Shown here piece by piece: positions 1-64,000 of a stretch of DNA of 64,000 bases. Position 1 is the first letter of the stretch. The number at the start of each line of letters is the position of its first letter. The notes under the pieces were generated by a model. It was not told the DNA's origin and searched no databases. It worked only from the letters and a program-made list of their open reading frames with translations. The translations under genes were made by a program, and so were the position numbers. This stretch comes from Enterococcus rotai (lineage in GTDB: Bacteria > Bacillota > Bacilli > Lactobacillales > Enterococcaceae): contig NZ_CP013655.1 in assembly GCF_001465345.1 (NCBI RefSeq), positions 2,863,336 to 2,927,335 of the forward strand, written 5' to 3'.

Positions 1-2
1 CC

Positions 3-56
3 CTATTTTCCTGTCAAGGCTAATCAAGCTCTTTCAGCTTTTAAATTAGGAGGAAA
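3..56 (+). promoter_or_regulatory. 3' part of a leader element before the TrpXYZ-type operon
   Basis: The 19-nt block CTATTTTCCTGTCAAGGCT (3-21) is identical to 13860-13878, upstream of the enoate-reductase gene. It is followed by a short hairpin (AAGCT/AGCTT, loop CTTTC, 26-40), then TTTTAAATT and the ribosome site AGGAGG (49-54 region). The 5' half lies outside the window. The order block, hairpin, A/T run, AGGAGG is the same in both leaders. Function is unknown; a cis-acting RNA is an inference. Confidence 0.5.
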
Positions 57-60
57 CGTT

Positions 61-1050
61 ATGAGAAAAAATCGTTTATCGGTTGTTGTCGTCATTATTG
101 TTGTTTATTTAATTGGTTCGTTCTTTGTAGAAAAAAAAGAATCAGCTAAAGAGAAGTTACCAACTGTGGGGGTCTTACAGTTTGTTAGTCATCCTGCTTT
201 AGATCAGATTTATAAAGGGATTCAAGCTGGATTGAAGGAAAAAGGGTATGAGGATGGAAAAAATATGACGATCGCTTTTCAAAATGGACAAGCAGATCAA
301 AGTAAGTTAGCTACGATGAGTCAGCAATTGGTGCAAGAAAAAAAATCTGATGTTTTGATCGGGATTGCAACACCTGCGGCCCAAGCGCTAGCGAATACAA
401 CCACAGAAATCCCTATTGTTCTCGGTGCAATCACGGACCCAGTCAGTGCTGGACTTGTAAAAGATAACCAAAAGCCTGGTGGCAATATCACTGGAGTTAG
501 TGATAAATCGCCAGTGGATGCTCAGTTTGATTTAGTGACTGAGATTTTGCCGAAGAGTAAAAAAGTCGGAATCTTATATGCCTCATCTGAAGAAAATTCT
601 AAATATCAGGTTGAAGAAGCAAAAAACGTTGCAGAGAAAAAGGGAATGAGCGTAAAAACGTACGCAGTACCGTCAAGTAATGAAATTGCACAAACAGTTC
701 AAGTAATGACGAGTGAAGTGGACTTTATTTATATTCCAACGGATAATACAATTGCAAATGCGATGCAAACTGTCGTCAATGAAGCTGATAAAACAAAAAC
801 ACCGATCATTCCTTCTGTAGATACTATGGTAGAACAAGGTGGGCTGGCTACCGTAGGGATCAATCAATTTGACTTAGGTGTTCAAACTGGTAAAATGGCC
901 GCGGATATCTTATCAGGAAAAGCCAAACCTGCAACGACTGCTATCTATACATTTAAAACAGGTGATATAATTGTTAATCAAAAACAAGCTGATAAATTAG
1001 GAATATCAATTCCAGAAAAAATCAAGTCAAAAGCGAAGAGCGTAGACTAA
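61..1050 (+). CDS. ABC transporter substrate-binding protein, TrpX type
   Basis: A 329-residue extracytoplasmic solute-binding protein of the family that includes streptococcal TrpX (ABC_sub_bind fold). A hydrophobic N-terminal segment (about residues 6-22) has no lipobox cysteine, so the protein is probably membrane-anchored by an uncleaved or signal-peptidase-I-type segment. The mature start has the family motif TVGVLQFVSHPALDQIYKG. It is first in a three-gene importer operon; the permease starts 17 nt after its stop. The ATG follows a strong AGGAGG. Tryptophan is the substrate suggested by family only; other small amino-acid-like ligands are possible. Confidence 0.85.
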   Translation: MRKNRLSVVVVIIVVYLIGSFFVEKKESAKEKLPTVGVLQFVSHPALDQIYKGIQAGLKEKGYEDGKNMTIAFQNGQADQSKLATMSQQLVQEKKSDVLIGIATPAAQALANTTTEIPIVLGAITDPVSAGLVKDNQKPGGNITGVSDKSPVDAQFDLVTEILPKSKKVGILYASSEENSKYQVEEAKNVAEKKGMSVKTYAVPSSNEIAQTVQVMTSEVDFIYIPTDNTIANAMQTVVNEADKTKTPIIPSVDTMVEQGGLATVGINQFDLGVQTGKMAADILSGKAKPATTAIYTFKTGDIIVNQKQADKLGISIPEKIKSKAKSVD

Positions 1051-1067
1051 ACAAAGGAGAGAATCAA

Positions 1068-1955
1068 ATGATTGTTTCAGCAATTGGACAAGGAATGTTA
1101 TGGGCAATACTAGGATTAGGTATTTTTATGACCTATCGAATTTTAAATTTTCCCGATATGACGACAGAAGGCTCATTTCCATTAGGAGGAGCCGTATGTG
1201 TCACAGCAATCACATCAGGAATTCATCCAATCATAGCTACGTTGTTGGGTGTTTTAGCTGGGATGTGTGCGGGCTTGGTAACAGGACTACTATTTACTAA
1301 AGGGAAAATCCCAGTGATTTTGGCAGGTATTTTGGTGATGTCCGGGTTGAATTCGGTTATTCTTTATGTGATGCAGACACCAAATTTATCTTTACTGAAC
1401 AAGCCAAAGATTCAAGATTTCTTTTTACAACTAAATTTGCCTAACTACTATGATATTGTCTTTTTAGGTGTGATATTTTTAGCAATCATCATTAGCTTAT
1501 TATTGTTTTTCTTTAATACAAATTTAGGACAAGCCTATATTGCAACGGGAGATAATGAGCATATGGCGCGTTCAATCGGGATCAAGACAGATTCCATGAA
1601 AATATTAGGTTTGACATTATCTAATGGTGTGATTGCTCTGTCAGGAGCGTTGATTGCCCAAAATGATGGTTATGCGGACGTTAACAAAGGGACTGGTGTG
1701 ATTGTTATTGGATTAGCGTCAATCATTATTGGTGAAGTGTTGTTTGGTGAATTGACTTTTGCAGAACGTTTAGTCGCTATCGTGGTCGGGAGTATCATCT
1801 ATCAACTGCTGATCTTACTAGTCATCAAGTTAGGGTTTGACACTACGTACTTAAAAGTCTTTTCAGCTGTGATTTTAGCCGCATGCTTAATGATTCCTCA
1901 GTTAAAAAAGGCTCTGAATCTACACTTTTTGCCATCAAAGGAGGATGAAAGATGA
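1068..1955 (+). CDS. ABC transporter permease, TrpY type
   Basis: A 295-residue integral membrane protein with about eight hydrophobic segments, of the BPD_transp_2 (branched-chain amino-acid permease-like) family. It would form the membrane channel of the importer with the flanking binding protein and ATPase. A conserved family stretch (GDNEHMARSIGIKTD, middle of the protein) probably contacts the ATPase. Its stop overlaps the ATPase start by 4 nt, indicating translational coupling. Ribosome site AAAGGAGAG precedes the ATG. Confidence 0.88.
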   Translation: MIVSAIGQGMLWAILGLGIFMTYRILNFPDMTTEGSFPLGGAVCVTAITSGIHPIIATLLGVLAGMCAGLVTGLLFTKGKIPVILAGILVMSGLNSVILYVMQTPNLSLLNKPKIQDFFLQLNLPNYYDIVFLGVIFLAIIISLLLFFFNTNLGQAYIATGDNEHMARSIGIKTDSMKILGLTLSNGVIALSGALIAQNDGYADVNKGTGVIVIGLASIIIGEVLFGELTFAERLVAIVVGSIIYQLLILLVIKLGFDTTYLKVFSAVILAACLMIPQLKKALNLHFLPSKEDER

Positions 1956-2737
1956 GTACGGTTTTAGAACTTAAACATGCAACAAAACGGATCGACAATG
2001 GTTTAAATGAAACAAAAACTATCTTGAATAATGTCAATTTAACGATTACTCAAGGAGAATTTGTGACTGTCTTAGGTGGTAATGGAGCAGGAAAAAGCAC
2101 TTTATTCAATAGTATTGCTGGCACCACTTCTTTGAGCGAAGGAGAGTTATTGATCAACGAGCAAAATATTACAACTTTTTCTGAAGAAAAGCGGGCCAAA
2201 TATTTATCTCGTGTGTTTCAAGACCCCAAAATGGGTACGGCGCCTAGAATGACTGTTGCTGAGAACTTATTATTAGCACTTTATCGTGGGAAAAAACGTG
2301 GGTTGCGTTTACGTAAGATCAATGAGGAAAGAGCATTTTTTACCAAAATTTGTAGCGAGGTCGGTAATGGCTTGGAAAACCATTTAGATACCCCAACAGG
2401 GAATTTATCAGGCGGGCAAAGACAAGCTTTAAGTTTATTAATGGCAACACTGACTAAGCCTGAGCTGTTACTTTTAGATGAGCATACAGCGGCTTTAGAT
2501 CCTAAAACGTCGAAACAATTGATGCGATTGACGGATCAAAGAATCAAAGAAGGGCAGTTGACCTGTTTAATGATTACCCATCGGATGGAAGATGCGTTGC
2601 ATTATGGGAATCGGCTGATTGTTTTACAAAAGGGCCAAATCGTTAAAGATCTAAACAAGGAAGAAAAAGAAAAATTAAGCTTGCAGGATTTGTTGTTGTT
2701 TTTTGAAGAAGAGACAGAAGAAATTTCGCTAGATTAA
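1952..2737 (+). CDS. ABC transporter ATP-binding protein, TrpZ type
   Basis: A 261-residue ABC ATPase with all motifs intact: Walker A GGNGAGKST (42-50), a Q-loop near FQDPKMG, signature LSGGQRQ (about 151) and Walker B LLLLDEHTAALDP (glutamate replaced only after the catalytic D-E pair), with an H-loop at MITHRMED. It powers the importer encoded by the two upstream genes. The operon ends 4 nt downstream at a strong hairpin terminator. Confidence 0.92.
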   Translation: MSTVLELKHATKRIDNGLNETKTILNNVNLTITQGEFVTVLGGNGAGKSTLFNSIAGTTSLSEGELLINEQNITTFSEEKRAKYLSRVFQDPKMGTAPRMTVAENLLLALYRGKKRGLRLRKINEERAFFTKICSEVGNGLENHLDTPTGNLSGGQRQALSLLMATLTKPELLLLDEHTAALDPKTSKQLMRLTDQRIKEGQLTCLMITHRMEDALHYGNRLIVLQKGQIVKDLNKEEKEKLSLQDLLLFFEEETEEISLD

Positions 2738-2740
2738 TCT

Positions 2741-2783
2741 AAAAACTCGATCAAGGCTGTTTGTTTACTTGATCGAGTTTTTA
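2741..2783. terminator. Bidirectional intrinsic terminator
   Basis: A 15-bp perfect stem (2741-2755 with 2768-2782) flanked by A and T runs. It sits between the convergent trpXYZ-like operon and the ThrE-type pair, so it can serve both strands. Confidence 0.85.
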
Positions 2784-2785
2784 AG

Positions 2786-3244
2786 TTAAGTTTTTTTAAA
2801 GCCAGCTCTATTTTTGTCTAGTACATTTTTCAATAATCGTTCGACGATTCCAGTGACCATAAAGCCAGCGGCAATCGCGCCAGCAGTCATGATTACTTTG
2901 ATGATTGAATGGAACCCTAAAACATAATCACCTAAAACAATGCTTCTGACCGCTTGATAGGCAGGACCACCTGGTACTAATGGAACAAGGCTGGGAATAT
3001 TAAAAATCGTCATCGGCATCTTTTTTTTACGAGAAAAATAAATACTTAACAACCCAATTCCGATTGCGCCTAAAAAGTTAGCAAAGATCGCTCCTGCTTC
3101 TAAGTTTTTCGTAGACCAATAAATCATCCAGCCTACAGCACCTGTGATACCACAAGCATTTAAAAGCTTTCTGGGAACATTTGTTACAATGCCAAAAGTA
3201 ACGGTACTTAAATAACTAAATAAACAATGTATGAGTACTTCCAC
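2786..3244 (-). CDS. Threonine/serine exporter family protein, ThrE C-terminal half (YjjB-like, DUF3815)
   Basis: About 152 residues with four or five hydrophobic segments and the family motif PLVPGGPAYQAVR. It corresponds to the C-terminal half of fused ThrE exporters and would act together with the preceding gene, which encodes the N-terminal half. A TTG at 3250 gives a slightly longer frame but lies only 2 nt after AAGGAG; GTG at 3244 is 8 nt away and is preferred. It is the second gene of a two-gene unit and ends at the shared terminator. Amino-acid export is inferred from the family. Confidence 0.8.
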   Translation of the reverse strand: MEVLIHCLFSYLSTVTFGIVTNVPRKLLNACGITGAVGWMIYWSTKNLEAGAIFANFLGAIGIGLLSIYFSRKKKMPMTIFNIPSLVPLVPGGPAYQAVRSIVLGDYVLGFHSIIKVIMTAGAIAAGFMVTGIVERLLKNVLDKNRAGFKKT

Positions 3245-3256
3245 GTTCAATTCTCC

Positions 3257-4018
3257 TTACATAAATAATTTAAAAACGATGGCAATTCCGATACCGATTG
3301 ATCCAGCAATAAATATTGCTTCAGTGGCTCGTGCTGTTCCACTTAAAAGATGTCCTGCTAGTATGTCTCTAAAAGAGTTTGTAATAGCTACACCAGGGAC
3401 AAGAGGCATCACGGCCCCAATAATGATATTATCAATATTGCCTGCTAAGTGGAATTTGACTGCTAGATAAGCAAGTAGCCCAATGGTAAAAGCAGCAAGA
3501 AAGTCATCAAGAAATTTGATGTTCAGCCATTCTTTTGTGAAGTACGCCACGCTATATCCAATCATACCAATCAAAAATGTAGCAAGAAAGTCATGCCAAT
3601 TGCCACCAAAAATGTACATCAGAGTGCAGCTGACAAGACCTGCTGCAAGAATTTGTAGTGAAACGGAATACGTTGGTGCTTCATGATTGATATTTGTGAG
3701 CTTGTGATTAAGTTCTACTAATGAGATTTCTTTATCCGCGAATTTTCGCGAAAGGTTATTAACGATAGCAACTTTTTCTAAATTAATACTCCGTTCTGTA
3801 ACATTTTCTAATTGAGTATAATTACTAGAGCGAAAGCCCATAAAAAGACCAGTAGCGGTTACATAACTAACACTTTCTTTTTGACCAGCATTTTCCGCAA
3901 TCCGGTTCATTGTATCTTCAACTCGGTAAACTTCAGAACCACTTTCTGTCATGATCTTGCCAGCCATCAAACATGTATCTAAGATAAGTTGTGTATTTGT
4001 TTGTTTATTTTCCTCCAT
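3257..4018 (-). CDS. Threonine/serine exporter family protein, ThrE N-terminal half (YjjP-like, DUF1212)
   Basis: A 253-residue protein. A cytosolic N-terminal part of about 115 residues (LIMTESGSEVYRVEDTM-type motif) is followed by about five membrane segments and the PLVPGVAITNSFRDILAG motif that mirrors the partner's PLVPGG motif. It starts at ATG with AAGGAG upstream and is followed 12 nt later by the C-terminal-half gene. The split arrangement is common in Firmicutes. The substrate (threonine or serine, or possibly another small acid) is a family inference. Confidence 0.85.
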   Translation of the reverse strand: MEENKQTNTQLILDTCLMAGKIMTESGSEVYRVEDTMNRIAENAGQKESVSYVTATGLFMGFRSSNYTQLENVTERSINLEKVAIVNNLSRKFADKEISLVELNHKLTNINHEAPTYSVSLQILAAGLVSCTLMYIFGGNWHDFLATFLIGMIGYSVAYFTKEWLNIKFLDDFLAAFTIGLLAYLAVKFHLAGNIDNIIIGAVMPLVPGVAITNSFRDILAGHLLSGTARATEAIFIAGSIGIGIAIVFKLFM

Positions 4019-4259
4019 GGAACAAAACTCCTTACATTAAATTCGCAGTAAAATTAGTGTATCATTTTTTTGAGATGTTTGAAATGAATAAAATCATTCG
4101 AAGACAAAAAAAGAAGCTAAGCTAATTTTAGAATTTCCTTAGAATTATAAAGAAACACTAAAAAATTGTTGGAAACTTCACAGATACCTAAAACATCCTT
4201 GCTTTTTCTAAGCAAAAGTCCTATCCTTATAGGTAACAAACCAAAGGGGTCTAGATATT

Positions 4260-4448
4260 ATGGATAAGCAATGGTCACTTTATTCAGTAAGCAGTCTGAT
4301 TTTACTTATATTGTTAAAAAGAACGTTCGATCAAGGACATCTAGGATTAAGTGCTATTTTACTTTTTCTCTTACTGATTCAAGTGACAGGAACCATTATC
4401 TGTGTTCATCAAAAAAGACATAAAAAAGAAATCCCATCTTCTAAATAA
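4260..4448 (+). CDS. Small membrane protein, unknown function
   Basis: A 62-residue protein with two hydrophobic segments (about residues 7-20 and 30-48), separated by a short basic loop, and a very basic tail (HQKRHKKE). AAAGGGGT precedes the ATG. Its last codons form the left arm of its own terminator, which supports it being a real single-gene transcript. I do not recognise the family. Confidence 0.6.
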   Translation: MDKQWSLYSVSSLILLILLKRTFDQGHLGLSAILLFLLLIQVTGTIICVHQKRHKKEIPSSK

Positions 4449-4466
4449 GAAGTGGGATTTTTTTAT
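4429..4466 (+). terminator. Intrinsic terminator overlapping a gene end
   Basis: The stem AAATCCCATCTTCT / AGAAGTGGGATTT (one bulge) is followed by a T-run. The stop codon of the small membrane protein lies in the loop. Confidence 0.8.
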
Positions 4467-4478
4467 GGAGTTGCCAGC

Positions 4479-5252
4479 TTAAATCAAGTCAAAATGTTTT
4501 AAGGCATGGACAATTCCGCCTTCAGTATTTTTCTTAGTAATAAAGCTAGATCGTTCTTTGAGTTCCTTACGTGCATTGCCCATAGCAATTTTATTGTCGC
4601 ATGCTTCAAATAACGCAAGATCGTTGATTCCGTCACCAAAAGCAAACGTAGGAACGTTTGGTAAGTCGAGGGTTTTGAACAGGTTTTGAACGCCAGTTCC
4701 TTTAGAAACGCCCTTTCTAACTGTATCGATAGAGTAGGGGCCATTACGATAAAAGGTCATTTCTGGAAAATTCTTTAAATAGTGCTCATCGCCATCCTCT
4801 GAGAGAACTAACATCATATTAACCGTTTTATCTTTCAAACTGGAATGATCGATTACAGGTGCTTGGGAATGGATAAAGGCATACGCATTTGTGACTATGT
4901 CATTATGACCAGAACACCAAATTTGTTGATCATTATAAAAGGATAGTTCATGACCAAGACTTTTGACCTGTTCATACATTTTTAAACATTCTTCGTAAGT
5001 AAATTCATCGGAATAGACTTTCTTTCCCTCAACTTGAATAAATTGACCATTCATTACGATTGCTGAATCAATTCCGCTAGCTTTCATAATATGTTCGATT
5101 TCTACTATTGTCCGACCGGTTGCAATCAAAGGTAAGATATTGTTATTTTTTAATGCTTGAATAGCATTTGTGATCTCTGGTGTAATTTGTGATTTGTGAT
5201 CCAATAATGTACCATCTAAATCAAAAAATGTGACTGCTTGGATATTTTTCAT
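4479..5252 (-). CDS. Cof-type HAD superfamily phosphatase
   Basis: A 257-residue cytosolic hydrolase. Motif I FFDLDGTLLDHK (about 9-20) has the nucleophile aspartate. Motif II is IATGRT, and the C-terminal motif IV FGDGINDLALFEAC holds the Mg-binding aspartates. The insert between motifs II and III is the C2B cap of the Cof/YkrA family, which acts on sugar phosphates, FMN or PLP-like compounds. The exact substrate cannot be read from the sequence. It is a single gene facing the small membrane protein's terminator. Confidence 0.85.
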   Translation of the reverse strand: MKNIQAVTFFDLDGTLLDHKSQITPEITNAIQALKNNNILPLIATGRTIVEIEHIMKASGIDSAIVMNGQFIQVEGKKVYSDEFTYEECLKMYEQVKSLGHELSFYNDQQIWCSGHNDIVTNAYAFIHSQAPVIDHSSLKDKTVNMMLVLSEDGDEHYLKNFPEMTFYRNGPYSIDTVRKGVSKGTGVQNLFKTLDLPNVPTFAFGDGINDLALFEACDNKIAMGNARKELKERSSFITKKNTEGGIVHALKHFDLI

Positions 5253-5333
5253 GAATTTTCAACGTCCTTTCATCCCTAATAGTATCAAAGATTGAACAAA
5301 AGACAAAGCTTTTTTGAAGAAAGATAGAAGTTA

Positions 5334-5362
5334 TTGGAGCTGGCCGATTTTTAGAGTATAAT
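5334..5362 (+). promoter_or_regulatory. Sigma-A type promoter for the two-component operon
   Basis: The -35 is TTGGAG (5334-5339), then a 17-bp spacer, then the -10 TATAAT (5357-5362). It lies about 40 bp before the response-regulator start. Confidence 0.65.
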
Positions 5363-5403
5363 ATAAATGACGTTAAACTTGAAGGAAAGAGGCGATTAAA
5401 ATA

Positions 5404-6123
5404 ATGAATGTATTGATGATAGAAGATAATGAGTCTGTTTCAGAAATGATGCAAATGTTTTTTTTAAATGAGGGCTGGGAGGCTACGTTTAAATATGATG
5501 GTAAAGAAGGACTTGATGCCTTCTTAGAAAACCCAGAAAAATGGGATATGATCACACTTGATTTGAATTTACCGACGATGGATGGTATGGCAGTTTGCCG
5601 TGAGGTTCGGAAAGTGTCAAATACAGTTCCGATCATTATGTTGACAGCAAGAGATTCCGAAAGTGATCAAGTGATCGGTTTGGAGATGGGAGCAGATGAC
5701 TACGTCACCAAACCATTCAGCCCATTGACATTGATTGCCCGAATCAAAGCGCTCCATCGTCGTTCTGAAATCGGGGAGCATGCGGTAGAAGGATCAGAAC
5801 GTTCAGACGATCAATTTGATGTGGAGACAGATCATTTCAAGATGAATACTAAAACTAGAGAAGCTTATCTGGATGACAAACTAATTGGCGGATTGACACC
5901 AAAAGAATTCGATTTGCTTTATACGTTAGCGAAAAAGCCAAGACAAGTATTTTCACGTGAGCAGTTACTGGAAATGGTTTGGGATTATCAATATTTTGGT
6001 GATGAACGGACTGTGGATGCTCACATTAAAAAGTTACGTCAAAAAATTGAAAAGGTTGGACCACAGGTTATTCAAACAGTTTGGGGCGTAGGGTATAAAT
6101 TTGACGATTCTGGAGTAGCATAG
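5404..6123 (+). CDS. OmpR/PhoB-family response regulator
   Basis: A 239-residue regulator. The N-terminal receiver has the acidic pair near the start (MIEDNE), the phospho-acceptor aspartate in ITLDLNLPTMDG and lysine in DYVTKPFSP. The C-terminal winged helix ends in HIKKLRQKIE...VWGVGYKFD. The stop is immediately followed by the kinase ATG, so the two form one operon. The signal and target genes are not visible; the convergent pseudo-ABC pair downstream is a candidate functional partner. Confidence 0.92.
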   Translation: MNVLMIEDNESVSEMMQMFFLNEGWEATFKYDGKEGLDAFLENPEKWDMITLDLNLPTMDGMAVCREVRKVSNTVPIIMLTARDSESDQVIGLEMGADDYVTKPFSPLTLIARIKALHRRSEIGEHAVEGSERSDDQFDVETDHFKMNTKTREAYLDDKLIGGLTPKEFDLLYTLAKKPRQVFSREQLLEMVWDYQYFGDERTVDAHIKKLRQKIEKVGPQVIQTVWGVGYKFDDSGVA

Positions 6124-7593
6124 ATGAAATATTTATATCAACAATTATTGGCTTTTTGGGGTGTGATCATTCTAATTATATTGATCGTGGGGACATCTTT
6201 TACCCAATTAACCAAAAAAACATTACAGGATACCAATTATGAGCAGCTTCGTGGATATGCTATATCCGCTTGGAAAACCAAAGATTCGATCAATAGAATG
6301 CCAGGGATGACGGATCAAGACATTTGGAACACTTCGTTTCAGTTATTTGAAGGATTTTTAAGCAATCAAGATGTTCAGTTTGTTTTTTATGATCGAAATA
6401 TGCAGGTGCAATACCCTCTGAGTTCAGAAAAAAAACTTGATAACACAGTTATTAAAGAAAATTGGGATGCCTTAATGCAAGGGCAGCAAGAATATGCGAC
6501 GATCGACAGAGATATTTACGGCAATAAAAATATGTCATCTTATGTAATGATGCCGGTCAGCAAAACCAATGTTCAATCCAATGAGAACATCATTATTGGT
6601 GCGTTAGTCATTACACAACCAGCAAAAAATGTTTCAGATAGTGTCGATGCAATAACGGCCAATTTATTCAAAGGCTTTATTATATCCAGCATCGTTGGAT
6701 TGATCCTAAGTTATTTCTTTGCTAGTTTCCAAGTGAAGCGAATCAATCGAATGAGAAAAGCAACGAAAGAAATCACGAGCGGTAATTTTGATATTAAATT
6801 GGTTACGCATGACAAAGATGAATTCGATGATTTAGCAGAAGATTTTAACAAAATGGCTGAGTCTTTAAAGGAATCTAGAGAAGAAATTGATCGACAAGAA
6901 GATCGGCGTCGCCAATTTATGGCGGATGCTTCCCATGAGATGAGAACGCCACTCACAACCATTAATGGCTTGTTGGAGGGGCTGCAATATAATGCGATTC
7001 CGGAAAGCCAAAGAGAAAATGCGATTAAATTGATGCAAAATGAAACTTCACGGTTAATTCGCTTAGTCAATGAAAACTTAGATTATGAAAAAATCAGAAC
7101 CAATCAAATTAGTATTGTGGTCAAAAAGTTTGATGCAACTGAAACGTTGAAGAATATCCTGACGCAGTTAGAAGGGAAAGCTGAATCAGCGAATGATCAG
7201 TTGATATTAGAAGCCGATGAAGCAATCGATGTTTATGCGGATTATGATCGTTTTGTTCAAATCATGGTTAATATTATTCAAAATGCGATTCAATTTACGC
7301 AAGATGGAGAGATTCGGGTTCACTTGCAAAAAGGGTACTTGGAGACGATCATTACGATTTCAGATACTGGAATAGGCATGACGGAGGAACAAGTTCAAAA
7401 CATTTGGGATCGATATTACAAAGTTGATCCTTCTCGCAAGAATACAAAATATGGTGAGTCCGGTTTAGGGCTATCTATCGTTCAACAATTGGTTCGTCTG
7501 CACAAAGGGAAGATCAGTGTAGAAAGTCAGGAAGGTCAAGGAACTAGTTTTACTATTTCATTTCCTGATGTTGAAATAGAAGACGAAACCTAG
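6124..7593 (+). CDS. Membrane sensor histidine kinase
   Basis: A 489-residue kinase. An N-terminal membrane helix (about 8-28), an extracellular domain of about 150 residues and a second helix (about 183-203) precede a HAMP domain. HisKA carries the phospho-histidine in DASHEMRTPLTTING, and the ATPase domain has N, G1 (SDTGIGM) and G2 (GESGLGLSIV) boxes. It is paired with the upstream response regulator at zero spacing. Confidence 0.92.
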   Translation: MKYLYQQLLAFWGVIILIILIVGTSFTQLTKKTLQDTNYEQLRGYAISAWKTKDSINRMPGMTDQDIWNTSFQLFEGFLSNQDVQFVFYDRNMQVQYPLSSEKKLDNTVIKENWDALMQGQQEYATIDRDIYGNKNMSSYVMMPVSKTNVQSNENIIIGALVITQPAKNVSDSVDAITANLFKGFIISSIVGLILSYFFASFQVKRINRMRKATKEITSGNFDIKLVTHDKDEFDDLAEDFNKMAESLKESREEIDRQEDRRRQFMADASHEMRTPLTTINGLLEGLQYNAIPESQRENAIKLMQNETSRLIRLVNENLDYEKIRTNQISIVVKKFDATETLKNILTQLEGKAESANDQLILEADEAIDVYADYDRFVQIMVNIIQNAIQFTQDGEIRVHLQKGYLETIITISDTGIGMTEEQVQNIWDRYYKVDPSRKNTKYGESGLGLSIVQQLVRLHKGKISVESQEGQGTSFTISFPDVEIEDET

Positions 7594-7637
7594 AAAAAGC
7601 GCCAATCAAACAGAAAATGTTTGATTGGCGCTTTTTT
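7594..7637. terminator. Strong bidirectional terminator
   Basis: A stem of about 18 bp (7594-7612 with 7618-7637), GC-rich in the middle, with A and T runs on the two sides, between convergent transcripts. Confidence 0.9.
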
Positions 7638-8187
7638 AAGCTGTTTTAATGATTTTATCCATATATGGACTTTCAGCAATTTGAATATCATTCGTTAAAA
7701 CTAAAATCGCTTTTTGTTTTTCTTTTGCGATTTTTTGAAGTAAGGGTAGTAGCTCTTGTCTTTGACTAATCGTTAGTTTTTGGAAGATATCATCAATAAT
7801 AATGATATCTTTTTCTAGTAGTAATAATTGAATCAACTGGAGTTTGATTTGTTCGAAAGTATTTAATTGATCCTCTGATTTGTTTAATACACTTGCTGGA
7901 AGAGAAACGTAGGTGAATAAATCGTTCAGTCGTTTCTTTTTGTCCTTTTCCTTGATTGAAGTTCCTACAAATAAATTATCTCTAATCGAAAGATAAGGCA
8001 AAAAGATATTTTCAGATAGAATAAAGCCAATCGCCATGGCCTGTTTCATATCAAATGTTTTATCAATTAAAAAATAAAAATCAGCTTGGATACTACTTTG
8101 ATCTTCTAAAACGACCGTCATATGTTGCTGTTGAAATAGCTCTTTGAAACTGTCTTCAGTCCAATTATTTGCTAAAGGAAAATTCAT
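7636..8187 (-). CDS. Degenerate ABC-ATPase-like protein lacking catalytic motifs
   Basis: A 183-residue intact reading frame with the outline of an ABC ATPase of the LolD/MacB type. There is no Walker A at the N-terminus. The Q-loop region reads IGFILSEN (53-60). The signature position is LNTFEQ (108-113). The Walker B-like strand IIIIDD (128-133) has D instead of the catalytic E. The H-loop is TND (165-167), without histidine. All nucleotide-handling residues are lost, yet the frame has no stop. It follows the half-permease gene by 4 nt. The likely role is a non-hydrolysing partner of that permease; no function is established. Confidence 0.65.
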   Translation of the reverse strand: MNFPLANNWTEDSFKELFQQQHMTVVLEDQSSIQADFYFLIDKTFDMKQAMAIGFILSENIFLPYLSIRDNLFVGTSIKEKDKKKRLNDLFTYVSLPASVLNKSEDQLNTFEQIKLQLIQLLLLEKDIIIIDDIFQKLTISQRQELLPLLQKIAKEKQKAILVLTNDIQIAESPYMDKIIKTA

Positions 8188-8191
8188 GTAC

Positions 8192-8905
8192 TCACATCCT
8201 AAATACTTTTTTCGATTGTTTTGAAAGAAGAGAAGTGGAAATTAAGGTGCTCAACGCTGTAATCGATAGTACTAAGAAAGAACTCTTTGAGAACGCTCTA
8301 AAAATTGCAGCACCAGGTAAGTTGCTTATTCGTAAGGACAGAAAGTGCGTGTCGGCAGTTGAATCTATTAGTTGACTGCTCGGCGTACTCTCAATTATCA
8401 TCTTAGAGGAGAAAAGTGTCACTCTCTTAATACCTAGTTCATTAGCGAGGATGGGTCTGGCTTGGATTAAAATGTATTCATATGTATGTTGGCAGACACC
8501 AAGAAAAACAGCAGTAACAAGTATGCCAAATGCGATTGGAATAATACTCTCTAAAATGGATTGCTTCATGACGAAACCATTTGAAAATCCCATAATACGC
8601 CATTTCATCATATCTTGTTTTTTTAATTTCAATGAAATAAAGAGTAATAGTGTAATTAAAATTGTCCATAGAACTAACGTAACAACATATAAAGAAGTAT
8701 ATAGTTGCATAATTTTTTGATAATTGAAGTGGTAATCAGTGTTGTTGATTACGGTACTGACTTGGTTGTACAATGATCTTTCTAGATCCTTAAGATTCAG
8801 AATACTCGTTAATAGAAATAGAAAAAGAGCCGAGCAGACACCAATACTAAAAGAAATTTTTTTATGATAAGAAACGCTGGCAAAAGCGTAACGGATGTTT
8901 TTCAA
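8192..8905 (-). CDS. FtsX-like half permease
   Basis: A 237-residue membrane protein with a first helix at about 18-37, an extracellular stretch, two central helices (about 72-92 and 112-135), an extracellular domain and a last helix near 210-228. The outline is that of a small FtsX/MacB-type permease. It starts at TTG 8905 with GAGGTGAA 4-5 nt upstream. It forms an operon with the pseudo-ATPase and converges on the two-component system. The substrate is unknown. Confidence 0.6.
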   Translation of the reverse strand: MKNIRYAFASVSYHKKISFSIGVCSALFLFLLTSILNLKDLERSLYNQVSTVINNTDYHFNYQKIMQLYTSLYVVTLVLWTILITLLLFISLKLKKQDMMKWRIMGFSNGFVMKQSILESIIPIAFGILVTAVFLGVCQHTYEYILIQARPILANELGIKRVTLFSSKMIIESTPSSQLIDSTADTHFLSLRISNLPGAAIFRAFSKSSFLVLSITALSTLISTSLLSKQSKKVFRM

Positions 8906-8959
8906 CTAGGTTCACCTCACTAAACTAAGTATAAAAGAAGAATATGAATAAATTATGAA

Positions 8960-8998
8960 TAAGATATAAAAAAGCTTGAGTAATTTACTCAAGCTTTC
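8960..8998 (-). terminator. Intrinsic terminator of the LTA-synthase-like gene
   Basis: The stem AAAGCTTGAGTAA / TTACTCAAGCTTT (8971-8997) is followed on the minus strand by a T-run, 6 nt after the stop of the LtaS-like gene. Confidence 0.8.
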
Positions 8999-9002
8999 GT
9001 GA

Positions 9003-11120
9003 TTATTTACCAGATTTTAAATAGTCTTGGTAAGTTTCAGTATGGTATTTATCAACGGTAGAAGTATTGTTGTTTTTACTGTAAACACTTGTGGATTTAT
9101 TGCCTTTTTCATCTTCAATTTTTTCTAATTGTTTCAATTGATCTTTGTAATTGTAATCATCCGGATTGACTGGTGTTAATCCGCTATTTGTATAGAAACG
9201 TAGCAAATCACCGTTTGTCGTTTGATCAGACATTGATAACTGTAAATTAGCTTGTTCTTTCAATGCTTTAGCTTCTTGTTTTTCCTGCTCAGTGGGTTCT
9301 TCTAGCAGACGACCAGTAGCAGTTTCATAGATACTAGAGCCTAACATTGTATATTTAGGTGAAACGTAATTACCATTTCTAAATGCAACCAGTTGTGAAT
9401 TGTCTTTAGAGAATAAATCTTGACCCATTTGAATGTAGTTTTTCGTGTCAACACCCATTAAATGTAATAGGGTAGGTAACGCATCGATTTGACCACCATA
9501 CGTATGATTGATTCCGCCATTTGTTTGACCTGGAATATGAATCATATAAGGAACGCGCTGCATGCTTGAATTGTCAAAGTCATTCCAAGTTGATTTTGAT
9601 TTCCCAAGTAATTCCGCTAAGTTCTGGTTTCTAGAAGTCGAAACGCCGTAGTGATCACCATAAAGGACGATTACAGAGTTTTCATACAGACCAGAAGCTT
9701 TTAAATAATTAAAGAATTCTTCAACGGCTTTATCAAGATAGTTCGCTGTAGCAAAATAGCCGTTGATTGTTTCATCAGATGTTTGAGCAATCGGGAATCC
9801 AGCTTCATCATTCGTAAATTGAGAATATGGATAGTGATTTGAAACAGCAATAAATTTAGAGTAAAACGGTTGTTGCAAGTGTTCCAAATATTGAGCCGAT
9901 TGTTGGAAGAACGGTTTATCATGCAGGCCGTATTGGAATGAATTATCTTCATTAACATCATAGTAATTAGCATCAAAGAAATAATTATAACCTAAATGCT
10001 TGTATGTTTCGTTACGGTTCCAGAAGTTACCAGCATTCCCATGGAAGACAGCACTTGTATAACCGGCTTCTTGACCTAAAATAGCAGGAGCTGCTTCAAA
10101 GGTATTTTTACCACCAACTTGAGTGAATAATGAACCTTGATCTAAACCAAATAACGAATTTTCAAACATGGTTTCAGCATCACTTGTTTTTCCTTGACCC
10201 ACTTGGTGGAAGAAATTATCAAAACTATAGGTACTGTTACTGTGATATAAGCTATTGATAAATGGTGTTACAACATGCTCAACACCTTTTTCATCTTTCA
10301 ATTTGTAATCAATCAAAAATTGTTGGAAACTTTCTAAGTGAATATAAATCACATTTTTTCCTTTAGCCATACCAAATGTATCAGGGTTTGGTGCGGCATA
10401 ATGACTTTTGACGTAATCTGAAACAGCGTCCATATCATTTTCACTAGCTTCTGCTCGAACTTGGTTCGTTTGGTAGGTAGTAACACCATCATAAACTGTA
10501 AAAGCGTTTAAGCCTAAAAACTTAACGATATAATCACGAGAGAACTGGCGACCCAATAATTGAGGACGAGCTGTTTCGGCTAATGTTAAGTTTGCGACAA
10601 AAAACAAAGCAGATAACATACTAATTGAAACGGCAACTCGTGCTCTAACAGGACGTTCATCCATTTTGATCTTTTTAGTTAGCAATAAAATACCAATTAT
10701 AATGAAATCAAGCCAATAAAGGACATCGTAGGGTCTAAACAAACGTAAGGCACTTTCGCCAAGTCCGCTAGCAACCTTCCCAGCACCAAGCATTGTATTC
10801 ACCGTAATAAAGTCAGTAAATTCTCTGTAATACACTACATTAGAGAATAGTAGTAACGTCAACAGAAAATACAAGACCATCATCGTAATATAGGAAGCTT
10901 TCTTTCTTCTCACATATAAAGCAATTGCCAATAAGAAAAACGTAGAAGCAATTGGGTTAATAAAGAGAATGAAATATTCAAAAGCATTCTCGATTCTTAA
11001 ATGAAAATCAACTGTATAAGCAAAAATGTTTTTCAACCAAATCAACACAGCCACAAACCCAAAAAGTCCTAAACGCGTGTTTAAAAACTTAGGCATATGT
11101 ATTTTTTTTATAATATTCAA
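9003..11120 (-). CDS. Lipoteichoic acid synthase family protein (LtaS-like)
   Basis: A 705-residue phosphoglycerol transferase. Five N-terminal membrane helices (within residues 15-185) are followed by an extracellular sulfatase-type domain. Glu263 in HLESFQ, Thr312 in GQGKTSDAE and the YGDHYG metal site match the Mn-binding and catalytic residues of LtaS. It would polymerise glycerol phosphate from phosphatidylglycerol outside the membrane. The start is TTG with AAAGGA about 11 nt upstream. The C-terminal about 60 residues are charged and low in complexity. Whether it is the main synthase or a primase-like paralogue cannot be told. Confidence 0.9.
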   Translation of the reverse strand: MNIIKKIHMPKFLNTRLGLFGFVAVLIWLKNIFAYTVDFHLRIENAFEYFILFINPIASTFFLLAIALYVRRKKASYITMMVLYFLLTLLLFSNVVYYREFTDFITVNTMLGAGKVASGLGESALRLFRPYDVLYWLDFIIIGILLLTKKIKMDERPVRARVAVSISMLSALFFVANLTLAETARPQLLGRQFSRDYIVKFLGLNAFTVYDGVTTYQTNQVRAEASENDMDAVSDYVKSHYAAPNPDTFGMAKGKNVIYIHLESFQQFLIDYKLKDEKGVEHVVTPFINSLYHSNSTYSFDNFFHQVGQGKTSDAETMFENSLFGLDQGSLFTQVGGKNTFEAAPAILGQEAGYTSAVFHGNAGNFWNRNETYKHLGYNYFFDANYYDVNEDNSFQYGLHDKPFFQQSAQYLEHLQQPFYSKFIAVSNHYPYSQFTNDEAGFPIAQTSDETINGYFATANYLDKAVEEFFNYLKASGLYENSVIVLYGDHYGVSTSRNQNLAELLGKSKSTWNDFDNSSMQRVPYMIHIPGQTNGGINHTYGGQIDALPTLLHLMGVDTKNYIQMGQDLFSKDNSQLVAFRNGNYVSPKYTMLGSSIYETATGRLLEEPTEQEKQEAKALKEQANLQLSMSDQTTNGDLLRFYTNSGLTPVNPDDYNYKDQLKQLEKIEDEKGNKSTSVYSKNNNTSTVDKYHTETYQDYLKSGK

Positions 11121-11413
11121 AGTAAACGTATCCTTTCTAAAATCAGATCTAAGAGAAAGTAATTTGAAAAATCTCCATTAACTTTCTATACACTCTTCCA
11201 ATTTTACTCTCTCTGTAATTCTATGTCAATTTAAATCAAGATTCTAGCTAGTAAAGTTAATAAAATTTTACTTTTCTTAAGATATCAGAAATTAGATAAT
11301 TGATTCTAGCTAACGACAGGGATCGCTTTTTTTGATATACTAGCCAATGATGTGAATACAAGCAACCAAGCTAATTTTACTGGAAAATCAAATCTGAATT
11401 GAGGATGACATGA

Positions 11414-12586
11414 ATGAATATAACCGTAACAAAAAAATCAGAGAAAAAATTTAAAGGAAGATATCCCCTTATTCAAAAAGAGGACCTTATTACTACGCCT
11501 AAATCATTTTCAGATGAATGGGTCACGTTTATTGATAGTAAAGGTCAATTTATTGCGACAGGCTATCTTGGTGAACAAAATAAAGGAATCGGCTGGTTAG
11601 TCAACTGGCAAGGAAATGTCGATGCAGATTTTTTAGGAAATCTATTTTTAAAAGCTAAAAGTCATCGAGTCGCATATGAACAAGATGAATCAACTTCAGC
11701 TTATCGCGTATTTAATGGAGAAGGGGATGGACTGGGGGGACTGATCATCGACCGTTATGATGATTTTGCCGTATTTTCTTGGTATAACGAAACCTTGTAT
11801 CAAAAAAAAGCAGAAATTATTCGAGCGTTTAAAGCAAGTTTTCCAGAAATCAAAGGGGCATATGAAAAAGTGCGCTTTGCAACCAAATTTTTACCAGAAT
11901 CACAAAAACTATTTGGAGACGATGCTCCTGAGCCACTATTGGTTGTTGAAAATGGGGTAACGTACGCTACTTATTTGAATGATGGTTTGATGACAGGGAT
12001 TTTTCTGGATCAAAAAGAAGTGCGAGGGCGCCTGGTCGACGGGATCGCTGCTGGAAAAACGGTGTTGAACATGTTTAGCTATACAGGGGCATTCTCAGTT
12101 GCTAGTGCAATGGGCGGCTCAAGTACAACAACTAGTGTAGATTTAGCCAAACGTAGTTTACCAAAAACGAAAGAGCAGTTTGAAGTGAATCATTTAGCTG
12201 TGACAGATCAAAAAATCGTAGTAATGGATGTCTTCGATTATTTCAAATATGCTGTCCGAAAGCAATTAAGCTATGATGTGATCGTTCTTGATCCGCCAAG
12301 TTTTGCTCGTAATAAGAAAAAAGTGTTTTCTGTTGCTAAAAATTACGGTGACTTAGTCAAGGATTCTGTAGATATTTTGTCAGATAAAGGCTTATTGATC
12401 GCCTCAACGAATGCTGCGAATATCTCTCTGGAAAAATATAAAAAAATGATTGTTGCAGCATTAGAAGAAAAGCAGGTGAACTATCGATTTAAGGAAACGT
12501 ATCAATTACCAAGTGATTTTAAAACGAATAAACATTTTGAAGAAGGGAACTACCTAAAAGTTTTCTTCATTGAAATAGAAAAATAA
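11414..12586 (+). CDS. Class I rRNA large-subunit methyltransferase, RlmI-like
   Basis: A 390-residue SAM-dependent methyltransferase. The N-terminal PUA-like domain (about 1-75) is followed by a linker and a Rossmann domain with the SAM motif LNMFSYTGAFS (about 217-228) and the catalytic LDPPSFARNKK (about 293-303), typical of cytosine-C5 23S rRNA enzymes. It is monocistronic, with ribosome site GAGGATG and its own terminator. The exact nucleotide target is inferred from the family. Confidence 0.85.
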   Translation: MNITVTKKSEKKFKGRYPLIQKEDLITTPKSFSDEWVTFIDSKGQFIATGYLGEQNKGIGWLVNWQGNVDADFLGNLFLKAKSHRVAYEQDESTSAYRVFNGEGDGLGGLIIDRYDDFAVFSWYNETLYQKKAEIIRAFKASFPEIKGAYEKVRFATKFLPESQKLFGDDAPEPLLVVENGVTYATYLNDGLMTGIFLDQKEVRGRLVDGIAAGKTVLNMFSYTGAFSVASAMGGSSTTTSVDLAKRSLPKTKEQFEVNHLAVTDQKIVVMDVFDYFKYAVRKQLSYDVIVLDPPSFARNKKKVFSVAKNYGDLVKDSVDILSDKGLLIASTNAANISLEKYKKMIVAALEEKQVNYRFKETYQLPSDFKTNKHFEEGNYLKVFFIEIEK

Positions 12587-12588
12587 GG

Positions 12589-12630
12589 AAAAGAGCTTGT
12601 TCTGTAAAAAAAAGAACAAGCTCTTTTCTT
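12589..12630. terminator. Bidirectional terminator
   Basis: A 15-bp stem AAAAGAGCTTGTTCT / AGAACAAGCTCTTTT (12589-12603 with 12613-12627), between the convergent methyltransferase and LysR genes. Confidence 0.85.
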
Positions 12631-13526
12631 TAGTGATAAAACATGTTTTGTGCAAATGGCACAATAAATTCTTTAAAACGTAGAGCAGCTGGTGAAAGAA
12701 AATGATCTTTTTTAGTTGCTAAATAAATATAGCGAGGGAAGAAGTTATCTTTCAAGGTAATTGTTTTAACATTATAGGCAGCGATCGAAGGAATTTTTGG
12801 CATCAAAGCAATTCCGTAGTCATGCGCTACAAAACCAAGCATCGTATGATCCTCCTCAACTTCGCAAACAATCGTCGGTGTAATGGCAGCCGCCGTTAAC
12901 AACTTATCGAGATAAGGGCGCAAACCACTTCGTTCATTAAAATAAACAAAAGGATAATCACTTGTATCCTTTAAAGAAATCGTATCATTTATTGCTAAAG
13001 GGTGATTAATGGGGACAACTAAAACAATCTCTTGTTCAGTCAAAATCTCATAATTAAGTTGTTCATCTTCTTTTAGCTTAGAAGTAATTGCGATATCGAC
13101 ATCCTCTCTTAAAAGCAGATCAGTCATATCTGAGGAATTTCCCTGAAATAAATTGAAGCGAATTTGTTCATTGCCAGGATAAGCTGAAAATTCTTTCATT
13201 AACATAGGAGCTAAAAAAGAGCCAGCTGTATAGATAAAGCCAAAATCAATCAAGCCTTTGTCAGGACTAACCAATTCCTTTAAAGCTCGCTCACCTTTTG
13301 CTAGTTCTTCTAAAGCCGTTGAAACGTACGTATAGAAAAATTTTCCATATTTTGTTAGTTGGATATTTCTACCTCTTTTTTCAAATAACTGTGCATCTAA
13401 TTCTTTTTCTAATTCTGACATAGAATGGCTTAAGTTTGGTTGTGTGGTATTTAATAACTTGGCCGCATGGGTCATGTGCTGAGTGTCTGCTAACATTCTA
13501 AAAAACTCTAATTGCCGCAAATTCAT
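12630..13526 (-). CDS. LysR-family transcriptional regulator of the adjacent shikimate/enoate-reductase cluster
   Basis: A 298-residue regulator with an N-terminal winged helix (MNLRQLEFFRMLADTQHMTHAAKLL, then TQPNLSHSMSELE; about 1-60) and a C-terminal effector-binding domain of the CysB fold. It is transcribed divergently from the enoate-reductase-like gene across a 390-bp intergenic region, the classical arrangement for a LysR activator of its neighbour. The effector is probably a pathway compound such as shikimate or quinate (inference). A near-perfect inverted repeat lies 22 bp upstream of its start. Confidence 0.88.
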   Translation of the reverse strand: MNLRQLEFFRMLADTQHMTHAAKLLNTTQPNLSHSMSELEKELDAQLFEKRGRNIQLTKYGKFFYTYVSTALEELAKGERALKELVSPDKGLIDFGFIYTAGSFLAPMLMKEFSAYPGNEQIRFNLFQGNSSDMTDLLLREDVDIAITSKLKEDEQLNYEILTEQEIVLVVPINHPLAINDTISLKDTSDYPFVYFNERSGLRPYLDKLLTAAAITPTIVCEVEEDHTMLGFVAHDYGIALMPKIPSIAAYNVKTITLKDNFFPRYIYLATKKDHFLSPAALRFKEFIVPFAQNMFYH

Positions 13527-13547
13527 GTGTAAAACTCCTTATCGGTC

Positions 13548-13578
13548 ATTTATTCATAAACACAGTTTATCAATAAAT
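13548..13578. promoter_or_regulatory. Inverted repeat, candidate LysR operator
   Basis: ATTTATTCATAAA (13548-13560) and TTTATCAATAAAT (13566-13578) are inverted copies with one mismatch and a 5-bp spacer. The AT-rich symmetry and position just upstream of the regulator suggest an autoregulatory site shared with the divergent cluster. Confidence 0.45.
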
Positions 13579-13808
13579 TTAGAAATATGCATCACAAATG
13601 TAAAATGAATTCGAGTAGAACTATAAAATATATTTATCTAAAACATAAAAAACATTCATTGGAATTTATCGGTTTGTTGGATTAGAATAAATTTATAGAT
13701 ATTGTGAATAAGGTAACAATAAAAAGCATTGTTTAAATTGTGTTTGTATTTTAGAAAAAGTACCTGTAATTAAAAGAATCAATCAATTTTTTCTACTGCT
13801 TTATCAAA

Positions 13809-13912
13809 AGGAAAATAGGGGAAATAGTTTGTGGTAAAAACAGTACAATCAATTTTTTTCTATTTTCCTGTCAAGGCTGAACGAGCCCGCTACGCTTTTA
13901 AAATTAGGAGGT
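13809..13912 (+). promoter_or_regulatory. Structured 5' leader before the enoate-reductase cluster
   Basis: A 10-bp perfect stem, AGGAAAATAG (13809-13818) with CTATTTTCCT (13860-13869), closes a loop of about 41 nt. It is followed by GTCAAGGCT, a short hairpin (GAGC/GCTT) and AATTAGGAGG. The block at 13860-13878 is identical to bases 3-21 of the window. AATCAATTTTTTCTA at 13781 and again (one T longer) at 13847 forms a direct repeat. The rest of the 13527-13916 gap is AT-rich with no gene. A cis-regulatory RNA is an inference. Confidence 0.5.
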
Positions 13913-13916
13913 AATC

Positions 13917-15974
13917 ATGAATAATTATCAAGCAATCTTTGAACCGTTAACGGTTAAACGGATGACTTTAAAAAATCGTGTGGTGATGCCACCGATGGGG
14001 ACGAATTTCGCCAATATGGATGGGACGTTCAGTATGCAGCATGTTTCTTATTATGAGCAACGTGCTAAGGGTGGAACGGGGTTGATCACGTTAGAAAATG
14101 TGTGTATCGATTATCCAATGGGCACTAATGGAGCTCGTCAATTAAGGATGGACAATGATCAATATATTTCAGGTCTGTGGCATTTTAATGAAAAAATGCA
14201 TGCGTATGGAGCGTGTACTTCCGTTCAAATCAACCATGCTGGAGCTTCGGCTTATGGTCTACGATTAGATGGGGAACAACCAGTTTCAGCGTCGAATATT
14301 CCTTCAAAAAAAGGGAATCCAATCCCACGTCCGTTGACTGAAGAGGAAATTTATGAAATCGTGGAGCGATATGCGGATGGTGCTTTAAGAGCGCAACGTG
14401 CTGGCTTTGATTGTGTAGAAATTCACGCAGGACATTCGTATCTTTTAAGTCAGTTTTTATCTCCTTTATACAATAAACGGACGGATAAATTTGGCGGAAG
14501 CCCAGAAAATCGCGCTCGCTTAACCAAATTAGTTGTTGAAGCTGTTCGAAAAGCAGTGGGTCCTTTTTTCCCGATTTCGCTTCGTTTTAGTGCCGATGAG
14601 CTATTAGAAGGTGGGAATACCTTAGAAGATACGATTGAGATTTTAAGTTATTTTGCAGAAGAAGTCGATATTTTGAATGTTTCAGCTGCATTGAATGATA
14701 GCTTACAATATCAAATCGATAAAATGAACTTGGAAGATGGCTGGCGTGCTTACATGTCGAAAGCTGTTAAAGAACGTTTTCCAGATAAAGTTACTGTAAC
14801 TTCTGGTAATATTCGTAGTCCTAAAAGAGCAACTGAAATTCTTGAATCAGGAGATGCTGATTTATTAGCGATGGGTCGTGGCTTAATTGCTGAGCCAAAT
14901 TGGGTCAATAAAGTTGCCAATGGCCAAGAAGATTTACTAAGAAAATGTATTTCCTGCAATATTGGGTGTGCTGACCATCGAATTGCTAAAGCTCGTCCGA
15001 TGCGCTGTACAGTCAATCCTGATCTTCATTATGAAGATGACTACAAAATGAAGCCTGTTTTACATCCAACGAAAATGGTTGTAATTGGTGGAGGAACTAC
15101 CGGACTTGAAGCTGCTGCTACAGCTGCGGAAGTTGGCGTAAGTGTTGAGCTATTTGAACAAAAAGACTATTTAGGTGGCTTAGGTCACGAAATTGCACGT
15201 TTCCCTGATAAGAAAAGAATCGATGATTTTATTACCTATGAAATCAATCGTTGTAAAGAGCTTGATAATTTAGCGATTCACCTAAATCATGCAGCAACGT
15301 TAGCTGATATTGAAGCAATTGGTCCAGATATTATCGTAAACGCGACTGGAGCAAAACCTTTATTACCACCAATTAATGGATTGAAAGAACAATTAGAGAA
15401 TCCAAACAGAAAAATCTTTTCTATTTTTGATATTTTAGACGACATGTCTAAATTCCAAGAATTTGAAGGAAAAGAAATCGTCGTGATCGGAGGCGGCGCG
15501 GTTGGCTTAGATGTTGTCGAATATTATGCTGAACGTGGTGCAAAAAAAGTTAGTATTGTGGAAATGCAAGGTGAAATCGGGAAAGATCTAGATTTGATTA
15601 CAAAGCTTGCGATGATGGAAATCGTCGAAAAATTCGATGTGGAAGTTCATGTAGAAACAAAATTAACCGAAGTAAAAGAAAATAGTTTCTTAGTTGAAAA
15701 AGATGGCGAAATGATTGAGTTGCCATTTGATTTAGGTTTCGTATGTCTTGGAATGCGTGCAGAAGCACCAATGATTCGTGAATTAGATCAGTATGCAAGA
15801 AAGAATGGGGCTGTCCTGTTAAATATGGGGGATAGTAAAGTAGCTAGACGAATCATGGAAGGAACAAGAGAAGCACGTGACATTTTAAAAACGATTGAAG
15901 TACTAGAAAACACTCGTACACAGAAAATGTTATTTGAACAAACAAAGAGTTTACAAGCAACACAAACTATATAA
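13917..15974 (+). CDS. NADH:flavin oxidoreductase, 2-enoate reductase family
   Basis: A 685-residue multi-domain flavoenzyme. An N-terminal old-yellow-enzyme TIM barrel (about 1-335, FMN) is followed by a 4Fe-4S motif CISCNIGC...C (from residue 344), an FAD-binding Rossmann motif [13 protein letters not shown] (about 383) and a second dinucleotide fold [12 protein letters not shown] (about 520). This is the architecture of 2-enoate reductase, 2,4-dienoyl-CoA reductase and BaiCD-type enzymes, which reduce activated C=C bonds with NAD(P)H. It leads a cluster with shikimate dehydrogenase, an MFS transporter and dehydroquinase. A cyclic hydroaromatic enoate such as a shikimate derivative is a plausible substrate (inference). 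Confidence 0.87.
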
Positions 15975-15990
15975 AGTGAGGGAAATGAAA

Positions 15991-16869
15991 ATGACAGAAA
16001 GAATTGACGGACACACATTATTAATTAGTTTAATTGCAACACCAATTCGTCACAGTCTATCTCCGACAATGCATAATGAAGCTTTTGCTAAGTTAGGGTT
16101 AGATTATGCTTATATGGCGTTTGAAGTAGGAAATGAAGAGTTGAAAGATGCCGTTCAGGGAATTCGTGCATTAGGGATTCGTGGTTCAAATGTTTCAATG
16201 CCGAATAAACAAGCTATTATTCCTTATTTAGACGAACTTTCGCCAGCGGCAAAGTTGGTAGGTGCAGTAAATACAGTAACAAATAAAGATGGAAAAGGTC
16301 ATTTGGTGGGACATGTAACGGATGGAACTGGTGCCATGCGTGCATTGAAAGAAGAGGGTGTAGAAGTCAAAGCTCAAATCGTAACAATGACTGGAGCAGG
16401 TGGTGCAGGAACGGCAATTGCCATTCAAGCGGCCTTAGACGGTGCCAAAGAACTACGTATTTTCAACATAAATGATCAACACTATAAAAATGCAGAAGCA
16501 ACAGTGAAGAAAATTAATGAGAATACCAACTGTACAGCAACCTTAACTGATTTAACTGATCAAGCAGCATTTAAGCAATCAATCAGCGAAAGTAGTATTT
16601 ATATTGATGCGACAGGTGTTGGCATGAAACCTCTACAAGAAGAAAGCCTGATCAACGATCCAGAAGTGATTCGTCCAGATTTAGTTGTCTTTGATGTTGT
16701 CTACATTCCAAAAGAAACAAAATTATTAAAATTTGCTCGTGAACATGGTGCAAAAAAAACGATCAACGGTTTGGGCATGATGCTTTATCAAGGGGCAGAA
16801 GCATTTAAACATTTCACTGGGGAAGATATGCCTGTTGATTATATTAAAGAATTACTATTTAAGGACTAA
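15991..16869 (+). CDS. aroE: Shikimate/quinate dehydrogenase family protein
   Basis: A 292-residue NAD(P)-dependent dehydrogenase. The substrate-binding motif HSLSPTMHN (21-29), lysine 73 in SMPNK, N94 in GAVNTV and D111 in VTDGTG match AroE active-site residues. The nucleotide loop is GAGGAGTA and the C-terminus has [10 protein letters not shown]. It would interconvert 3-dehydroshikimate and shikimate (or dehydroquinate and quinate). ATG 15991 has GTGAGGG about 8 nt upstream; the in-frame ATG at 15985 is too close to it. Its position in a LysR-controlled cluster with a transporter suggests a catabolic role, unlike biosynthetic aroE. Confidence 0.85.
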
Positions 16870-16882
16870 CAGTTAGGAGAAA

Positions 16883-18088
16883 ATGATGAAAAACAAATAC
16901 ACACCGACCGCCATAGGTCTATATATCAACTACATTGTCCATGGGATGGGCGTTATTATTATTTCTCAAAACCAAAATGCATTGATGACTCAATGGGATA
17001 CAGATTTGATGGGAATTGCTAAAGTTATTTCGATGTTAGGGATTGGACGTTTGATTGCAATTATGATTTCAGGGCGACTATCTGACAAATTTGGGCGTAA
17101 ACCATTTATTTACTTAGGAATGGTGACATATGCCGCTTACTTCTTTGGAATTTTATATAGTCCAAGTGTTGAGTTAGCGATGTTCTTTGCAGTTGTGGCT
17201 GGGATTTCTAATTCATTCTTAGATTCTGGGACTTATCCTGCTTTAATGGAATCATTTCCAAAAACTGCAGGAACTGCAACTGTACTATTAAAAGCATTTA
17301 TTCAAGGAGGACAATTTGCTCTTCCATTGATCATTAAATTTTTAGCCTCAAATCACTTATGGTTTGGTTGGTCATTTATGATCGCTGCAATTTTACTTGG
17401 TGTGAATGCCATTTTCTTATGGAAACAACCATTTCCAGATGCAGATGCAAAACTAGCTGAAGAAACGGAAGAAGCAGTTGGGCAAGCACCAACCGTTAAA
17501 TTTAAATCTAAACCTAAGATGGCGATTGAAGGTGTTGCATTTGTTATTTATGGTTTTATCGCACAAGCGACGTTTTATTTAATCAGCCAATTTATCGGAA
17601 CTTATGGTGAACAAGTGGCAGGGATGGCGCAAACGGATGCAGGTGTGTTAGTTTCATATTATTCGATTGGTTCATTATTATGTGTGGCGTTTACGGCAAT
17701 TATGGCATCAAAAGTTCGTTCAGTTTATCTAGTGGTTATTTATACATTCGTTTCATTTTTAACGATTGCTGTAATGTGGTTGTTCCCGACACCATTAGTT
17801 TGTATGATTGGAGCAGCTTTAGTTGGTTTCTTTGCAGCGGGCGGCGTGTTACAATTAGGATTGACCGTTATGGGAGAAATGTTCCCAGCAGGAAAAGGAA
17901 CCATCACAGGAATTTATTATACATTTGGTAGTATTGCATCATTTGTTATTCCTGTTGCAGCAGCACAAATTGCTAAAACCAACGTACGTGGTATCATGCT
18001 GTTTGATACGATCATAGCTGGTATCGGTTTTGTCTTAGCAGTTATTATATTTATTCGTTATCGTCAAACAATCGATACATCTAAATAG
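16883..18088 (+). CDS. MFS transporter, probable shikimate/quinate-type uptake
   Basis: A 401-residue protein with about twelve membrane segments. The MFS loop motif GRLSDKFGRKP lies between helices 2 and 3, and a cytosolic loop occurs mid-protein (about 185-215). Its place between shikimate dehydrogenase and dehydroquinase, 13 nt after the former, suggests it imports a hydroaromatic acid used by the cluster. The substrate is inferred from neighbours only. Confidence 0.8.
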   Translation: MMKNKYTPTAIGLYINYIVHGMGVIIISQNQNALMTQWDTDLMGIAKVISMLGIGRLIAIMISGRLSDKFGRKPFIYLGMVTYAAYFFGILYSPSVELAMFFAVVAGISNSFLDSGTYPALMESFPKTAGTATVLLKAFIQGGQFALPLIIKFLASNHLWFGWSFMIAAILLGVNAIFLWKQPFPDADAKLAEETEEAVGQAPTVKFKSKPKMAIEGVAFVIYGFIAQATFYLISQFIGTYGEQVAGMAQTDAGVLVSYYSIGSLLCVAFTAIMASKVRSVYLVVIYTFVSFLTIAVMWLFPTPLVCMIGAALVGFFAAGGVLQLGLTVMGEMFPAGKGTITGIYYTFGSIASFVIPVAAAQIAKTNVRGIMLFDTIIAGIGFVLAVIIFIRYRQTIDTSK

Positions 18089-18102
18089 GGAGGATCCATC
18101 AA

Positions 18103-18858
18103 ATGAATACAGTAACAGTTAAAAACGTGACTATTGGAAGTGGAAGTCCTAAAATCATTGTTCCTTTAGTGGGTAAAAATGAATCAGAATTAATAGAAGA
18201 AGCAAAACACTTATTAACGATTGATTGTGATCTTGTTGAATGGCGTGTTGATTTTTTTGATCAAGTAACTAATTTTGAAGCAACTGCTGAAATGTCAAAA
18301 AAAATTGCAGAAATTTTATCTGATAAACCAATACTTTTCACTTTTAGAACCAAACAAGAAGGTGGAGAACTTGCTTTTACAGATGAGCAATACTTTGGTT
18401 TATATAAAACGGTTATTGAACATGGGGCAATTGATTTATTAGATGTTGAGCTGTTTATGGATGATACTTTCGTTCAAGAGACGATTAAGAGAGCACATGA
18501 AAAAGCAATCAAAATCGTGATGTGTAATCATGATTTCGATCAAACACCTACTAAAGAAGAAATCGTATCAAGACTATGCATGATGCAGGAAAAAAATGCA
18601 GATATCTGCAAGATTGCGGTCATGCCACAATCTTCAAATGATGTGTTGACACTTTTAGAGGCAACGAATGAGATGAAAACGAAGCATGCAGATCGACCAA
18701 TCGTAACAATGTCCATGGGGCAGCTGGGTATGGTTAGTCGCATGTGTGGCGAAGTTTTTGGTTCAGCAATGACATTTGGTGTGGCTAAAAAGGCTTCTGC
18801 ACCCGGTCAAGTACCAGTAGCGGAATTACGTAAAATTCTTAAAACGTTAGCATTGTAA
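18103..18858 (+). CDS. aroD: Type I 3-dehydroquinate dehydratase
   Basis: A 251-residue class I dehydroquinase. E46 lies in VEWRVD, H143 in CNHDFDQTP, and the Schiff-base lysine K170 in CKIAVMPQS. It interconverts 3-dehydroquinate and 3-dehydroshikimate. It is the last gene of the cluster, 14 nt after the transporter, with GGGAGG upstream and a terminator downstream. With aroE it could move quinate-derived carbon to shikimate or the reverse; use in biosynthesis cannot be excluded. Confidence 0.92.
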   Translation: MNTVTVKNVTIGSGSPKIIVPLVGKNESELIEEAKHLLTIDCDLVEWRVDFFDQVTNFEATAEMSKKIAEILSDKPILFTFRTKQEGGELAFTDEQYFGLYKTVIEHGAIDLLDVELFMDDTFVQETIKRAHEKAIKIVMCNHDFDQTPTKEEIVSRLCMMQEKNADICKIAVMPQSSNDVLTLLEATNEMKTKHADRPIVTMSMGQLGMVSRMCGEVFGSAMTFGVAKKASAPGQVPVAELRKILKTLAL

Positions 18859-18863
18859 AAATC

Positions 18864-18910
18864 AGACTAGTTCGCAATGAGGAAACTTATTGGGCGCTAG
18901 TCTATTTTTC
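18864..18910 (+). terminator. Terminator of the shikimate cluster
   Basis: AGACTAG / CTAGTCT outer stem with a partly paired inner arm (CGCAAT/ATTGGGCG), followed by a T-rich tail. Confidence 0.65.
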
Positions 18911-18958
18911 TTGCATCGATTGAATTCTTTGTTAAACTTGATTATGAGGTGAATAGCG

Positions 18959-19450
18959 TTGGCAAAAAAGAAAAAAATCCAAAAAACAAATGCAATACGA
19001 ATTGTAGAACAGCAGAAAATTCCATATCAAGAATATGAGTTTGGATGGAGCGAGGATCATTTAAGTGCAAACAGTGTTGCTGAAAAGATCGGAATTGCAG
19101 ACGGTAAAATTTTTAAAACATTGGTAACCATTGGCAATAAAACTGGTCCTGTTGTAGCAGTGATCCCTGGTAATAAGGAACTGAATTTAAAAAAATTAGC
19201 TAGTGCAAGTGGCAATAAAAAAGTGGATATGCTTCATTTGAGAGACTTAGAAGAAACAACTGGATACATTCGAGGCGGATGCTCACCAATTGGCATGAAA
19301 AAATTATTTCCAACTTATATTGCTGAAGAGGCAAGACAATTTGATACTATTATTGTGTCAGCAGGTAAAAGAGGTATGCAAATCGAATTGTCTCCGGCAG
19401 CGATTATTCAAGTTACAAAAGGGGAAATAGCAGATATAACAATGGAATAA
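18959..19450 (+). CDS. ebsC: EbsC/YbaK-family aminoacyl-tRNA deacylase
   Basis: A 163-residue protein of the YbaK/EbsC family that hydrolyses mischarged Cys-tRNA(Pro). Family features are the catalytic lysine in GKIFKTLV, VAVIPGNKELNLKKLA and GGCSPIGMKK. The start is TTG at 18959 with GAGGTGA 7 nt upstream. A basic N-terminal KKKKIQKT stretch precedes the domain. It lies close to ebsA; in E. faecalis the ebs genes were named from a locus affecting surface aggregation-substance phenotypes. Confidence 0.88.
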   Translation: MAKKKKIQKTNAIRIVEQQKIPYQEYEFGWSEDHLSANSVAEKIGIADGKIFKTLVTIGNKTGPVVAVIPGNKELNLKKLASASGNKKVDMLHLRDLEETTGYIRGGCSPIGMKKLFPTYIAEEARQFDTIIVSAGKRGMQIELSPAAIIQVTKGEIADITME

Positions 19451-19846
19451 TTACTGATATTTTTGTAATGCTTGTTTGGCTAAAGTATCTGCACCTTTGT
19501 TTTGACTTTCAGGAAGCCATTTTACCAATAATAGCGGGAAACGGTTTTCTAATTGTTGAAAGGATTTAAGATAGGGCTGGAATAGTGGATTCTTAGCATG
19601 TTGCTTCTCAATTGTTTGTACCACGATCTTACTATCAGAGTGGATCAAAACCGTTTGATTATTTAATTTTTTTTCGATGACGAATTGCAGTGCTTGGATA
19701 AATACTTTAAATTCAGCTTCGTGGTTGGAACACTCACCAAGTGAAACATGCAGCTGCTCATGCAAATTTTCGCCGACAATAACGATCCCTCCGCCACTTG
19801 GACCTGGATTTCCTTTTGTTGCAGCATCGACATATAATCGTAACAT
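19451..19846 (-). CDS. RNase HI-like protein
   Basis: A 131-residue ribonuclease H fold. Acidic residues expected for two-metal catalysis are present: D in YVDAATKGNPGP (about 7), E in NHEAEFK (about 47), D in LIHSDSK (about 71) and D in KGADTLAKQ (about 121). The real start is ATG 19846, which has AAGGAGAT upstream; an upstream extension is unlikely to be translated. It is convergent with ebsC, the two stops abutting. Small Firmicute paralogues of this type may act as RNase HI or in bacillithiol-unrelated roles; hydrolysis of RNA/DNA hybrids is inferred. Confidence 0.85.
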   Translation of the reverse strand: MLRLYVDAATKGNPGPSGGGIVIVGENLHEQLHVSLGECSNHEAEFKVFIQALQFVIEKKLNNQTVLIHSDSKIVVQTIEKQHAKNPLFQPYLKSFQQLENRFPLLLVKWLPESQNKGADTLAKQALQKYQ

Positions 19847-19929
19847 AAATATCTCCTTATTTTCTTTTCGTTCAAAGTTGAAGTATGTTACTATTATAAC
19901 ATATTGAATTTTTATTAAGGGGTCGCTAC

Positions 19930-20373
19930 ATGAAGAAAAAAGTCTATCATTGGCAACCAGAATTATCCACAGCGATAATTTATTGGTCCTGTACATTTGG
20001 CATTTTATTTTTAAGTTTAATCTTAACATTGGAGCATACTCGTCCTTATTTGACTAGTAATATCGTGTTAGGCATCTTCTTTTTCTTTACTTTATTAGGA
20101 TGCAATCGTTATTTTATGATCGAGAATGAACAATTGATCGTGCATGCGTTATTGCCAATTAGACGGAAAAAAATAACATTGTCTGCAATCGAAATGATTC
20201 GAGTTGGACCTAAATGTATCGAAATAAGCTCAATTGAGTTTAAAGAAGGTACGCAACTATTTATCATGACGAAAAAAAATAAACACGCATTTATCCAGTC
20301 AATGAAACAACAATGCTCATTGACGACCCAGATTATTGATGATCCATTATTGACTATTGGTAAACACTATTAA
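19930..20373 (+). CDS. ebsA: EbsA family membrane protein
   Basis: A 147-residue protein with two adjacent membrane helices (about 18-38 and 45-62) and a cytosolic PH-like C-terminal region. The N-terminus YHWQPELSTAIIYW is characteristic of EbsA from E. faecalis. The biochemical role is not established; the gene was linked to cell-surface properties. It is transcribed divergently from the RNase HI-like gene and has its own terminator. Confidence 0.82.
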   Translation: MKKKVYHWQPELSTAIIYWSCTFGILFLSLILTLEHTRPYLTSNIVLGIFFFFTLLGCNRYFMIENEQLIVHALLPIRRKKITLSAIEMIRVGPKCIEISSIEFKEGTQLFIMTKKNKHAFIQSMKQQCSLTTQIIDDPLLTIGKHY

Positions 20374-20409
20374 AAAAACAGCACTCTGCTAAGCAGAATG
20401 CTGTTTTTT
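20373..20409. terminator. Bidirectional terminator
   Basis: The stem AAAAAACAGCA / TGCTGTTTTTT has an inner CTCTGCTAAGCAGA hairpin, between convergent ebsA and the cold-shock gene. Confidence 0.85.
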
Positions 20410-20610
20410 CTATATTTTCTTCACATGAGCGGCTTGTAACCCTCGTGTGCCTTCCATTACTTCAAATTCTACGGCTTGATTTTCTTCTAATGACTTAAAG
20501 CCATCTTCTTCGATTGCTGTGAAATGAACAAAGATTTCTTCGTCCTCATTGTAACCAATAAAGCCGTAACCTTTTCTATTATCGAACCACTTGACGAACC
20601 CTTTTTCCAT
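20410..20610 (-). CDS. Cold-shock protein, CspA family
   Basis: A 66-residue single OB-fold nucleic-acid-binding protein. RNP1 is KGYGFIGY and RNP2 is IFVHF. It is a single gene with AAAGGAG upstream. It would act as an RNA chaperone; the particular paralogue (cold-inducible or constitutive) cannot be told. Confidence 0.92.
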
Positions 20611-20703
20611 TCAAATCACGCTCCTTTATTTTCTAAAGTCTAGCATCATTATAAAGTGAAAAACGGAACTCGTCAATCTTTTGCAAAAAAGTTATTTTAA
20701 TGA

Positions 20704-20732
20704 TGGAAAAGCGCTGTGATACACGTTATAAT
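20704..20732 (+). promoter_or_regulatory. Candidate promoter for fhs
   Basis: A perfect -10 TATAAT (20727-20732) has a weak -35 TGGAAA (20704-20709) at 17-bp spacing. Confidence 0.45.
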
Positions 20733-20792
20733 AAGGAATAACTTAACAAATAGATTGGATAACTAAAAATAGTTCGGGAAAAGAGGTTTTAT

Positions 20793-22463
20793 ATGAAGAC
20801 AGATATAGAAATTTCAAAGGAAGTTGACTTATTGCCTATTAATAAAGTAGCAGAATCAATTGGTTTAACAGATGAAGATCTAGAATTATTCGGGAAATAC
20901 AAAGCTAAAATCGATTTTCAAACCATTCAGCGTCTGGCAGATAATAATGAAGGTAAATTGATCCTAGTAACTTCGATCAACCCCACGCCGGCTGGTGAAG
21001 GGAAATCAACAGTCACCATTGGTTTAGGAGATGCATTGAATCATATTGGTAAGAAAACAGTCATCGCATTACGTGAACCTTCATTGGGACCTGTTATGGG
21101 TATCAAAGGCGGTGCAACAGGTGGAGGATACGCTCAAGTGTTGCCAATGGAAGATATCAATCTGCATTTTACTGGGGATATGCATGCGATCACAACAGCT
21201 AATAATGCGCTTTCTGCTTTATTAGATAATCATATCCAACAAGGGAATGAACTTGGGATCGACGCTAGAAGGGTCATTTGGAAACGAGTAGTTGACTTGA
21301 ATGATCGTGCGTTGCGTCAAGTAATCGTAGGCTTAGGCGGTCCAGTCCAAGGAGTGCCTCGTGAAGACGGTTTTGATATTACTGTGGCAAGTGAGATCAT
21401 GGCCATATTATGTTTAGCAATCGACTTAGAAGATCTGAAGTTTAGGCTAGGAAATATTGTTATAGGCTATACCTTTGATCGTGATCCTGTAACGGTTAGT
21501 GATTTAGGCGTTCAAGGTGCTTTAACCTTACTATTGAAAGACGCACTCAAACCTAATTTAGTTCAAACAATATATGGCACTGCAGCATTTGTCCATGGCG
21601 GTCCATTTGCAAATATCGCACATGGCTGTAATAGTATTTTAGCAACGAAAACAGCGTTGAAGCTGGGGGATTATGTTGTAACTGAAGCAGGTTTCGGAGC
21701 TGATCTGGGTGGAGAGAAATTCTTAGATATCAAGGTCCCAAATTTAAAGAAAGCACCCGATGCAGTGGTGATTGTCGCAACGATCCGTGCGCTGAAAATG
21801 CATGGCGGAGTAGCTAAAAATGCGTTAAATACAGAAAATATTTCAGCTTTAATTAAAGGATTTTCAAATTTACACAAGCATATTGAAAATATGCAAAGTT
21901 ATGGCTTACCTGTAGTTGTGGCGATCAATGAATTTGTAACCGATACTGAAAACGAAATCGAAGCTTTACGTGAATTATGTGAAGCAATCAACGTCCCTGT
22001 TGAGTTAACAAGCGTTTGGGAAAAAGGAGCTGAAGGCGGTGTTGCCTTAGCTAAACGTGTTACGCAAGTTATTGCAGAGCAAACAGCAGATTTTAAAACC
22101 ATTTATCAAATGGGCATGAACTTGGAAGATAAAATCAAAGCAATCGTGACCAAAATTTATGGTGGAGAGGATGTGTCTTTTTCCAAAAAGGCCCAAATTC
22201 AATTAGCAACTTTCGAAAAATATGGGTGGGATCGTTTGCCGGTCTGTATGGCTAAAACTCAATATTCCTTATCCGATGATCCTCAAAAATTAGGGCGCCC
22301 AGAAGTGTTTACGATAACGATTCGTGAGTTGGTCCCAAAAATTGGCGCTGGATTTATTGTTGCGTTAACAGGCGATGTTATGACAATGCCAGGCTTACCA
22401 AAGAAACCAGCCGCGTTAAATATGGATGTAGATAAAGACGGGAATGCCTTTGGATTATTTTAA
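20793..22463 (+). CDS. fhs: Formate-tetrahydrofolate ligase
   Basis: A 556-residue enzyme, the usual family length. The ATP-binding loop [14 protein letters not shown] (about 67-80) and the family stretch [20 protein letters not shown] (about 97-116) are present. It makes 10-formyl-THF from formate, THF and ATP for purine and fMet-tRNA synthesis, using formate from pyruvate formate-lyase. It is monocistronic. Confidence 0.97.
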
Positions 22464-22486
22464 AATTTAGTACGAATTAAACTGAA

Positions 22487-22524
22487 AAACAAAAGTCGAT
22501 AGTTAGTGAGACTTTTGTTTTTTT
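22487..22524 (+). terminator. Terminator of fhs
   Basis: AAACAAAAGTC / GACTTTTGTTT stem with a T-run. Confidence 0.85.
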
Positions 22525-22618
22525 GTCATTTCGATTATTTCCATTCAAGCCAACTTCTTTCTTCCAGTCAGACGCTTTTTGTTATATACTTTAGACTAGA
22601 GCTCGAGGAGGGATCAGC

Positions 22619-23002
22619 ATGAAGATTCGTTGTACTAGAAATACCGGATTTTATGGAATGGGCAGTCCAATCGAGATTAGAAAAAACAATGAAAAGTGGT
22701 TTTATTTAAGCCAAAATGAAACAAAAGAAGTCGAATTAGAAGAATTAGAATGCACAATTCAGGCTAGGTTTTTCTTTTTGAAGAGTATGCCAATTACAGT
22801 AAGCAATCAGAATCAAACGATTGATTTAGAGATAACGATGAACCCAACTCTGATCTTGATTTATGTTATACTCTTTGTTGGCATGTTTTTAATTCCAGTT
22901 TTACAATTGAATATCGTTGGCGTTTTACTATTGCTTGTTCTTTATTTTATGTTTGTTTTTTCAATGTTGAATAAAGCTTATGTGATCAAGGAGAAGACCT
23001 AA
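22619..23002 (+). CDS. Membrane protein of unknown function
   Basis: A 127-residue protein. A soluble beta-rich N-terminal part (about 1-75) is followed by two adjacent membrane helices (about 78-96 and 100-118). GAGGAGG precedes the ATG. A promoter-like TTCCAG-17-TATACT lies at about 22560-22590. Its stop overlaps the ATG of the CBS-domain gene by one base, so the two are probably co-translated. I do not recognise the family. Confidence 0.7.
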   Translation: MKIRCTRNTGFYGMGSPIEIRKNNEKWFYLSQNETKEVELEELECTIQARFFFLKSMPITVSNQNQTIDLEITMNPTLILIYVILFVGMFLIPVLQLNIVGVLLLLVLYFMFVFSMLNKAYVIKEKT

Positions 23003-23703
23003 TGGGTGAAAGAGCTGAAGAATTTTTAAGTAGTTTTAACCGAATTGAAAAGTGGTTTCGTGAACAATTGAATAATCCGACCAATATGGGCTTTAGTGAG
23101 ATGGTTCGCAGACTATCAAGAAAAAAAGACAGCCATATTCCGCTTTTTCAAGATGATTTACTGCAAATGGCACAATTAAGAAACGCCATCGTACATGAAC
23201 AAATCTCAACTGATTTCGTGATAGCTGAACCGAATGAATGGGCAGTGAATCGTATGCAGGAAATTGAACAAGCGTTGATCAGTCCAGAAAAAGTGCTGCC
23301 GAAGTTTGCAAAAAAGGTAACCGGATTTGATATAAATATTTCAATTAAAGATATTTTAGCGATTGTGGCACGTAAACAGTATTCACAATTTCCAATTTAT
23401 GATGCAGGTATCTTTAAGGGACTAATTACAGTTCGTGGACTAGGAATTTGGTTAGCCGTTGAAAGCTCTAAAGGAGATATCCAATTAGAAGGTAGAAAAG
23501 CAGCCGAACTTTTGGTAAGCAATTATAAAGGAAGTAACTATCAATTTGTCGGCAAAGACACAACTGTGTTTCAGGTTGAAGAACTGTTCGTAACGCAAGT
23601 CAGATTAGAAGCGATATTGATTACAAAAGATGGTAACCCTAATGGAAGCTTACTTGGAATTATTCGTCCGAGGGATTTATACAATAATTTAGAGAAGGAA
23701 TGA
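23002..23703 (+). CDS. CBS-domain protein
   Basis: A 233-residue soluble protein. A helical N-terminal part (about 1-100, with RNAIVHEQI near 66-74, resembling HEPN-like helices) is followed by a pair of CBS motifs (about 105-230, ending LLGIIRPRDLYNN). CBS pairs bind adenine nucleotides as sensors. It is translationally coupled to the upstream membrane protein and sits just before lspA. The specific role is unknown. Confidence 0.75.
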   Translation: MGERAEEFLSSFNRIEKWFREQLNNPTNMGFSEMVRRLSRKKDSHIPLFQDDLLQMAQLRNAIVHEQISTDFVIAEPNEWAVNRMQEIEQALISPEKVLPKFAKKVTGFDINISIKDILAIVARKQYSQFPIYDAGIFKGLITVRGLGIWLAVESSKGDIQLEGRKAAELLVSNYKGSNYQFVGKDTTVFQVEELFVTQVRLEAILITKDGNPNGSLLGIIRPRDLYNNLEKE

Positions 23704-23709
23704 AAGCCG

Positions 23710-24186
23710 TTGTTAGCAGTTTATCTGATTATTAGTGCAGTTTTGATCGGTTTAGATCAATGGGTAAAATATTTAACCGTAACAAATATTCCACTTGGAG
23801 AAACCAAAGAGTTTATCCCTGGCTTTATGTCGTTTACGTATCTTCGTAACACAGGAGCTGCTTGGAGTCTTTTAGAGGGAAAAATGTGGTTTTTTTATAT
23901 TGTTACTGTGGTTGTCGTAGCCGTAGTTTTGTATATTTTAATCAAACATATTAATGGAAGTAAGTGGTTTACAATTGGGTTGAGTTTAGTTTTAGCAGGA
24001 GCCGTCGGCAATTTTATTGATCGTTTACGTTTAGGTTATGTTGTTGATATGTTCCAAACAGATTTTATCAGCTTTCCGATTTTCAATGTTGCTGACTCAG
24101 CGCTAGTTATTGGCGTGATATGTATTTTTATTTATCTGATTTTAGACGAAAAAGCAGCGAAGGATGGGAAAAATGGAACAAATTAA
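23710..24186 (+). CDS. lspA: Prolipoprotein signal peptidase II
   Basis: A 158-residue polytopic aspartic protease with four membrane helices. Catalytic aspartates lie in AVGNFIDR and FNVADS, and GLDQWVK is near the N-terminus. It cleaves lipoprotein signal peptides after diacylglyceryl transfer. The start is TTG 23710 with GAAGGAA 9 nt upstream. It overlaps the pseudouridine synthase gene by 14 nt, the usual lspA-rluD order in Firmicutes. Confidence 0.96.
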   Translation: MLAVYLIISAVLIGLDQWVKYLTVTNIPLGETKEFIPGFMSFTYLRNTGAAWSLLEGKMWFFYIVTVVVVAVVLYILIKHINGSKWFTIGLSLVLAGAVGNFIDRLRLGYVVDMFQTDFISFPIFNVADSALVIGVICIFIYLILDEKAAKDGKNGTN

Positions 24187-25078
24187 TGTAAAAGTAAAAC
24201 AAGAAAAAGGACGGATCGATAAAGTTTTGAGTGATTTATTGAAAGAGCACTCACGTTCTCAGATCCAGCAATGGTTAAAAGATCAAAATATAACGGTCAA
24301 TGGTGAAGTGACTCGTCCAAATTATAAAGTAAAAGAAAACGATGAAATCAGCATCAATGTACCAGAACCAGTCGAACTTGACGTTGTGGCTGAAGATATC
24401 CCGATTGAAATCGTATACGAAGATGATGATGTGTTGGTAATCAATAAACCGCAAGGCATGGTTGTGCATCCATCTGCTGGACATCAAAATGGGACCCTGG
24501 TCAATGCGTTGTTATATCACATCAAGGATCTTTCTTCGATCAATGGGATTATTCGACCAGGAATCGTTCATCGGATTGACAAAGACACATCTGGTTTATT
24601 GATGGTAGCCAAAAATGATAAAGCTCATGAGGCATTAGCAGCACAGTTAAAGGATAAAACATCGATTAGAAAATATATTGCTTTAGTTCATGGTGAAATT
24701 ACACACGATAAAGGTGAGATTGATGCACCGATCGGCCGTTCAAAAAATGATCGAAAAATGCAAGCAGTCATTGAAGGTGGAAAACCAGCTGTGACTCATT
24801 TTGAAGTCTTAGAACGATATGAGGGATATACATTAGTTCAATTACAATTGGAAACAGGACGCACTCATCAAATACGTGTTCACATGAAATATATTGGGTT
24901 TCCAGTTGCAGGCGATCCACTTTATGGACCAAGAAAAACATTAAAAGGCAACGGTCAATTTTTACATGCTGAGGTTTTAGGGTTCAAACATCCTACAACT
25001 GGCCAAATGATGGTCTTTGAAGCGCCACTACCAGAGCTTTTTGAAAAAACTTTAGATCAATTAAGAAATAATGATTGA
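24173..25078 (+). CDS. RluA/RluD-family pseudouridine synthase
   Basis: A 301-residue enzyme. The N-terminal S4 RNA-binding domain (about 10-70) is followed by the catalytic domain with aspartate in HRIDKDTSGLL and the RTHQIRVH motif. It isomerises uridines in 23S rRNA; it is the YlyB-type paralogue found after lspA. ATG 24173 is chosen because AAGG lies 9 nt upstream; the in-frame ATG 24164 is part of that ribosome site. Confidence 0.93.
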   Translation: MEQINVKVKQEKGRIDKVLSDLLKEHSRSQIQQWLKDQNITVNGEVTRPNYKVKENDEISINVPEPVELDVVAEDIPIEIVYEDDDVLVINKPQGMVVHPSAGHQNGTLVNALLYHIKDLSSINGIIRPGIVHRIDKDTSGLLMVAKNDKAHEALAAQLKDKTSIRKYIALVHGEITHDKGEIDAPIGRSKNDRKMQAVIEGGKPAVTHFEVLERYEGYTLVQLQLETGRTHQIRVHMKYIGFPVAGDPLYGPRKTLKGNGQFLHAEVLGFKHPTTGQMMVFEAPLPELFEKTLDQLRNND

Positions 25079-25103
25079 TTTATTTGAAAAGAAAAGGTAC
25101 ACT
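25075..25103 (+). promoter_or_regulatory. Promoter of the pyr operon
   Basis: TTGATT (25075-25080), a 17-bp spacer and TACACT (25098-25103). Transcription would start near 25110, just before the PyrR-binding hairpin. The -35 overlaps the stop of the preceding gene. Confidence 0.6.
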
Positions 25104-25129
25104 GTTTTGAGAAAGAAAATTAAATAAGC

Positions 25130-25280
25130 ATCCTTTAAGAGTAGTCCCGTGAGGCTAAGAAGGAAACATGCAGAACAATATCTAGGTGCGCTTAGAAAGA
25201 ATCTGTGTGAAATGAATAGTATCTTTGTATAGATAAATTCAATCCTCCTATCCGAATACGGGTGGGAGGATTTTTGTTTG
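25130..25280 (+). promoter_or_regulatory. PyrR-dependent attenuator leader
   Basis: AGTCCCGTGAGGCT (25143-25156) fits the PyrR-binding loop consensus ARUCCNGNGAGGYU exactly and sits in a hairpin closed by CCTTT/AAGG-type pairs. Downstream is the intrinsic terminator at 25241-25276. When UMP-bound PyrR holds the first hairpin, the terminator forms and the operon is switched off. This mechanism is known for Bacillus and enterococcal pyr operons. Only one such box is seen in this operon. Confidence 0.9.
25241..25276 (+). terminator. Attenuator terminator of the pyr operon
   Basis: AATCCTCC / GGAGGATT with inner ATCCG/CGGGT pairing and a TTTTTG tail. It is followed by 222 nt of leader before pyrR that hold two further short hairpins (GTGTA/TACAC near 25427 and GTTGC/GCAAC near 25450) and no gene. 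Confidence 0.9.
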
Positions 25281-25471
25281 CTGTGAATCACTGCGATTGC
25301 TTTGCAGAGCAGATGATGAACAGTACTTGGCGAACGAAGTGAGCGAAGCTACTTTAGTAGTGAATCACCAAAAGTCTTAACTACTCAACACTAGGCAGAA
25401 CTAACACCACATGAAAAAGAGCAAGTGTATCGCCTACACATTAGAACAAGTTGCTCATAAAGCAACATTAA

Positions 25472-26056
<585 letters not shown>

Positions 26057-26089
26057 ACAAATACATTAGTACAGATAGGATAGGTTGAG

Positions 26090-27370
26090 ATGACAGAAAA
26101 AGAATTTCGCAATGAAGAAGCAGTATTAGATATTCACGATAAGCCCAAGACTGCACATTGGATCGGGTTAAGTTTACAGCATTTATTTACCATGTTTGGT
26201 GCAACAGTTTTAGTTCCGATTTTAGTAGGAATAGATCCAGGAATAGCTTTGGTCAGTTCAGGGCTTGGAACCATCGTTTACTTATTCGTAACGAAAGGTA
26301 AAATTCCAGCTTATCTGGGAAGTAGCTTTGCTTTTATTGCCGCTATGCAGATGTTGATGAAAAGTGACGGCTATCCAGCAATCGCACAAGGGGCAATGAC
26401 AACAGGGTTGGTTTATCTGATTGTTTCCATTATCATCAGTAAAATAGGATCGGCTTGGCTAGACAAAATATTGCCACCAATCGTTGTTGGACCTGTAGTG
26501 ATGGTCATCGGCTTAGGATTGGCTTCAAATGCTGCAAATAATGCTATGTACAACAATGGGGACTATGATTTCAAATTCATCGCGGTTGCGTTGATCACAT
26601 TGGGGTTAACCATTTTCTATAACATGTTTTTCAAAGGCTTTCTGGGGTTGATTCCAATCTTACTAGGAATCGTTAGTGGGTATTTAGTTGCTTTATTATT
26701 CGGGATTGTAGATGTTGAACCAATCAAACAAGCTGCGTGGTTTGCCATGCCAAACTTCGAGATTCCTTTTGTTCAATATCAACCAAAACTCCATTTGAAT
26801 GCAATCACAACGATGGCGCCGATCGCATTCGTCACAATGACGGAACATATCGGACACTTAATGGTCTTAAATAAATTGACTAAACGCAACTTCTTTCAAG
26901 ATCCTGGTTTATCCAAAACGTTGATGGGAGACGGAGCGGCGCAAATCGTAGCTGGTTTAGTCGGCGGACCACCTGTTACAAGTTATGGCGAAAATATCGG
27001 TGTTCTAGCAATCACTCGTGTTCATAGTGTGTTCGTGATTGCAGGAGCTGCAGTGTTCGCAGTGGGATTAGGTTTTGTAGGGAAATTAAGTGCAATCATT
27101 TTAAGTATCCCTGGTCCAGTTATCTCTGGTATCAGCTTTGTCTTATTCGGTGTCATTGCGGCAAGTGGGTTGAAAATCCTGATTGACAATCAAATCAACT
27201 TTGATAAGAAAAAGAATCTATTGATCGCCTCAGTGATCTTAGTCATTGGGATTGGCGGATTGGTCTTTAAATTGGATACCTTTGAATTGTCATCAATGGC
27301 ATTAGCAACAGTCTTAGGAATCATTCTAAACCTGATTTTACCTGAAACAGCGCGCAGTGAAGAAAAGTAG
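26090..27370 (+). CDS. pyrP: Uracil permease
   Basis: A 426-residue nucleobase:cation symporter-2 with about twelve to fourteen membrane segments. Family motifs MTEHIGHLMVLNK and GGPPVTSYGENIG (mid-protein substrate site) are present. It imports uracil. The position between pyrR and pyrB is the usual one. Confidence 0.95.
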   Translation: MTEKEFRNEEAVLDIHDKPKTAHWIGLSLQHLFTMFGATVLVPILVGIDPGIALVSSGLGTIVYLFVTKGKIPAYLGSSFAFIAAMQMLMKSDGYPAIAQGAMTTGLVYLIVSIIISKIGSAWLDKILPPIVVGPVVMVIGLGLASNAANNAMYNNGDYDFKFIAVALITLGLTIFYNMFFKGFLGLIPILLGIVSGYLVALLFGIVDVEPIKQAAWFAMPNFEIPFVQYQPKLHLNAITTMAPIAFVTMTEHIGHLMVLNKLTKRNFFQDPGLSKTLMGDGAAQIVAGLVGGPPVTSYGENIGVLAITRVHSVFVIAGAAVFAVGLGFVGKLSAIILSIPGPVISGISFVLFGVIAASGLKILIDNQINFDKKKNLLIASVILVIGIGGLVFKLDTFELSSMALATVLGIILNLILPETARSEEK

Positions 27371-27404
27371 TCTAACTAGGTAAAAAAGTGTGGAACGTTG
27401 TTAC

Positions 27405-27458
27405 CATTGATATCTAGCTTCAAGAGCTAGCCTTTCAGCTTTTAAAACAAGGAGGAAA
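27405..27458 (+). promoter_or_regulatory. Hairpin leader before pyrB resembling the window-start leader
   Basis: In the 92-nt pyrP-pyrB gap, CTAGCT / AGCTAG forms a hairpin. It is followed by CTTTCAGCTTTTAAA, which is identical to bases 31-45 of the window, and then AAGGAGG. There is no PyrR box here. It may be an RNA stability or translation element, or part of a shared leader family. Confidence 0.4.
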
Positions 27459-27462
27459 ACGA

Positions 27463-28389
27463 ATGATCATCACATCTGAACGTATCAGTTTAAAACATCT
27501 TTTAACAGTAGAAGTATTAAGTGACCAAGAAGTTATGGGCCTGATTCATCGTGCCCAAGAATTTAAACAAGGAGCGACTTGGCAACCTGAAAAAAAACAA
27601 TACTTTGCGACAAACTTGTTCTTTGAAAATAGTACACGAACGCATAAGAGCTTTGATGTTGCCGAAAAAAAATTAGGGATTGAAGTTATTGAGTTTGAAG
27701 AAAGTATGAGCTCAGTCAAAAAAGGTGAAACACTTTATGATACAGTGCTGACAATGTCGGCAATCGGAGTTGATGTGGCAGTCATTCGTCATGGAGAAGA
27801 AAATTATTATGATGAACTGATTCAAAGTAAAACAATCCAATGTTCCATTATTAATGGTGGTGACGGCAGTGGTCAACATCCTACCCAATGCCTATTAGAT
27901 TTAATGACAATATACGAGGAATTTGGATACTTTGAGGGATTGAAAATTGCAATCGTCGGGGATATTACACATTCTAGAGTAGCGAAATCAAACATGCAGA
28001 TGTTAAAGAGACTTGGCGCAACGATCTTTTTCTCAGGACCAGAGGAATGGTACGATAAGCAATTTGAAGCTTATGGCCATTATATGCCGTTAGATGAAGT
28101 GGTCGAAACAGTTGATGTGATGATGTTGCTTAGAGTGCAACATGAACGCCATGATGGTTCAGAAATATTCTCAAAAGAAGAGTACCATCAGCAATATGGC
28201 CTAACGGTTGAGCGCGCAAAACGACTACAAAAACATGCGGTCATCATGCATCCTGCTCCTGTGAATCGTGATGTTGAGCTGGCTGATTCTTTAGTAGAAG
28301 GAATCCAATCTAGAATCATCCAACAGATGAGTAATGGTGTCTATATGAGAATGGCAATTTTAGAAGCAGTATTACAAGGAAAGGCATAG
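27463..28389 (+). CDS. pyrB: Aspartate carbamoyltransferase catalytic subunit
   Basis: A 308-residue enzyme with the carbamoyl-phosphate motif STRTHKSF and the C-terminal [10 protein letters not shown]. It condenses carbamoyl phosphate with aspartate. There is no pyrI nearby, so the enzyme is the unregulated Gram-positive type. AGGAGG lies upstream. Confidence 0.97.
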
Positions 28390-28398
28390 GTGAACAAT

Positions 28399-29682
28399 AT
28401 GAAAACACTTATCAAGAATGGGAAAATCATAAAAAAAGATAATCAATTGATTCCAGCAGAAATATGGATCGAAGAGGGCAAGATCAGAGCAATTGGAGAA
28501 TTTTTTGAAGAAAGTACATTTGATAAAGTCTACGATGCCAAAGGTCAATTGATCGTACCAGGATTAGTGGATGTCCATGTTCATCTAAGAGAACCAGGGT
28601 TTACTTATAAAGAAACAATCGAAACGGGTAGTAAATCAGCAGCCAGAGGTGGATATACAACGGTTTGTGCAATGCCCAATTTAAATCCTGTTCCTGATAC
28701 TGCAGAAAAATTAAAAGAAGTATACGAAATCATTGAAAAAAATGCTGTAGTGAAAGTGCTACAATATGCTCCAATCACAGAGGAATTACGCAGTGAAACA
28801 TTGACCGACCAAAAAGCGTTAAAAGAAGTTGGCGCTTTCGCATTTACAAACGACGGTGTAGGCGTACAAACAGCAGGGATTATGTATCTTGCAATGAAAG
28901 AAGCAGCAGCACTTGATATGGCAATCGTGGCCCACACAGAAGATGAGTCACTACTTTTTGGCGGAGTCATGCACGAGGGTGAAATTTCTAAAAAGTTAGG
29001 TTTACCAGGGATTTTAAGTTCAACTGAAGCATCACAGATTGCTCGTGATGTTGTCTTAGCCGGTGAAACAGGTGTTCACTATCATGTCTGCCACGTTTCA
29101 ACAAAAGAAAGTGTTCGTGTCATCCGTGATGCCAAACGAGCTGGGATTCACGTTACAGCAGAAGTTGCGCCACATCATTTGATTTTAGTTGATGAAAACA
29201 TCCCTGAAGACAACGGTTTCTGGAAAATGAATCCGCCGCTTAGAGCAACATCTGATCGTGATGCACTAATCGAAGGGTTACTAGATGGTACGATCGATTG
29301 TATCGCAACGGATCATGCGCCACATGGACTAGAAGAAAAAAATCAAACATTCTTAAAAGCTCCCTTTGGTATAGTTGGGAGTGAAACAGCTTTTCAACTA
29401 ATCTATACGAATTTTGTTGAAACAGGAAAATTCACCTTGGAACAAGTCATTGATTGGATGGCAACCAAACCCGCAGAAATTTTCGGTCTAGATGCAGGAA
29501 CACTAACGATTGGTGCTCCGGCAGACATCTCTATTTTTGACTTAGAGCTAGAAGAAACAATCGACGATCAGGACTTTGAATCACTCGGTGTTAATACACC
29601 GTTTGTTGGTTGGAAAGTCAAAGGGAACACATTAATGACCTTTGTTGATGGACAATCAGCTTGGGCTAAGGGAGATGCATAA
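28399..29682 (+). CDS. pyrC: Dihydroorotase
   Basis: A 427-residue class I amidohydrolase. Zinc ligands lie in [10 protein letters not shown], other histidines in AHTEDE and CHVSTKE, and the catalytic aspartate in ATDHAPHG. It cyclises carbamoyl aspartate. ATG 28399 has AGGTGA 5 nt upstream; GTG 28390, at the immediate end of pyrB, is inside that ribosome site. Confidence 0.95.
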
Positions 29683-29684
29683 AG

Positions 29685-30764
29685 TTGAAACGACTATTGA
29701 TACTAGAAGACGGAACCGTTTTTGAAGGAAAAGCCTTTGGTGCACAGGTCAACGTTGTTGGAGAGATTGTTTTTACAACAAGTATGACAGGCTACCAAGA
29801 AACGATCACTGACCAAAGTTTCAATGGTCAAATTATTACATTTACCTATCCGATGGTCGGAAACTATGGTGTCAATCGTGATGATTATGAATCAATTTCG
29901 CCTACTTGTAAAGGCGTGGTAGTGAAAGAACATGCGCGTTTAGCTTCAAACTGGCGGGCACAGATGACGCTGGACGAATTTCTAAAAAGAAAAGGCATAC
30001 CAGGGATTTCAGGAATCGACACTCGTGCATTGACTAGAAAACTCCGTTCTGTTGGAACCATGAAAGCTGGGTTTATCGATATTGATGACGATTTGACGCA
30101 TGAATTTGATCAATTAAAAGCTACAGTCTTGCCAAAAAATCAAGTAGCGCAAGTTTCGACAACCAAACCTTATCCAAGTCCTGGAATCGGTAGAAATGTG
30201 ATCGTTGTTGATTTTGGTTTGAAGCATAGTATTTTAAGAGAATTATCAAAACGACATTGCAACTTGACCGTGTTACCGTACAACACTGATGCGGAAACGA
30301 TTTTAGAACTTTCACCAGATGGTGTGATGTTGACAAATGGCCCAGGGGACCCAAAAGATGTGCCAGAAGCGATTGAAATGATTCAAGCAATCCAAGGAAA
30401 AGTCCCGATTTTCGGTATTTGCCTAGGGCATCAACTATTCGCTTTAGCTAATGGAGCAGATACCTATAAAATGAAGTTTGGTCATCGGGGCTTAAATCAT
30501 CCGGTTCGAGAAATAGCAACTGGGAGAATCGATTTTACCTCACAAAATCATGGCTATGCAGTTGATGCTGCAACAGTTGATCCTGAGAAGTTGATGGTTA
30601 CTCATGTAGAAGTGAATGATGGCTCAGTAGAAGGGGTTAGACATCGTCAATACCCGGCCTTTACTGTTCAATACCACCCAGATGCAGCACCAGGTCCACA
30701 CGATGGTCTACATTTGTTTGACGAATTTATGGAATTAATGGATGCATGGAAGGAGCAGGACTAA
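29685..30764 (+). CDS. carA: Carbamoyl-phosphate synthase small subunit
   Basis: A 359-residue glutamine amidotransferase. Nucleophile cysteine in [10 protein letters not shown], catalytic histidine in [10 protein letters not shown]; the third triad position is Asp rather than Glu, which seems usual in lactic acid bacteria. It feeds ammonia to CarB. TTG start at 29685, 2 nt after pyrC, with GGGAG upstream. It overlaps carB by one base. Confidence 0.95.
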
Positions 30765-33700
30765 TGCCAAAAAGATCAGATATCAAGAAAATCATGGTAA
30801 TCGGTTCTGGACCGATCATTATTGGCCAAGCTGCAGAATTTGATTATGCTGGCACACAAGCCTGTCTTGCTTTAAGAGAAGAAGGATACGAAGTCGTTTT
30901 GGTTAATTCAAACCCGGCAACGATCATGACAGATAAAGAAATTGCCGATCAAGTGTATATTGAACCGATCACACTAGAATTTGTCTCTCGTATTATACGA
31001 AAAGAACGGCCAGATGCATTACTACCTACTTTAGGCGGTCAAACGGGGTTAAATATGGCGATGGAACTTGCCGAATCCGGTATTTTGGCTGAACTGAATG
31101 TAGAATTACTAGGAACCAAATTAAATGCGATCGACCAAGCTGAAGATCGTGATTTGTTTAAACAATTAATGGAAGAGTTGGATCAACCGATTCCTGAAAG
31201 TGAAATCATCAATACCGTAGAGCAAGCAGTGGACTTTGCCAATACGATCGGTTATCCAATCATTGTACGTCCTGCGTTTACTTTAGGTGGAACGGGCGGA
31301 GGAATGTGTGATAATGAAGAGAAATTACGGCTTATTGCTGAAAATGGGCTGAAATTATCGCCTGTAACACAATGCTTGATTGAAAAGAGTATTGCTGGTT
31401 TTAAAGAAATCGAGTATGAAGTGATGCGAGATTCTGCTGATAATGCGATCGTCGTTTGTAATATGGAAAACTTCGATCCGGTCGGGATCCATACAGGAGA
31501 TTCGATTGTATTTGCACCAAGTCAAACATTATCTGATCATGAATATCAAATGCTGCGTGATGCGTCCCTTAAAATCATTAGAGCGCTAAAAATAGAAGGG
31601 GGCTGTAATGTTCAGCTAGCATTAGACCCGCACAGTTTTAATTATTACGTGATCGAAGTTAACCCAAGAGTTTCTAGATCGTCCGCCCTAGCCAGTAAAG
31701 CAACAGGCTACCCGATTGCTAAATTAGCAGCAAAAATTGCTGTAGGATTAACCTTGGATGAAATGAAAAATCCAGTTACAGGAACAACCTATGCAGAATT
31801 TGAGCCAGCATTGGATTACGTAGTGGCAAAAATTCCTCGCTGGCCTTTCGATAAATTTGAAAAAGGGGAACGTCGTTTAGGTACTCAAATGAAAGCGACA
31901 GGTGAGGTTATGGCCATCGGTCGTAACATCGAAGAATCATTATTAAAAGCTGTTCGTTCACTAGAAATCGGTGCTTATCATAATGAATTAAAAGAAATAA
32001 AAGAAGTCAGCGATGAACTTTTGACAGAAAAAATCGTAAAAGCGCAAGATGACCGCTTATTTTATCTATCAGAAGCTATCAGACGAGGATTTACAATCGA
32101 AGAGTTGGCTATGTTAACTAAAATCGATTTGTTCTTCCTTGATAAATTACTTCATATCGTTGAGCTAGAGACAGCATTAGAAAGTAATTTCAAAGATAGC
32201 GAAACATTAAAAGAAGCAAAACAAAATGGGTTTACTGATCGAAAAATTGCTGATTTATGGCAAATAAGTGAACAAGAAGTTTCTGACTATCGTCATGAGC
32301 AAAAGATATTGCCAGTTTATAAAATGGTCGACACTTGCGCGGCTGAGTTTGAATCTCAAACTCCTTATTTTTACAGTACGTATGAATTCGAAAATGAAAG
32401 CATCCGTTCTGAAAAACCGTCTGTTTTGGTTTTAGGATCTGGTCCAATCAGAATCGGACAAGGAGTAGAATTCGATTATGCAACCGTTCATTCAGTAAAA
32501 GCAATCCAAGCAGCAGGGTATGAAGCAATCATTATGAATAGTAATCCTGAAACAGTTTCAACAGACTTCTCGATTTCGGATAAATTATATTTTGAGCCAT
32601 TAACGCTTGAAGACGTGATGAATGTAATTGAGTTAGAGCAACCAACAGGCGTAATCGTTCAGTTTGGTGGTCAAACAGCAATCAACCTTGCAGAACCACT
32701 AGTTAAGCAAGGTGTAAAAATCTTAGGAACATCGATCGAAGATTTAGACAGAGCAGAAAATCGTGACTTATTTGAGCAAGCACTACAAGCGTTGGATATT
32801 CCACAACCACCTGGCGATACCGCTACGAGTGCTGAAGAAGCTGTGGCTGTTGCCAATAAAATCGGTTATCCAGTTTTAGTTCGACCAAGCTACGTTCTTG
32901 GTGGACGAGCAATGGAAATTGTTGAAAACCAAAAAGACTTGGAAGATTATATGCGAAATGCAGTAAAAGCTTCACCAGAGCATCCTGTCTTAGTTGACAG
33001 CTATTTATTGGGTAAAGAATGTGAAGTAGATGCGATTTGCGACGGTCAAACGGTCTTGATTCCTGGTATTATGGAACATATCGAACGTGCTGGCGTTCAT
33101 TCCGGTGATTCAATGGCGGTGTACCCGCCACAAACTTTGTCGAATGACATTCAACAAACGATTGCCGATTATACAAAAAAATTAGCAATCGGATTGAACT
33201 GTATTGGTATGATGAATATCCAATTCGTGATCCATGAGGAAAAAGTCTATGTGATCGAGGTTAATCCACGTGCTAGTCGAACAGTACCATTTTTAAGCAA
33301 AATCACAGGAATTCCGATGGCTCAAGTCGCAACAAAAGCAATTCTTGGTGAAAAACTAACCGATCTAGGCTATCAAGATGGTTTATATCCTGAAAGTCAG
33401 CAAGTCCATATCAAAGCACCCGTATTTTCTTTCACTAAACTCCAAAAGGTCGATACTTATTTAGGGCCTGAAATGAAATCAACGGGTGAAGTAATGGGTT
33501 CTGATTATAGTCTAGAAAAAGCCTTATATAAAGCGTTTGAAGCATCAGGGTTACATTTGCCAAGTTTTGGTGCAGTCTTGTTTACCATAGCTGATGAAAC
33601 AAAAGAAGAGGCGTTGGCATTAGCAAAACGATTTAATGAAATTGGCTATAGCTTGATCGCAACAAAAGGCACGGCTGAATTTTTAGCAGAAAATGGCTTA

Positions 33701-33943
33701 TTAGTTAAAACCGTTCTTAAAATCAATCAAGGTGGCGAAACGGTTCTTGATTTGATTCGTAGCGGGGAAGCCCAAGTTGTGGTAAATACGATGGATAAGA
33801 ATCGTTCTGATTTAAATCAAGATGGATTTTTGATCAGACGTGAAGCAGTAGAACACGGTGTCCCATTGTTCACTTCTCTGGATACGGCAGAAGCCATCTT
33901 AAAAGTGTTGGAATCACGGTCATTTTCAACAGAGTCTATCTAA
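30764..33943 (+). CDS. carB: Carbamoyl-phosphate synthase large subunit
   Basis: A 1059-residue protein with two homologous ATP-grasp halves (each with a VIGSGPI(I/R)IGQ dinucleotide-like motif, at about 12 and 555) and a C-terminal MGS-like allosteric domain (about 930-1059). It makes carbamoyl phosphate for pyrB. The MPKRSDIKK start at 30764 follows AAGGAG; a start 18 nt earlier is within carA and less likely. A terminator follows immediately. Confidence 0.96.
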
Positions 33944-33947
33944 ATTT

Positions 33948-33978
33948 AAAAGCCGAGAGACCTTCTCGGCTTTTATTA
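33948..33978 (+). terminator. Intrinsic terminator inside the pyr operon, carB-pyrK
   Basis: An 11-bp perfect stem AAAAGCCGAGA (33948-33958) / TCTCGGCTTTT (33964-33974) with a T-rich tail. The 64-nt gap has no clear promoter, so downstream genes probably depend on read-through or on a weak internal start. Confidence 0.8.
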
Positions 33979-34007
33979 CAATAAAGTCTTGAGAAGGAGT
34001 AGCATAC

Positions 34008-36428
<2,421 letters not shown>

Positions 36429-36432
<4 letters not shown>

Positions 36433-37064
36433 CAGAATTAGCTAAAACGATTGCGAAAGATTTATTAGAAATCGAAGCGGTATTCTTAAGCCCGAACGAA
36501 CCCTTTACTTGGGCCAGTGGAATCAAAAGCCCAATCTATTGTGATAACCGTATTACCATGAGTTATCCAGTTGTTCGTAAAGAAATCGCCAAAGGATTAG
36601 CAGAAAAAATCAGAGCAACTTATCCTGATGTTCAAGTCATTGCAGGAACAGCAACTGCTGGGATTCCTCATGCGGCGTGGGTTGCAGATATTTTAGACTT
36701 ACCAATGGTCTATATCCGCAGTAAAGCCAAAGAACATGGGAAAGGCAACCAAATTGAAGGTCGGATTTTTAAAGGACAAAAAATGGTTGTGATCGAAGAT
36801 TTGATTTCAACAGGCGGAAGCGTTTTAGAAGCAGCTGAGGCCGCAAAACGCGAAGGGGCAGATGTTTTAGGTGTTGCAGCGATCTTCACTTATGAGTTAC
36901 CCAAAGGAAAACAAAAATTTGAAGAACAAAACATGGATTTAATTACGTTAACAAACTATTCAACATTGATTGATGCGGCATTAGAATCCAATTATATTGA
37001 AGAAAAAGATGTTGTGCTATTAAAAGATTGGAAAAAAGATCCTGAAAATTGGCTAAATAAGTAG
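36429..37064 (+). CDS. pyrE: Orotate phosphoribosyltransferase
   Basis: A 211-residue PRTase. The PRPP loop is [14 protein letters not shown] and the flexible loop lysines lie in [12 protein letters not shown]. It converts orotate to OMP. ATG 36429 has GGAG upstream; the ATG at 36411 is inside pyrF and too early. It is the last gene of the operon. Confidence 0.96.
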
Positions 37065-37075
37065 TATCACGCATG

Positions 37076-37120
37076 AAAGTATAATTTTTGATCAGTTAGT
37101 CAAAGGTTATACTTTTTTTC
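37076..37120 (+). terminator. Terminator of the pyr operon
   Basis: AAAGTATAA / TTATACTTT outer stem with inner TTTGA/TCAAA pairing and a long T-run. Confidence 0.8.
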
Positions 37121-37254
37121 TTGATTCAATGAATTCTTCCTAAATATGCTATAATTTAAAAAAAATGTATGGAGTCGTTTTTGAAAATTGACTGTTAATC
37201 CTAAATAAGATACAGTTATTTTATTCAAGTAACAAAATTAGAAGGTGGGGTTTG

Positions 37255-37956
37255 ATGAAAAATATTCGGAATATGGATGTAGAATGGGGATACGAAGGAG
37301 AGCTCGGACCCGAGCATTGGCATACCCTGTGTGATTGGTTTTCAACTGGTGCAAAGTATCCTTACCAATCACCAATTAATTTATCAAAAAACTTAGTCAA
37401 TGGTGTATCAACAAGTAGAGCGATTGATTTTTGTTATAAATCAGAAGAGTTTACAGAAAAAGAATTTAAAAATACATTTCATTTTGTTCCACCAAATACA
37501 GAAAGCTATATCATTTTTGAAGATGAAAAATACTATTTGACTGATATTCATTTTCATACGCCAAGTGAACATACCTTTGATGGCGAACACGCACCATTGG
37601 AATTTCATTTAGTTCATATGAATAATTCTGGTGATAACTTAGTTGTTGGTTGCTTATTTACAATTACAACAGAAGAAAATAAATTTTCAAAAAATAAAAC
37701 AACGCTGAAATGGAAATCAGAAACCCATCAACAATGGTTTGATCCTTCAATTTTTTTACCTGAACAAAAATCACATTTTCATTATTTAGGTTCGTTGACA
37801 ACACCACCGACCAAAGGACCGGTCCATTGGTTTGTATTTGATACGATTCAAAAAATGGATCAAGAGTTCTTTGAACGAATTGATGAAGGGATGTTACCGT
37901 TCAATAATCGCCCTACCCAAGCGTTAAACGGACGAAAAATCTATTTTTCCGAATAA
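37255..37956 (+). CDS. Alpha-type carbonic anhydrase, apparently cytosolic
   Basis: A 233-residue alpha-carbonic anhydrase. HWHTLCDWF and YQSPINL lie near the N-terminus, zinc histidines in HFHTPSEHTF and EFHLVHMN, and the threonine motif LTTPPTKGPVHW is present. It hydrates CO2 to bicarbonate, which CarA/B in the preceding operon consumes. There is no signal peptide or lipobox, unusual since many bacterial alpha enzymes are exported. ATG 37255 has GAAGGTGG upstream. A LysR gene follows 14 nt later. Confidence 0.9.
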   Translation: MKNIRNMDVEWGYEGELGPEHWHTLCDWFSTGAKYPYQSPINLSKNLVNGVSTSRAIDFCYKSEEFTEKEFKNTFHFVPPNTESYIIFEDEKYYLTDIHFHTPSEHTFDGEHAPLEFHLVHMNNSGDNLVVGCLFTITTEENKFSKNKTTLKWKSETHQQWFDPSIFLPEQKSHFHYLGSLTTPPTKGPVHWFVFDTIQKMDQEFFERIDEGMLPFNNRPTQALNGRKIYFSE

Positions 37957-37970
37957 GATGGAGGTCACCT

Positions 37971-38861
37971 ATGAATATTCAACAGATGAAATATGTTGTA
38001 GCAGTTGCTAATAACGGCAGCTTTCGAGAAGCAGCGAAAAAGCTCTTTATCACGCAGCCAAGTCTTTCTAATGGGATTCGGGAATTAGAGGAAGAGATCG
38101 GGGTGACGTTGTTTATTCGTACGAACAAAGGGGCTTCTTTGACGGAAGAGGGACTGACATTCTTAGAACATGCAGAAAAAATATTGACTCAGATGGAAAT
38201 GATTGAAAATCGTTATCAGGAAGTAACTAAAAGCGAACGTTTTTCAATTTCCTCTCAACACTATGATTTTTTAGGCGAAGTAATGGGCAGAGTGATTCAG
38301 CAATTCAAAGATCAGTACAAAAATTTCCGTGTTTTTGAGACAACAACACTAAAAGTCATTGAAGATGTGAAAAGCTATCATAGTGAGCTTGGGATTATTT
38401 ATTTGAATAGCCAAAACCAATCTGGGATTGAGCGATATTTAGAGCAAGCCAATTTAACGTATGATGTGATGGGGAGCTTTAAAACGCACATTTTCCTTGG
38501 AAAAAACCATCCCTTAGCCCAGCAAAAAGAAATCCAACTGGAGCAACTATGCTGCTATCCTCAAGTGCGATTTACCCAAGAAGGCAGCAATTTCGCTTAT
38601 TTTTCAGAGGATTTAATTGAAAATCAGGAGCAAGAAACAGTGATTTATACGAATGATCGTGGAACATTGATGAATTTGCTGGTTGAGACCGACGCTTATG
38701 CCTCTGGTTCTGGTGTGGTAACGGGTTTTACTAAAAAGGAAATACGCTTGGTTCCATTAGCAGAAAGTACCAATAATAAAATCTGTGTTCTTTACCAAAA
38801 AAATAAAACAATCAGCACAATTGGTCAGTATTTTATAAAAGAATTGAAACAATTATTTTGA
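37971..38861 (+). CDS. LysR-family transcriptional regulator
   Basis: A 296-residue regulator. The winged helix (about 1-60) reads MNIQQMKYVVAVANNGSF..., then ITQPSLSNGIRELEEEIG. The effector domain is of the CysB fold. It is co-transcribed with the carbonic anhydrase gene (14-nt gap, GGAGG), so it may respond to CO2/bicarbonate or pH-related metabolism; the resemblance to CysL/CbbR-type regulators is only general. Confidence 0.87.
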   Translation: MNIQQMKYVVAVANNGSFREAAKKLFITQPSLSNGIRELEEEIGVTLFIRTNKGASLTEEGLTFLEHAEKILTQMEMIENRYQEVTKSERFSISSQHYDFLGEVMGRVIQQFKDQYKNFRVFETTTLKVIEDVKSYHSELGIIYLNSQNQSGIERYLEQANLTYDVMGSFKTHIFLGKNHPLAQQKEIQLEQLCCYPQVRFTQEGSNFAYFSEDLIENQEQETVIYTNDRGTLMNLLVETDAYASGSGVVTGFTKKEIRLVPLAESTNNKICVLYQKNKTISTIGQYFIKELKQLF

Positions 38862-38926
38862 AGTGAGTCAGGACTAACTATTTTTTATCGGATTATACTG
38901 CTATCTAACAAAATAGAAAAAAATGT

Positions 38927-38962
38927 AAAAGAGCATCTTGATTTATAGGGTGTTCTTTTTTG
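38927..38962 (+). terminator. Terminator after the LysR gene
   Basis: AAAAGAGCATC / GGTGTTCTTTT stem (11 pairs with G-U) followed by TT and more T residues. Confidence 0.65.
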
Positions 38963-39030
38963 TTATAAATACCATCTATTAAGTCGTTTTTAATTATGGT
39001 GGAATTAAAAAAAGAAGGAGTTGTTTTTTT

Positions 39031-39202
39031 ATGAGAAAATTTTCAATAGGAATGATGGAAAGAAGAGAGAATAAAATTGTTATGGATCCAGGTCATCGGT
39101 AGGTCATTTGAAAAATCTGTGGGAAAAAGTGTACTGCAGCTTACTGATATGAAATCTGCCGTTTCAGGTGCCATATTTACTAGAAGACTATTTTGTAGAT
39201 AA
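39031..39202 (+). pseudogene. Frameshifted small peptide gene, homologous to the next one (RiPP/bacteriocin-precursor-like)
   Basis: GAAGGAG then ATG 39031 opens a frame that stops at 39102 after 23 codons. Skipping one base of the GG at 39091-39092 restores a frame ending at TAA 39202, and the conceptual N-terminus then aligns without gaps to the following gene over its first 26 codons (MRKFSIGMMERR against MRKLSISTIEKK; VIGRSFEK against IIGTPFER). The restored product ends with a double-glycine-like stretch LTDMKSAVSG and a short Cys-containing tail. It appears inactivated unless the base is a sequencing error. Confidence 0.55.
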
Positions 39203-39269
39203 AAATCAAAAGTTAAGAATTTTAGCCAAATATCTGGATTTCATATAGAACGAAGAATGGAGTGAATAG

Positions 39270-39461
39270 ATGAGGAAGTTATCAATTTCAACAATAGAAA
39301 AAAAGCGGAATAATATAATGTTAGATGATATTATCGGTACACCATTTGAGCGGACACCTGACGATGAGCTAATGGGATGCTCAATTAACATTCCCAATCC
39401 GGTAACCGCAACAACTATACTTACAGTCGTTACTATTACAATGATCAAGCGTTGTAAATAA
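39270..39461 (+). CDS. Small Thr/Cys peptide with leader-like N-terminus, possible RiPP (class II lanthipeptide-like) precursor
   Basis: A 63-residue peptide. The charged N-terminal half carries DDIIGTPFERTPDDELMG (about 19-36), which resembles leaders of class II lantibiotics. The C-terminal 28 residues start with Cys, contain six Thr and one Ser in a hydrophobic run, and end with RCK. GGAGTGA precedes the ATG. It is the intact partner of the frameshifted upstream copy. No modification, transport or immunity gene is in the window, so it would be an orphan. A small membrane peptide or toxin is an alternative. Confidence 0.55.
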   Translation: MRKLSISTIEKKRNNIMLDDIIGTPFERTPDDELMGCSINIPNPVTATTILTVVTITMIKRCK

Positions 39462-39478
39462 TGCTCAGCTAGATTATA

Positions 39479-39530
39479 GCACCAAACAATCAGTTCTTTG
39501 AACAGCTGATTGTTTGGTGCTAATTTTTTA
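39479..39530. terminator. Strong bidirectional terminator
   Basis: A 15-bp perfect stem GCACCAAACAATCAG / CTGATTGTTTGGTGC, with a T-run on the plus side, between the small peptide gene and hisC. Confidence 0.85.
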
Positions 39531-40586
39531 TTCGTGATCATTTATCACGTAATCATGCAGGAGTTGGGAAACTTTTTCCATTTCGACCTGTGTACCAATT
39601 GAAACGCGGAGATAATTATTCAATCGCTCAATTTTTGGAAAGTAGCGAACAAATACGTCTTTTGTTTCTAAATAGTGATAAAGCTCGTTCATATTTAAAT
39701 TCGGATGAGTTAGCAGCACAAAGTTTGTTTTTGAAACTAGGGTAGAAAAGCCAAAATTTGTTATGTTTTTAGAAAACCAGTCTCTAGTTGTACAAATTTT
39801 CTGTGTTATTTCCTTATAATATGCTGAATCTTCAACAGCTGCTACAGCTAATTTTTCAGCTAACATATCAACTGAATAAGGATTAAAGGATGATTTTATA
39901 CTTTCCGCAATTTGTATATAGTCAGGGTTGCCAATGGCATAACCTACCCGTAATCCTGCTAAAGAACTTGATTTTGAGAATGTTTGGATAATGATCAGAT
40001 TAGGGTAACTATCTAGAAGCGTGACAGCAGAGCACCTAGCAAAATCAATATAGGCTTCATCAATGATGACAATCACTTCTGGATTTTCTTTTAATAGATA
40101 CTCGATTTCAGAAAGTGGTTTAAATAAACCTGTAGGTGCATTAGGATTTGCGATGATGATTCCGCCATTTAACTGTTTATAATCATCAATAACTATTTCA
40201 AACTGATCATTTAACGGTAACTCTTTAAATGGAACTTGAAATAAATCAGCCCAAACTTTATAAAAACCATAAGTGATATCTGGAAATAAGAGCGGATCAG
40301 AGCTGTTAAAAAAGGCAAGAAAACAAAAAGCCAAGACCTCATCAGAACCGTTACCAATCAAAAAGTGTTCTGGAGATAATTGATGTTTGGCTCCTAAAGC
40401 GTTTTTCAAAGCAAGATTATCAATGGAGCTATACCGTTTTAATTGTTCCACATCGAAGTCTTTCAACGTATCAGCAACTTTTGGAGCAGGGGGATAAGGA
40501 TTTTCATTTGTGTTCAATTTGATCATAGCTGGATAATTTGGCTGTTCTCCTGGGACATAAGGTGTGATTTTTCTAAGACCTTTCAT
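39528..40586 (-). CDS. hisC: Histidinol-phosphate aminotransferase family protein
   Basis: A 352-residue PLP fold-type I aminotransferase. The N-terminal KLNTNENPYPP is the HisC signature, the PLP lysine lies in FSKSSSLAGLRVGYAIG (about 215-231), and VIIDEAYIDF is the cofactor-aspartate strand. No other his gene is nearby. Orphan HisC enzymes also transaminate aromatic amino acids, so a role in Phe/Tyr metabolism is possible. It is monocistronic and divergent from the second aminotransferase. Confidence 0.88.
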   Translation of the reverse strand: MKGLRKITPYVPGEQPNYPAMIKLNTNENPYPPAPKVADTLKDFDVEQLKRYSSIDNLALKNALGAKHQLSPEHFLIGNGSDEVLAFCFLAFFNSSDPLLFPDITYGFYKVWADLFQVPFKELPLNDQFEIVIDDYKQLNGGIIIANPNAPTGLFKPLSEIEYLLKENPEVIVIIDEAYIDFARCSAVTLLDSYPNLIIIQTFSKSSSLAGLRVGYAIGNPDYIQIAESIKSSFNPYSVDMLAEKLAVAAVEDSAYYKEITQKICTTRDWFSKNITNFGFSTLVSKTNFVLLTHPNLNMNELYHYLETKDVFVRYFPKIERLNNYLRVSIGTQVEMEKVSQLLHDYVINDHE

Positions 40587-40812
40587 TTTGGTTCGCTCCC
40601 TTCATTTCTTTTAACTATAAAGAAGCATGAACGCTTTCGCAAGAGGAAAATGTGTATTTGGAAAGAAAAAACGAATTTTTGAAATAGAAATTTCATTTTA
40701 AGCGGAACTATGCTATGATAATTCCATTAAGAAAAATACAATGATACTGCTAGTGTTTCGATAATAATCGATTTTGCAGTTAGTAGATGAGCAAATAAGA
40801 GGAGATGGTTTG

Positions 40813-42000
40813 ATGGATTTAACGAAACGCTTTAATAAACAAGTAGATAAAATTGCTGTTTCATTGATTCGCCAATTTGATGAACAAGTAACAAATATCG
40901 ACGGCATTATAAAATTGACATTAGGAGAGCCGGATTTTAACACACCAGAACATGTAAAAACGGCTGCCCATGAGGCGATCGACCAAAATTTTTCTCATTA
41001 TTCTGGTATGTCGGGATTAGCAGATGTTCGTGAAGCAGCTACTTTTTTTATGAAAGAAAAATATGGTGTCAATTATCAACCAACCTCTGAAGTTTTAGTG
41101 ACTGTAGGTGCTACTGAGGCAATTTCAGCAAGTCTCTTATCTATTTTAGAACCAGGCGATAAGGTTTTGATGCCTGCACCGATCTATCCAGGGTATGAAC
41201 CAGTGATTACGTTGGCTCAAGCAGAACCCGTTTATATTGACACGACTTCAAACCATTTCGTATTAACGCCTGAGATGATTGAAGCGGCAATGGTAGAACA
41301 TGGTGAGCAAGTCAAAGCCATTATCCTAAATTACCCAAGTAATCCTACAGGTGTGACGTATAACCGTGAAGAAGTCAAAGCGATTGCAACTGTCTTAAAA
41401 AACTATCCGATTTTTGTAATAAGTGATGAAATCTATAGTGAATTGACATACGAAGATCAACATGTCTCTATTGCAGAATTTATTCCAGAACAAACAATTC
41501 TGATCAATGGATTATCAAAATCTCATGCAATGACTGGGTGGCGAATCGGTTTTATCTTTGGTCCTGAAAATTTAATAGCAGAAATCATCAAAGTGCATCA
41601 ATATTTAGTAACAGCCGCTTCTACAATTTCACAGAAAGCCGCAGTTAGAGCTTTAGTAGAAGGGATGAATGATGCAGCCGCAATGAAAGAAGAATATCGT
41701 GAGCGTCGAGATTTTGTTTATGAACAAATGACTTCTTTGGGATTTGAAGTGGCTAGACCGAATGGAGCCTTTTATATTTTTGCTAAAATTCCGACAGGCT
41801 ATGAACAAGATTCAATGAAATTCTGTGTGGATCTAGCTCAGCAACAAGCAATTGCGATCATTCCAGGTGTGGCGTTTGGTCAAGAAGCTGAAGGCTACGT
41901 CCGAATTAGTTATGCGGCAGATTTGGCTACCTTAAAAGAAGCAATGAAACGAATTGGTCAATATATTGAGATGAAAAAAGGTCGAGACAAAAGCGTTTAG
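40813..42000 (+). CDS. Class I/II PLP-dependent aminotransferase (PatA/AraT/AspC-like)
   Basis: A 395-residue aminotransferase. LTLGEPDFNTPEHV near residues 33-46, the PLP lysine in INGLSKSHAMTGWRIGF (about 237), and the C-terminal arginine in GYVRISYA. Likely substrates are aspartate, aromatic amino acids or N-acetyl-diaminopimelate. The annotated frame can be extended to TTG 40774, but GAGGAG sits just before ATG 40813. It ends in an unusually long hairpin. Confidence 0.9.
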   Translation: MDLTKRFNKQVDKIAVSLIRQFDEQVTNIDGIIKLTLGEPDFNTPEHVKTAAHEAIDQNFSHYSGMSGLADVREAATFFMKEKYGVNYQPTSEVLVTVGATEAISASLLSILEPGDKVLMPAPIYPGYEPVITLAQAEPVYIDTTSNHFVLTPEMIEAAMVEHGEQVKAIILNYPSNPTGVTYNREEVKAIATVLKNYPIFVISDEIYSELTYEDQHVSIAEFIPEQTILINGLSKSHAMTGWRIGFIFGPENLIAEIIKVHQYLVTAASTISQKAAVRALVEGMNDAAAMKEEYRERRDFVYEQMTSLGFEVARPNGAFYIFAKIPTGYEQDSMKFCVDLAQQQAIAIIPGVAFGQEAEGYVRISYAADLATLKEAMKRIGQYIEMKKGRDKSV

Positions 42001-42088
42001 CTCCGAGAAATAAGGAGGAATTCACGAAAATTGTTCTTCAAATTTTTGTGAATTTCGGCTTATTTCCGAAGGAGCTGCTTTTTTTTCG
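41999..42088 (+). terminator. Extended (about 78-nt) hairpin terminator
   Basis: AGCTCC / GGAGCT closes a long arm with further pairing GAAATAAG / CTTATTTC, GAATTCAC / GTGAATTTC and GAAAATT / AAATTTTT, then a T-run at 42078-42086. The stem begins in the stop codon of the aminotransferase. Confidence 0.75.
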
Positions 42089-42167
42089 CCGTTTATTTGG
42101 GATTAACAAGATGCTGTTAATCTGAAAAGACTTTTGTCCAAGACCCTTTTTTACTCTCAACAGAACC

Positions 42168-42216
42168 TTTACATTCCTTTACTCATTATTTACAAAACGT
42201 TGAAACAGAATTAACA
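42168..42216 (+). promoter_or_regulatory. Pho-box direct repeats upstream of pstS
   Basis: TTTACA (42168), TTTACT (42178), TTTACA (42189), TTGAAA (42200) and TTAACA (42211) recur every 10-11 bp, the spacing of PhoP-type boxes (TTNACA). They lie 49-97 bp before the pstS start. The PhoPR pair that would bind them is encoded next door. Inverted repeats GATTAACA/TGTTAATC (about 42100-42122) and TTAACAG/CTGTTAA (42211-42228) also occur here. Confidence 0.65.
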
Positions 42217-42264
42217 GAGCGCTGTTAAACTAAGCTTGTAACTAATTGAAAAGGACGTGTAAAG

Positions 42265-43173
42265 ATGAAGAAACGTTTAGTAGCAGCAATGATGTTAAGT
42301 GTAGGACTTTTGATCGCAGGGTGCGGTAATCAAGGAGCTGCAACTAGTGACAGTAGTAATAAATCTAAAGATAGTAGCACTAATAGTAATCAACCAGTTA
42401 AAATCGTTGCCGTAGGTTCGACGGCATTACAACCATTAGTCGATGCAGCGAAAGATCAATTTATTTCAGAAAATCCCAATTATACAATCTCTGTTCAAGG
42501 TGGAGGAAGCGGAACAGGACTTTCTCAAGTATCTGACGGTGCTGTAACCATTGGGAATTCTGATGTATTTGCCGAAGAAAAATCTGGTGTCGATGCGTCG
42601 AAACTAGTTGACCATCGTGTAGCGGTTGTAGGTATGGGACCAGTTGTAAATAAAGAAGTTGGGGTCAAAAATATCAGCAAGCAAGAGTTGATCGACATTT
42701 TTACTGGGAAAATAAAAAACTGGAAAGAGCTAGGCGGTAAGGATCAAGAGATTGCTGTGATCAATCGTCCAAGTGGCAGCGGTACACGCGCAACCTTCGA
42801 AAAATGGGGACTGGATGGGGCAACAGCTGTCCAATCACAGGAACAGGACTCATCAGGAACCGTACGTCAAATCGTTGCACAAACACCTGGAGCAATCAGC
42901 TATCTTGCGTTTTCATACATGGATGATTCAACGTTAGCCTTAAGTATTGATGATGTAAAACCAACAGAAGAGAATGTTGCAGACAATTCTTGGAAAATTT
43001 GGTCTTACGAGCATATGTATACTAAAGGTCAACCAGATGATGATGTAAAAGCATTCTTAGACTTCATGTTGACAGATGATGTTCAAGAAGGAGTAGTCAA
43101 AGAGTTAGGCTACTTACCAATAACTTCAATGAAAGTCGAACGAGACGTATCTGGAAGCATTACTAAAAAATAA
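42265..43173 (+). CDS. pstS: Phosphate-binding lipoprotein PstS
   Basis: A 302-residue lipoprotein with signal peptide and lipobox LLIAGC (cysteine about 21). A Ser/Asn-rich linker precedes the PBP fold. Phosphate-binding signatures VGSTALQP (about 52), GGGSGTGLS (about 80) and INRPSGSGTR (about 173) are present. It captures phosphate for PstCAB, but no pstC, A or B follows. It faces the PhoPR operon, with a terminator between. Confidence 0.95.
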   Translation: MKKRLVAAMMLSVGLLIAGCGNQGAATSDSSNKSKDSSTNSNQPVKIVAVGSTALQPLVDAAKDQFISENPNYTISVQGGGSGTGLSQVSDGAVTIGNSDVFAEEKSGVDASKLVDHRVAVVGMGPVVNKEVGVKNISKQELIDIFTGKIKNWKELGGKDQEIAVINRPSGSGTRATFEKWGLDGATAVQSQEQDSSGTVRQIVAQTPGAISYLAFSYMDDSTLALSIDDVKPTEENVADNSWKIWSYEHMYTKGQPDDDVKAFLDFMLTDDVQEGVVKELGYLPITSMKVERDVSGSITKK

Positions 43174-43194
43174 ATTCTTCCCCCTAAAAGAATC

Positions 43195-43233
43195 AAAAAG
43201 AGGCTTGACGTAAATAACGTCGGCCTCTTTTTG
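43195..43233. terminator. Bidirectional terminator
   Basis: AAAAAGAGGC / GCCTCTTTTT with inner GACG/CGTC pairing, between pstS and the histidine-kinase gene. Confidence 0.9.
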
Positions 43234-43238
43234 ATTTG

Positions 43239-44996
43239 TCATTTTATTGGAAGTCTTACTGTAAAGGTTGAGCCTAAGCCTAAATGGCTATCGATCATAA
43301 CGGTTCCACCTAATAGTTCGGTATAATTGTGGACAATTGATAATCCTAGACCAGTACCACCAGAATGACGACTTCTAGCTTTATCAACACGATAGAAACG
43401 TTCAAAAATACGTTCTTGATCTTCTAAACTAATCCCAATACCGCTATCATTTACTATAAAATAGAACATATCAGTAAAACCAAAATCAATCGTAATCGTC
43501 CCGTCAATTTGAGAATATTGAATAGCATTTTCGATCAAATTTTTAACGATGGGGTAGAAAAGTTCATATTTTGTAACATAGGTTATGGTTTCATCGCCAA
43601 GGATTTCGATTGTTAAATGTTTATCTTTGATCGTTTTACGATAAGAACGCAAAATTTCTTGAACAAAGGGATGCAAAGAAACTTCTTGATCATTATAAGA
43701 AATATTTTTTCCGTCCCGTGAAAGTTGCAAAATTTCTTGGATAAGTTGCTGTAGGCGTAAAGCGTCTTTTTGCATGATTTCCAAAAATTGGGTCAACGTT
43801 TCTGGATCTTCTTTGGCTCCATCTAATAAAGTTTCGGTAAATCCTAATAGAGAAGTCACAGGAGTTTTCAATTCATGGGAAACATTGCTAACAAAATCTT
43901 TTTGCATTTTTTCTAATTGTCTCACTCGAGTTAAATCATACGCAATACCTAAAACTTGGTAATCATTGCCATCTTCCTCTATAAAGCGTAAAGACATATC
44001 TAAAATGGTTTCATTTAATGATTCAGTCAGCTTGATTTCTTGATGAACAGAGCTTTTTTCTGTAATGACTTGATGAATCAAGTGGATCAATGCAGGCTCC
44101 TTGATGACATCGAAGTAATTTTTACCAACATCACTGTTCTCAATCATCAAAATATCGATCATTTTAGGATTGATCAGTTGTAGTTTTCCATCAACATCAA
44201 TAATAAAGACACCGATCATCAATTCATCGAGTAACGCATGAAACTGTTCATCTGTGGATGTATAAGCTAAATAAGTTTGACTCATTTGTTGGCTTAGCAA
44301 GTTGACCGTTTGATACAATTCATTCCATTCAGGTGAATCTTGAATAATGGACCGAGCTTCATCGGGGTACTTGACGATTTTTTTCAGTACCGGTAAGACT
44401 GTGACCAGTGGTTCATTTTTCTGATGAAGTAGTAAAAAAACAAAAGCGGTAATAATCAAAAACAATAAACCGAAAGTGAATAAAATATAGCGTCGAAATG
44501 ATTGAATACTATTAGAAAATTGCGCTGTTTCTTCAGACATGCGAATAATCCCGATTCGTTCACCATTTTTATCAACTGGCAATGCGAGATAAAGCAACTC
44601 TTGTTTTAACGTAATGCTTTTTCTTAATGCCGAACCAAAATCAGCACCAGATAAAACGGCTTTTATCTCCGGTCGATCACTTCTTGATTCATGAAGTGCA
44701 GGATCGATACTGTCATAAAAAATATCTCCTTTAGCAGTCATCAACGTCAAGCGTTCATTTTTATCTGTTGAATAGTGTTCAATCAATTTTTCTTCCTGCT
44801 CAGAGAAGTGTTCTGTTAAAAATAAATTAGGGGAGAGTTGATCGAGAATCAAGGTTCCTTTTTTTTGTAAATATTCTTCTTGCTGAGATAATAATTCCTT
44901 TTTAAAAAAATAGTTTGTCAAAAAGATACTGCCGACAAACAACATGATCATCACAATACCGACTAGCCAATACTCGATTCGTTGGCGTTTTTTCAT
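43239..44996 (-). CDS. phoR: PhoR-type (PnpS-like) sensor histidine kinase
   Basis: A 585-residue kinase. Two membrane helices (about 11-31 and 170-188) flank an extracellular sensor. A PAS domain (about 250-350) precedes HisKA with NVSHELKTPVTSLLG, and ATPase boxes NDSGIGI and GGTGLGLSIV follow. With the upstream response-regulator gene (4-nt overlap) it forms the phosphate-starvation system. The pairing with pstS and the Pho-box repeats supports the assignment. Confidence 0.88.
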   Translation of the reverse strand: MKKRQRIEYWLVGIVMIMLFVGSIFLTNYFFKKELLSQQEEYLQKKGTLILDQLSPNLFLTEHFSEQEEKLIEHYSTDKNERLTLMTAKGDIFYDSIDPALHESRSDRPEIKAVLSGADFGSALRKSITLKQELLYLALPVDKNGERIGIIRMSEETAQFSNSIQSFRRYILFTFGLLFLIITAFVFLLLHQKNEPLVTVLPVLKKIVKYPDEARSIIQDSPEWNELYQTVNLLSQQMSQTYLAYTSTDEQFHALLDELMIGVFIIDVDGKLQLINPKMIDILMIENSDVGKNYFDVIKEPALIHLIHQVITEKSSVHQEIKLTESLNETILDMSLRFIEEDGNDYQVLGIAYDLTRVRQLEKMQKDFVSNVSHELKTPVTSLLGFTETLLDGAKEDPETLTQFLEIMQKDALRLQQLIQEILQLSRDGKNISYNDQEVSLHPFVQEILRSYRKTIKDKHLTIEILGDETITYVTKYELFYPIVKNLIENAIQYSQIDGTITIDFGFTDMFYFIVNDSGIGISLEDQERIFERFYRVDKARSRHSGGTGLGLSIVHNYTELLGGTVMIDSHLGLGSTFTVRLPIK

Positions 44997-45706
44997 TTTT
45001 TAGGCTCCTGGAATCGATAACCAAATCCTCTGACTGTAACCAAGTATGCTGGTCTTTTAGGGTCGATCTCGATTTTATCTCTTAAATGGCTAATATGAAC
45101 ATCTACGATACGGCTCTGACCAGCAAAGTCATAGTTCCAAATTCGATCTAATAAAGTATCACGATCGATCACACGGTCTTTGCGCTTGATAAAGTAAACG
45201 AGTAACTCAAATTCTTTTGGTGTTAGCTCGATTTTTTTGCTTCGAACGGTCACCTCATAATTTTGTTCGTCTACATGAATATCGCCTAATACTAAAGGCG
45301 CTTTAACTGTTTCATTGAACTCTTCTGTTTTGTTTGAGACTGGTTTTAAGCGGCGAAAGATAGCTTTCATCCTGGCTAGTACTTCTCTAGGACTAAAGGG
45401 TTTTGTTAAATAGTCATCTGCTCCGATTTCTAAGCCGATGATTTTATCAACTTGATCATCTTTTGCAGTCAATATTAAGATGGGGGTGTCGATTTTTTCG
45501 CGGCGCAAGGACTTTGTAATTTCTAAACCATCCATATTTGGCAACATCACATCTAAAATAATAAAATCAAATTGATTGGTTAACGCTAATTCATAACCGA
45601 CGGCACCATCAACAGCGGACATCACTTCATAGCCGTCTTTTTCTAAATTAAAAGTCAATAATGTTACAATCGACGGTTCATCATCGACAACGAGTACTTT
45701 TTTCAT
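44993..45706 (-). CDS. phoP: PhoP-type (PnpR-like) response regulator
   Basis: A 237-residue OmpR-family regulator. The acidic pair lies in VVDDEPS, the phospho-acceptor in ILDVMLPNMDG, lysine in DYLTKPFSPREV, and the winged helix ends HISHLRDKIEID...VRGFGYRF. AAGGAG precedes the ATG. It would bind direct repeats such as those upstream of pstS. Confidence 0.9.
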   Translation of the reverse strand: MKKVLVVDDEPSIVTLLTFNLEKDGYEVMSAVDGAVGYELALTNQFDFIILDVMLPNMDGLEITKSLRREKIDTPILILTAKDDQVDKIIGLEIGADDYLTKPFSPREVLARMKAIFRRLKPVSNKTEEFNETVKAPLVLGDIHVDEQNYEVTVRSKKIELTPKEFELLVYFIKRKDRVIDRDTLLDRIWNYDFAGQSRIVDVHISHLRDKIEIDPKRPAYLVTVRGFGYRFQEPKK

Positions 45707-45826
45707 CTATTTGGCTCCTTATAATACGAAATAAACACAAGATTATTTTATCATAGATTTGCAGGTATCAAAAACTTTATGGAATGTTTCTAAAACTACT
45801 TTCAAAGCAAAAGAAATGGTATAATA

Positions 45827-45835
45827 ATAAAGATT
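45827..45835 (+). promoter_or_regulatory. Extended -10 promoter for the DUF523 gene
   Basis: TGGTATAAT (TGn plus a perfect TATAAT) lies about 17 bp before the start; there is no good -35. Confidence 0.45.
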
Positions 45836-45851
45836 GAAATGAGGGAAGCGA

Positions 45852-46343
45852 ATGATTGGGATTAGTGCGTGTCTTGGTGGTATTTGTTGTCGTTATGATG
45901 GGCAAGCAAAAGAGATTGTGGCCTTAAAAAAGTTAGTAGAAGATCAAAAAGCAATCCTTGTTTGTCCTGAAGTATTAGGTGGATTGCCAATTCCTAGAGA
46001 ACCAGCTGAAATCATAGGTGGAGACGGTTTCGATGTTTGGAATGGTCAAGCGAAAGTTCTTACAAACACGGGAGCAGATGTGACTGACCTATTTAAACAC
46101 GGGGCAATCATGGCCTATCAAAAACTAATTGAAAAAGAAGTTACAACGATCATTTTAAAAGAAAATAGTCCTTCCTGTGGAGGAAAAAGTATTTATGATG
46201 GTACATTTTCTGGAAATCATCGAAGTGGACCTGGCGTTGCAACGTCTTATTTTATTTCAAAAGGACTTGAGGTTATTTCAGAAAATGACTGGCAAACAGT
46301 GCTTGATCGTGAGGAAAGAAAATGTCAGAAAACGAAGTATTAA
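45852..46343 (+). CDS. DUF523 family protein
   Basis: A 163-residue protein with conserved cysteines in SACLGGICCRYDG (N-terminal), VCPEVLGGL, and SPSCGGKSIYDGTFSG (about 100-115). These mark DUF523, whose biochemical role is unknown; the cysteine pattern suggests metal or thiol chemistry. Its 3' end overlaps the NUDIX gene by 22 nt. Confidence 0.88.
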   Translation: MIGISACLGGICCRYDGQAKEIVALKKLVEDQKAILVCPEVLGGLPIPREPAEIIGGDGFDVWNGQAKVLTNTGADVTDLFKHGAIMAYQKLIEKEVTTIILKENSPSCGGKSIYDGTFSGNHRSGPGVATSYFISKGLEVISENDWQTVLDREERKCQKTKY

Positions 46344-46966
46344 AGATTTTCGATGAAAACTATCGACAAATTGGCACGGAAACAAGGCAACGAATCCACT
46401 TATACGGTCTTTGGCATGAAACATTTCATTGTTGGTTTTATACAATAACAGATAATGAGCTTACGGTTTATTTTCAAAAACGTTCATCGACAAAGAAAGA
46501 CTTCCCTAACCAACTGGATATCACAGCTGCTGGACATTTATTAGCACAAGAGACGGTCATCGATGGTTTTAGAGAAGTCAAAGAAGAATTAGGAATAGAT
46601 GTTCCCATTGAAAAAGCCCATTTTCTTGGAGTATTTCCTGTGAAAATCAATTTAGGGCATTTTATTGATAATGAATTTACTAATGTCTATTTGATTGAAC
46701 AAGAAATTTCTTTAGGAGAATTTCAATTACAAGAAGAAGAAGTGGAAAGTTTGTTTTCTGTCCCTTTGAAGATGTTAAAGAAATTACTCAATGATCCTAG
46801 TGCTAAAGCAACTTTAACAGGTTATCATCAAAAAAATAATCAACAAGAAGTGATTGAAGAATGTTTTTCTAAAAAGGACTTTTGTGCCAACGCGCAAAGT
46901 TATTATGATCGATTAATAGAATCTTTTGAAAAAATCCTGGAAAATCAAATAAGAACTATTGACTAA
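46322..46966 (+). CDS. NUDIX hydrolase
   Basis: A 214-residue protein. The Nudix box region (GHLLAQETVIDGFREVKEEL; about 78-98) has the REXXEE-like core. The N-terminal EVLKIFDENYRQIGTETR resembles IDI/YfcD-type enzymes, which act on isopentenyl or nucleoside diphosphates. It is translationally coupled to DUF523. The substrate is unknown. Confidence 0.82.
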   Translation: MSENEVLKIFDENYRQIGTETRQRIHLYGLWHETFHCWFYTITDNELTVYFQKRSSTKKDFPNQLDITAAGHLLAQETVIDGFREVKEELGIDVPIEKAHFLGVFPVKINLGHFIDNEFTNVYLIEQEISLGEFQLQEEEVESLFSVPLKMLKKLLNDPSAKATLTGYHQKNNQQEVIEECFSKKDFCANAQSYYDRLIESFEKILENQIRTID

Positions 46967-47016
46967 TCACTCTGAAATCGGTAACCTAAAAGGGATTGAA
47001 GATAGGAGTAATGACT

Positions 47017-47355
47017 ATGGAAATTGAAAAAACCAATCGAATGAACGCGTTGTTTGAATTTTACTCCACTTTGTTGACAGAAAAACAAATGAATTATATG
47101 GAGATGTACTATGCCGATGATTTTTCATTAGGGGAAATTGCTGAAGAATATGAGATCAGCCGTCAAGCAGTGTACGATAATATTAAACGAACGGAAAAAA
47201 TTTTAGAAGAATATGAAAGAAAACTTCATCTTTTTTCTGATTACGTGGTACGTGGTGAATTGCTGGACACATTAAAAAACTACGTGAAAGAAACCTATCC
47301 GAAAGATACAACGATCGCCCATTATATAGAACAAATACAAGAAGTAGAGGAATGA
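47017..47355 (+). CDS. ylxM: YlxM family SRP-associated helix-turn-helix protein
   Basis: A 112-residue UPF0122 protein with a sigma-70-region-4-like helix-turn-helix ([21 protein letters not shown], residues about 35-55; key residues ISRQAV). It lies 4 nt before ffh, its usual place. ATG 47017 with AGGAG 8 nt upstream is preferred over the TTG at 46996. Family members bind SRP components in streptococci. Confidence 0.9.
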
Positions 47356-47359
47356 GATT

Positions 47360-48778
47360 ATGGCTTTTGAAAGTTTAACAGACCGCCTGCAACAGGCAAT
47401 GAGCAAATTACGTCGTAAAGGAAAAGTATCTGAAGCTGACGTAAAAGAAATGATGAGAGAAATTCGTTTGGCTTTGTTGGAAGCCGATGTAAATTTAAAA
47501 GTAGTTAAAGATTTCACGAAACGTGTACGTGAACGCGCAGTTGGAGTAGAAGTTTTAGAAAGTTTATCACCAGCACAACAAATCGTCAAAATCGTGGATG
47601 AAGAATTAACAGCGACATTAGGGACAGAAACAGTTGGCTTAAACAAATCAGAGCGGATCCCAACAGTGATCATGATGGTTGGCTTGCAAGGAGCTGGTAA
47701 AACGACTTTTGGCGGTAAACTAGCCAATCACTTAATCAAAACTGAAAATGCGCGTCCTTTAATGATTGCGGCCGATGTCTATCGTCCAGCAGCAATCGAT
47801 CAATTGAAAGTACTTGGTCAACAATTAGATGTTCCAGTTTTCGACATGGGAACAGACACAAGCCCGGTTGAAATTGTACGTCAAGGGATGGCGTTAGCCA
47901 AAGAAAAGAAAAATGATTATGTTTTGATTGATACGGCAGGTCGTTTGCATATTGACGAAACATTGATGGACGAATTAAAACAAATCAAAGAAATTGCCCA
48001 ACCAGATGATATCTTGCTTGTTGTTGATGCAATGACTGGGCAAGATGCAGTGAATGTTGCAGATAGCTTCAATCAACAATTAGGCATCACAGGTGTTGTC
48101 ATCACAAAACTTGATGGAGACACACGTGGTGGTGCAGCACTATCAATCCGTTCGGTTACCGGTGCGCCAATCAAATTTATCGGTTCTGGTGAAAAACTGA
48201 CTGATTTAGAAATTTTCCATCCAGATCGGATGTCTAGCCGTATTTTAGGTATGGGTGATATGTTAACACTGATCGAAAAAGCCCAACAAGATTATGATGA
48301 GAAAAAAGCTGAAGAACTTGCTGTAAAAATGAAGGAAAACAGCTTTGACTTCAATGATTTTATTGAACAATTAGATCAAGTGATGGGCATGGGACCAATC
48401 GAGGATCTATTGAAGATGATCCCTGGTATGAATAATATGCCTGGTTTAGAAAATGTTAAAGTCGATCCAAAAGATGTTGCTCGTAAAAAAGCCATGGTGC
48501 TTTCAATGACACCAGCTGAGCGAGAAAATCCAGACTTGCTAAATCCAAGTCGCCGCCGTCGGATCGCTGCTGGTTCAGGTAATAACGTAGTTGAAGTGAA
48601 TCGTATGATCAAACAATTTAAAGAATCTAAAAAAATGATGCAACAAATGTCCAAAGGAAATATGGATATTCCAGGTATGGATCAAATGCTTGGTGGAGGC
48701 ATCAAAGGGAAACTAGGAAAAATGGCCATGAACCGTATGGTGAAGAAAAACAAGAAGAAGAAAAAGAAGAAAAAATAA
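47360..48778 (+). CDS. ffh: Signal recognition particle protein Ffh
   Basis: A 472-residue GTPase. An N domain, then the G domain with GLQGAGKTT (about 108-116), DTAGRLHID, TKLDGDTRGG, and a methionine-rich M domain (about 310-440) for signal peptide and 4.5S RNA binding. The C-terminus is a run of lysines. It targets membrane proteins with FtsY. Confidence 0.97.
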   Translation: MAFESLTDRLQQAMSKLRRKGKVSEADVKEMMREIRLALLEADVNLKVVKDFTKRVRERAVGVEVLESLSPAQQIVKIVDEELTATLGTETVGLNKSERIPTVIMMVGLQGAGKTTFGGKLANHLIKTENARPLMIAADVYRPAAIDQLKVLGQQLDVPVFDMGTDTSPVEIVRQGMALAKEKKNDYVLIDTAGRLHIDETLMDELKQIKEIAQPDDILLVVDAMTGQDAVNVADSFNQQLGITGVVITKLDGDTRGGAALSIRSVTGAPIKFIGSGEKLTDLEIFHPDRMSSRILGMGDMLTLIEKAQQDYDEKKAEELAVKMKENSFDFNDFIEQLDQVMGMGPIEDLLKMIPGMNNMPGLENVKVDPKDVARKKAMVLSMTPAERENPDLLNPSRRRRIAAGSGNNVVEVNRMIKQFKESKKMMQQMSKGNMDIPGMDQMLGGGIKGKLGKMAMNRMVKKNKKKKKKKK

Positions 48779-48783
48779 ATCAT

Positions 48784-48834
48784 AAAAAAGCTGGCCAGAC
48801 TCTATTGATTCTGACCAGCTTTTTAGGTTGTGAC
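48784..48834. terminator. Bidirectional terminator
   Basis: AAAAAAGCTGG / CCAGCTTTTT stem with inner CAGA/TCTG pairing, between convergent ffh and the ABC permease. Confidence 0.9.
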
Positions 48835-48838
48835 AAAA

Positions 48839-50002
48839 CTATGAACTAATACTGCTATTACGATTTAGCTGTCGTTTTAGATTGATCCACTCATTGATTT
48901 CTTTTCTAAAAACAAGATAGCTACCAATCAAAGCCGTTAAAATACAATAAGTCAGTAAACTTGGAATAGGAGAACTAACTTCTTCGCCAAAATAGACCCC
49001 ACTGCTAAAAACGAGAACCATCGGCACATAAAGTGTCATAGCGATAACGACCGGCACCTTTAGCTTATCAAATAGTAAATAGTTGCCTTTTTTCTCCAAT
49101 GTAAGTTTTGGAAACAGAAATGAGCCAAAAATGAATAGCAAAACTGATATAGTCAGGGCTAAGATAATTGGAAGGGCTGAAATTGATTCTTTACTTACAG
49201 TGTAAACAAAAAATTTATTGGTAATATAGCGATCAATTGTTGCGTTGGTAAAATAGTACCATGCGTTTAGGACGCCAGTAATAAAGAATTCTAATGACGC
49301 ACAGAATCCAAAGACTGTCAGCGGTCCTAAAATCATATTTCCTGTTACCAAGCCAATAAATGCAGAAAGGGAGAAATAAAGAATACAGGTTGTCCAACTA
49401 GCCAAAACATTTGCAGCTAAAGTCGGCAACCCAATATTGACATACTCAGTAGGAATACCTGTTGTAATAATCCCAACAAATACTATTTTTGCCAAAAGAA
49501 CACTACTTAATAATGGGAGTGAAACAAGAGCAAACTTCGAGAAATAAATTCTACGTTTAGAAACACCTAAGGAAAATAAAAACTCATTGAAAGCTGTTTT
49601 TAGATCAGTGAAAAACATCAGAAAGCCAGCTGTTGCTAACACTGCAATCAGAAGAATTGGATTCTCATTGAAATAGGCGGAAAAGTAAGGTTGATCAGAA
49701 ACCGAAATGAGTTTTCCGTGTTCATCGTAGGAAGTTGTCTGATAAAATAAACTTAAACCTTCTTTTTTATCTAATGCTTGTCGTTCACCAAGTGATAAGC
49801 CGCTATATCTAGGCGAATCATCTTCTGATAGTTGTTGCAAATCTTTGATGTACTCTTCAGAATCGAAATAGGCATTCATTTCATGCCAACGCTTGACGTC
49901 ACTGACTCCGTTATAACCATAAAATAAGATAATACAAAGACTTGTAATAAGTAGAGCAAGTCCATAACGCTTTTTTAAAATAGTCATTAATTGTTTATTC
50001 AT
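48839..50002 (-). CDS. ABC transporter permease (YtrC/ABC-2-like)
   Basis: A 387-residue membrane protein. One N-terminal helix (about 14-31), an extracellular loop of about 80 residues and about six further helices up to residue 370. It overlaps the ATPase gene by 4 nt. The substrate is unknown; in the related YtrBCDEF system of Bacillus the effect concerns cell-wall antibiotic response and is controlled by a GntR repressor like the one here. Confidence 0.8.
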   Translation of the reverse strand: MNKQLMTILKKRYGLALLITSLCIILFYGYNGVSDVKRWHEMNAYFDSEEYIKDLQQLSEDDSPRYSGLSLGERQALDKKEGLSLFYQTTSYDEHGKLISVSDQPYFSAYFNENPILLIAVLATAGFLMFFTDLKTAFNEFLFSLGVSKRRIYFSKFALVSLPLLSSVLLAKIVFVGIITTGIPTEYVNIGLPTLAANVLASWTTCILYFSLSAFIGLVTGNMILGPLTVFGFCASLEFFITGVLNAWYYFTNATIDRYITNKFFVYTVSKESISALPIILALTISVLLFIFGSFLFPKLTLEKKGNYLLFDKLKVPVVIAMTLYVPMVLVFSSGVYFGEEVSSPIPSLLTYCILTALIGSYLVFRKEINEWINLKRQLNRNSSISS

Positions 50003-50898
50003 ACCATTTCTCCTTGTAATGAGTTATTCATTTCCTCATGAGTAAGGTTCGCTTCAAAGACATCTTCCAAGGTTAAAGGTAGCTCCTCGAATAAAACAGG
50101 TTGCTCTGCTTGAATCAAGGCTTTTAATTCCTCAGTATAGTGTTCAAAGATCGCTGTAACAACACGCCCTTGAAAATGCAACAAACGGCTGTTTTCTTTA
50201 ACTACTTGAGGAACCTTTTTTGTTTTGAAAACCATCTGGATTTTACGAGCATGTTCTCTCAATGTCTCTAGATGATAATCAAGCTGAATTTGATTACTCT
50301 TCAAAATAAGTGCACGATCAATGATACTTTCCAGCTCATTTAAATTATGAGAAGAAATGATGATCGATCGACTATTTTCGCTAACAGCATCTAAAAGAAG
50401 GCCTAAAACATTTTTTTTGACAATAAAATCCAAGCCATCAAGAGGTTCATCTAATAAAAGATACTCTGCATTAGAACAAATAGCCAAAATCATTTTGTAA
50501 AGTCCTTGCATACCTTTAGACATCGAACGATATTTTAAATTAGGATTCAGATTATTTTTCTTTGTTAAGGTCAAATACTTTTCTTTGTTAAAACTGGCAT
50601 AAGCATTTTGGTAGAAAACAAGCAATTTATTTAAGGTGTAACCAGAGAGGAAATTGTATTGTTCATCAATATAAAAGATTTTTTGTTTGAGTAATTTATT
50701 TTTCTGAATATCTTCTTGATCAATCATAATTTTCCCAGTATCCAACTCATAGTGACCTGATAGTGTTCTGAAAAAAGTGGTTTTACCAGAACCATTTTGT
50801 CCGATCAAACCAGTAATTTCTCCTTGGTAAAATGTTAAGTTGATGTCTTTCAAAATAACCCGATGATCGATAGTTTTTTCTAGATTTTCTATTTTCAT
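49999..50898 (-). CDS. ABC transporter ATP-binding protein
   Basis: A 299-residue ABC ATPase. Walker A GQNGSGKTT (about 36-44), signature region SMSKGMQGLYKM (an atypical SKGMQ in place of SGGQ), Walker B YLLLDEPLDGLD and an H-loop in SSHNLNEL. It belongs to the drug/antibiotic exporter type. ATG 50898 follows GGGAGAA; a longer frame to 50940 runs into the regulator gene and is rejected. Confidence 0.88.
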   Translation of the reverse strand: MKIENLEKTIDHRVILKDINLTFYQGEITGLIGQNGSGKTTFFRTLSGHYELDTGKIMIDQEDIQKNKLLKQKIFYIDEQYNFLSGYTLNKLLVFYQNAYASFNKEKYLTLTKKNNLNPNLKYRSMSKGMQGLYKMILAICSNAEYLLLDEPLDGLDFIVKKNVLGLLLDAVSENSRSIIISSHNLNELESIIDRALILKSNQIQLDYHLETLREHARKIQMVFKTKKVPQVVKENSRLLHFQGRVVTAIFEHYTEELKALIQAEQPVLFEELPLTLEDVFEANLTHEEMNNSLQGEMV

Positions 50899-50900
50899 GT

Positions 50901-51281
50901 CTATTCTCCCTTCAAGTGTTGATAGCTTTCGTCCAACCATTGATTTATTTCCTTTTTAGAAACATTTAAATAATGGGCTTCAATAATGAGCTCATTCAGC
51001 TTTTTTTTGATTTTTTGTATCTGATAATCATCTCGAAGTTCAGTATCAATCTTTTTAACATAAGTACCTTTACCTTTCACTGTGATGATGACTTCTTGGG
51101 CTTCTAATACTTTATACGCTTTACTGACTGTATTAGGATTCATCATAAGCAGGCGAGCCATTTCTCTAACAGAAGGGAGACGGTCTCCAGATTGAAGTGA
51201 TCCGCTTAGGATATCTTCTTTAACTCCTAAAATAAGTTGTTCATAATAGGGTTTGCTACTTGTTTTATCAATAGAAACCAT
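50901..51281 (-). CDS. GntR-family (YtrA-type) transcriptional repressor
   Basis: A 126-residue short GntR regulator. The winged helix (about 10-75) has LPSVREMARLLMMNPNTVSKAY; key residues SVRE and NPNTV. A short C-terminal dimerisation tail places it in the YtrA subfamily, which controls neighbouring ABC exporters. ATG 51281 has AAAGGAG upstream. It is the first gene of the three-gene operon. Confidence 0.9.
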   Translation of the reverse strand: MVSIDKTSSKPYYEQLILGVKEDILSGSLQSGDRLPSVREMARLLMMNPNTVSKAYKVLEAQEVIITVKGKGTYVKKIDTELRDDYQIQKIKKKLNELIIEAHYLNVSKKEINQWLDESYQHLKGE

Positions 51282-51312
51282 AAATAGCTCCTTTCTAAAG
51301 CAGTGTTCGTTG

Positions 51313-51333
51313 TGTACTAGTATACATAGTACA
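51313..51333. promoter_or_regulatory. Palindromic operator of the GntR regulator
   Basis: TGTACTA (51313-51319) and TAGTACA (51327-51333) are perfect inverted arms with a 7-bp spacer, 32 bp upstream of the regulator start. This fits autoregulation by a YtrA-type dimer. Confidence 0.6.
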
Positions 51334-51412
51334 GTTAGGTTTGTAAACACTTTTTGTAAAAATTTGTTAAGATAAGGGGAGAGACAAAATCGGAATAATT
51401 GGAGGGAAACAG

Positions 51413-51982
51413 GTGAAACAGCGATGTTCTTGGGCAGAAGGAAATGAAAAAATGAAGCACTATCATGATACGATTTGGGGTGTTCCGTTATATGAGGATC
51501 AACGATTATTTAGAAAATTGATATTAGATATCAATCAAGCGGGGCTAAGTTGGCAAACTATTTTGAACAAAGAAAATTCTTTCGATGCGGCTTTTGATGG
51601 ATTTGATCTAAAAAAAGTGGCAAATTATGATGAGAAAAAGATTGAGGAACTCATGGGAAATCCTGGGATTATCCGGAATCGTAGAAAAATTGAAGCGACA
51701 ATTCATAATGCCCAAAAAGTTATTGAGATTCAAAACGAATTCGGTTCTTTTTCTGACTATTTATGGAATTTTAATGATCACAATGTGCTGATCCATTCCT
51801 ATCAAACTCAAGAGGAGATTCCAACAACGAATGACCTGTCGGATAGAATAACAAAAGACTTGAAAAAAAGAGGGGTTAAGTTTGTCGGCAGCACGATTAT
51901 TTATGCATTTTTGGAAGCAGTAGGAATCATTAATGATCATGTGGAAACTTGTTTTCGTTATGAAGAATTAACGCAAAAATAG
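51413..51982 (+). CDS. tag: DNA-3-methyladenine glycosylase I
   Basis: A 189-residue HhH glycosylase. Zinc ligands Cys and His are in CSWAEG...HYHDTIWG near the N-terminus and in INDHVETCF near the C-terminus. It removes 3-methyladenine from alkylated DNA. GTG start at 51413 with GGAGGG 6 nt upstream. Confidence 0.95.
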   Translation: MKQRCSWAEGNEKMKHYHDTIWGVPLYEDQRLFRKLILDINQAGLSWQTILNKENSFDAAFDGFDLKKVANYDEKKIEELMGNPGIIRNRRKIEATIHNAQKVIEIQNEFGSFSDYLWNFNDHNVLIHSYQTQEEIPTTNDLSDRITKDLKKRGVKFVGSTIIYAFLEAVGIINDHVETCFRYEELTQK

Positions 51983-52026
51983 CCTAAACCAAAACTAGTT
52001 GCTCATTTTGGTTTAGACTACTTTTA
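51983..52026. terminator. Bidirectional hairpin terminator
   Basis: CTAAACCAAAA / TTTTGGTTTAG stem (11 bp) between convergent tag and the FMN reductase gene; the tail is only moderately T-rich. Confidence 0.7.
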
Positions 52027-52032
52027 AGTCAA

Positions 52033-52584
52033 TCAGCTATTCTTATCTAAAAAAACTAAGTAGGCATCAACAATCGTTTTGAAAAAGTTCATCGTATTTT
52101 CAGCAATCGTTCCATCTTCGTTGATCAAGTTGACAACGTTGCCGATGTACGCTTCAGGTTGTTGGAGTGTTGGGACATTCAGAAAAACGAGTGATTGACG
52201 TAGGTGATGATTTGCACCAAATGCACTCAAAGCGCCAGGAGATACGCTGACAACTAAACCTGGCTTGCCATCCCAAATGTTTTGCCCATAGGGTCTTGAA
52301 CCGACATCTAAAGCATTTTTTAAAACAGCAGGAACCGAGCGATTATATTCAGGCGTGACAAAAACCAGACCTGTTAATTGTTTTACTTCATCTCTAAATT
52401 TTGTCCAGGCAGCAGGCGGTGTTCCGTTATCATCCAAATCTTGATTGTACATTGTTAAGTCATGTAAATCGATAAAGATAGGTTCATATTCTTCTGGAAA
52501 TAAACTAGAAAGAGCAACTGCTACAGCTTTACTATAAGAATCTTTTCTTAAGCTTCCGACAAAAAATCCAATTTTTTTCTTCAT
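52033..52584 (-). CDS. NADPH-dependent FMN reductase / quinone reductase family protein
   Basis: A 183-residue flavodoxin-like protein. The phosphate loop is GSLRKDSYSKAVA (about 10-22), with LVFVTPEYNRSVPAVLKNALD (about 73-93; key residues PEYN) at the isoalloxazine site. Family members use FMN to reduce azo dyes, chromate or quinones. GGAGG precedes the ATG. Confidence 0.88.
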   Translation of the reverse strand: MKKKIGFFVGSLRKDSYSKAVAVALSSLFPEEYEPIFIDLHDLTMYNQDLDDNGTPPAAWTKFRDEVKQLTGLVFVTPEYNRSVPAVLKNALDVGSRPYGQNIWDGKPGLVVSVSPGALSAFGANHHLRQSLVFLNVPTLQQPEAYIGNVVNLINEDGTIAENTMNFFKTIVDAYLVFLDKNS

Positions 52585-52793
52585 AAATCATTCCTCCAAT
52601 TATTAAATAACGTTCTTTATCTAATTTTAGAACTAACTACCTTTTTTTACAAGAAAATAGGACTTTTGTTAGTAAGTACGACATAGTTACCTAGAAAAGA
52701 ATAAGGGTGCTTCTACATCTACGGTTCTCGTTTCACTCCGATCCTAGAAGTATCGAGGCCGTTTGCTCCTACCGTTTACAAACACTAAAAATA

Positions 52794-52840
52794 AGCTATG
52801 AACAGATAAAGAGAACTCTTTACTGTTCATAGCTTGTCTT
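52794..52840. terminator. Long hairpin in the intergenic region, terminator-like
   Basis: About 20 base pairs with a one-base bulge, GC content moderate, followed by TTGTCTTTGTT. No gene upstream on the plus strand ends here, so it would terminate an unannotated transcript. Confidence 0.5.
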
Positions 52841-52945
52841 TGTTAAGCAACGATTGATTGCCCCTGCCAAGGTATTTTAAGTATAGCATAAGAGTAGTAA
52901 AAATCAGTGTAACGAAGCTTTTTTTAAGGTGTCAAGAAAAAACTC

Positions 52946-52974
52946 TTTACAGCTCTATCAATTTCTGGTAAACT
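52946..52974 (+). promoter_or_regulatory. Promoter of rpsP-khpA
   Basis: TTTACA (52946-52951), a 17-bp spacer and TAAACT (52969-52974). Confidence 0.6.
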
Positions 52975-53013
52975 AACATTTGTGATTAAGTTAATGGAGG
53001 TGTAATATATAAA

Positions 53014-53289
53014 ATGTCAGTAAAAATTCGTTTAAAACGCATGGGTTCTAAAAAGAGTCCTTTTTACCGTATTGTAGTCGCAGATTCTCGTTCTCCTCGT
53101 GATGGACGTTTCATCGAAACTGTTGGAACTTACAATCCTTTAAAAGATCCTGCAGAAGTAGTTTTAAAAGAAGATTTAGTTTTAGACTGGTTGTCTAAAG
53201 GCGCTCAGCCTTCAGATACAGTTCGTAACATCCTTTCAAAAGAAGGCGTTATGAAAAAACACCACGAAGCTAAACTTGAAAAGAAATAA
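53014..53289 (+). CDS. rpsP: 30S ribosomal protein S16
   Basis: A 91-residue ribosomal protein. The N-terminus [20 protein letters not shown] and the motif [13 protein letters not shown] are diagnostic. It is followed 11 nt later by khpA. Confidence 0.98.
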
Positions 53290-53300
53290 GGTGACCAATT

Positions 53301-53546
53301 ATGGCAGATGTGAAAGAGTTAGTCTTAACTATCGTTCGTCCATTAGTCAGTCAACCTGAGATGGTTAAGTTAGAAGTAGAAGAATCTGATGTTTTTCTAG
53401 AGTACAATTTGACTGTATCACCTGAAGATATTGGTCGTATCATTGGTAAACAAGGTCGTGTTGCGAAAGCAATTCGAACAATTGTTTACAGTGTGCGTGT
53501 GGATGGACCTAAAAAAGTTCGTTTAAATATCGTAGATGGTAAATAG
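53301..53546 (+). CDS. khpA: KH-domain RNA-binding protein KhpA
   Basis: An 81-residue single KH domain with the loop IGRIIGKQGRVAKAIR (about 45-60). With KhpB it regulates cell elongation in streptococci. The transcript ends at a terminator 10 nt later; rimM and trmD, often next in Firmicutes, are not here. Confidence 0.95.
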   Translation: MADVKELVLTIVRPLVSQPEMVKLEVEESDVFLEYNLTVSPEDIGRIIGKQGRVAKAIRTIVYSVRVDGPKKVRLNIVDGK

Positions 53547-53555
53547 CACAAAGAT

Positions 53556-53586
53556 AAACACCCAATTTTTGGGTGTTTTTTTGTTT
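53556..53586 (+). terminator. Terminator after khpA
   Basis: AAACACCCAA / TTGGGTGTTT stem, 3-nt loop, T-run. Confidence 0.9.
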
Positions 53587-53656
53587 TGACCTATGAGCAA
53601 TTATTCGCGATAATAATGCTATGAGCAATAAAAAACGAAAGGGTGGAGAGGCAGAG

Positions 53657-54202
53657 ATGAGTGAACTAAAAAAATATCAAAAACATTTGCTACAAGGACT
53701 TGCAGAATATTTTGAACAGGCAAAGTTTGAAACAGGTGATATTTTTGTCCTTGGTTGTAGTAGTAGTGAGGTAAATGGTGGAATGATTGGCAAAAACTCT
53801 AGCTTGGAGATAGGCGTCCTAATTGTCTCGACAATCCAAGAGTTTTTGGCAAAAAGAGGGATTCATTTAGCTGTACAAGGGTGTGAGCATATTAATCGTT
53901 CTTTAGTGATTGAAAAAGAAGTAGCGAAGCACCATCATTTTGAGATTGTTTCGGTTGTGCCAGACCTACATGCTGGAGGAGCTGCTGCAGTATCAGCATA
54001 CCAACGTTTTTCAAATCCAGTTGTTGTGGAAAAAATCGTTGCCTAAGGCGGAATTGATATTGGTGACACATCAATCGGGATGCATATCCAACATGTTCAA
54101 ATTCCAGTTCGGACCTCAATTAAAGAGATTGGTGGAGCGCATACGACTTATTTACATACGAGACCTAAATTGATTGGTGGTACTCGTGCAGTTTATGAAT
54201 AA
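53657..54202 (+). pseudogene. DUF436 (TIGR01440/YwlG-like) protein gene with an in-frame stop
   Basis: From ATG 53657 (GGTGGAG 8 nt upstream) the frame is 181 codons long, the usual family length, with no frameshift, but TAA at 54044-54046 interrupts it after residue 129. The sequence before (VLGCSSSEVNGG, VQGCEHINRSL) and after it ([24 protein letters not shown]) matches the family. Family members carry D, H or Q-like residues at this point (as in KADAG of YwlG), so CAA to TAA is a likely change. It is a recent inactivation, a read-through case or a base error. Confidence 0.8.
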
Positions 54203-54204
54203 AA

Positions 54205-54253
54205 AAGGGAAAGAGCAAACCTATAAATTGAAGGTTGCTCTTTCGCTTTTTTA
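54205..54253. terminator. Bidirectional terminator
   Basis: AAAGAGCAAACC / GGTTGCTCTTT stem with one bulge and A/T-rich flanks. Confidence 0.8.
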
Positions 54254-54262
54254 GTGAGGTAG

Positions 54263-54601
54263 TTATTTTTTTCTATAGACTTTGATCTCAAAGATAGGTG
54301 TGTCAAAACTAATTTCAGCTTCATCGATCATCAAACCTAGTAGGTGATAATCTTCTTCTTCATGATGCGTCAGCCCTAATAATTCATCATAATACGATTC
54401 AATGCTTAGATCTCTAGGTGTGTTTAGCAATTCTAATAAATGTAGGACACTGTCAGGCTCTTGCTCAGTTTTCCCTTGGATTTCAACAGAAAAACCTTCA
54501 GATGTAAAGTTTACGCCGATCCGTATTTCTTCAATATCATTGGAAAAAAAGTAAGTTAATAACTCATCTACGATTCTCCTAGCTTTGTCTCTTTCTTGCA
54601 T
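54263..54601 (-). CDS. Hypothetical protein in the DUF1576 operon
   Basis: A 112-residue acidic soluble protein without membrane segments. The N-terminal helix (KARRIVDELLTYFF) is followed by a beta-rich region. The start overlaps the end of the DUF1576 gene by 23 nt, with AAAGGTGA upstream. I do not recognise the family; the tight overlap suggests it works with that membrane protein. Confidence 0.7.
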   Translation of the reverse strand: MQERDKARRIVDELLTYFFSNDIEEIRIGVNFTSEGFSVEIQGKTEQEPDSVLHLLELLNTPRDLSIESYYDELLGLTHHEEEDYHLLGLMIDEAEISFDTPIFEIKVYRKK

Positions 54602-55907
54602 GTTGTTTCACCTTTCTAATCTGTAAAATATTATCAAGTAATGGTACCATGACCGCTGCTACAAAACCAGTAGAAAATCCATTATTATAAAGATTTAAGC
54701 CACCATGTAGATAGCTGACATTTGTAACTAATGACATATGTAAAAATCCAGCAATCAAGCCAAAGATAATACCATAAAATCCAGCAATTGGAGCCAACCC
54801 TGTAGCGAAGATCCCAGCAAGAACCACAGTGGTTTGATCGACTGCAAAAACAGAAGAGAATTGTGCTGTGAAAAAGACGCTGACTAACAATGGTAAGCTG
54901 TTGAGAATATGATTACCAAAAGCACTAAAACCAACTGCTGATAAAATTGCCCCAACAATTGGACCGTTAAGGGTAGAATGGCTAAGTTGAGTATACCCAA
55001 CGAGCAACAACCCCATCAAGGCCATATTCATCATAGTTGCTCCGATTCCTGCAATAGAAATAAAATCAGTAATCAATTTACCAGAGGTTTTACTGATCTC
55101 CTTCATGCCCTTTAATGAAAAATGATTGACAACAAATCCAACAAAAAACATCAATAGAAATAAAAAAAGTAAGAAAAAAAGAAGTTTGGTATGAAAGGCA
55201 GTTGAAACCAAATTTTTTCCTTCGATTTTCCAACCAAACATCCGTAAGATACCAGTAAACATCATCGCAATAAGGCCGGATGTAAAACCAACATTATATA
55301 AGGAGAACCCTTGATGAAAGGTAAGAACGTGAGAAGCTAAAGGAGGTAAAATCAATCCAATAAAAACGCCTACGAAGCATCCTAAAGGAATCGATTGTAC
55401 CAATGGCAAAGAGATTCCAAATGTTAAATAACTGATAATCGGAGAAAGAGCACTGCCAAACAAACTAACCACAATAAATTGAGAAAAAGGTTTTTTCACG
55501 ATTTTGGCATAGCAAAGTCCACCAATAATAATTGGAATCGAATTATACAGATTTTTTCCAAAAAAAGAACAACCAGATACCGTAAATAATGCAGCAATCA
55601 TCGGCCCGTTGATTGGAATTTTTTCTTTTTTAGCCAGAAGAACGCTAATTAGAGTGAGTAGACCGCTATTTACAAAGGCACTACCAAAGGTGCCAAGTTC
55701 AATATAATCAGTCAGTAGATTACTAGGGGAGGTTAAAATACGTGTCATACCAGCCCATAAAGTAGTCACAGGCTCACTTAAAAAACCGATCATGATCAGA
55801 ATCAAGCAATAGCCAATCAAAAAATAATAGCTTCTATTTTTTTCAGCCATATTCGATTGTTTTTTATCAGTATGTAAAAAAAGTGTTTGGCTGTTATTTT
55901 TAGCCAT
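54579..55907 (-). CDS. DUF1576 family membrane protein
   Basis: A 442-residue polytopic protein with about ten to twelve hydrophobic segments in two repeated halves. NSGLLTLISVLL and LYNVGFTSGLIAMM-type motifs recur (LYNNGFSTGFVAAVM near residue 410), consistent with an inverted or tandem repeat fold. The family is annotated as DUF1576 with unknown substrate. GGAGGT precedes the ATG. It is divergent from a TetR regulator. Confidence 0.8.
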   Translation of the reverse strand: MAKNNSQTLFLHTDKKQSNMAEKNRSYYFLIGYCLILIMIGFLSEPVTTLWAGMTRILTSPSNLLTDYIELGTFGSAFVNSGLLTLISVLLAKKEKIPINGPMIAALFTVSGCSFFGKNLYNSIPIIIGGLCYAKIVKKPFSQFIVVSLFGSALSPIISYLTFGISLPLVQSIPLGCFVGVFIGLILPPLASHVLTFHQGFSLYNVGFTSGLIAMMFTGILRMFGWKIEGKNLVSTAFHTKLLFFLLFLFLLMFFVGFVVNHFSLKGMKEISKTSGKLITDFISIAGIGATMMNMALMGLLLVGYTQLSHSTLNGPIVGAILSAVGFSAFGNHILNSLPLLVSVFFTAQFSSVFAVDQTTVVLAGIFATGLAPIAGFYGIIFGLIAGFLHMSLVTNVSYLHGGLNLYNNGFSTGFVAAVMVPLLDNILQIRKVKQHARKRQS

Positions 55908-56154
55908 AAAAAATACCTCCGTTATTTGTCAATAGTGTAACTATAGCGTGTAAATAGTTCATCGGTCAATAACATTTTAGAAAAATCTGACAAATTATCA
56001 TGTTTTTTTGATATAGCCATAATTATTGAGAAAATGAGTGACTAAAAGAGTGTAAAATAAAAGAATAAATAAAAAAATAAAATGATAAATTATCACATGG
56101 ATAGCTTGATTTATGAAATAGTAAGAGTTTCCACTAAATAAGGAGTGATTATTT

Positions 56155-56709
56155 TTGGTTAGAAAAAAAGTATATAAAAAACAACATATTTTAGTAGCTG
56201 CCGAAGATTTGTTGATAGAAAAAGGTTTTTCTGCTATCACAGCAAGAAGTGTTGCCGAGTATATGGGGATTTCAACGCAACCAATCTATTTGGAATTTAA
56301 GAACATGGAAGAACTGAAGCTGACGTTGTTAAAAACAGTGTATGAAGGTTTGGAAAGGGATTTTTTTTCTACGGTACGTACGTCAAACACTCTAGCAAAT
56401 TTCGGTGTCAATCAGATTGAATTTGCCAAAGCAAAGAGCAAACTGTACATAGCACTATTTGTAGAGCAACATTCATATGGCAAAGAATTACACCAACTAT
56501 CTTTTAATTCGTTCAAGAAAACGATCCAAAGCGAAGTAAAGTATACTAATGTATCACAAGAGCAGCTGGAAAATATTCATTTGAAATTATGGATAGTTGC
56601 TAGTGGAATGGCAACGTTAAGTATTTCTGGAATACTCAATAAAACAGAAGAACAACTCATAGACGTATTTACATCCATCAAATTAAAGAGTGATGCAACC
56701 TGGATCTAA
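56155..56709 (+). CDS. TetR-family transcriptional regulator
   Basis: A 184-residue regulator. The helix-turn-helix (about 10-50) reads LLIEKGFSAITARSVAEYMG, then ISTQPIYLEFKNMEEL. The start is TTG 56155 with AAGGAGTG upstream. It is divergent from the DUF1576 operon across 247 nt of AT-rich sequence, so it probably controls that operon. Confidence 0.82.
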   Translation: MVRKKVYKKQHILVAAEDLLIEKGFSAITARSVAEYMGISTQPIYLEFKNMEELKLTLLKTVYEGLERDFFSTVRTSNTLANFGVNQIEFAKAKSKLYIALFVEQHSYGKELHQLSFNSFKKTIQSEVKYTNVSQEQLENIHLKLWIVASGMATLSISGILNKTEEQLIDVFTSIKLKSDATWI

Positions 56710-56880
56710 GACATGAACTACTTTTCTATAGTTGTATCCAGTATGATCGCTCAATAATAAAAAAGAGTCCGAGAACATACTAGGCCAAAAGTCTTAAACA
56801 GAGTTCATCTATTTGACCGATTTTTTTTGGTTATTTCATTGCTAAAATAAGCTTATCAAATGAAATTTGGAGGAATTATC

Positions 56881-57252
56881 GTGAAAATAATCAAAACAAT
56901 CGTTGTACTTGCTTTACTAGGAGGAGTTGCTCTTTTTGGGGCTAAACTATATACGCAAAATCAATCGGACGAACTTTCTGGTACAATCGACCAATTAAAC
57001 CCGCTCGTTACCAAAGGTGAAGTCTATGTTAAAACAAAAAAAGCCGATAGTATCAATAGCTACGGCATTACAACATATAAGCAACAAGCTGTAGATAAGG
57101 ATGGTAAGAAAAAAGAACTAACGTTTACAGCAGATCACGAGTTGGTTACAGATCGCTACCTAAAAATATACAATAAAGGTGCACATGTTGAAACCTATGA
57201 AGAAGTTTCAGAAGAGGCTATACCAGAAAAGGCTCTACAACAACTGAAATAA
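56881..57252 (+). CDS. YxeA family (DUF1093) exported protein
   Basis: A 123-residue protein with an N-terminal helix (about 3-22; LALLGGVALFGAKLY, no lipobox) and a small extracellular OB-like domain with YVKTKK and the repeated aromatic motifs typical of YxeA. GTG 56881 has GGAGG 7 nt upstream; an in-frame ATG at 56860 would place the ribosome site inside the gene and is rejected. Function unknown. Confidence 0.75.
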   Translation: MKIIKTIVVLALLGGVALFGAKLYTQNQSDELSGTIDQLNPLVTKGEVYVKTKKADSINSYGITTYKQQAVDKDGKKKELTFTADHELVTDRYLKIYNKGAHVETYEEVSEEAIPEKALQQLK

Positions 57253-57253
57253 T

Positions 57254-57303
57254 AAAAGGACTGCTAGCTATACATTCAAATGTATAGCTGGCAGTCCTTT
57301 TTA
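57254..57303. terminator. Strong terminator
   Basis: A stem of more than 20 bp starting AAAAGGACTGC and ending GCAGTCCTTTT, with T-run, between the YxeA gene and the 71-residue gene. Confidence 0.88.
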
Positions 57304-57316
57304 GTAATCAATTCGT

Positions 57317-57532
57317 TCAAATAGCCTGAGGTATAAAGTCGATTGTACATAAATCGTTATGATGAAAATGAATTGTCGCTTGGATGCGCCCATCATCAAT
57401 TAATTTTTGCGCAGTCTCTTTTACGTCTTCTTGGTCAAAATGCTGAAAATTGATTACGTTTGCTACGAAATGAGGAGCTTTCCGATTGGAAGCCTCAAGT
57501 ATGAGCGTTTCAATTTGTGGATTAAACGTCAT
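57317..57532 (-). CDS. Small hypothetical protein
   Basis: A 71-residue soluble protein. GAGGTGA lies 6 nt before the ATG. Predicted helices in the first half (LILEASNRK, EDVKETAQKL) and a histidine-rich C-terminal strand (IHFHHND). It lacks membrane segments. I do not recognise the family. Confidence 0.6.
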   Translation of the reverse strand: MTFNPQIETLILEASNRKAPHFVANVINFQHFDQEDVKETAQKLIDDGRIQATIHFHHNDLCTIDFIPQAI

Positions 57533-57627
57533 ATGCTTTCACCTCTTTTGTCAACAGTACCACGTTATTTCAAAATTGGACAGTAATATTCTGTTAGATG
57601 AGGATAGGGAAAGAGTTTTTTTCACAA

Positions 57628-58143
57628 TCAATCTATGTGTTGCTCATTTTTATAAGAAGCATAGGCGTTGTTACTCGTTAATAGCGTTAGCTTTTTATGA
57701 GATGATTCAGCTAATTTTTGTAATTCAAAAAGATTTTTTTTCTCAAAATGATGGTTCCAAATAAACATCATTTTTAATAGATGGATCGTAGGTTTATAAT
57801 GAGCCGCTTCTTGGTTCATTTTTTGCTTTATAAAGCGATGAATAATACGATATAGACGAATGCGATAGGGAGGCAGTAATACAAAAATTATGTCTGCGGA
57901 AACTATCGCAGGCTTGATCCAATTTTTAGTTGTCGTGCCTTCGATGATCCAAGTATCCTGAGCTAGAATTTCTTGGAGCTGTCGGGAAGATTCTTCTACA
58001 GGATAAGGTCGGTCTCCGGCAGGTTGGCGATCCCAAATAAGATTGTCTAGCTCGTAGTAAGGAAGCTTCATTTTAGTGGATAATTGTTTTGCAAAAGTGG
58101 TTTTACCGCTGCCAACTGGTCCTGCGATCATTATTTTTTTCAT
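57628..58143 (-). CDS. P-loop nucleotide kinase (topology-modulation/FlaR-like)
   Basis: A 171-residue AAA/kinase-like protein. Walker A GPVGSGKTT (8-16), the adenylate-binding region ELDNLIWDR, and IIEGTT. Members are annotated DNA topology modulation protein FlaR; kinase activity on a nucleotide or small molecule is likely. GGAGG precedes ATG 58143; a longer frame to 58191 has no ribosome site. Confidence 0.8.
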   Translation of the reverse strand: MKKIMIAGPVGSGKTTFAKQLSTKMKLPYYELDNLIWDRQPAGDRPYPVEESSRQLQEILAQDTWIIEGTTTKNWIKPAIVSADIIFVLLPPYRIRLYRIIHRFIKQKMNQEAAHYKPTIHLLKMMFIWNHHFEKKNLFELQKLAESSHKKLTLLTSNNAYASYKNEQHID

Positions 58144-58203
58144 GAGTAACCTCCAATCAGAAAGAAAAAAAGAATGGCAGTGGCACACCATTCTTTTAAA
58201 TGT

Positions 58204-58953
58204 TTATTTTTTTGCTTCTTGTAAAATGTTTATTTTTTCGATGCGGATATCTTTTTTAGGTTTATCTTGTTCAGCTGTCTCAGCAGCAGCGATTTTATCT
58301 ACAACATCCATACCTTTAGTCACTTGACCGAAAACAGTATGTTTGCCATCTAGGTGAGGAGTACCGCCTTTTTTATACGCATCAATGATTTTTTCTGGAT
58401 AGTAATCCTTCAATAAACCATCTGACATATCATCGCTATTTTGAACTATAAAGAATTGACTACCGTTTGTACCATTTCCTTGTGCATCTTTACCCGCATT
58501 AGCCATAGATAAGGCACCTCTGATATTATAAAGCTGATTAGAAATTTCATCATCAAACGAACCATTCCAAATACTTTCTCCGCCAGTACCATCCCCTTTA
58601 GGATCGCCACCTTGAATCATGAAGTTTTCGATAACACGATGGAAAAGGACATTATCGTAATAGCCATCTTTAGCATGAGTAATGAAATTTTCAACAGTTT
58701 TTGGTGCTTGTTTTGGAAATAGTTTGATCTCAATTGATCCTTCAGTTGTGACCATTTCAACTAAATCTTCATCTTCGCTGACTGTGTCAGAGAGCTGTGG
58801 CAATTCCAATGCGTTTAAATCAACAGACTCAGATGTTTTTGTTTCAGCAGCAGAAGAGTCTGCGGTTTTTTTCTCATTTTTAGGTCCACACGCTGCAAAT
58901 AATACTAAAGATGTCAGAAGTGCTGTGGCAGCTATGAATTTTTTTGTTTTCAT
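58204..58953 (-). CDS. Cyclophilin-type peptidyl-prolyl isomerase, lipoprotein
   Basis: A 249-residue lipoprotein. Signal peptide with lipobox LVLFAAC (cysteine about 22), a Ser/Thr-rich linker, then a cyclophilin domain from about residue 60: FHRVIENFMIQGGDP (catalytic arginine and FxxxxxGG), NGSQFFIVQN and GKHTVFGQVTKGM. It folds secreted proteins on the outer membrane face. ATG 58953 is preferred over a longer frame. Confidence 0.93.
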   Translation of the reverse strand: MKTKKFIAATALLTSLVLFAACGPKNEKKTADSSAAETKTSESVDLNALELPQLSDTVSEDEDLVEMVTTEGSIEIKLFPKQAPKTVENFITHAKDGYYDNVLFHRVIENFMIQGGDPKGDGTGGESIWNGSFDDEISNQLYNIRGALSMANAGKDAQGNGTNGSQFFIVQNSDDMSDGLLKDYYPEKIIDAYKKGGTPHLDGKHTVFGQVTKGMDVVDKIAAAETAEQDKPKKDIRIEKINILQEAKK

Positions 58954-59054
58954 AAAGTTAGATCTTCCTTTCAAAAATAGTTACATCTCATCATAACAAA
59001 TCATCATTATAACTGCCAGTCCAAATCAAAAAATTTTAAGATTTAGAAAAGGTG

Positions 59055-59083
59055 TAGACCACTTTTTCTTATTCTGCTATAAT
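59055..59083 (+). promoter_or_regulatory. Promoter of the MupG-like gene
   Basis: An extended -10 TGCTATAAT with a perfect TATAAT (59078-59083), and a weak -35 TAGACC (59055-59060) at 17-bp spacing. Confidence 0.5.
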
Positions 59084-59130
59084 GAAAATGGATACATTAT
59101 AATCAATACAAATTTTAGGAGGCAGTAATC

Positions 59131-60225
59131 ATGGGAAAATTAGGTATTTCGATTTATCCAGAAAGATCAACTTTTGAAAAGGACAAAGCATATCTAGACT
59201 TAGCGCATAAATATGGATTTAAGCGTGTTTTTACAAGTTTACTTCAAATTACAGAAGATAAAGAAAAGGTTTTAGCAGAGTTTAAAAAAGTTGTTGATTA
59301 TGCGAATAGTCTTGGAATGGAAGTCATGGTCGATATTAATCCTGCCTTATTTGAACAATTAGAAATCTCTTACGATGACTTATCGTTTTTTGATGAAATG
59401 GGCGCTTATGGCGTACGGTTAGACGTTGGTTTTACTGGTGCTGAAGAGGCAAGAATGACGCGTAACCCATACGGCATCAAAATTGAAATCAATATGAGTT
59501 CTGGAACAAACTATGTAGACAACATCATGAGCTATTCACCAAATACAGATAATTTATTAGGCTCACATAATTTTTATCCACATCGCTATTCTGGTTTAGG
59601 TTATGATCATTTTGTTTACTGCTCTGAAAAATTTAGAAAATATAATTTAAATACGATGGCCTTTGTTAATTCTCATGACGCAACCTTTGGTCCTTGGCCA
59701 ACGCAAGATGGTTTGTGTTCTTTAGAAGATCATCGTGATTTGGAAATCGCTACTCAAGTAAAACATTTAGTGTTGACTGGTTTGATCGATGATATTTTAG
59801 TGGGAAATGCTTATGCATCAGAAGCAGAATTAAAAGCGATGGCCGAGGCCTTTAATGCGGAATATCCGTCTGTGAAAGTTGACGTTGCTAAAGATATCAG
59901 TGATGATGAAAGAGAAGTGTTATTCACAAGTCTTCATAGCTATCGTGGTGATCGTTCAGAATATATTTTACGTTCAACGATGACTCGAATTCACTTTAAA
60001 GATCGTGCTTTTCCTGCGCATAATACAAAAGACATGACAAAAGGGGATGTCTTGATCGACAATGTTGATTATGGACAATATAAAGGCGAAACACAAATCG
60101 CTTTAAAACCAATGAAGAATGATGGCCGAGTGAATGTTGTTGGTCGGATCTCTGATGATGAGCTATTCTTGTTGGATTTCTTAAAACCTTGGTCTAGTTT
60201 CAAATTAATCGAAAATAGTAAATAG
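59131..60225 (+). CDS. MupG-like 6-phospho-N-acetylmuramidase (DUF871)
   Basis: A 364-residue protein. An N-terminal TIM barrel (GISIYPERST, MVDINPALFEQL) is followed by a small C-terminal beta domain (from about 240). It matches DUF871, whose S. aureus member MupG cleaves MurNAc-6P-GlcNAc in cell-wall recycling. No PTS or murQ gene is adjacent here, so the exact substrate is inferred. AGGAGG precedes the ATG. Confidence 0.85.
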   Translation: MGKLGISIYPERSTFEKDKAYLDLAHKYGFKRVFTSLLQITEDKEKVLAEFKKVVDYANSLGMEVMVDINPALFEQLEISYDDLSFFDEMGAYGVRLDVGFTGAEEARMTRNPYGIKIEINMSSGTNYVDNIMSYSPNTDNLLGSHNFYPHRYSGLGYDHFVYCSEKFRKYNLNTMAFVNSHDATFGPWPTQDGLCSLEDHRDLEIATQVKHLVLTGLIDDILVGNAYASEAELKAMAEAFNAEYPSVKVDVAKDISDDEREVLFTSLHSYRGDRSEYILRSTMTRIHFKDRAFPAHNTKDMTKGDVLIDNVDYGQYKGETQIALKPMKNDGRVNVVGRISDDELFLLDFLKPWSSFKLIENSK

Positions 60226-60284
60226 AAAAAAATAAAGCCAAGTAAAAGTTTTACATGACCTTTACTTGGTTTTATTTTTTCTTC
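60226..60284 (+). terminator. Terminator after the MupG-like gene
   Basis: AAATAAAGCCAAGTAAA / CTTTACTTGGTTTTATTT stem with a T-run. Confidence 0.85.
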
Positions 60285-60355
60285 CTTAAGAATGTTCAGG
60301 TAAACTGTAAATCACAAACATCTTCGTTAAAATAGAAAGAAACGAGGTGAGTCTT

Positions 60356-60985
60356 ATGGAAAAAGAATTAAGTATTTTATTGGCAAAGCTTCAAGGCATC
60401 GCTCAAACGGGAAAAAAATATGGAAAAGATATTTTTGATCAAGAACGATATGAAGAACTTTTTCAAGTGACAAAACAGTTAATGAGTACGCTGTATCCAG
60501 GTTTATCAGATCAAGCATTAACGATTCTTGTTGATCAAGATGAAGGGTATGCAACACCCAAAGTCGATATTCGTGCAGTCGTTTTTAATCAAGCTGGAAA
60601 ATTATTACTTGTAAAAGAAAAAAGTGATAACTGTTGGTCTTTACCAGGAGGTTGGGCAGATATTGGTTATTCGCCTAAGGAAATAGCTGAAAAGGAAACC
60701 ATGGAAGAAGCTGGAATAACAGTAAAGGCAGAGCGATTGATTGCCGTATTAGATATGTCAAAACATAATTTTCCTCCCGCATTGACGTATGTTTATAAAT
60801 TTTTCATTCGATGTGAAGCTGAAAATGAAATGCTAAAAACAGGCATAGAAACGAATGATGTTGGTTTCTTTTCATTACAAGAGATTTATTTATTGCCAAT
60901 TTCTAAAGAACGGAACATTATAGACAATTTTGAGATGATTTTTGCAGACGAACAAACGAAAAAAAATGTCGTTATTTGTGATTAA
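60356..60985 (+). CDS. NUDIX hydrolase with N-terminal NUDIX-associated domain
   Basis: A 209-residue protein. An N-terminal helical region (about 1-62), as in Nudix_N2 proteins, is followed by the Nudix box GGWADIGYSPKEIAEKET... with the REXXEE-like core at KETMEEAG. ATG 60356 has GAGGTGA; the GTG 9 nt earlier is in that site. The likely substrate is an ADP-sugar or other nucleoside diphosphate derivative. Confidence 0.85.
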   Translation: MEKELSILLAKLQGIAQTGKKYGKDIFDQERYEELFQVTKQLMSTLYPGLSDQALTILVDQDEGYATPKVDIRAVVFNQAGKLLLVKEKSDNCWSLPGGWADIGYSPKEIAEKETMEEAGITVKAERLIAVLDMSKHNFPPALTYVYKFFIRCEAENEMLKTGIETNDVGFFSLQEIYLLPISKERNIIDNFEMIFADEQTKKNVVICD

Positions 60986-61100
60986 TATTGCGAAAAATTC
61001 AATAAAACATTATACTATTTAAGAATTTGAAAAAAGCTAGTATCATTTTTTGACCAAATAATGTGTTTTTTAATGATGCTTTTAAATGGGGAGTAATGGG

Positions 61101-62033
61101 ATGAATCGCATAGTAAAAATTTTGATCGCTATCGTTGTTTTAATTGTCATTGTATTGACTGGAGCAGGCATGTATTTCTATAATTATGCTGTTGTGCCGT
61201 CGCAAAAAGATTTTTTAGCTGGGGATACGCCAGGAACAGATGTTGAAGTGAAAACGCCAGAAGAAAAATGGTTTAAAGAAGAAAAGAATCGTTCATACTG
61301 GGATTTAACCTCTAAGGATGGTTTGAAATTAAAAGCAATCTATTTGCCAGCAGAAGCAAAAACGGATAAAAATGTTATCATGGCGCATGGTTATATGGGT
61401 AGCGCCGAAACAATGGCCAGTTTCGCTAAAATGTATCATGATTGGGGCTATAATGTTTTAGTACCAGATGCTCGTGGACATGGCGAAAGCGAAGGGGATT
61501 ATATTGGTTTTGGTTGGCCAGAGCGCAAAGATTATCTTCAATGGATCGATAAAGTGATCGCTGAGAATGGTAACGACGCGCAAATTACTTTATATGGGAT
61601 CAGCATGGGCGGTGCCACTGTAATGATGACTAGTGGGGAAAAGCTGCCAAGCAATGTTAAAGCGATTGTTGAAGATTGCGGTTATTCTACTGTTAACGGA
61701 GAACTAGCTTATCAATTGAAGGATATGTTTAATTTACCGGCCTTTCCGTTGATCCCAGTGACAAGTCTGATTACTAAAATTCGTGCTGGTTATTTCTTTG
61801 GCGAAGCAAGTTCAGTTGCACAATTGAAGAAAAATAAAGTACCGATGTTGTTTATCCATGGCGATGCAGACAAGTTTGTTCCGTTTGAAATGTTAGATGA
61901 AGTATATGAAGCAACTGATGCACCTAAAGAGAAGTTTGTTGTAAAAGGGGCAGCTCATGCTAAAGCTTATACAGTCGATCCAAAAGCCTATAAAGAAAAA
62001 GTTGGCAGCTTTTTAACAACATACGTAGATTAA
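61101..62033 (+). CDS. Membrane-anchored alpha/beta hydrolase
   Basis: A 310-residue serine hydrolase. An N-terminal membrane helix (about 5-26) exports or anchors it. The catalytic serine is in YGISMGGATV, the oxyanion motif AHGYMG, the aspartate in HGDADKFVP and histidine in GAAHAKAY. It belongs to the cinnamoyl esterase / YqkD-like family of extracellular hydrolases. ATG 61101 has GGGGAGT upstream. Substrate unknown. Confidence 0.88.
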   Translation: MNRIVKILIAIVVLIVIVLTGAGMYFYNYAVVPSQKDFLAGDTPGTDVEVKTPEEKWFKEEKNRSYWDLTSKDGLKLKAIYLPAEAKTDKNVIMAHGYMGSAETMASFAKMYHDWGYNVLVPDARGHGESEGDYIGFGWPERKDYLQWIDKVIAENGNDAQITLYGISMGGATVMMTSGEKLPSNVKAIVEDCGYSTVNGELAYQLKDMFNLPAFPLIPVTSLITKIRAGYFFGEASSVAQLKKNKVPMLFIHGDADKFVPFEMLDEVYEATDAPKEKFVVKGAAHAKAYTVDPKAYKEKVGSFLTTYVD

Positions 62034-62037
62034 CGAT

Positions 62038-62076
62038 AATCGTCATCCAGTTGAAAATACTGGTGACGATTTTTTA
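62038..62076 (+). terminator. Terminator
   Basis: AATCGTCA.CCAGT / ACTGG.TGACGATT stem with a T-run, after the hydrolase gene. Confidence 0.88.
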
Positions 62077-62168
62077 GAGCAATAATCTATTTTCACAAAT
62101 TTTATGATTTCACTATACAGCTGCCAGAATTCTTTGATATGATAATAAAAAGAAATGAGGTAAAATAG

Positions 62169-63059
62169 ATGGAAGAACAAATCATTGACTATCTCCATTA
62201 CTTACAAATAGAACGAGGACTTTCTCTCAATACAAGGAAGAGTTACGAACGAGACTTACATAAATACAGCACGTTTCTAAGCGAGCAAAAAATCGACGCT
62301 TGGCAAAAAATCGATCGTTACACAATTATGGAATACTTACAAATGCTGCATAATCAAAACAATTCCTCTGCAACGATCATTAGAATGATTTCAAGCTTAC
62401 GGGGATTTCATCAATTTCTAAGGCAAGAACGGATCACAGATCATGATCCAATGCAACATATCGATTCACCTAAAAAGGCTCAAAAGCTACCTAGCACGCT
62501 ATCTGTTGAAGAAGTCACTTTGCTGATTGAAACACCAGATACGTCCAAACCTTTAGGGATCCGGAATCGAACGATTTTAGAAGTAATGTATGCAACAGGG
62601 TTGCGGGTGAGTGAGTTAGTAGATTTGAAAATTGGAGACTTACATCTGTCGATTGGATTATTGCAGACCATTGGTAAAGGGGATAAAGAACGAATTATTC
62701 CACTAGGTGATTATGCGATCAAGTGGATCGAAAAATACTTAGAAGAAGCGCGTCCTGTTTTGATAAAGAAAAATCAAAACGAGACCCACTTATTTGTCAA
62801 TCATCATGGCAGACCGTTGTCTCGCCAAGGAGTCTGGAAAAATTTGAACCAAATCGTTGTGGCAGCTGGAATTCATAAAAATATCACACCGCATACATTA
62901 CGCCATAGTTTTGCCACTCATCTGTTAGAAAATGGTGCTGATCTGAGAATTGTCCAGGAACTTTTAGGACATGCTGATATTTCTACAACACAAATCTATA
63001 CACATATTACCAAGCAACGTATGGCAGATGTCTATAAACAGCATTTTCCAAGAGCCTAA
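62169..63059 (+). CDS. xerD: Site-specific tyrosine recombinase XerD
   Basis: A 296-residue recombinase. A SAM-like core-binding domain (about 1-85) and the catalytic domain with R in YATGLRVSEL, HTLRHSFATHLLENG, and the H and Y of LLGHADISTTQIYTH. It resolves chromosome dimers at dif. Its place before ribT and scpA is the conserved chromosomal one, so it is not a phage integrase. Confidence 0.95.
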   Translation: MEEQIIDYLHYLQIERGLSLNTRKSYERDLHKYSTFLSEQKIDAWQKIDRYTIMEYLQMLHNQNNSSATIIRMISSLRGFHQFLRQERITDHDPMQHIDSPKKAQKLPSTLSVEEVTLLIETPDTSKPLGIRNRTILEVMYATGLRVSELVDLKIGDLHLSIGLLQTIGKGDKERIIPLGDYAIKWIEKYLEEARPVLIKKNQNETHLFVNHHGRPLSRQGVWKNLNQIVVAAGIHKNITPHTLRHSFATHLLENGADLRIVQELLGHADISTTQIYTHITKQRMADVYKQHFPRA

Positions 63060-63088
63060 TGAGGCTAAAAAAGAAAGACGGTGAGATC

Positions 63089-63451
63089 ATGTTAAACTAT
63101 TATCGAAAAGAGCAACGTAAGATTGCAATGGGACTATTAAGCTTTCACCAAAAACTGACTGAATATCAGGCATTACTAAAAGGAATAGATATGTATGAAA
63201 CAGAAAATGACTTACATCTGTTATTTTGGACGCCAGCTGGAGAACAAAATATTCAAGGAATTGTGGGGATCGAAGTAGAAACATCTGAAGCGATGATTTT
63301 ACATGATATATCAATCAACCCTTCTTTTAGAGGCGAAAAGATTGGTTTCGAACTGTTAGACGAAATTGTTGAACTCTATCCGGACACAAAAATCTATGGC
63401 ACATTGGCAACATCTGCCTATTTATCTAAATGGAAAGAACACAATGCGTGA
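63089..63451 (+). CDS. ribT: RibT-like GNAT-family protein
   Basis: A 120-residue GNAT-fold protein with the acetyl-CoA-binding region GEKIGFELLDEI (about 78-90). It sits 29 nt after xerD. ATG 63089 has GGTGAG upstream; the longer frame overlaps the xerD stop. The acetyl-transfer substrate is not known; the name comes from the rib locus of Bacillus. Confidence 0.8.
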   Translation: MLNYYRKEQRKIAMGLLSFHQKLTEYQALLKGIDMYETENDLHLLFWTPAGEQNIQGIVGIEVETSEAMILHDISINPSFRGEKIGFELLDEIVELYPDTKIYGTLATSAYLSKWKEHNA

Positions 63452-63495
63452 ATTTTGTGGTAAACTAAAGAGCTTAAAAAGAAAGTTGGATGATC

Positions 63496-64000
63496 TTGCA
63501 GGAAATTAATGTGAAATTGGATGTATTTGAAGGACCATTGGATCTTCTGTTGCATTTAATCCAAAAATTAGAAATCGATATTTATGACATTCCAATCGCT
63601 GCAGTAACGGAACAGTACATGAACTACATCCATACAATGAAAACCTTGGAATTAGAGATTGCTGGAGAATATATTGTGATGGCAGCAACATTGATGGCCA
63701 TTAAAAGCAAAATGCTCTTGCCTAAACAAGAATTAGAACTGACAGAAGATGATGAAATCTTGGATGGAGAAGATCCGCGGGATGCATTAGTTGCTCAATT
63801 ATTGGAATATCGTAAATTTAAATACGCAGCAGGACTCTTGCATGATAAAGAATCTGAACGAAGCCTTTATTATACAAAAGAACCAATGGATATCGATGAG
63901 TACAAAGAAGACAACCCATTATTAGAACCAAACCAATTAAACACAATTGATTTATTCTTAGCATTTCATTCAATGCTAGAAAAGAAAAAGAGTCGCCAAC
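63496..64000 (+). CDS. scpA: Segregation and condensation protein A (5' part)
   Basis: The first 168 codons of ScpA are seen; the gene runs off the window. The N-terminus EINVKLDVFEGPLDLLLHLI is family-diagnostic. ScpA is the kleisin of the SMC complex. The start is TTG 63496; a GTG at 63511 is an alternative with AGGA upstream. It follows xerD and ribT, the usual order. Confidence 0.9.
   Translation, partial: MQEINVKLDVFEGPLDLLLHLIQKLEIDIYDIPIAAVTEQYMNYIHTMKTLELEIAGEYIVMAATLMAIKSKMLLPKQELELTEDDEILDGEDPRDALVAQLLEYRKFKYAAGLLHDKESERSLYYTKEPMDIDEYKEDNPLLEPNQLNTIDLFLAFHSMLEKKKSRQ

What the first reader, a model, noticed from the sequence alone, without database searches (positions are those of the whole stretch)
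39031..39461. Tandem homologous small-peptide genes, one frameshifted: possible remnant RiPP or two-peptide bacteriocin locus
The intact 63-residue product and the conceptually repaired upstream product align without gaps over the first 26 codons, then diverge. This is the pattern of leader conservation with core variation. The second has a Thr-rich core with Cys near both ends after ELMG; the first has a double-glycine-like LTDMKSAVSG. Both have good ribosome sites. A one-base insertion at GG 39091-39092 breaks the first. No synthetase or transporter is adjacent.
Basis: partly seen in the sequence, partly recalled or inferred. Interest (0 to 1): 0.72.

Follow-up and report, generated by a model that had tools for sequence, protein, structure and literature searches.

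The report
Stray lanthipeptide precursors, distant maker enzyme
Two small neighbouring Enterococcus genes, one of them broken, look like extra raw peptides for a ring-forming enzyme encoded about a million bases away; that enzyme's own tiny peptide varies in step with a membrane protein beside it, as signal-receptor or toxin-immunity pairs do.

Summary
In detail: a broken gene (39031-39202) and an intact 63-codon gene (39270-39461) share a leader; in relative G007 both are open. The RiPP idea is right, but the synthetase is remote. A class II lanthipeptide synthetase (LanM) with its catalytic motifs lies 1.1 Mb away, followed by a 57-aa precursor with the same leader and core WSRIICLP. A profile of LanM-linked precursors alone ranks the intact window gene first (E 7e-7). 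LanM, precursor and a 110-aa membrane protein (mem110) occur together in 20 of 22 genus genomes (three with one part broken) and are all absent from the other two. Linked cores have 7-8 residues and one Ser/Thr-x3-Cys, so a five-residue ring is predicted, the common Agr pheromone ring size. Core and mem110 vary together, with one exception, and independently of LanM; between sisters G000 and G007 that block alone falls below 0.89 DNA identity. So the window genes are orphan precursors, probably modified in trans as prochlorosins are, and the parent system looks like a typed signal/receptor or toxin/immunity pair. No product or function is shown. A lanthionine pheromone sensed by mem110 and an XRE regulator is the boldest reading not excluded.

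The parts
39031..39102 (+). First piece of the broken precursor gene: start, MRKFSI leader opening, then frame change and stop
   Evidence: (profile positions 1-19, not significant alone); open in G007
39077..39202 (+). Second piece of the broken precursor gene, in another frame: leader end VIGRSFEK and C-terminal AIFTRRLFCR (Thr-x4-Cys)
   Evidence: G007 counterpart ends VIFTKSPFCR, G001 orphan VVFTKRPICW
39270..39461 (+). Intact 63-aa orphan precursor: leader MRKLSI...DDIIGTPFER, Thr-rich core with Cys 37 and Cys 62, closing Thr-x4-Cys
39011..39020 (+). Shine-Dalgarno-like AAAGAAGGAG before gene 1
   Evidence: read by eye; no test
39477..39522 (+). Intrinsic-terminator-like hairpin (19 pairs counted, then a T run) after the pair, in front of the end of convergent hisC
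   Evidence: 2 terminator-like sites in 38850-39560, 0.2 expected in shuffles

Best explanation
The window pair are orphan precursor genes of a class II lanthipeptide family whose LanM is encoded about 1.1 Mb away next to its own precursor. SHOWN by sequence: shared leader; LanM with its catalytic motifs; co-occurrence of LanM, linked precursor and mem110; core and mem110 varying together. INFERRED: LanM binds the MRKLSI...GxxFE leader in trans, dehydrates Ser/Thr and closes Thr-x4-Cys (orphans) or Ser/Thr-x3-Cys (linked precursor) thioether rings; the leader is cut near the Gly before the core by a protease not encoded at the locus; the parent product acts on a type-matched partner, mem110. 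Gene 1 is decaying; gene 2 may still be made.
For: Leave-out profile E 7.4e-7 and shuffle control. LanM orthologue at 43-100% identity in 20 of 22 genus genomes (19 full length, G003 split), precursor in the same 20, mem110 in the same 20 (broken in G018 and G021), none of the three in G013 and G016. No precursor at E<=0.001 in the 83 family genomes outside the genus. No LanM at E<=1e-120 in the other 375 genomes of the order sample of 395 (two candidates scored a genome at most in the rows shown). TIGR03897 508.8 bits against cut-off 304; CylM alignment E 5e-76; motifs kept in 19 of 19 full-length orthologues. All 20 LanM genes are followed by the precursor. Core-mem110 link: partial r 0.54 given LanM, none of 20,000 permutations as high; limits of the block.
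Against: No product, transcript or enzyme assay. The orphan cores resemble the linked cores only in the closing Ser/Thr-x3/4-Cys, and gene 2's presumed 27-residue core is much longer. The genome has two other LanM genes (L013, L015); the small ORF beside the L013 LanM also carries a GKSFEEL motif, like the GxSFE part of this leader, so that enzyme could also take the orphans, although that ORF was in the set and is not among the matches. The orphan locus occurs in only three related genomes, and no mem110 copy goes with it.
Confidence: 0.68

Rival explanations
1. The parent system is a narrow-spectrum bacteriocin with mem110 as immunity protein; the window genes are spare or decayed bacteriocin precursors.
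For: Toxin and immunity genes often change together (recalled); mem110 is small, with three predicted helices, and encoded beside the precursor; LanM, precursor and mem110 are absent together in G016 and G013.
Against: mem110 is broken in G018 (stop) and G021 (frame change) while LanM and precursor are open there. Linked cores have only 7-8 residues and one ring. mem110-like proteins follow an XRE gene in G265 and G202 with no LanM that I recognise among the ORFs listed.
Confidence: 0.35
2. The parent product is a secreted pheromone: the ring peptide is sensed by mem110, which controls the XRE regulator encoded just upstream of it on the same strand; the types are pherotypes.
For: Five-residue ring predicted in a hydrophobic 7-8-mer; exchange block restricted to core plus mem110; XRE-mem110 pairs in two other genera; invariant charged stretch SKEGKDERG between helices 1 and 2 (59).
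Against: No regulon, no reporter, no shared operator among the upstream regions compared; G016 keeps XRE without mem110; export route unknown.
Confidence: 0.4
3. The orphans are substrates of another LanM of the genome (L013 or L015) and belong with those clusters.
For: A GKSFEEL motif also stands in the small ORF beside the L013 LanM; both loci have a C39 ABC gene that could export the product.
Against: The MRKLSI start and the remaining leader match the linked precursors of the solitary LanM; the L013 and L015 small ORFs were in the searched set and are not among the matches.
Confidence: 0.15
4. The window genes are unrelated short ORFs that resemble lanthipeptide leaders by chance.
For: No Pfam, NCBIfam or PHROGs family matches the intact gene (5, 6, 91).
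Against: Leave-out profile and shuffles; three genomes share the site.
Confidence: 0.03
5. The joint change of core and mem110 is hitch-hiking of neighbouring DNA, without functional contact.
For: The two are adjacent, tail to tail, so one exchange moves both.
Against: In G000/G007 the block stops at the leader and at XRE. mem110 proteins are 2-9% different within a type across species (one exception, G009 with G008 and G020, 0.64-0.65) and up to about 45% different from G000's. In the 22 genus genomes mem110 is found only with LanM.
Confidence: 0.2

Closest known systems
Prochlorosins/SyncA (ProcM, SyncM)
   Same: One LanM, precursors with diverse cores, some scattered over the genome (PMC10783134, abstract and passages)
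   Different: At most three precursor genes found a genome here; leader not compared with the Nif11-type leader; no transporter at the locus; Firmicute
CylM/LicM2-type class II lanthipeptide synthetases
   Same: LanM by sequence with all motifs looked at
   Different: 26-33% identical to the other LanMs that one search found in the genus; no C39 ABC gene beside it
Staphylococcal Agr types (AIP)
   Same: Ring peptide of 7-9 residues and an allelic block covering signal and membrane partner (PMC10482373, passages); five-membered ring as the common size (PMC10301443, section 3.1)
   Different: Predicted thioether made by LanM instead of a thiolactone; partner is a 110-aa protein without a kinase domain match
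CA_C0082 LanM-like proteins of Clostridium
   Same: LanM-like gene tied to signalling (PMC10301443, abstract and section 3.1)
   Different: Those lack catalytic and zinc residues; here these and a precursor are present
LytTR regulatory systems HdrRM/BrsRM
   Same: Regulator plus transmembrane protein, inducing signal unknown (PMC6193735, passages)
   Different: XRE instead of LytTR regulator; any inhibition untested here

Membership tests
Class II lanthipeptides (LanM systems) | LanM with dehydratase and LanC-like domains and catalytic/zinc residues | tested here: met
   enzyme remote from the window genes
Class II lanthipeptides (LanM systems) | Precursor with a leader and a Ser/Thr + Cys core | tested here: met
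Class II lanthipeptides (LanM systems) | Thioether rings in the product | not testable with these tools
   needs mass spectrometry
Class II lanthipeptides (LanM systems) | C39 transporter/protease (LanT) with the cluster (usual, not defining) | tested here: not met
   none of the five C39 matches of the own genome lies near the LanM, and G017 has LanM and precursor but no C39 match
Prochlorosin-like one-enzyme, many-precursor systems | Remote precursor modified by the single LanM | not testable with these tools
   leader kinship only
Two-peptide lantibiotics | Two precursors acting together | tested here: inconclusive
   pair in G000 and G007, single gene in G001; activity untested
Agr-type pheromone systems | AgrB and AgrC homologues at the locus | not tested
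   no family search was made; I recognise none among the ORFs. The likeness claimed is in logic only

The most novel reading that the evidence does not exclude
Enterococci of this clade use a lanthionine-ringed hepta- or octapeptide as a typed cell-cell signal, read by a 110-aa three-helix membrane protein coupled to an XRE regulator; the window genes are stray precursors through which the same enzyme makes further ring peptides, perhaps effectors or competing signals.
Probability: 0.35. Interest if true: 0.92.

Novelty: new variant of a known kind. Interest (0 to 1): 0.72.

Why it matters
If the reading holds, a fully equipped lanthipeptide enzyme without the usual cluster is a near-fixed trait of one Enterococcus clade (20 of 22 genomes held) and makes very short single-ring peptides; a shorter one, of five residues, is known as an engineered product (PMC9486960, passages). 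Product and membrane partner change together like pherotypes or toxin/immunity types, which gives a short list to test: ring peptide, mem110, XRE. The window genes show how extra precursors arise and decay away from their enzyme, a pattern described for marine cyanobacteria (PMC10783134, passages).

Tried and rejected
Family libraries gave nothing for the precursors (Pfam 5, 32; NCBIfam 6, 33; PHROGs 91). For mem110 Pfam gave only weak matches (47 families over 18 members, best E 0.0003; for the first member all below their cut-offs), and solved structures none better than E 0.13 (90). Rfam at gathering scores: none in the window. No precursor relative confirmed in viral contigs or plasmids. 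The genome-contig scan confirmed only 5 loci against 20 genomes by the profile, so it is insensitive; it gave names (E. termitis, E. crotali, E. ureilyticus, sp. 5H, sp. DIV0212c). One search, run at E<=0.1, also gave two weak matches in G001 (E 0.009 and 0.012), which lie in another LanM cluster (35). Shared operators upstream of lanM, lanA, XRE and the window genes: three shared 10-mers, taken as chance. No promoter stands out before the window pair (3 promoter-like sites in the region, 3.8 expected). The hisC codon count was out of frame and is not used; the frame printed for gene 1 was one base off and is not used. The structure model of mem110 could not be made: structure prediction answered 'busy'. 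Papers naming this enzyme, these cores or mem110: none seen in the listings of searches, nor in the passages found in PMC10134562, PMC9576775, PMC7268733 and PMC12715929; none of these searches could look for the sequences themselves, so this does not prove absence in print.

Rows dropped: alignment A2 leaves out one of the 20 LanM-linked precursors (G010, L025) by oversight; the profile has all 20. A3 leaves out G018 and G021 (mem110 broken); the comparison also leaves out G003 (LanM split), so 17 genomes. One search used 16 genomes (G002, G003, G006, G015 out), with G009 put into the WTK type after I had seen its mem110; by core alone, WTRLICF occurs with two mem110 types. G011 has no values for the two last stretches there. 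The LanM tree has 19 rows; its deeper ingroup forks are weakly supported.

Full report
WHAT IS THERE. The window lies at G000:C1:2863336-2927335 of a 3.75 Mb one-contig genome; relatives named by record title are Enterococcus species. Between a LysR-type regulator (37971-38861) and hisC (39528-40586, opposite strand) stand a broken and an intact small gene. Both begin M-R-K-[LF]-S-I and carry [IV]-G-x-x-F-E-[RK] about 20 codons on. The LysR-hisC spacer could be measured in 18 of 22 genus genomes (in G002, G006, G012 and G016 no close hisC lies within 1.5 kb of LysR). G000 and G007 have the pair, both genes open in G007 (56 and 63 aa); G001 has one gene (56 aa). None of the other 15 has one by the profile: five (G010, G020, G017, G018, G021) hold a different plus-strand ORF of 101-120 aa, and ten have spacers of 103-309 bases.

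THE ENZYME IS ELSEWHERE. A LANC_like search of the own genome gave five matches at four loci. One, G000:C1:1797945-1800818, is a LanM (972 aa as listed, 958 aa from the start used here) with no C39 match near it. It is followed after 81 bases by a 57-aa ORF, MRKLSIEKMETAKDLKKVDAVVGASFERSKNSEDTVDRSETIVANTIGGWSRIICLP, and lies about 1.10 Mb from the window genes. It scores 508.8 bits on TIGR03897 (cut-off 304) and aligns with CylM, 5dzt (E 5e-76). The motifs that align with CylM's phosphotransfer, elimination and zinc residues (assignment recalled) are kept in 19 of 19 full-length orthologues.

FAMILY. Orthologues at 43-100% identity exist in 20 of 22 genus genomes (G003's is split), and each is followed by a leader-family precursor. 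A profile finds precursors in exactly these 20 and in none of the 83 family genomes outside the genus (1 of 17 genera). LanM at E<=1e-120 occurs in 18 of 395 order genomes, all of this genus (the sample seems to hold 20 of the 22 genus genomes). Leave-out test: the profile of the 20 linked precursors alone ranks the intact window gene first of 4,659 segments from the window and three other own loci, E 7.4e-7; the two broken pieces come second and third without significance (0.3, 1.6). With the same profile and set size the G007 gene 1 and the G001 orphan reach 4e-9 and 2e-9, and the best of 8,000 shuffles is 11.8 bits against at least 27.4. Against my reading: the small ORF beside the L013 LanM also holds GKSFEEL, so the GxSFE part of the leader is not unique to this family.

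THE PREDICTED PRODUCTS. Linked cores after the last Gly are WSRIICLP, WSRLVCWP, WSRLICWP, WSRIICLF, WSRFICW, WTKLICF, WTRLICF and WYTVLICF (the cut is my assumption): one Cys and a Ser/Thr with three residues between them, hence one five-residue ring if LanM acts as its kin do. The orphans end FTRRLFC-R (pieces of gene 1), FTKSPFC-R, FTKRPIC-W and TMIKRC-K, Thr-x4-Cys; gene 2 has a longer Thr-rich core with a second Cys. Five-membered rings are called far more common for Agr peptides (PMC10301443, section 3.1 read), and staphylococcal AIPs usually have seven to nine residues (PMC10482373, passages). G017 has LanM and precursor but no Peptidase_C39 match at E<=0.001 in its genome, so a C39 exporter is not required there.

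A PARTNER THAT CHANGES WITH THE CORE. Tail to tail with the linked precursor lies mem110 (110-112 aa), behind an 89-aa XRE regulator on the same strand. It has three hydrophobic stretches, a basic loop between the first and second and a loop with few charges between the second and third in the six sequences examined. mem110 is single copy and present in the same 20 genomes, broken in G018 and G021. In G016 XRE stands between what I read as the same two neighbour genes (queA-like and P-type-ATPase-like; names recalled), without LanM, precursor or mem110. In 17 genomes (136 pairs) all 14 pairs with mem110 identity 0.91 or more share the very same core, although their LanMs are only 0.59-0.79 identical; the sister pair G000/G007, LanM 0.96, has different cores and mem110 0.83 (sisterhood). 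Against the rule, the two other same-core pairs (G009 with G008 and with G020, core WTRLICF) have mem110 at 0.64-0.65; G009's core is one residue from WTKLICF, whose mem110 type it carries (0.86-0.89). Partial correlation of core and mem110 given LanM is 0.54, none of 20,000 permutations as high; of core and LanM given mem110 -0.32. Permutation ignores shared ancestry, so this overstates significance. G000 and G007 DNA is at least 0.89 identical in every 100-base step of 5.9 kb except four (0.63-0.85), from the precursor's 3' end into mem110, and 1.00 again in XRE. Over 120 pairs of 16 genomes (fewer for the last two stretches), the last 30 bases of the precursor average 0.91 within and 0.62 between types and the stretch from there to XRE 0.84 and 0.71, while the LanM 3' end (0.64, 0.62), leader (0.88, 0.85) and XRE (0.96, 0.95) hardly differ (G009 typed after the fact).

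FUNCTION. Such a block is what one sees for signal/receptor types (agr: hypervariable region over agrB, agrD, agrC; PMC10482373, passages) and for toxin/immunity types (recalled). mem110 homologues at E<=1e-4 occur in two more of 395 order genomes: in G265 three in a row, one broken, and in G202 one, each behind an XRE gene and with no LanM that I recognise among the ORFs listed. So the XRE-mem110 pair can exist without a lanthipeptide, and its charged loop is kept. mem110 is broken in G018 and G021 beside open LanM and precursor, which would be costly for an immunity gene; both may be assembly errors. Regulator-plus-transmembrane-inhibitor systems are known (PMC6193735, passages). For immunity speak size, position and joint absence. 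I hold the sensor reading slightly likelier (0.40 against 0.35); neither is shown.

THE WINDOW GENES AGAIN. They have the leader, a terminator-like hairpin and no mem110 of their own. Gene 1 differs from G007 in 8 codons, all amino-acid changing, besides the frame break: a decaying copy. Gene 2 differs in 3 codons, 1 amino-acid changing, too few to prove selection. Most likely they are extra substrates of the remote LanM, as scattered precursors are for ProcM-type enzymes (PMC10783134, abstract and passages); the LanM of L013 is the main rival enzyme.

Noticed in passing
L013, L014, L015 (own genome, G000:C1 near 0.41, 0.75 and 0.90 Mb): Three further lanthipeptide-type loci: LanM (1036 aa) + C39 ABC gene + Ser/Cys-rich small ORF; LanB-like + LanC-like + ABC gene (LanB and ABC names by eye); LanM (917 aa) + C39 ABC gene + GG-type small ORF.
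   Followed up: partly
L084 5552-13120 (relative G001): A cytolysin-like class II cluster in a relative; named only and left alone.
   Followed up: no
L091, L096, L100, L101, L102: The LysR-hisC spacer in five other genomes holds a different 101-120-aa ORF (ESxEDY...), so this spacer seems to take up small genes repeatedly.
   Followed up: no
L192 593-1951 (G265): Three tandem mem110 homologues, one broken, behind an XRE gene in another family of the order.
   Followed up: partly
window 37252-37956: Eukaryotic-type carbonic anhydrase before the LysR gene (PF00194, E 5.6e-28).
   Followed up: no
L021 4378-4458 and counterparts: Promoter-like TTTACT-17-TATAAT in the 81-base gap before the linked precursor, kept in outline in the eight genomes aligned (read by eye): the precursor may have its own promoter apart from lanM.
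   Followed up: partly
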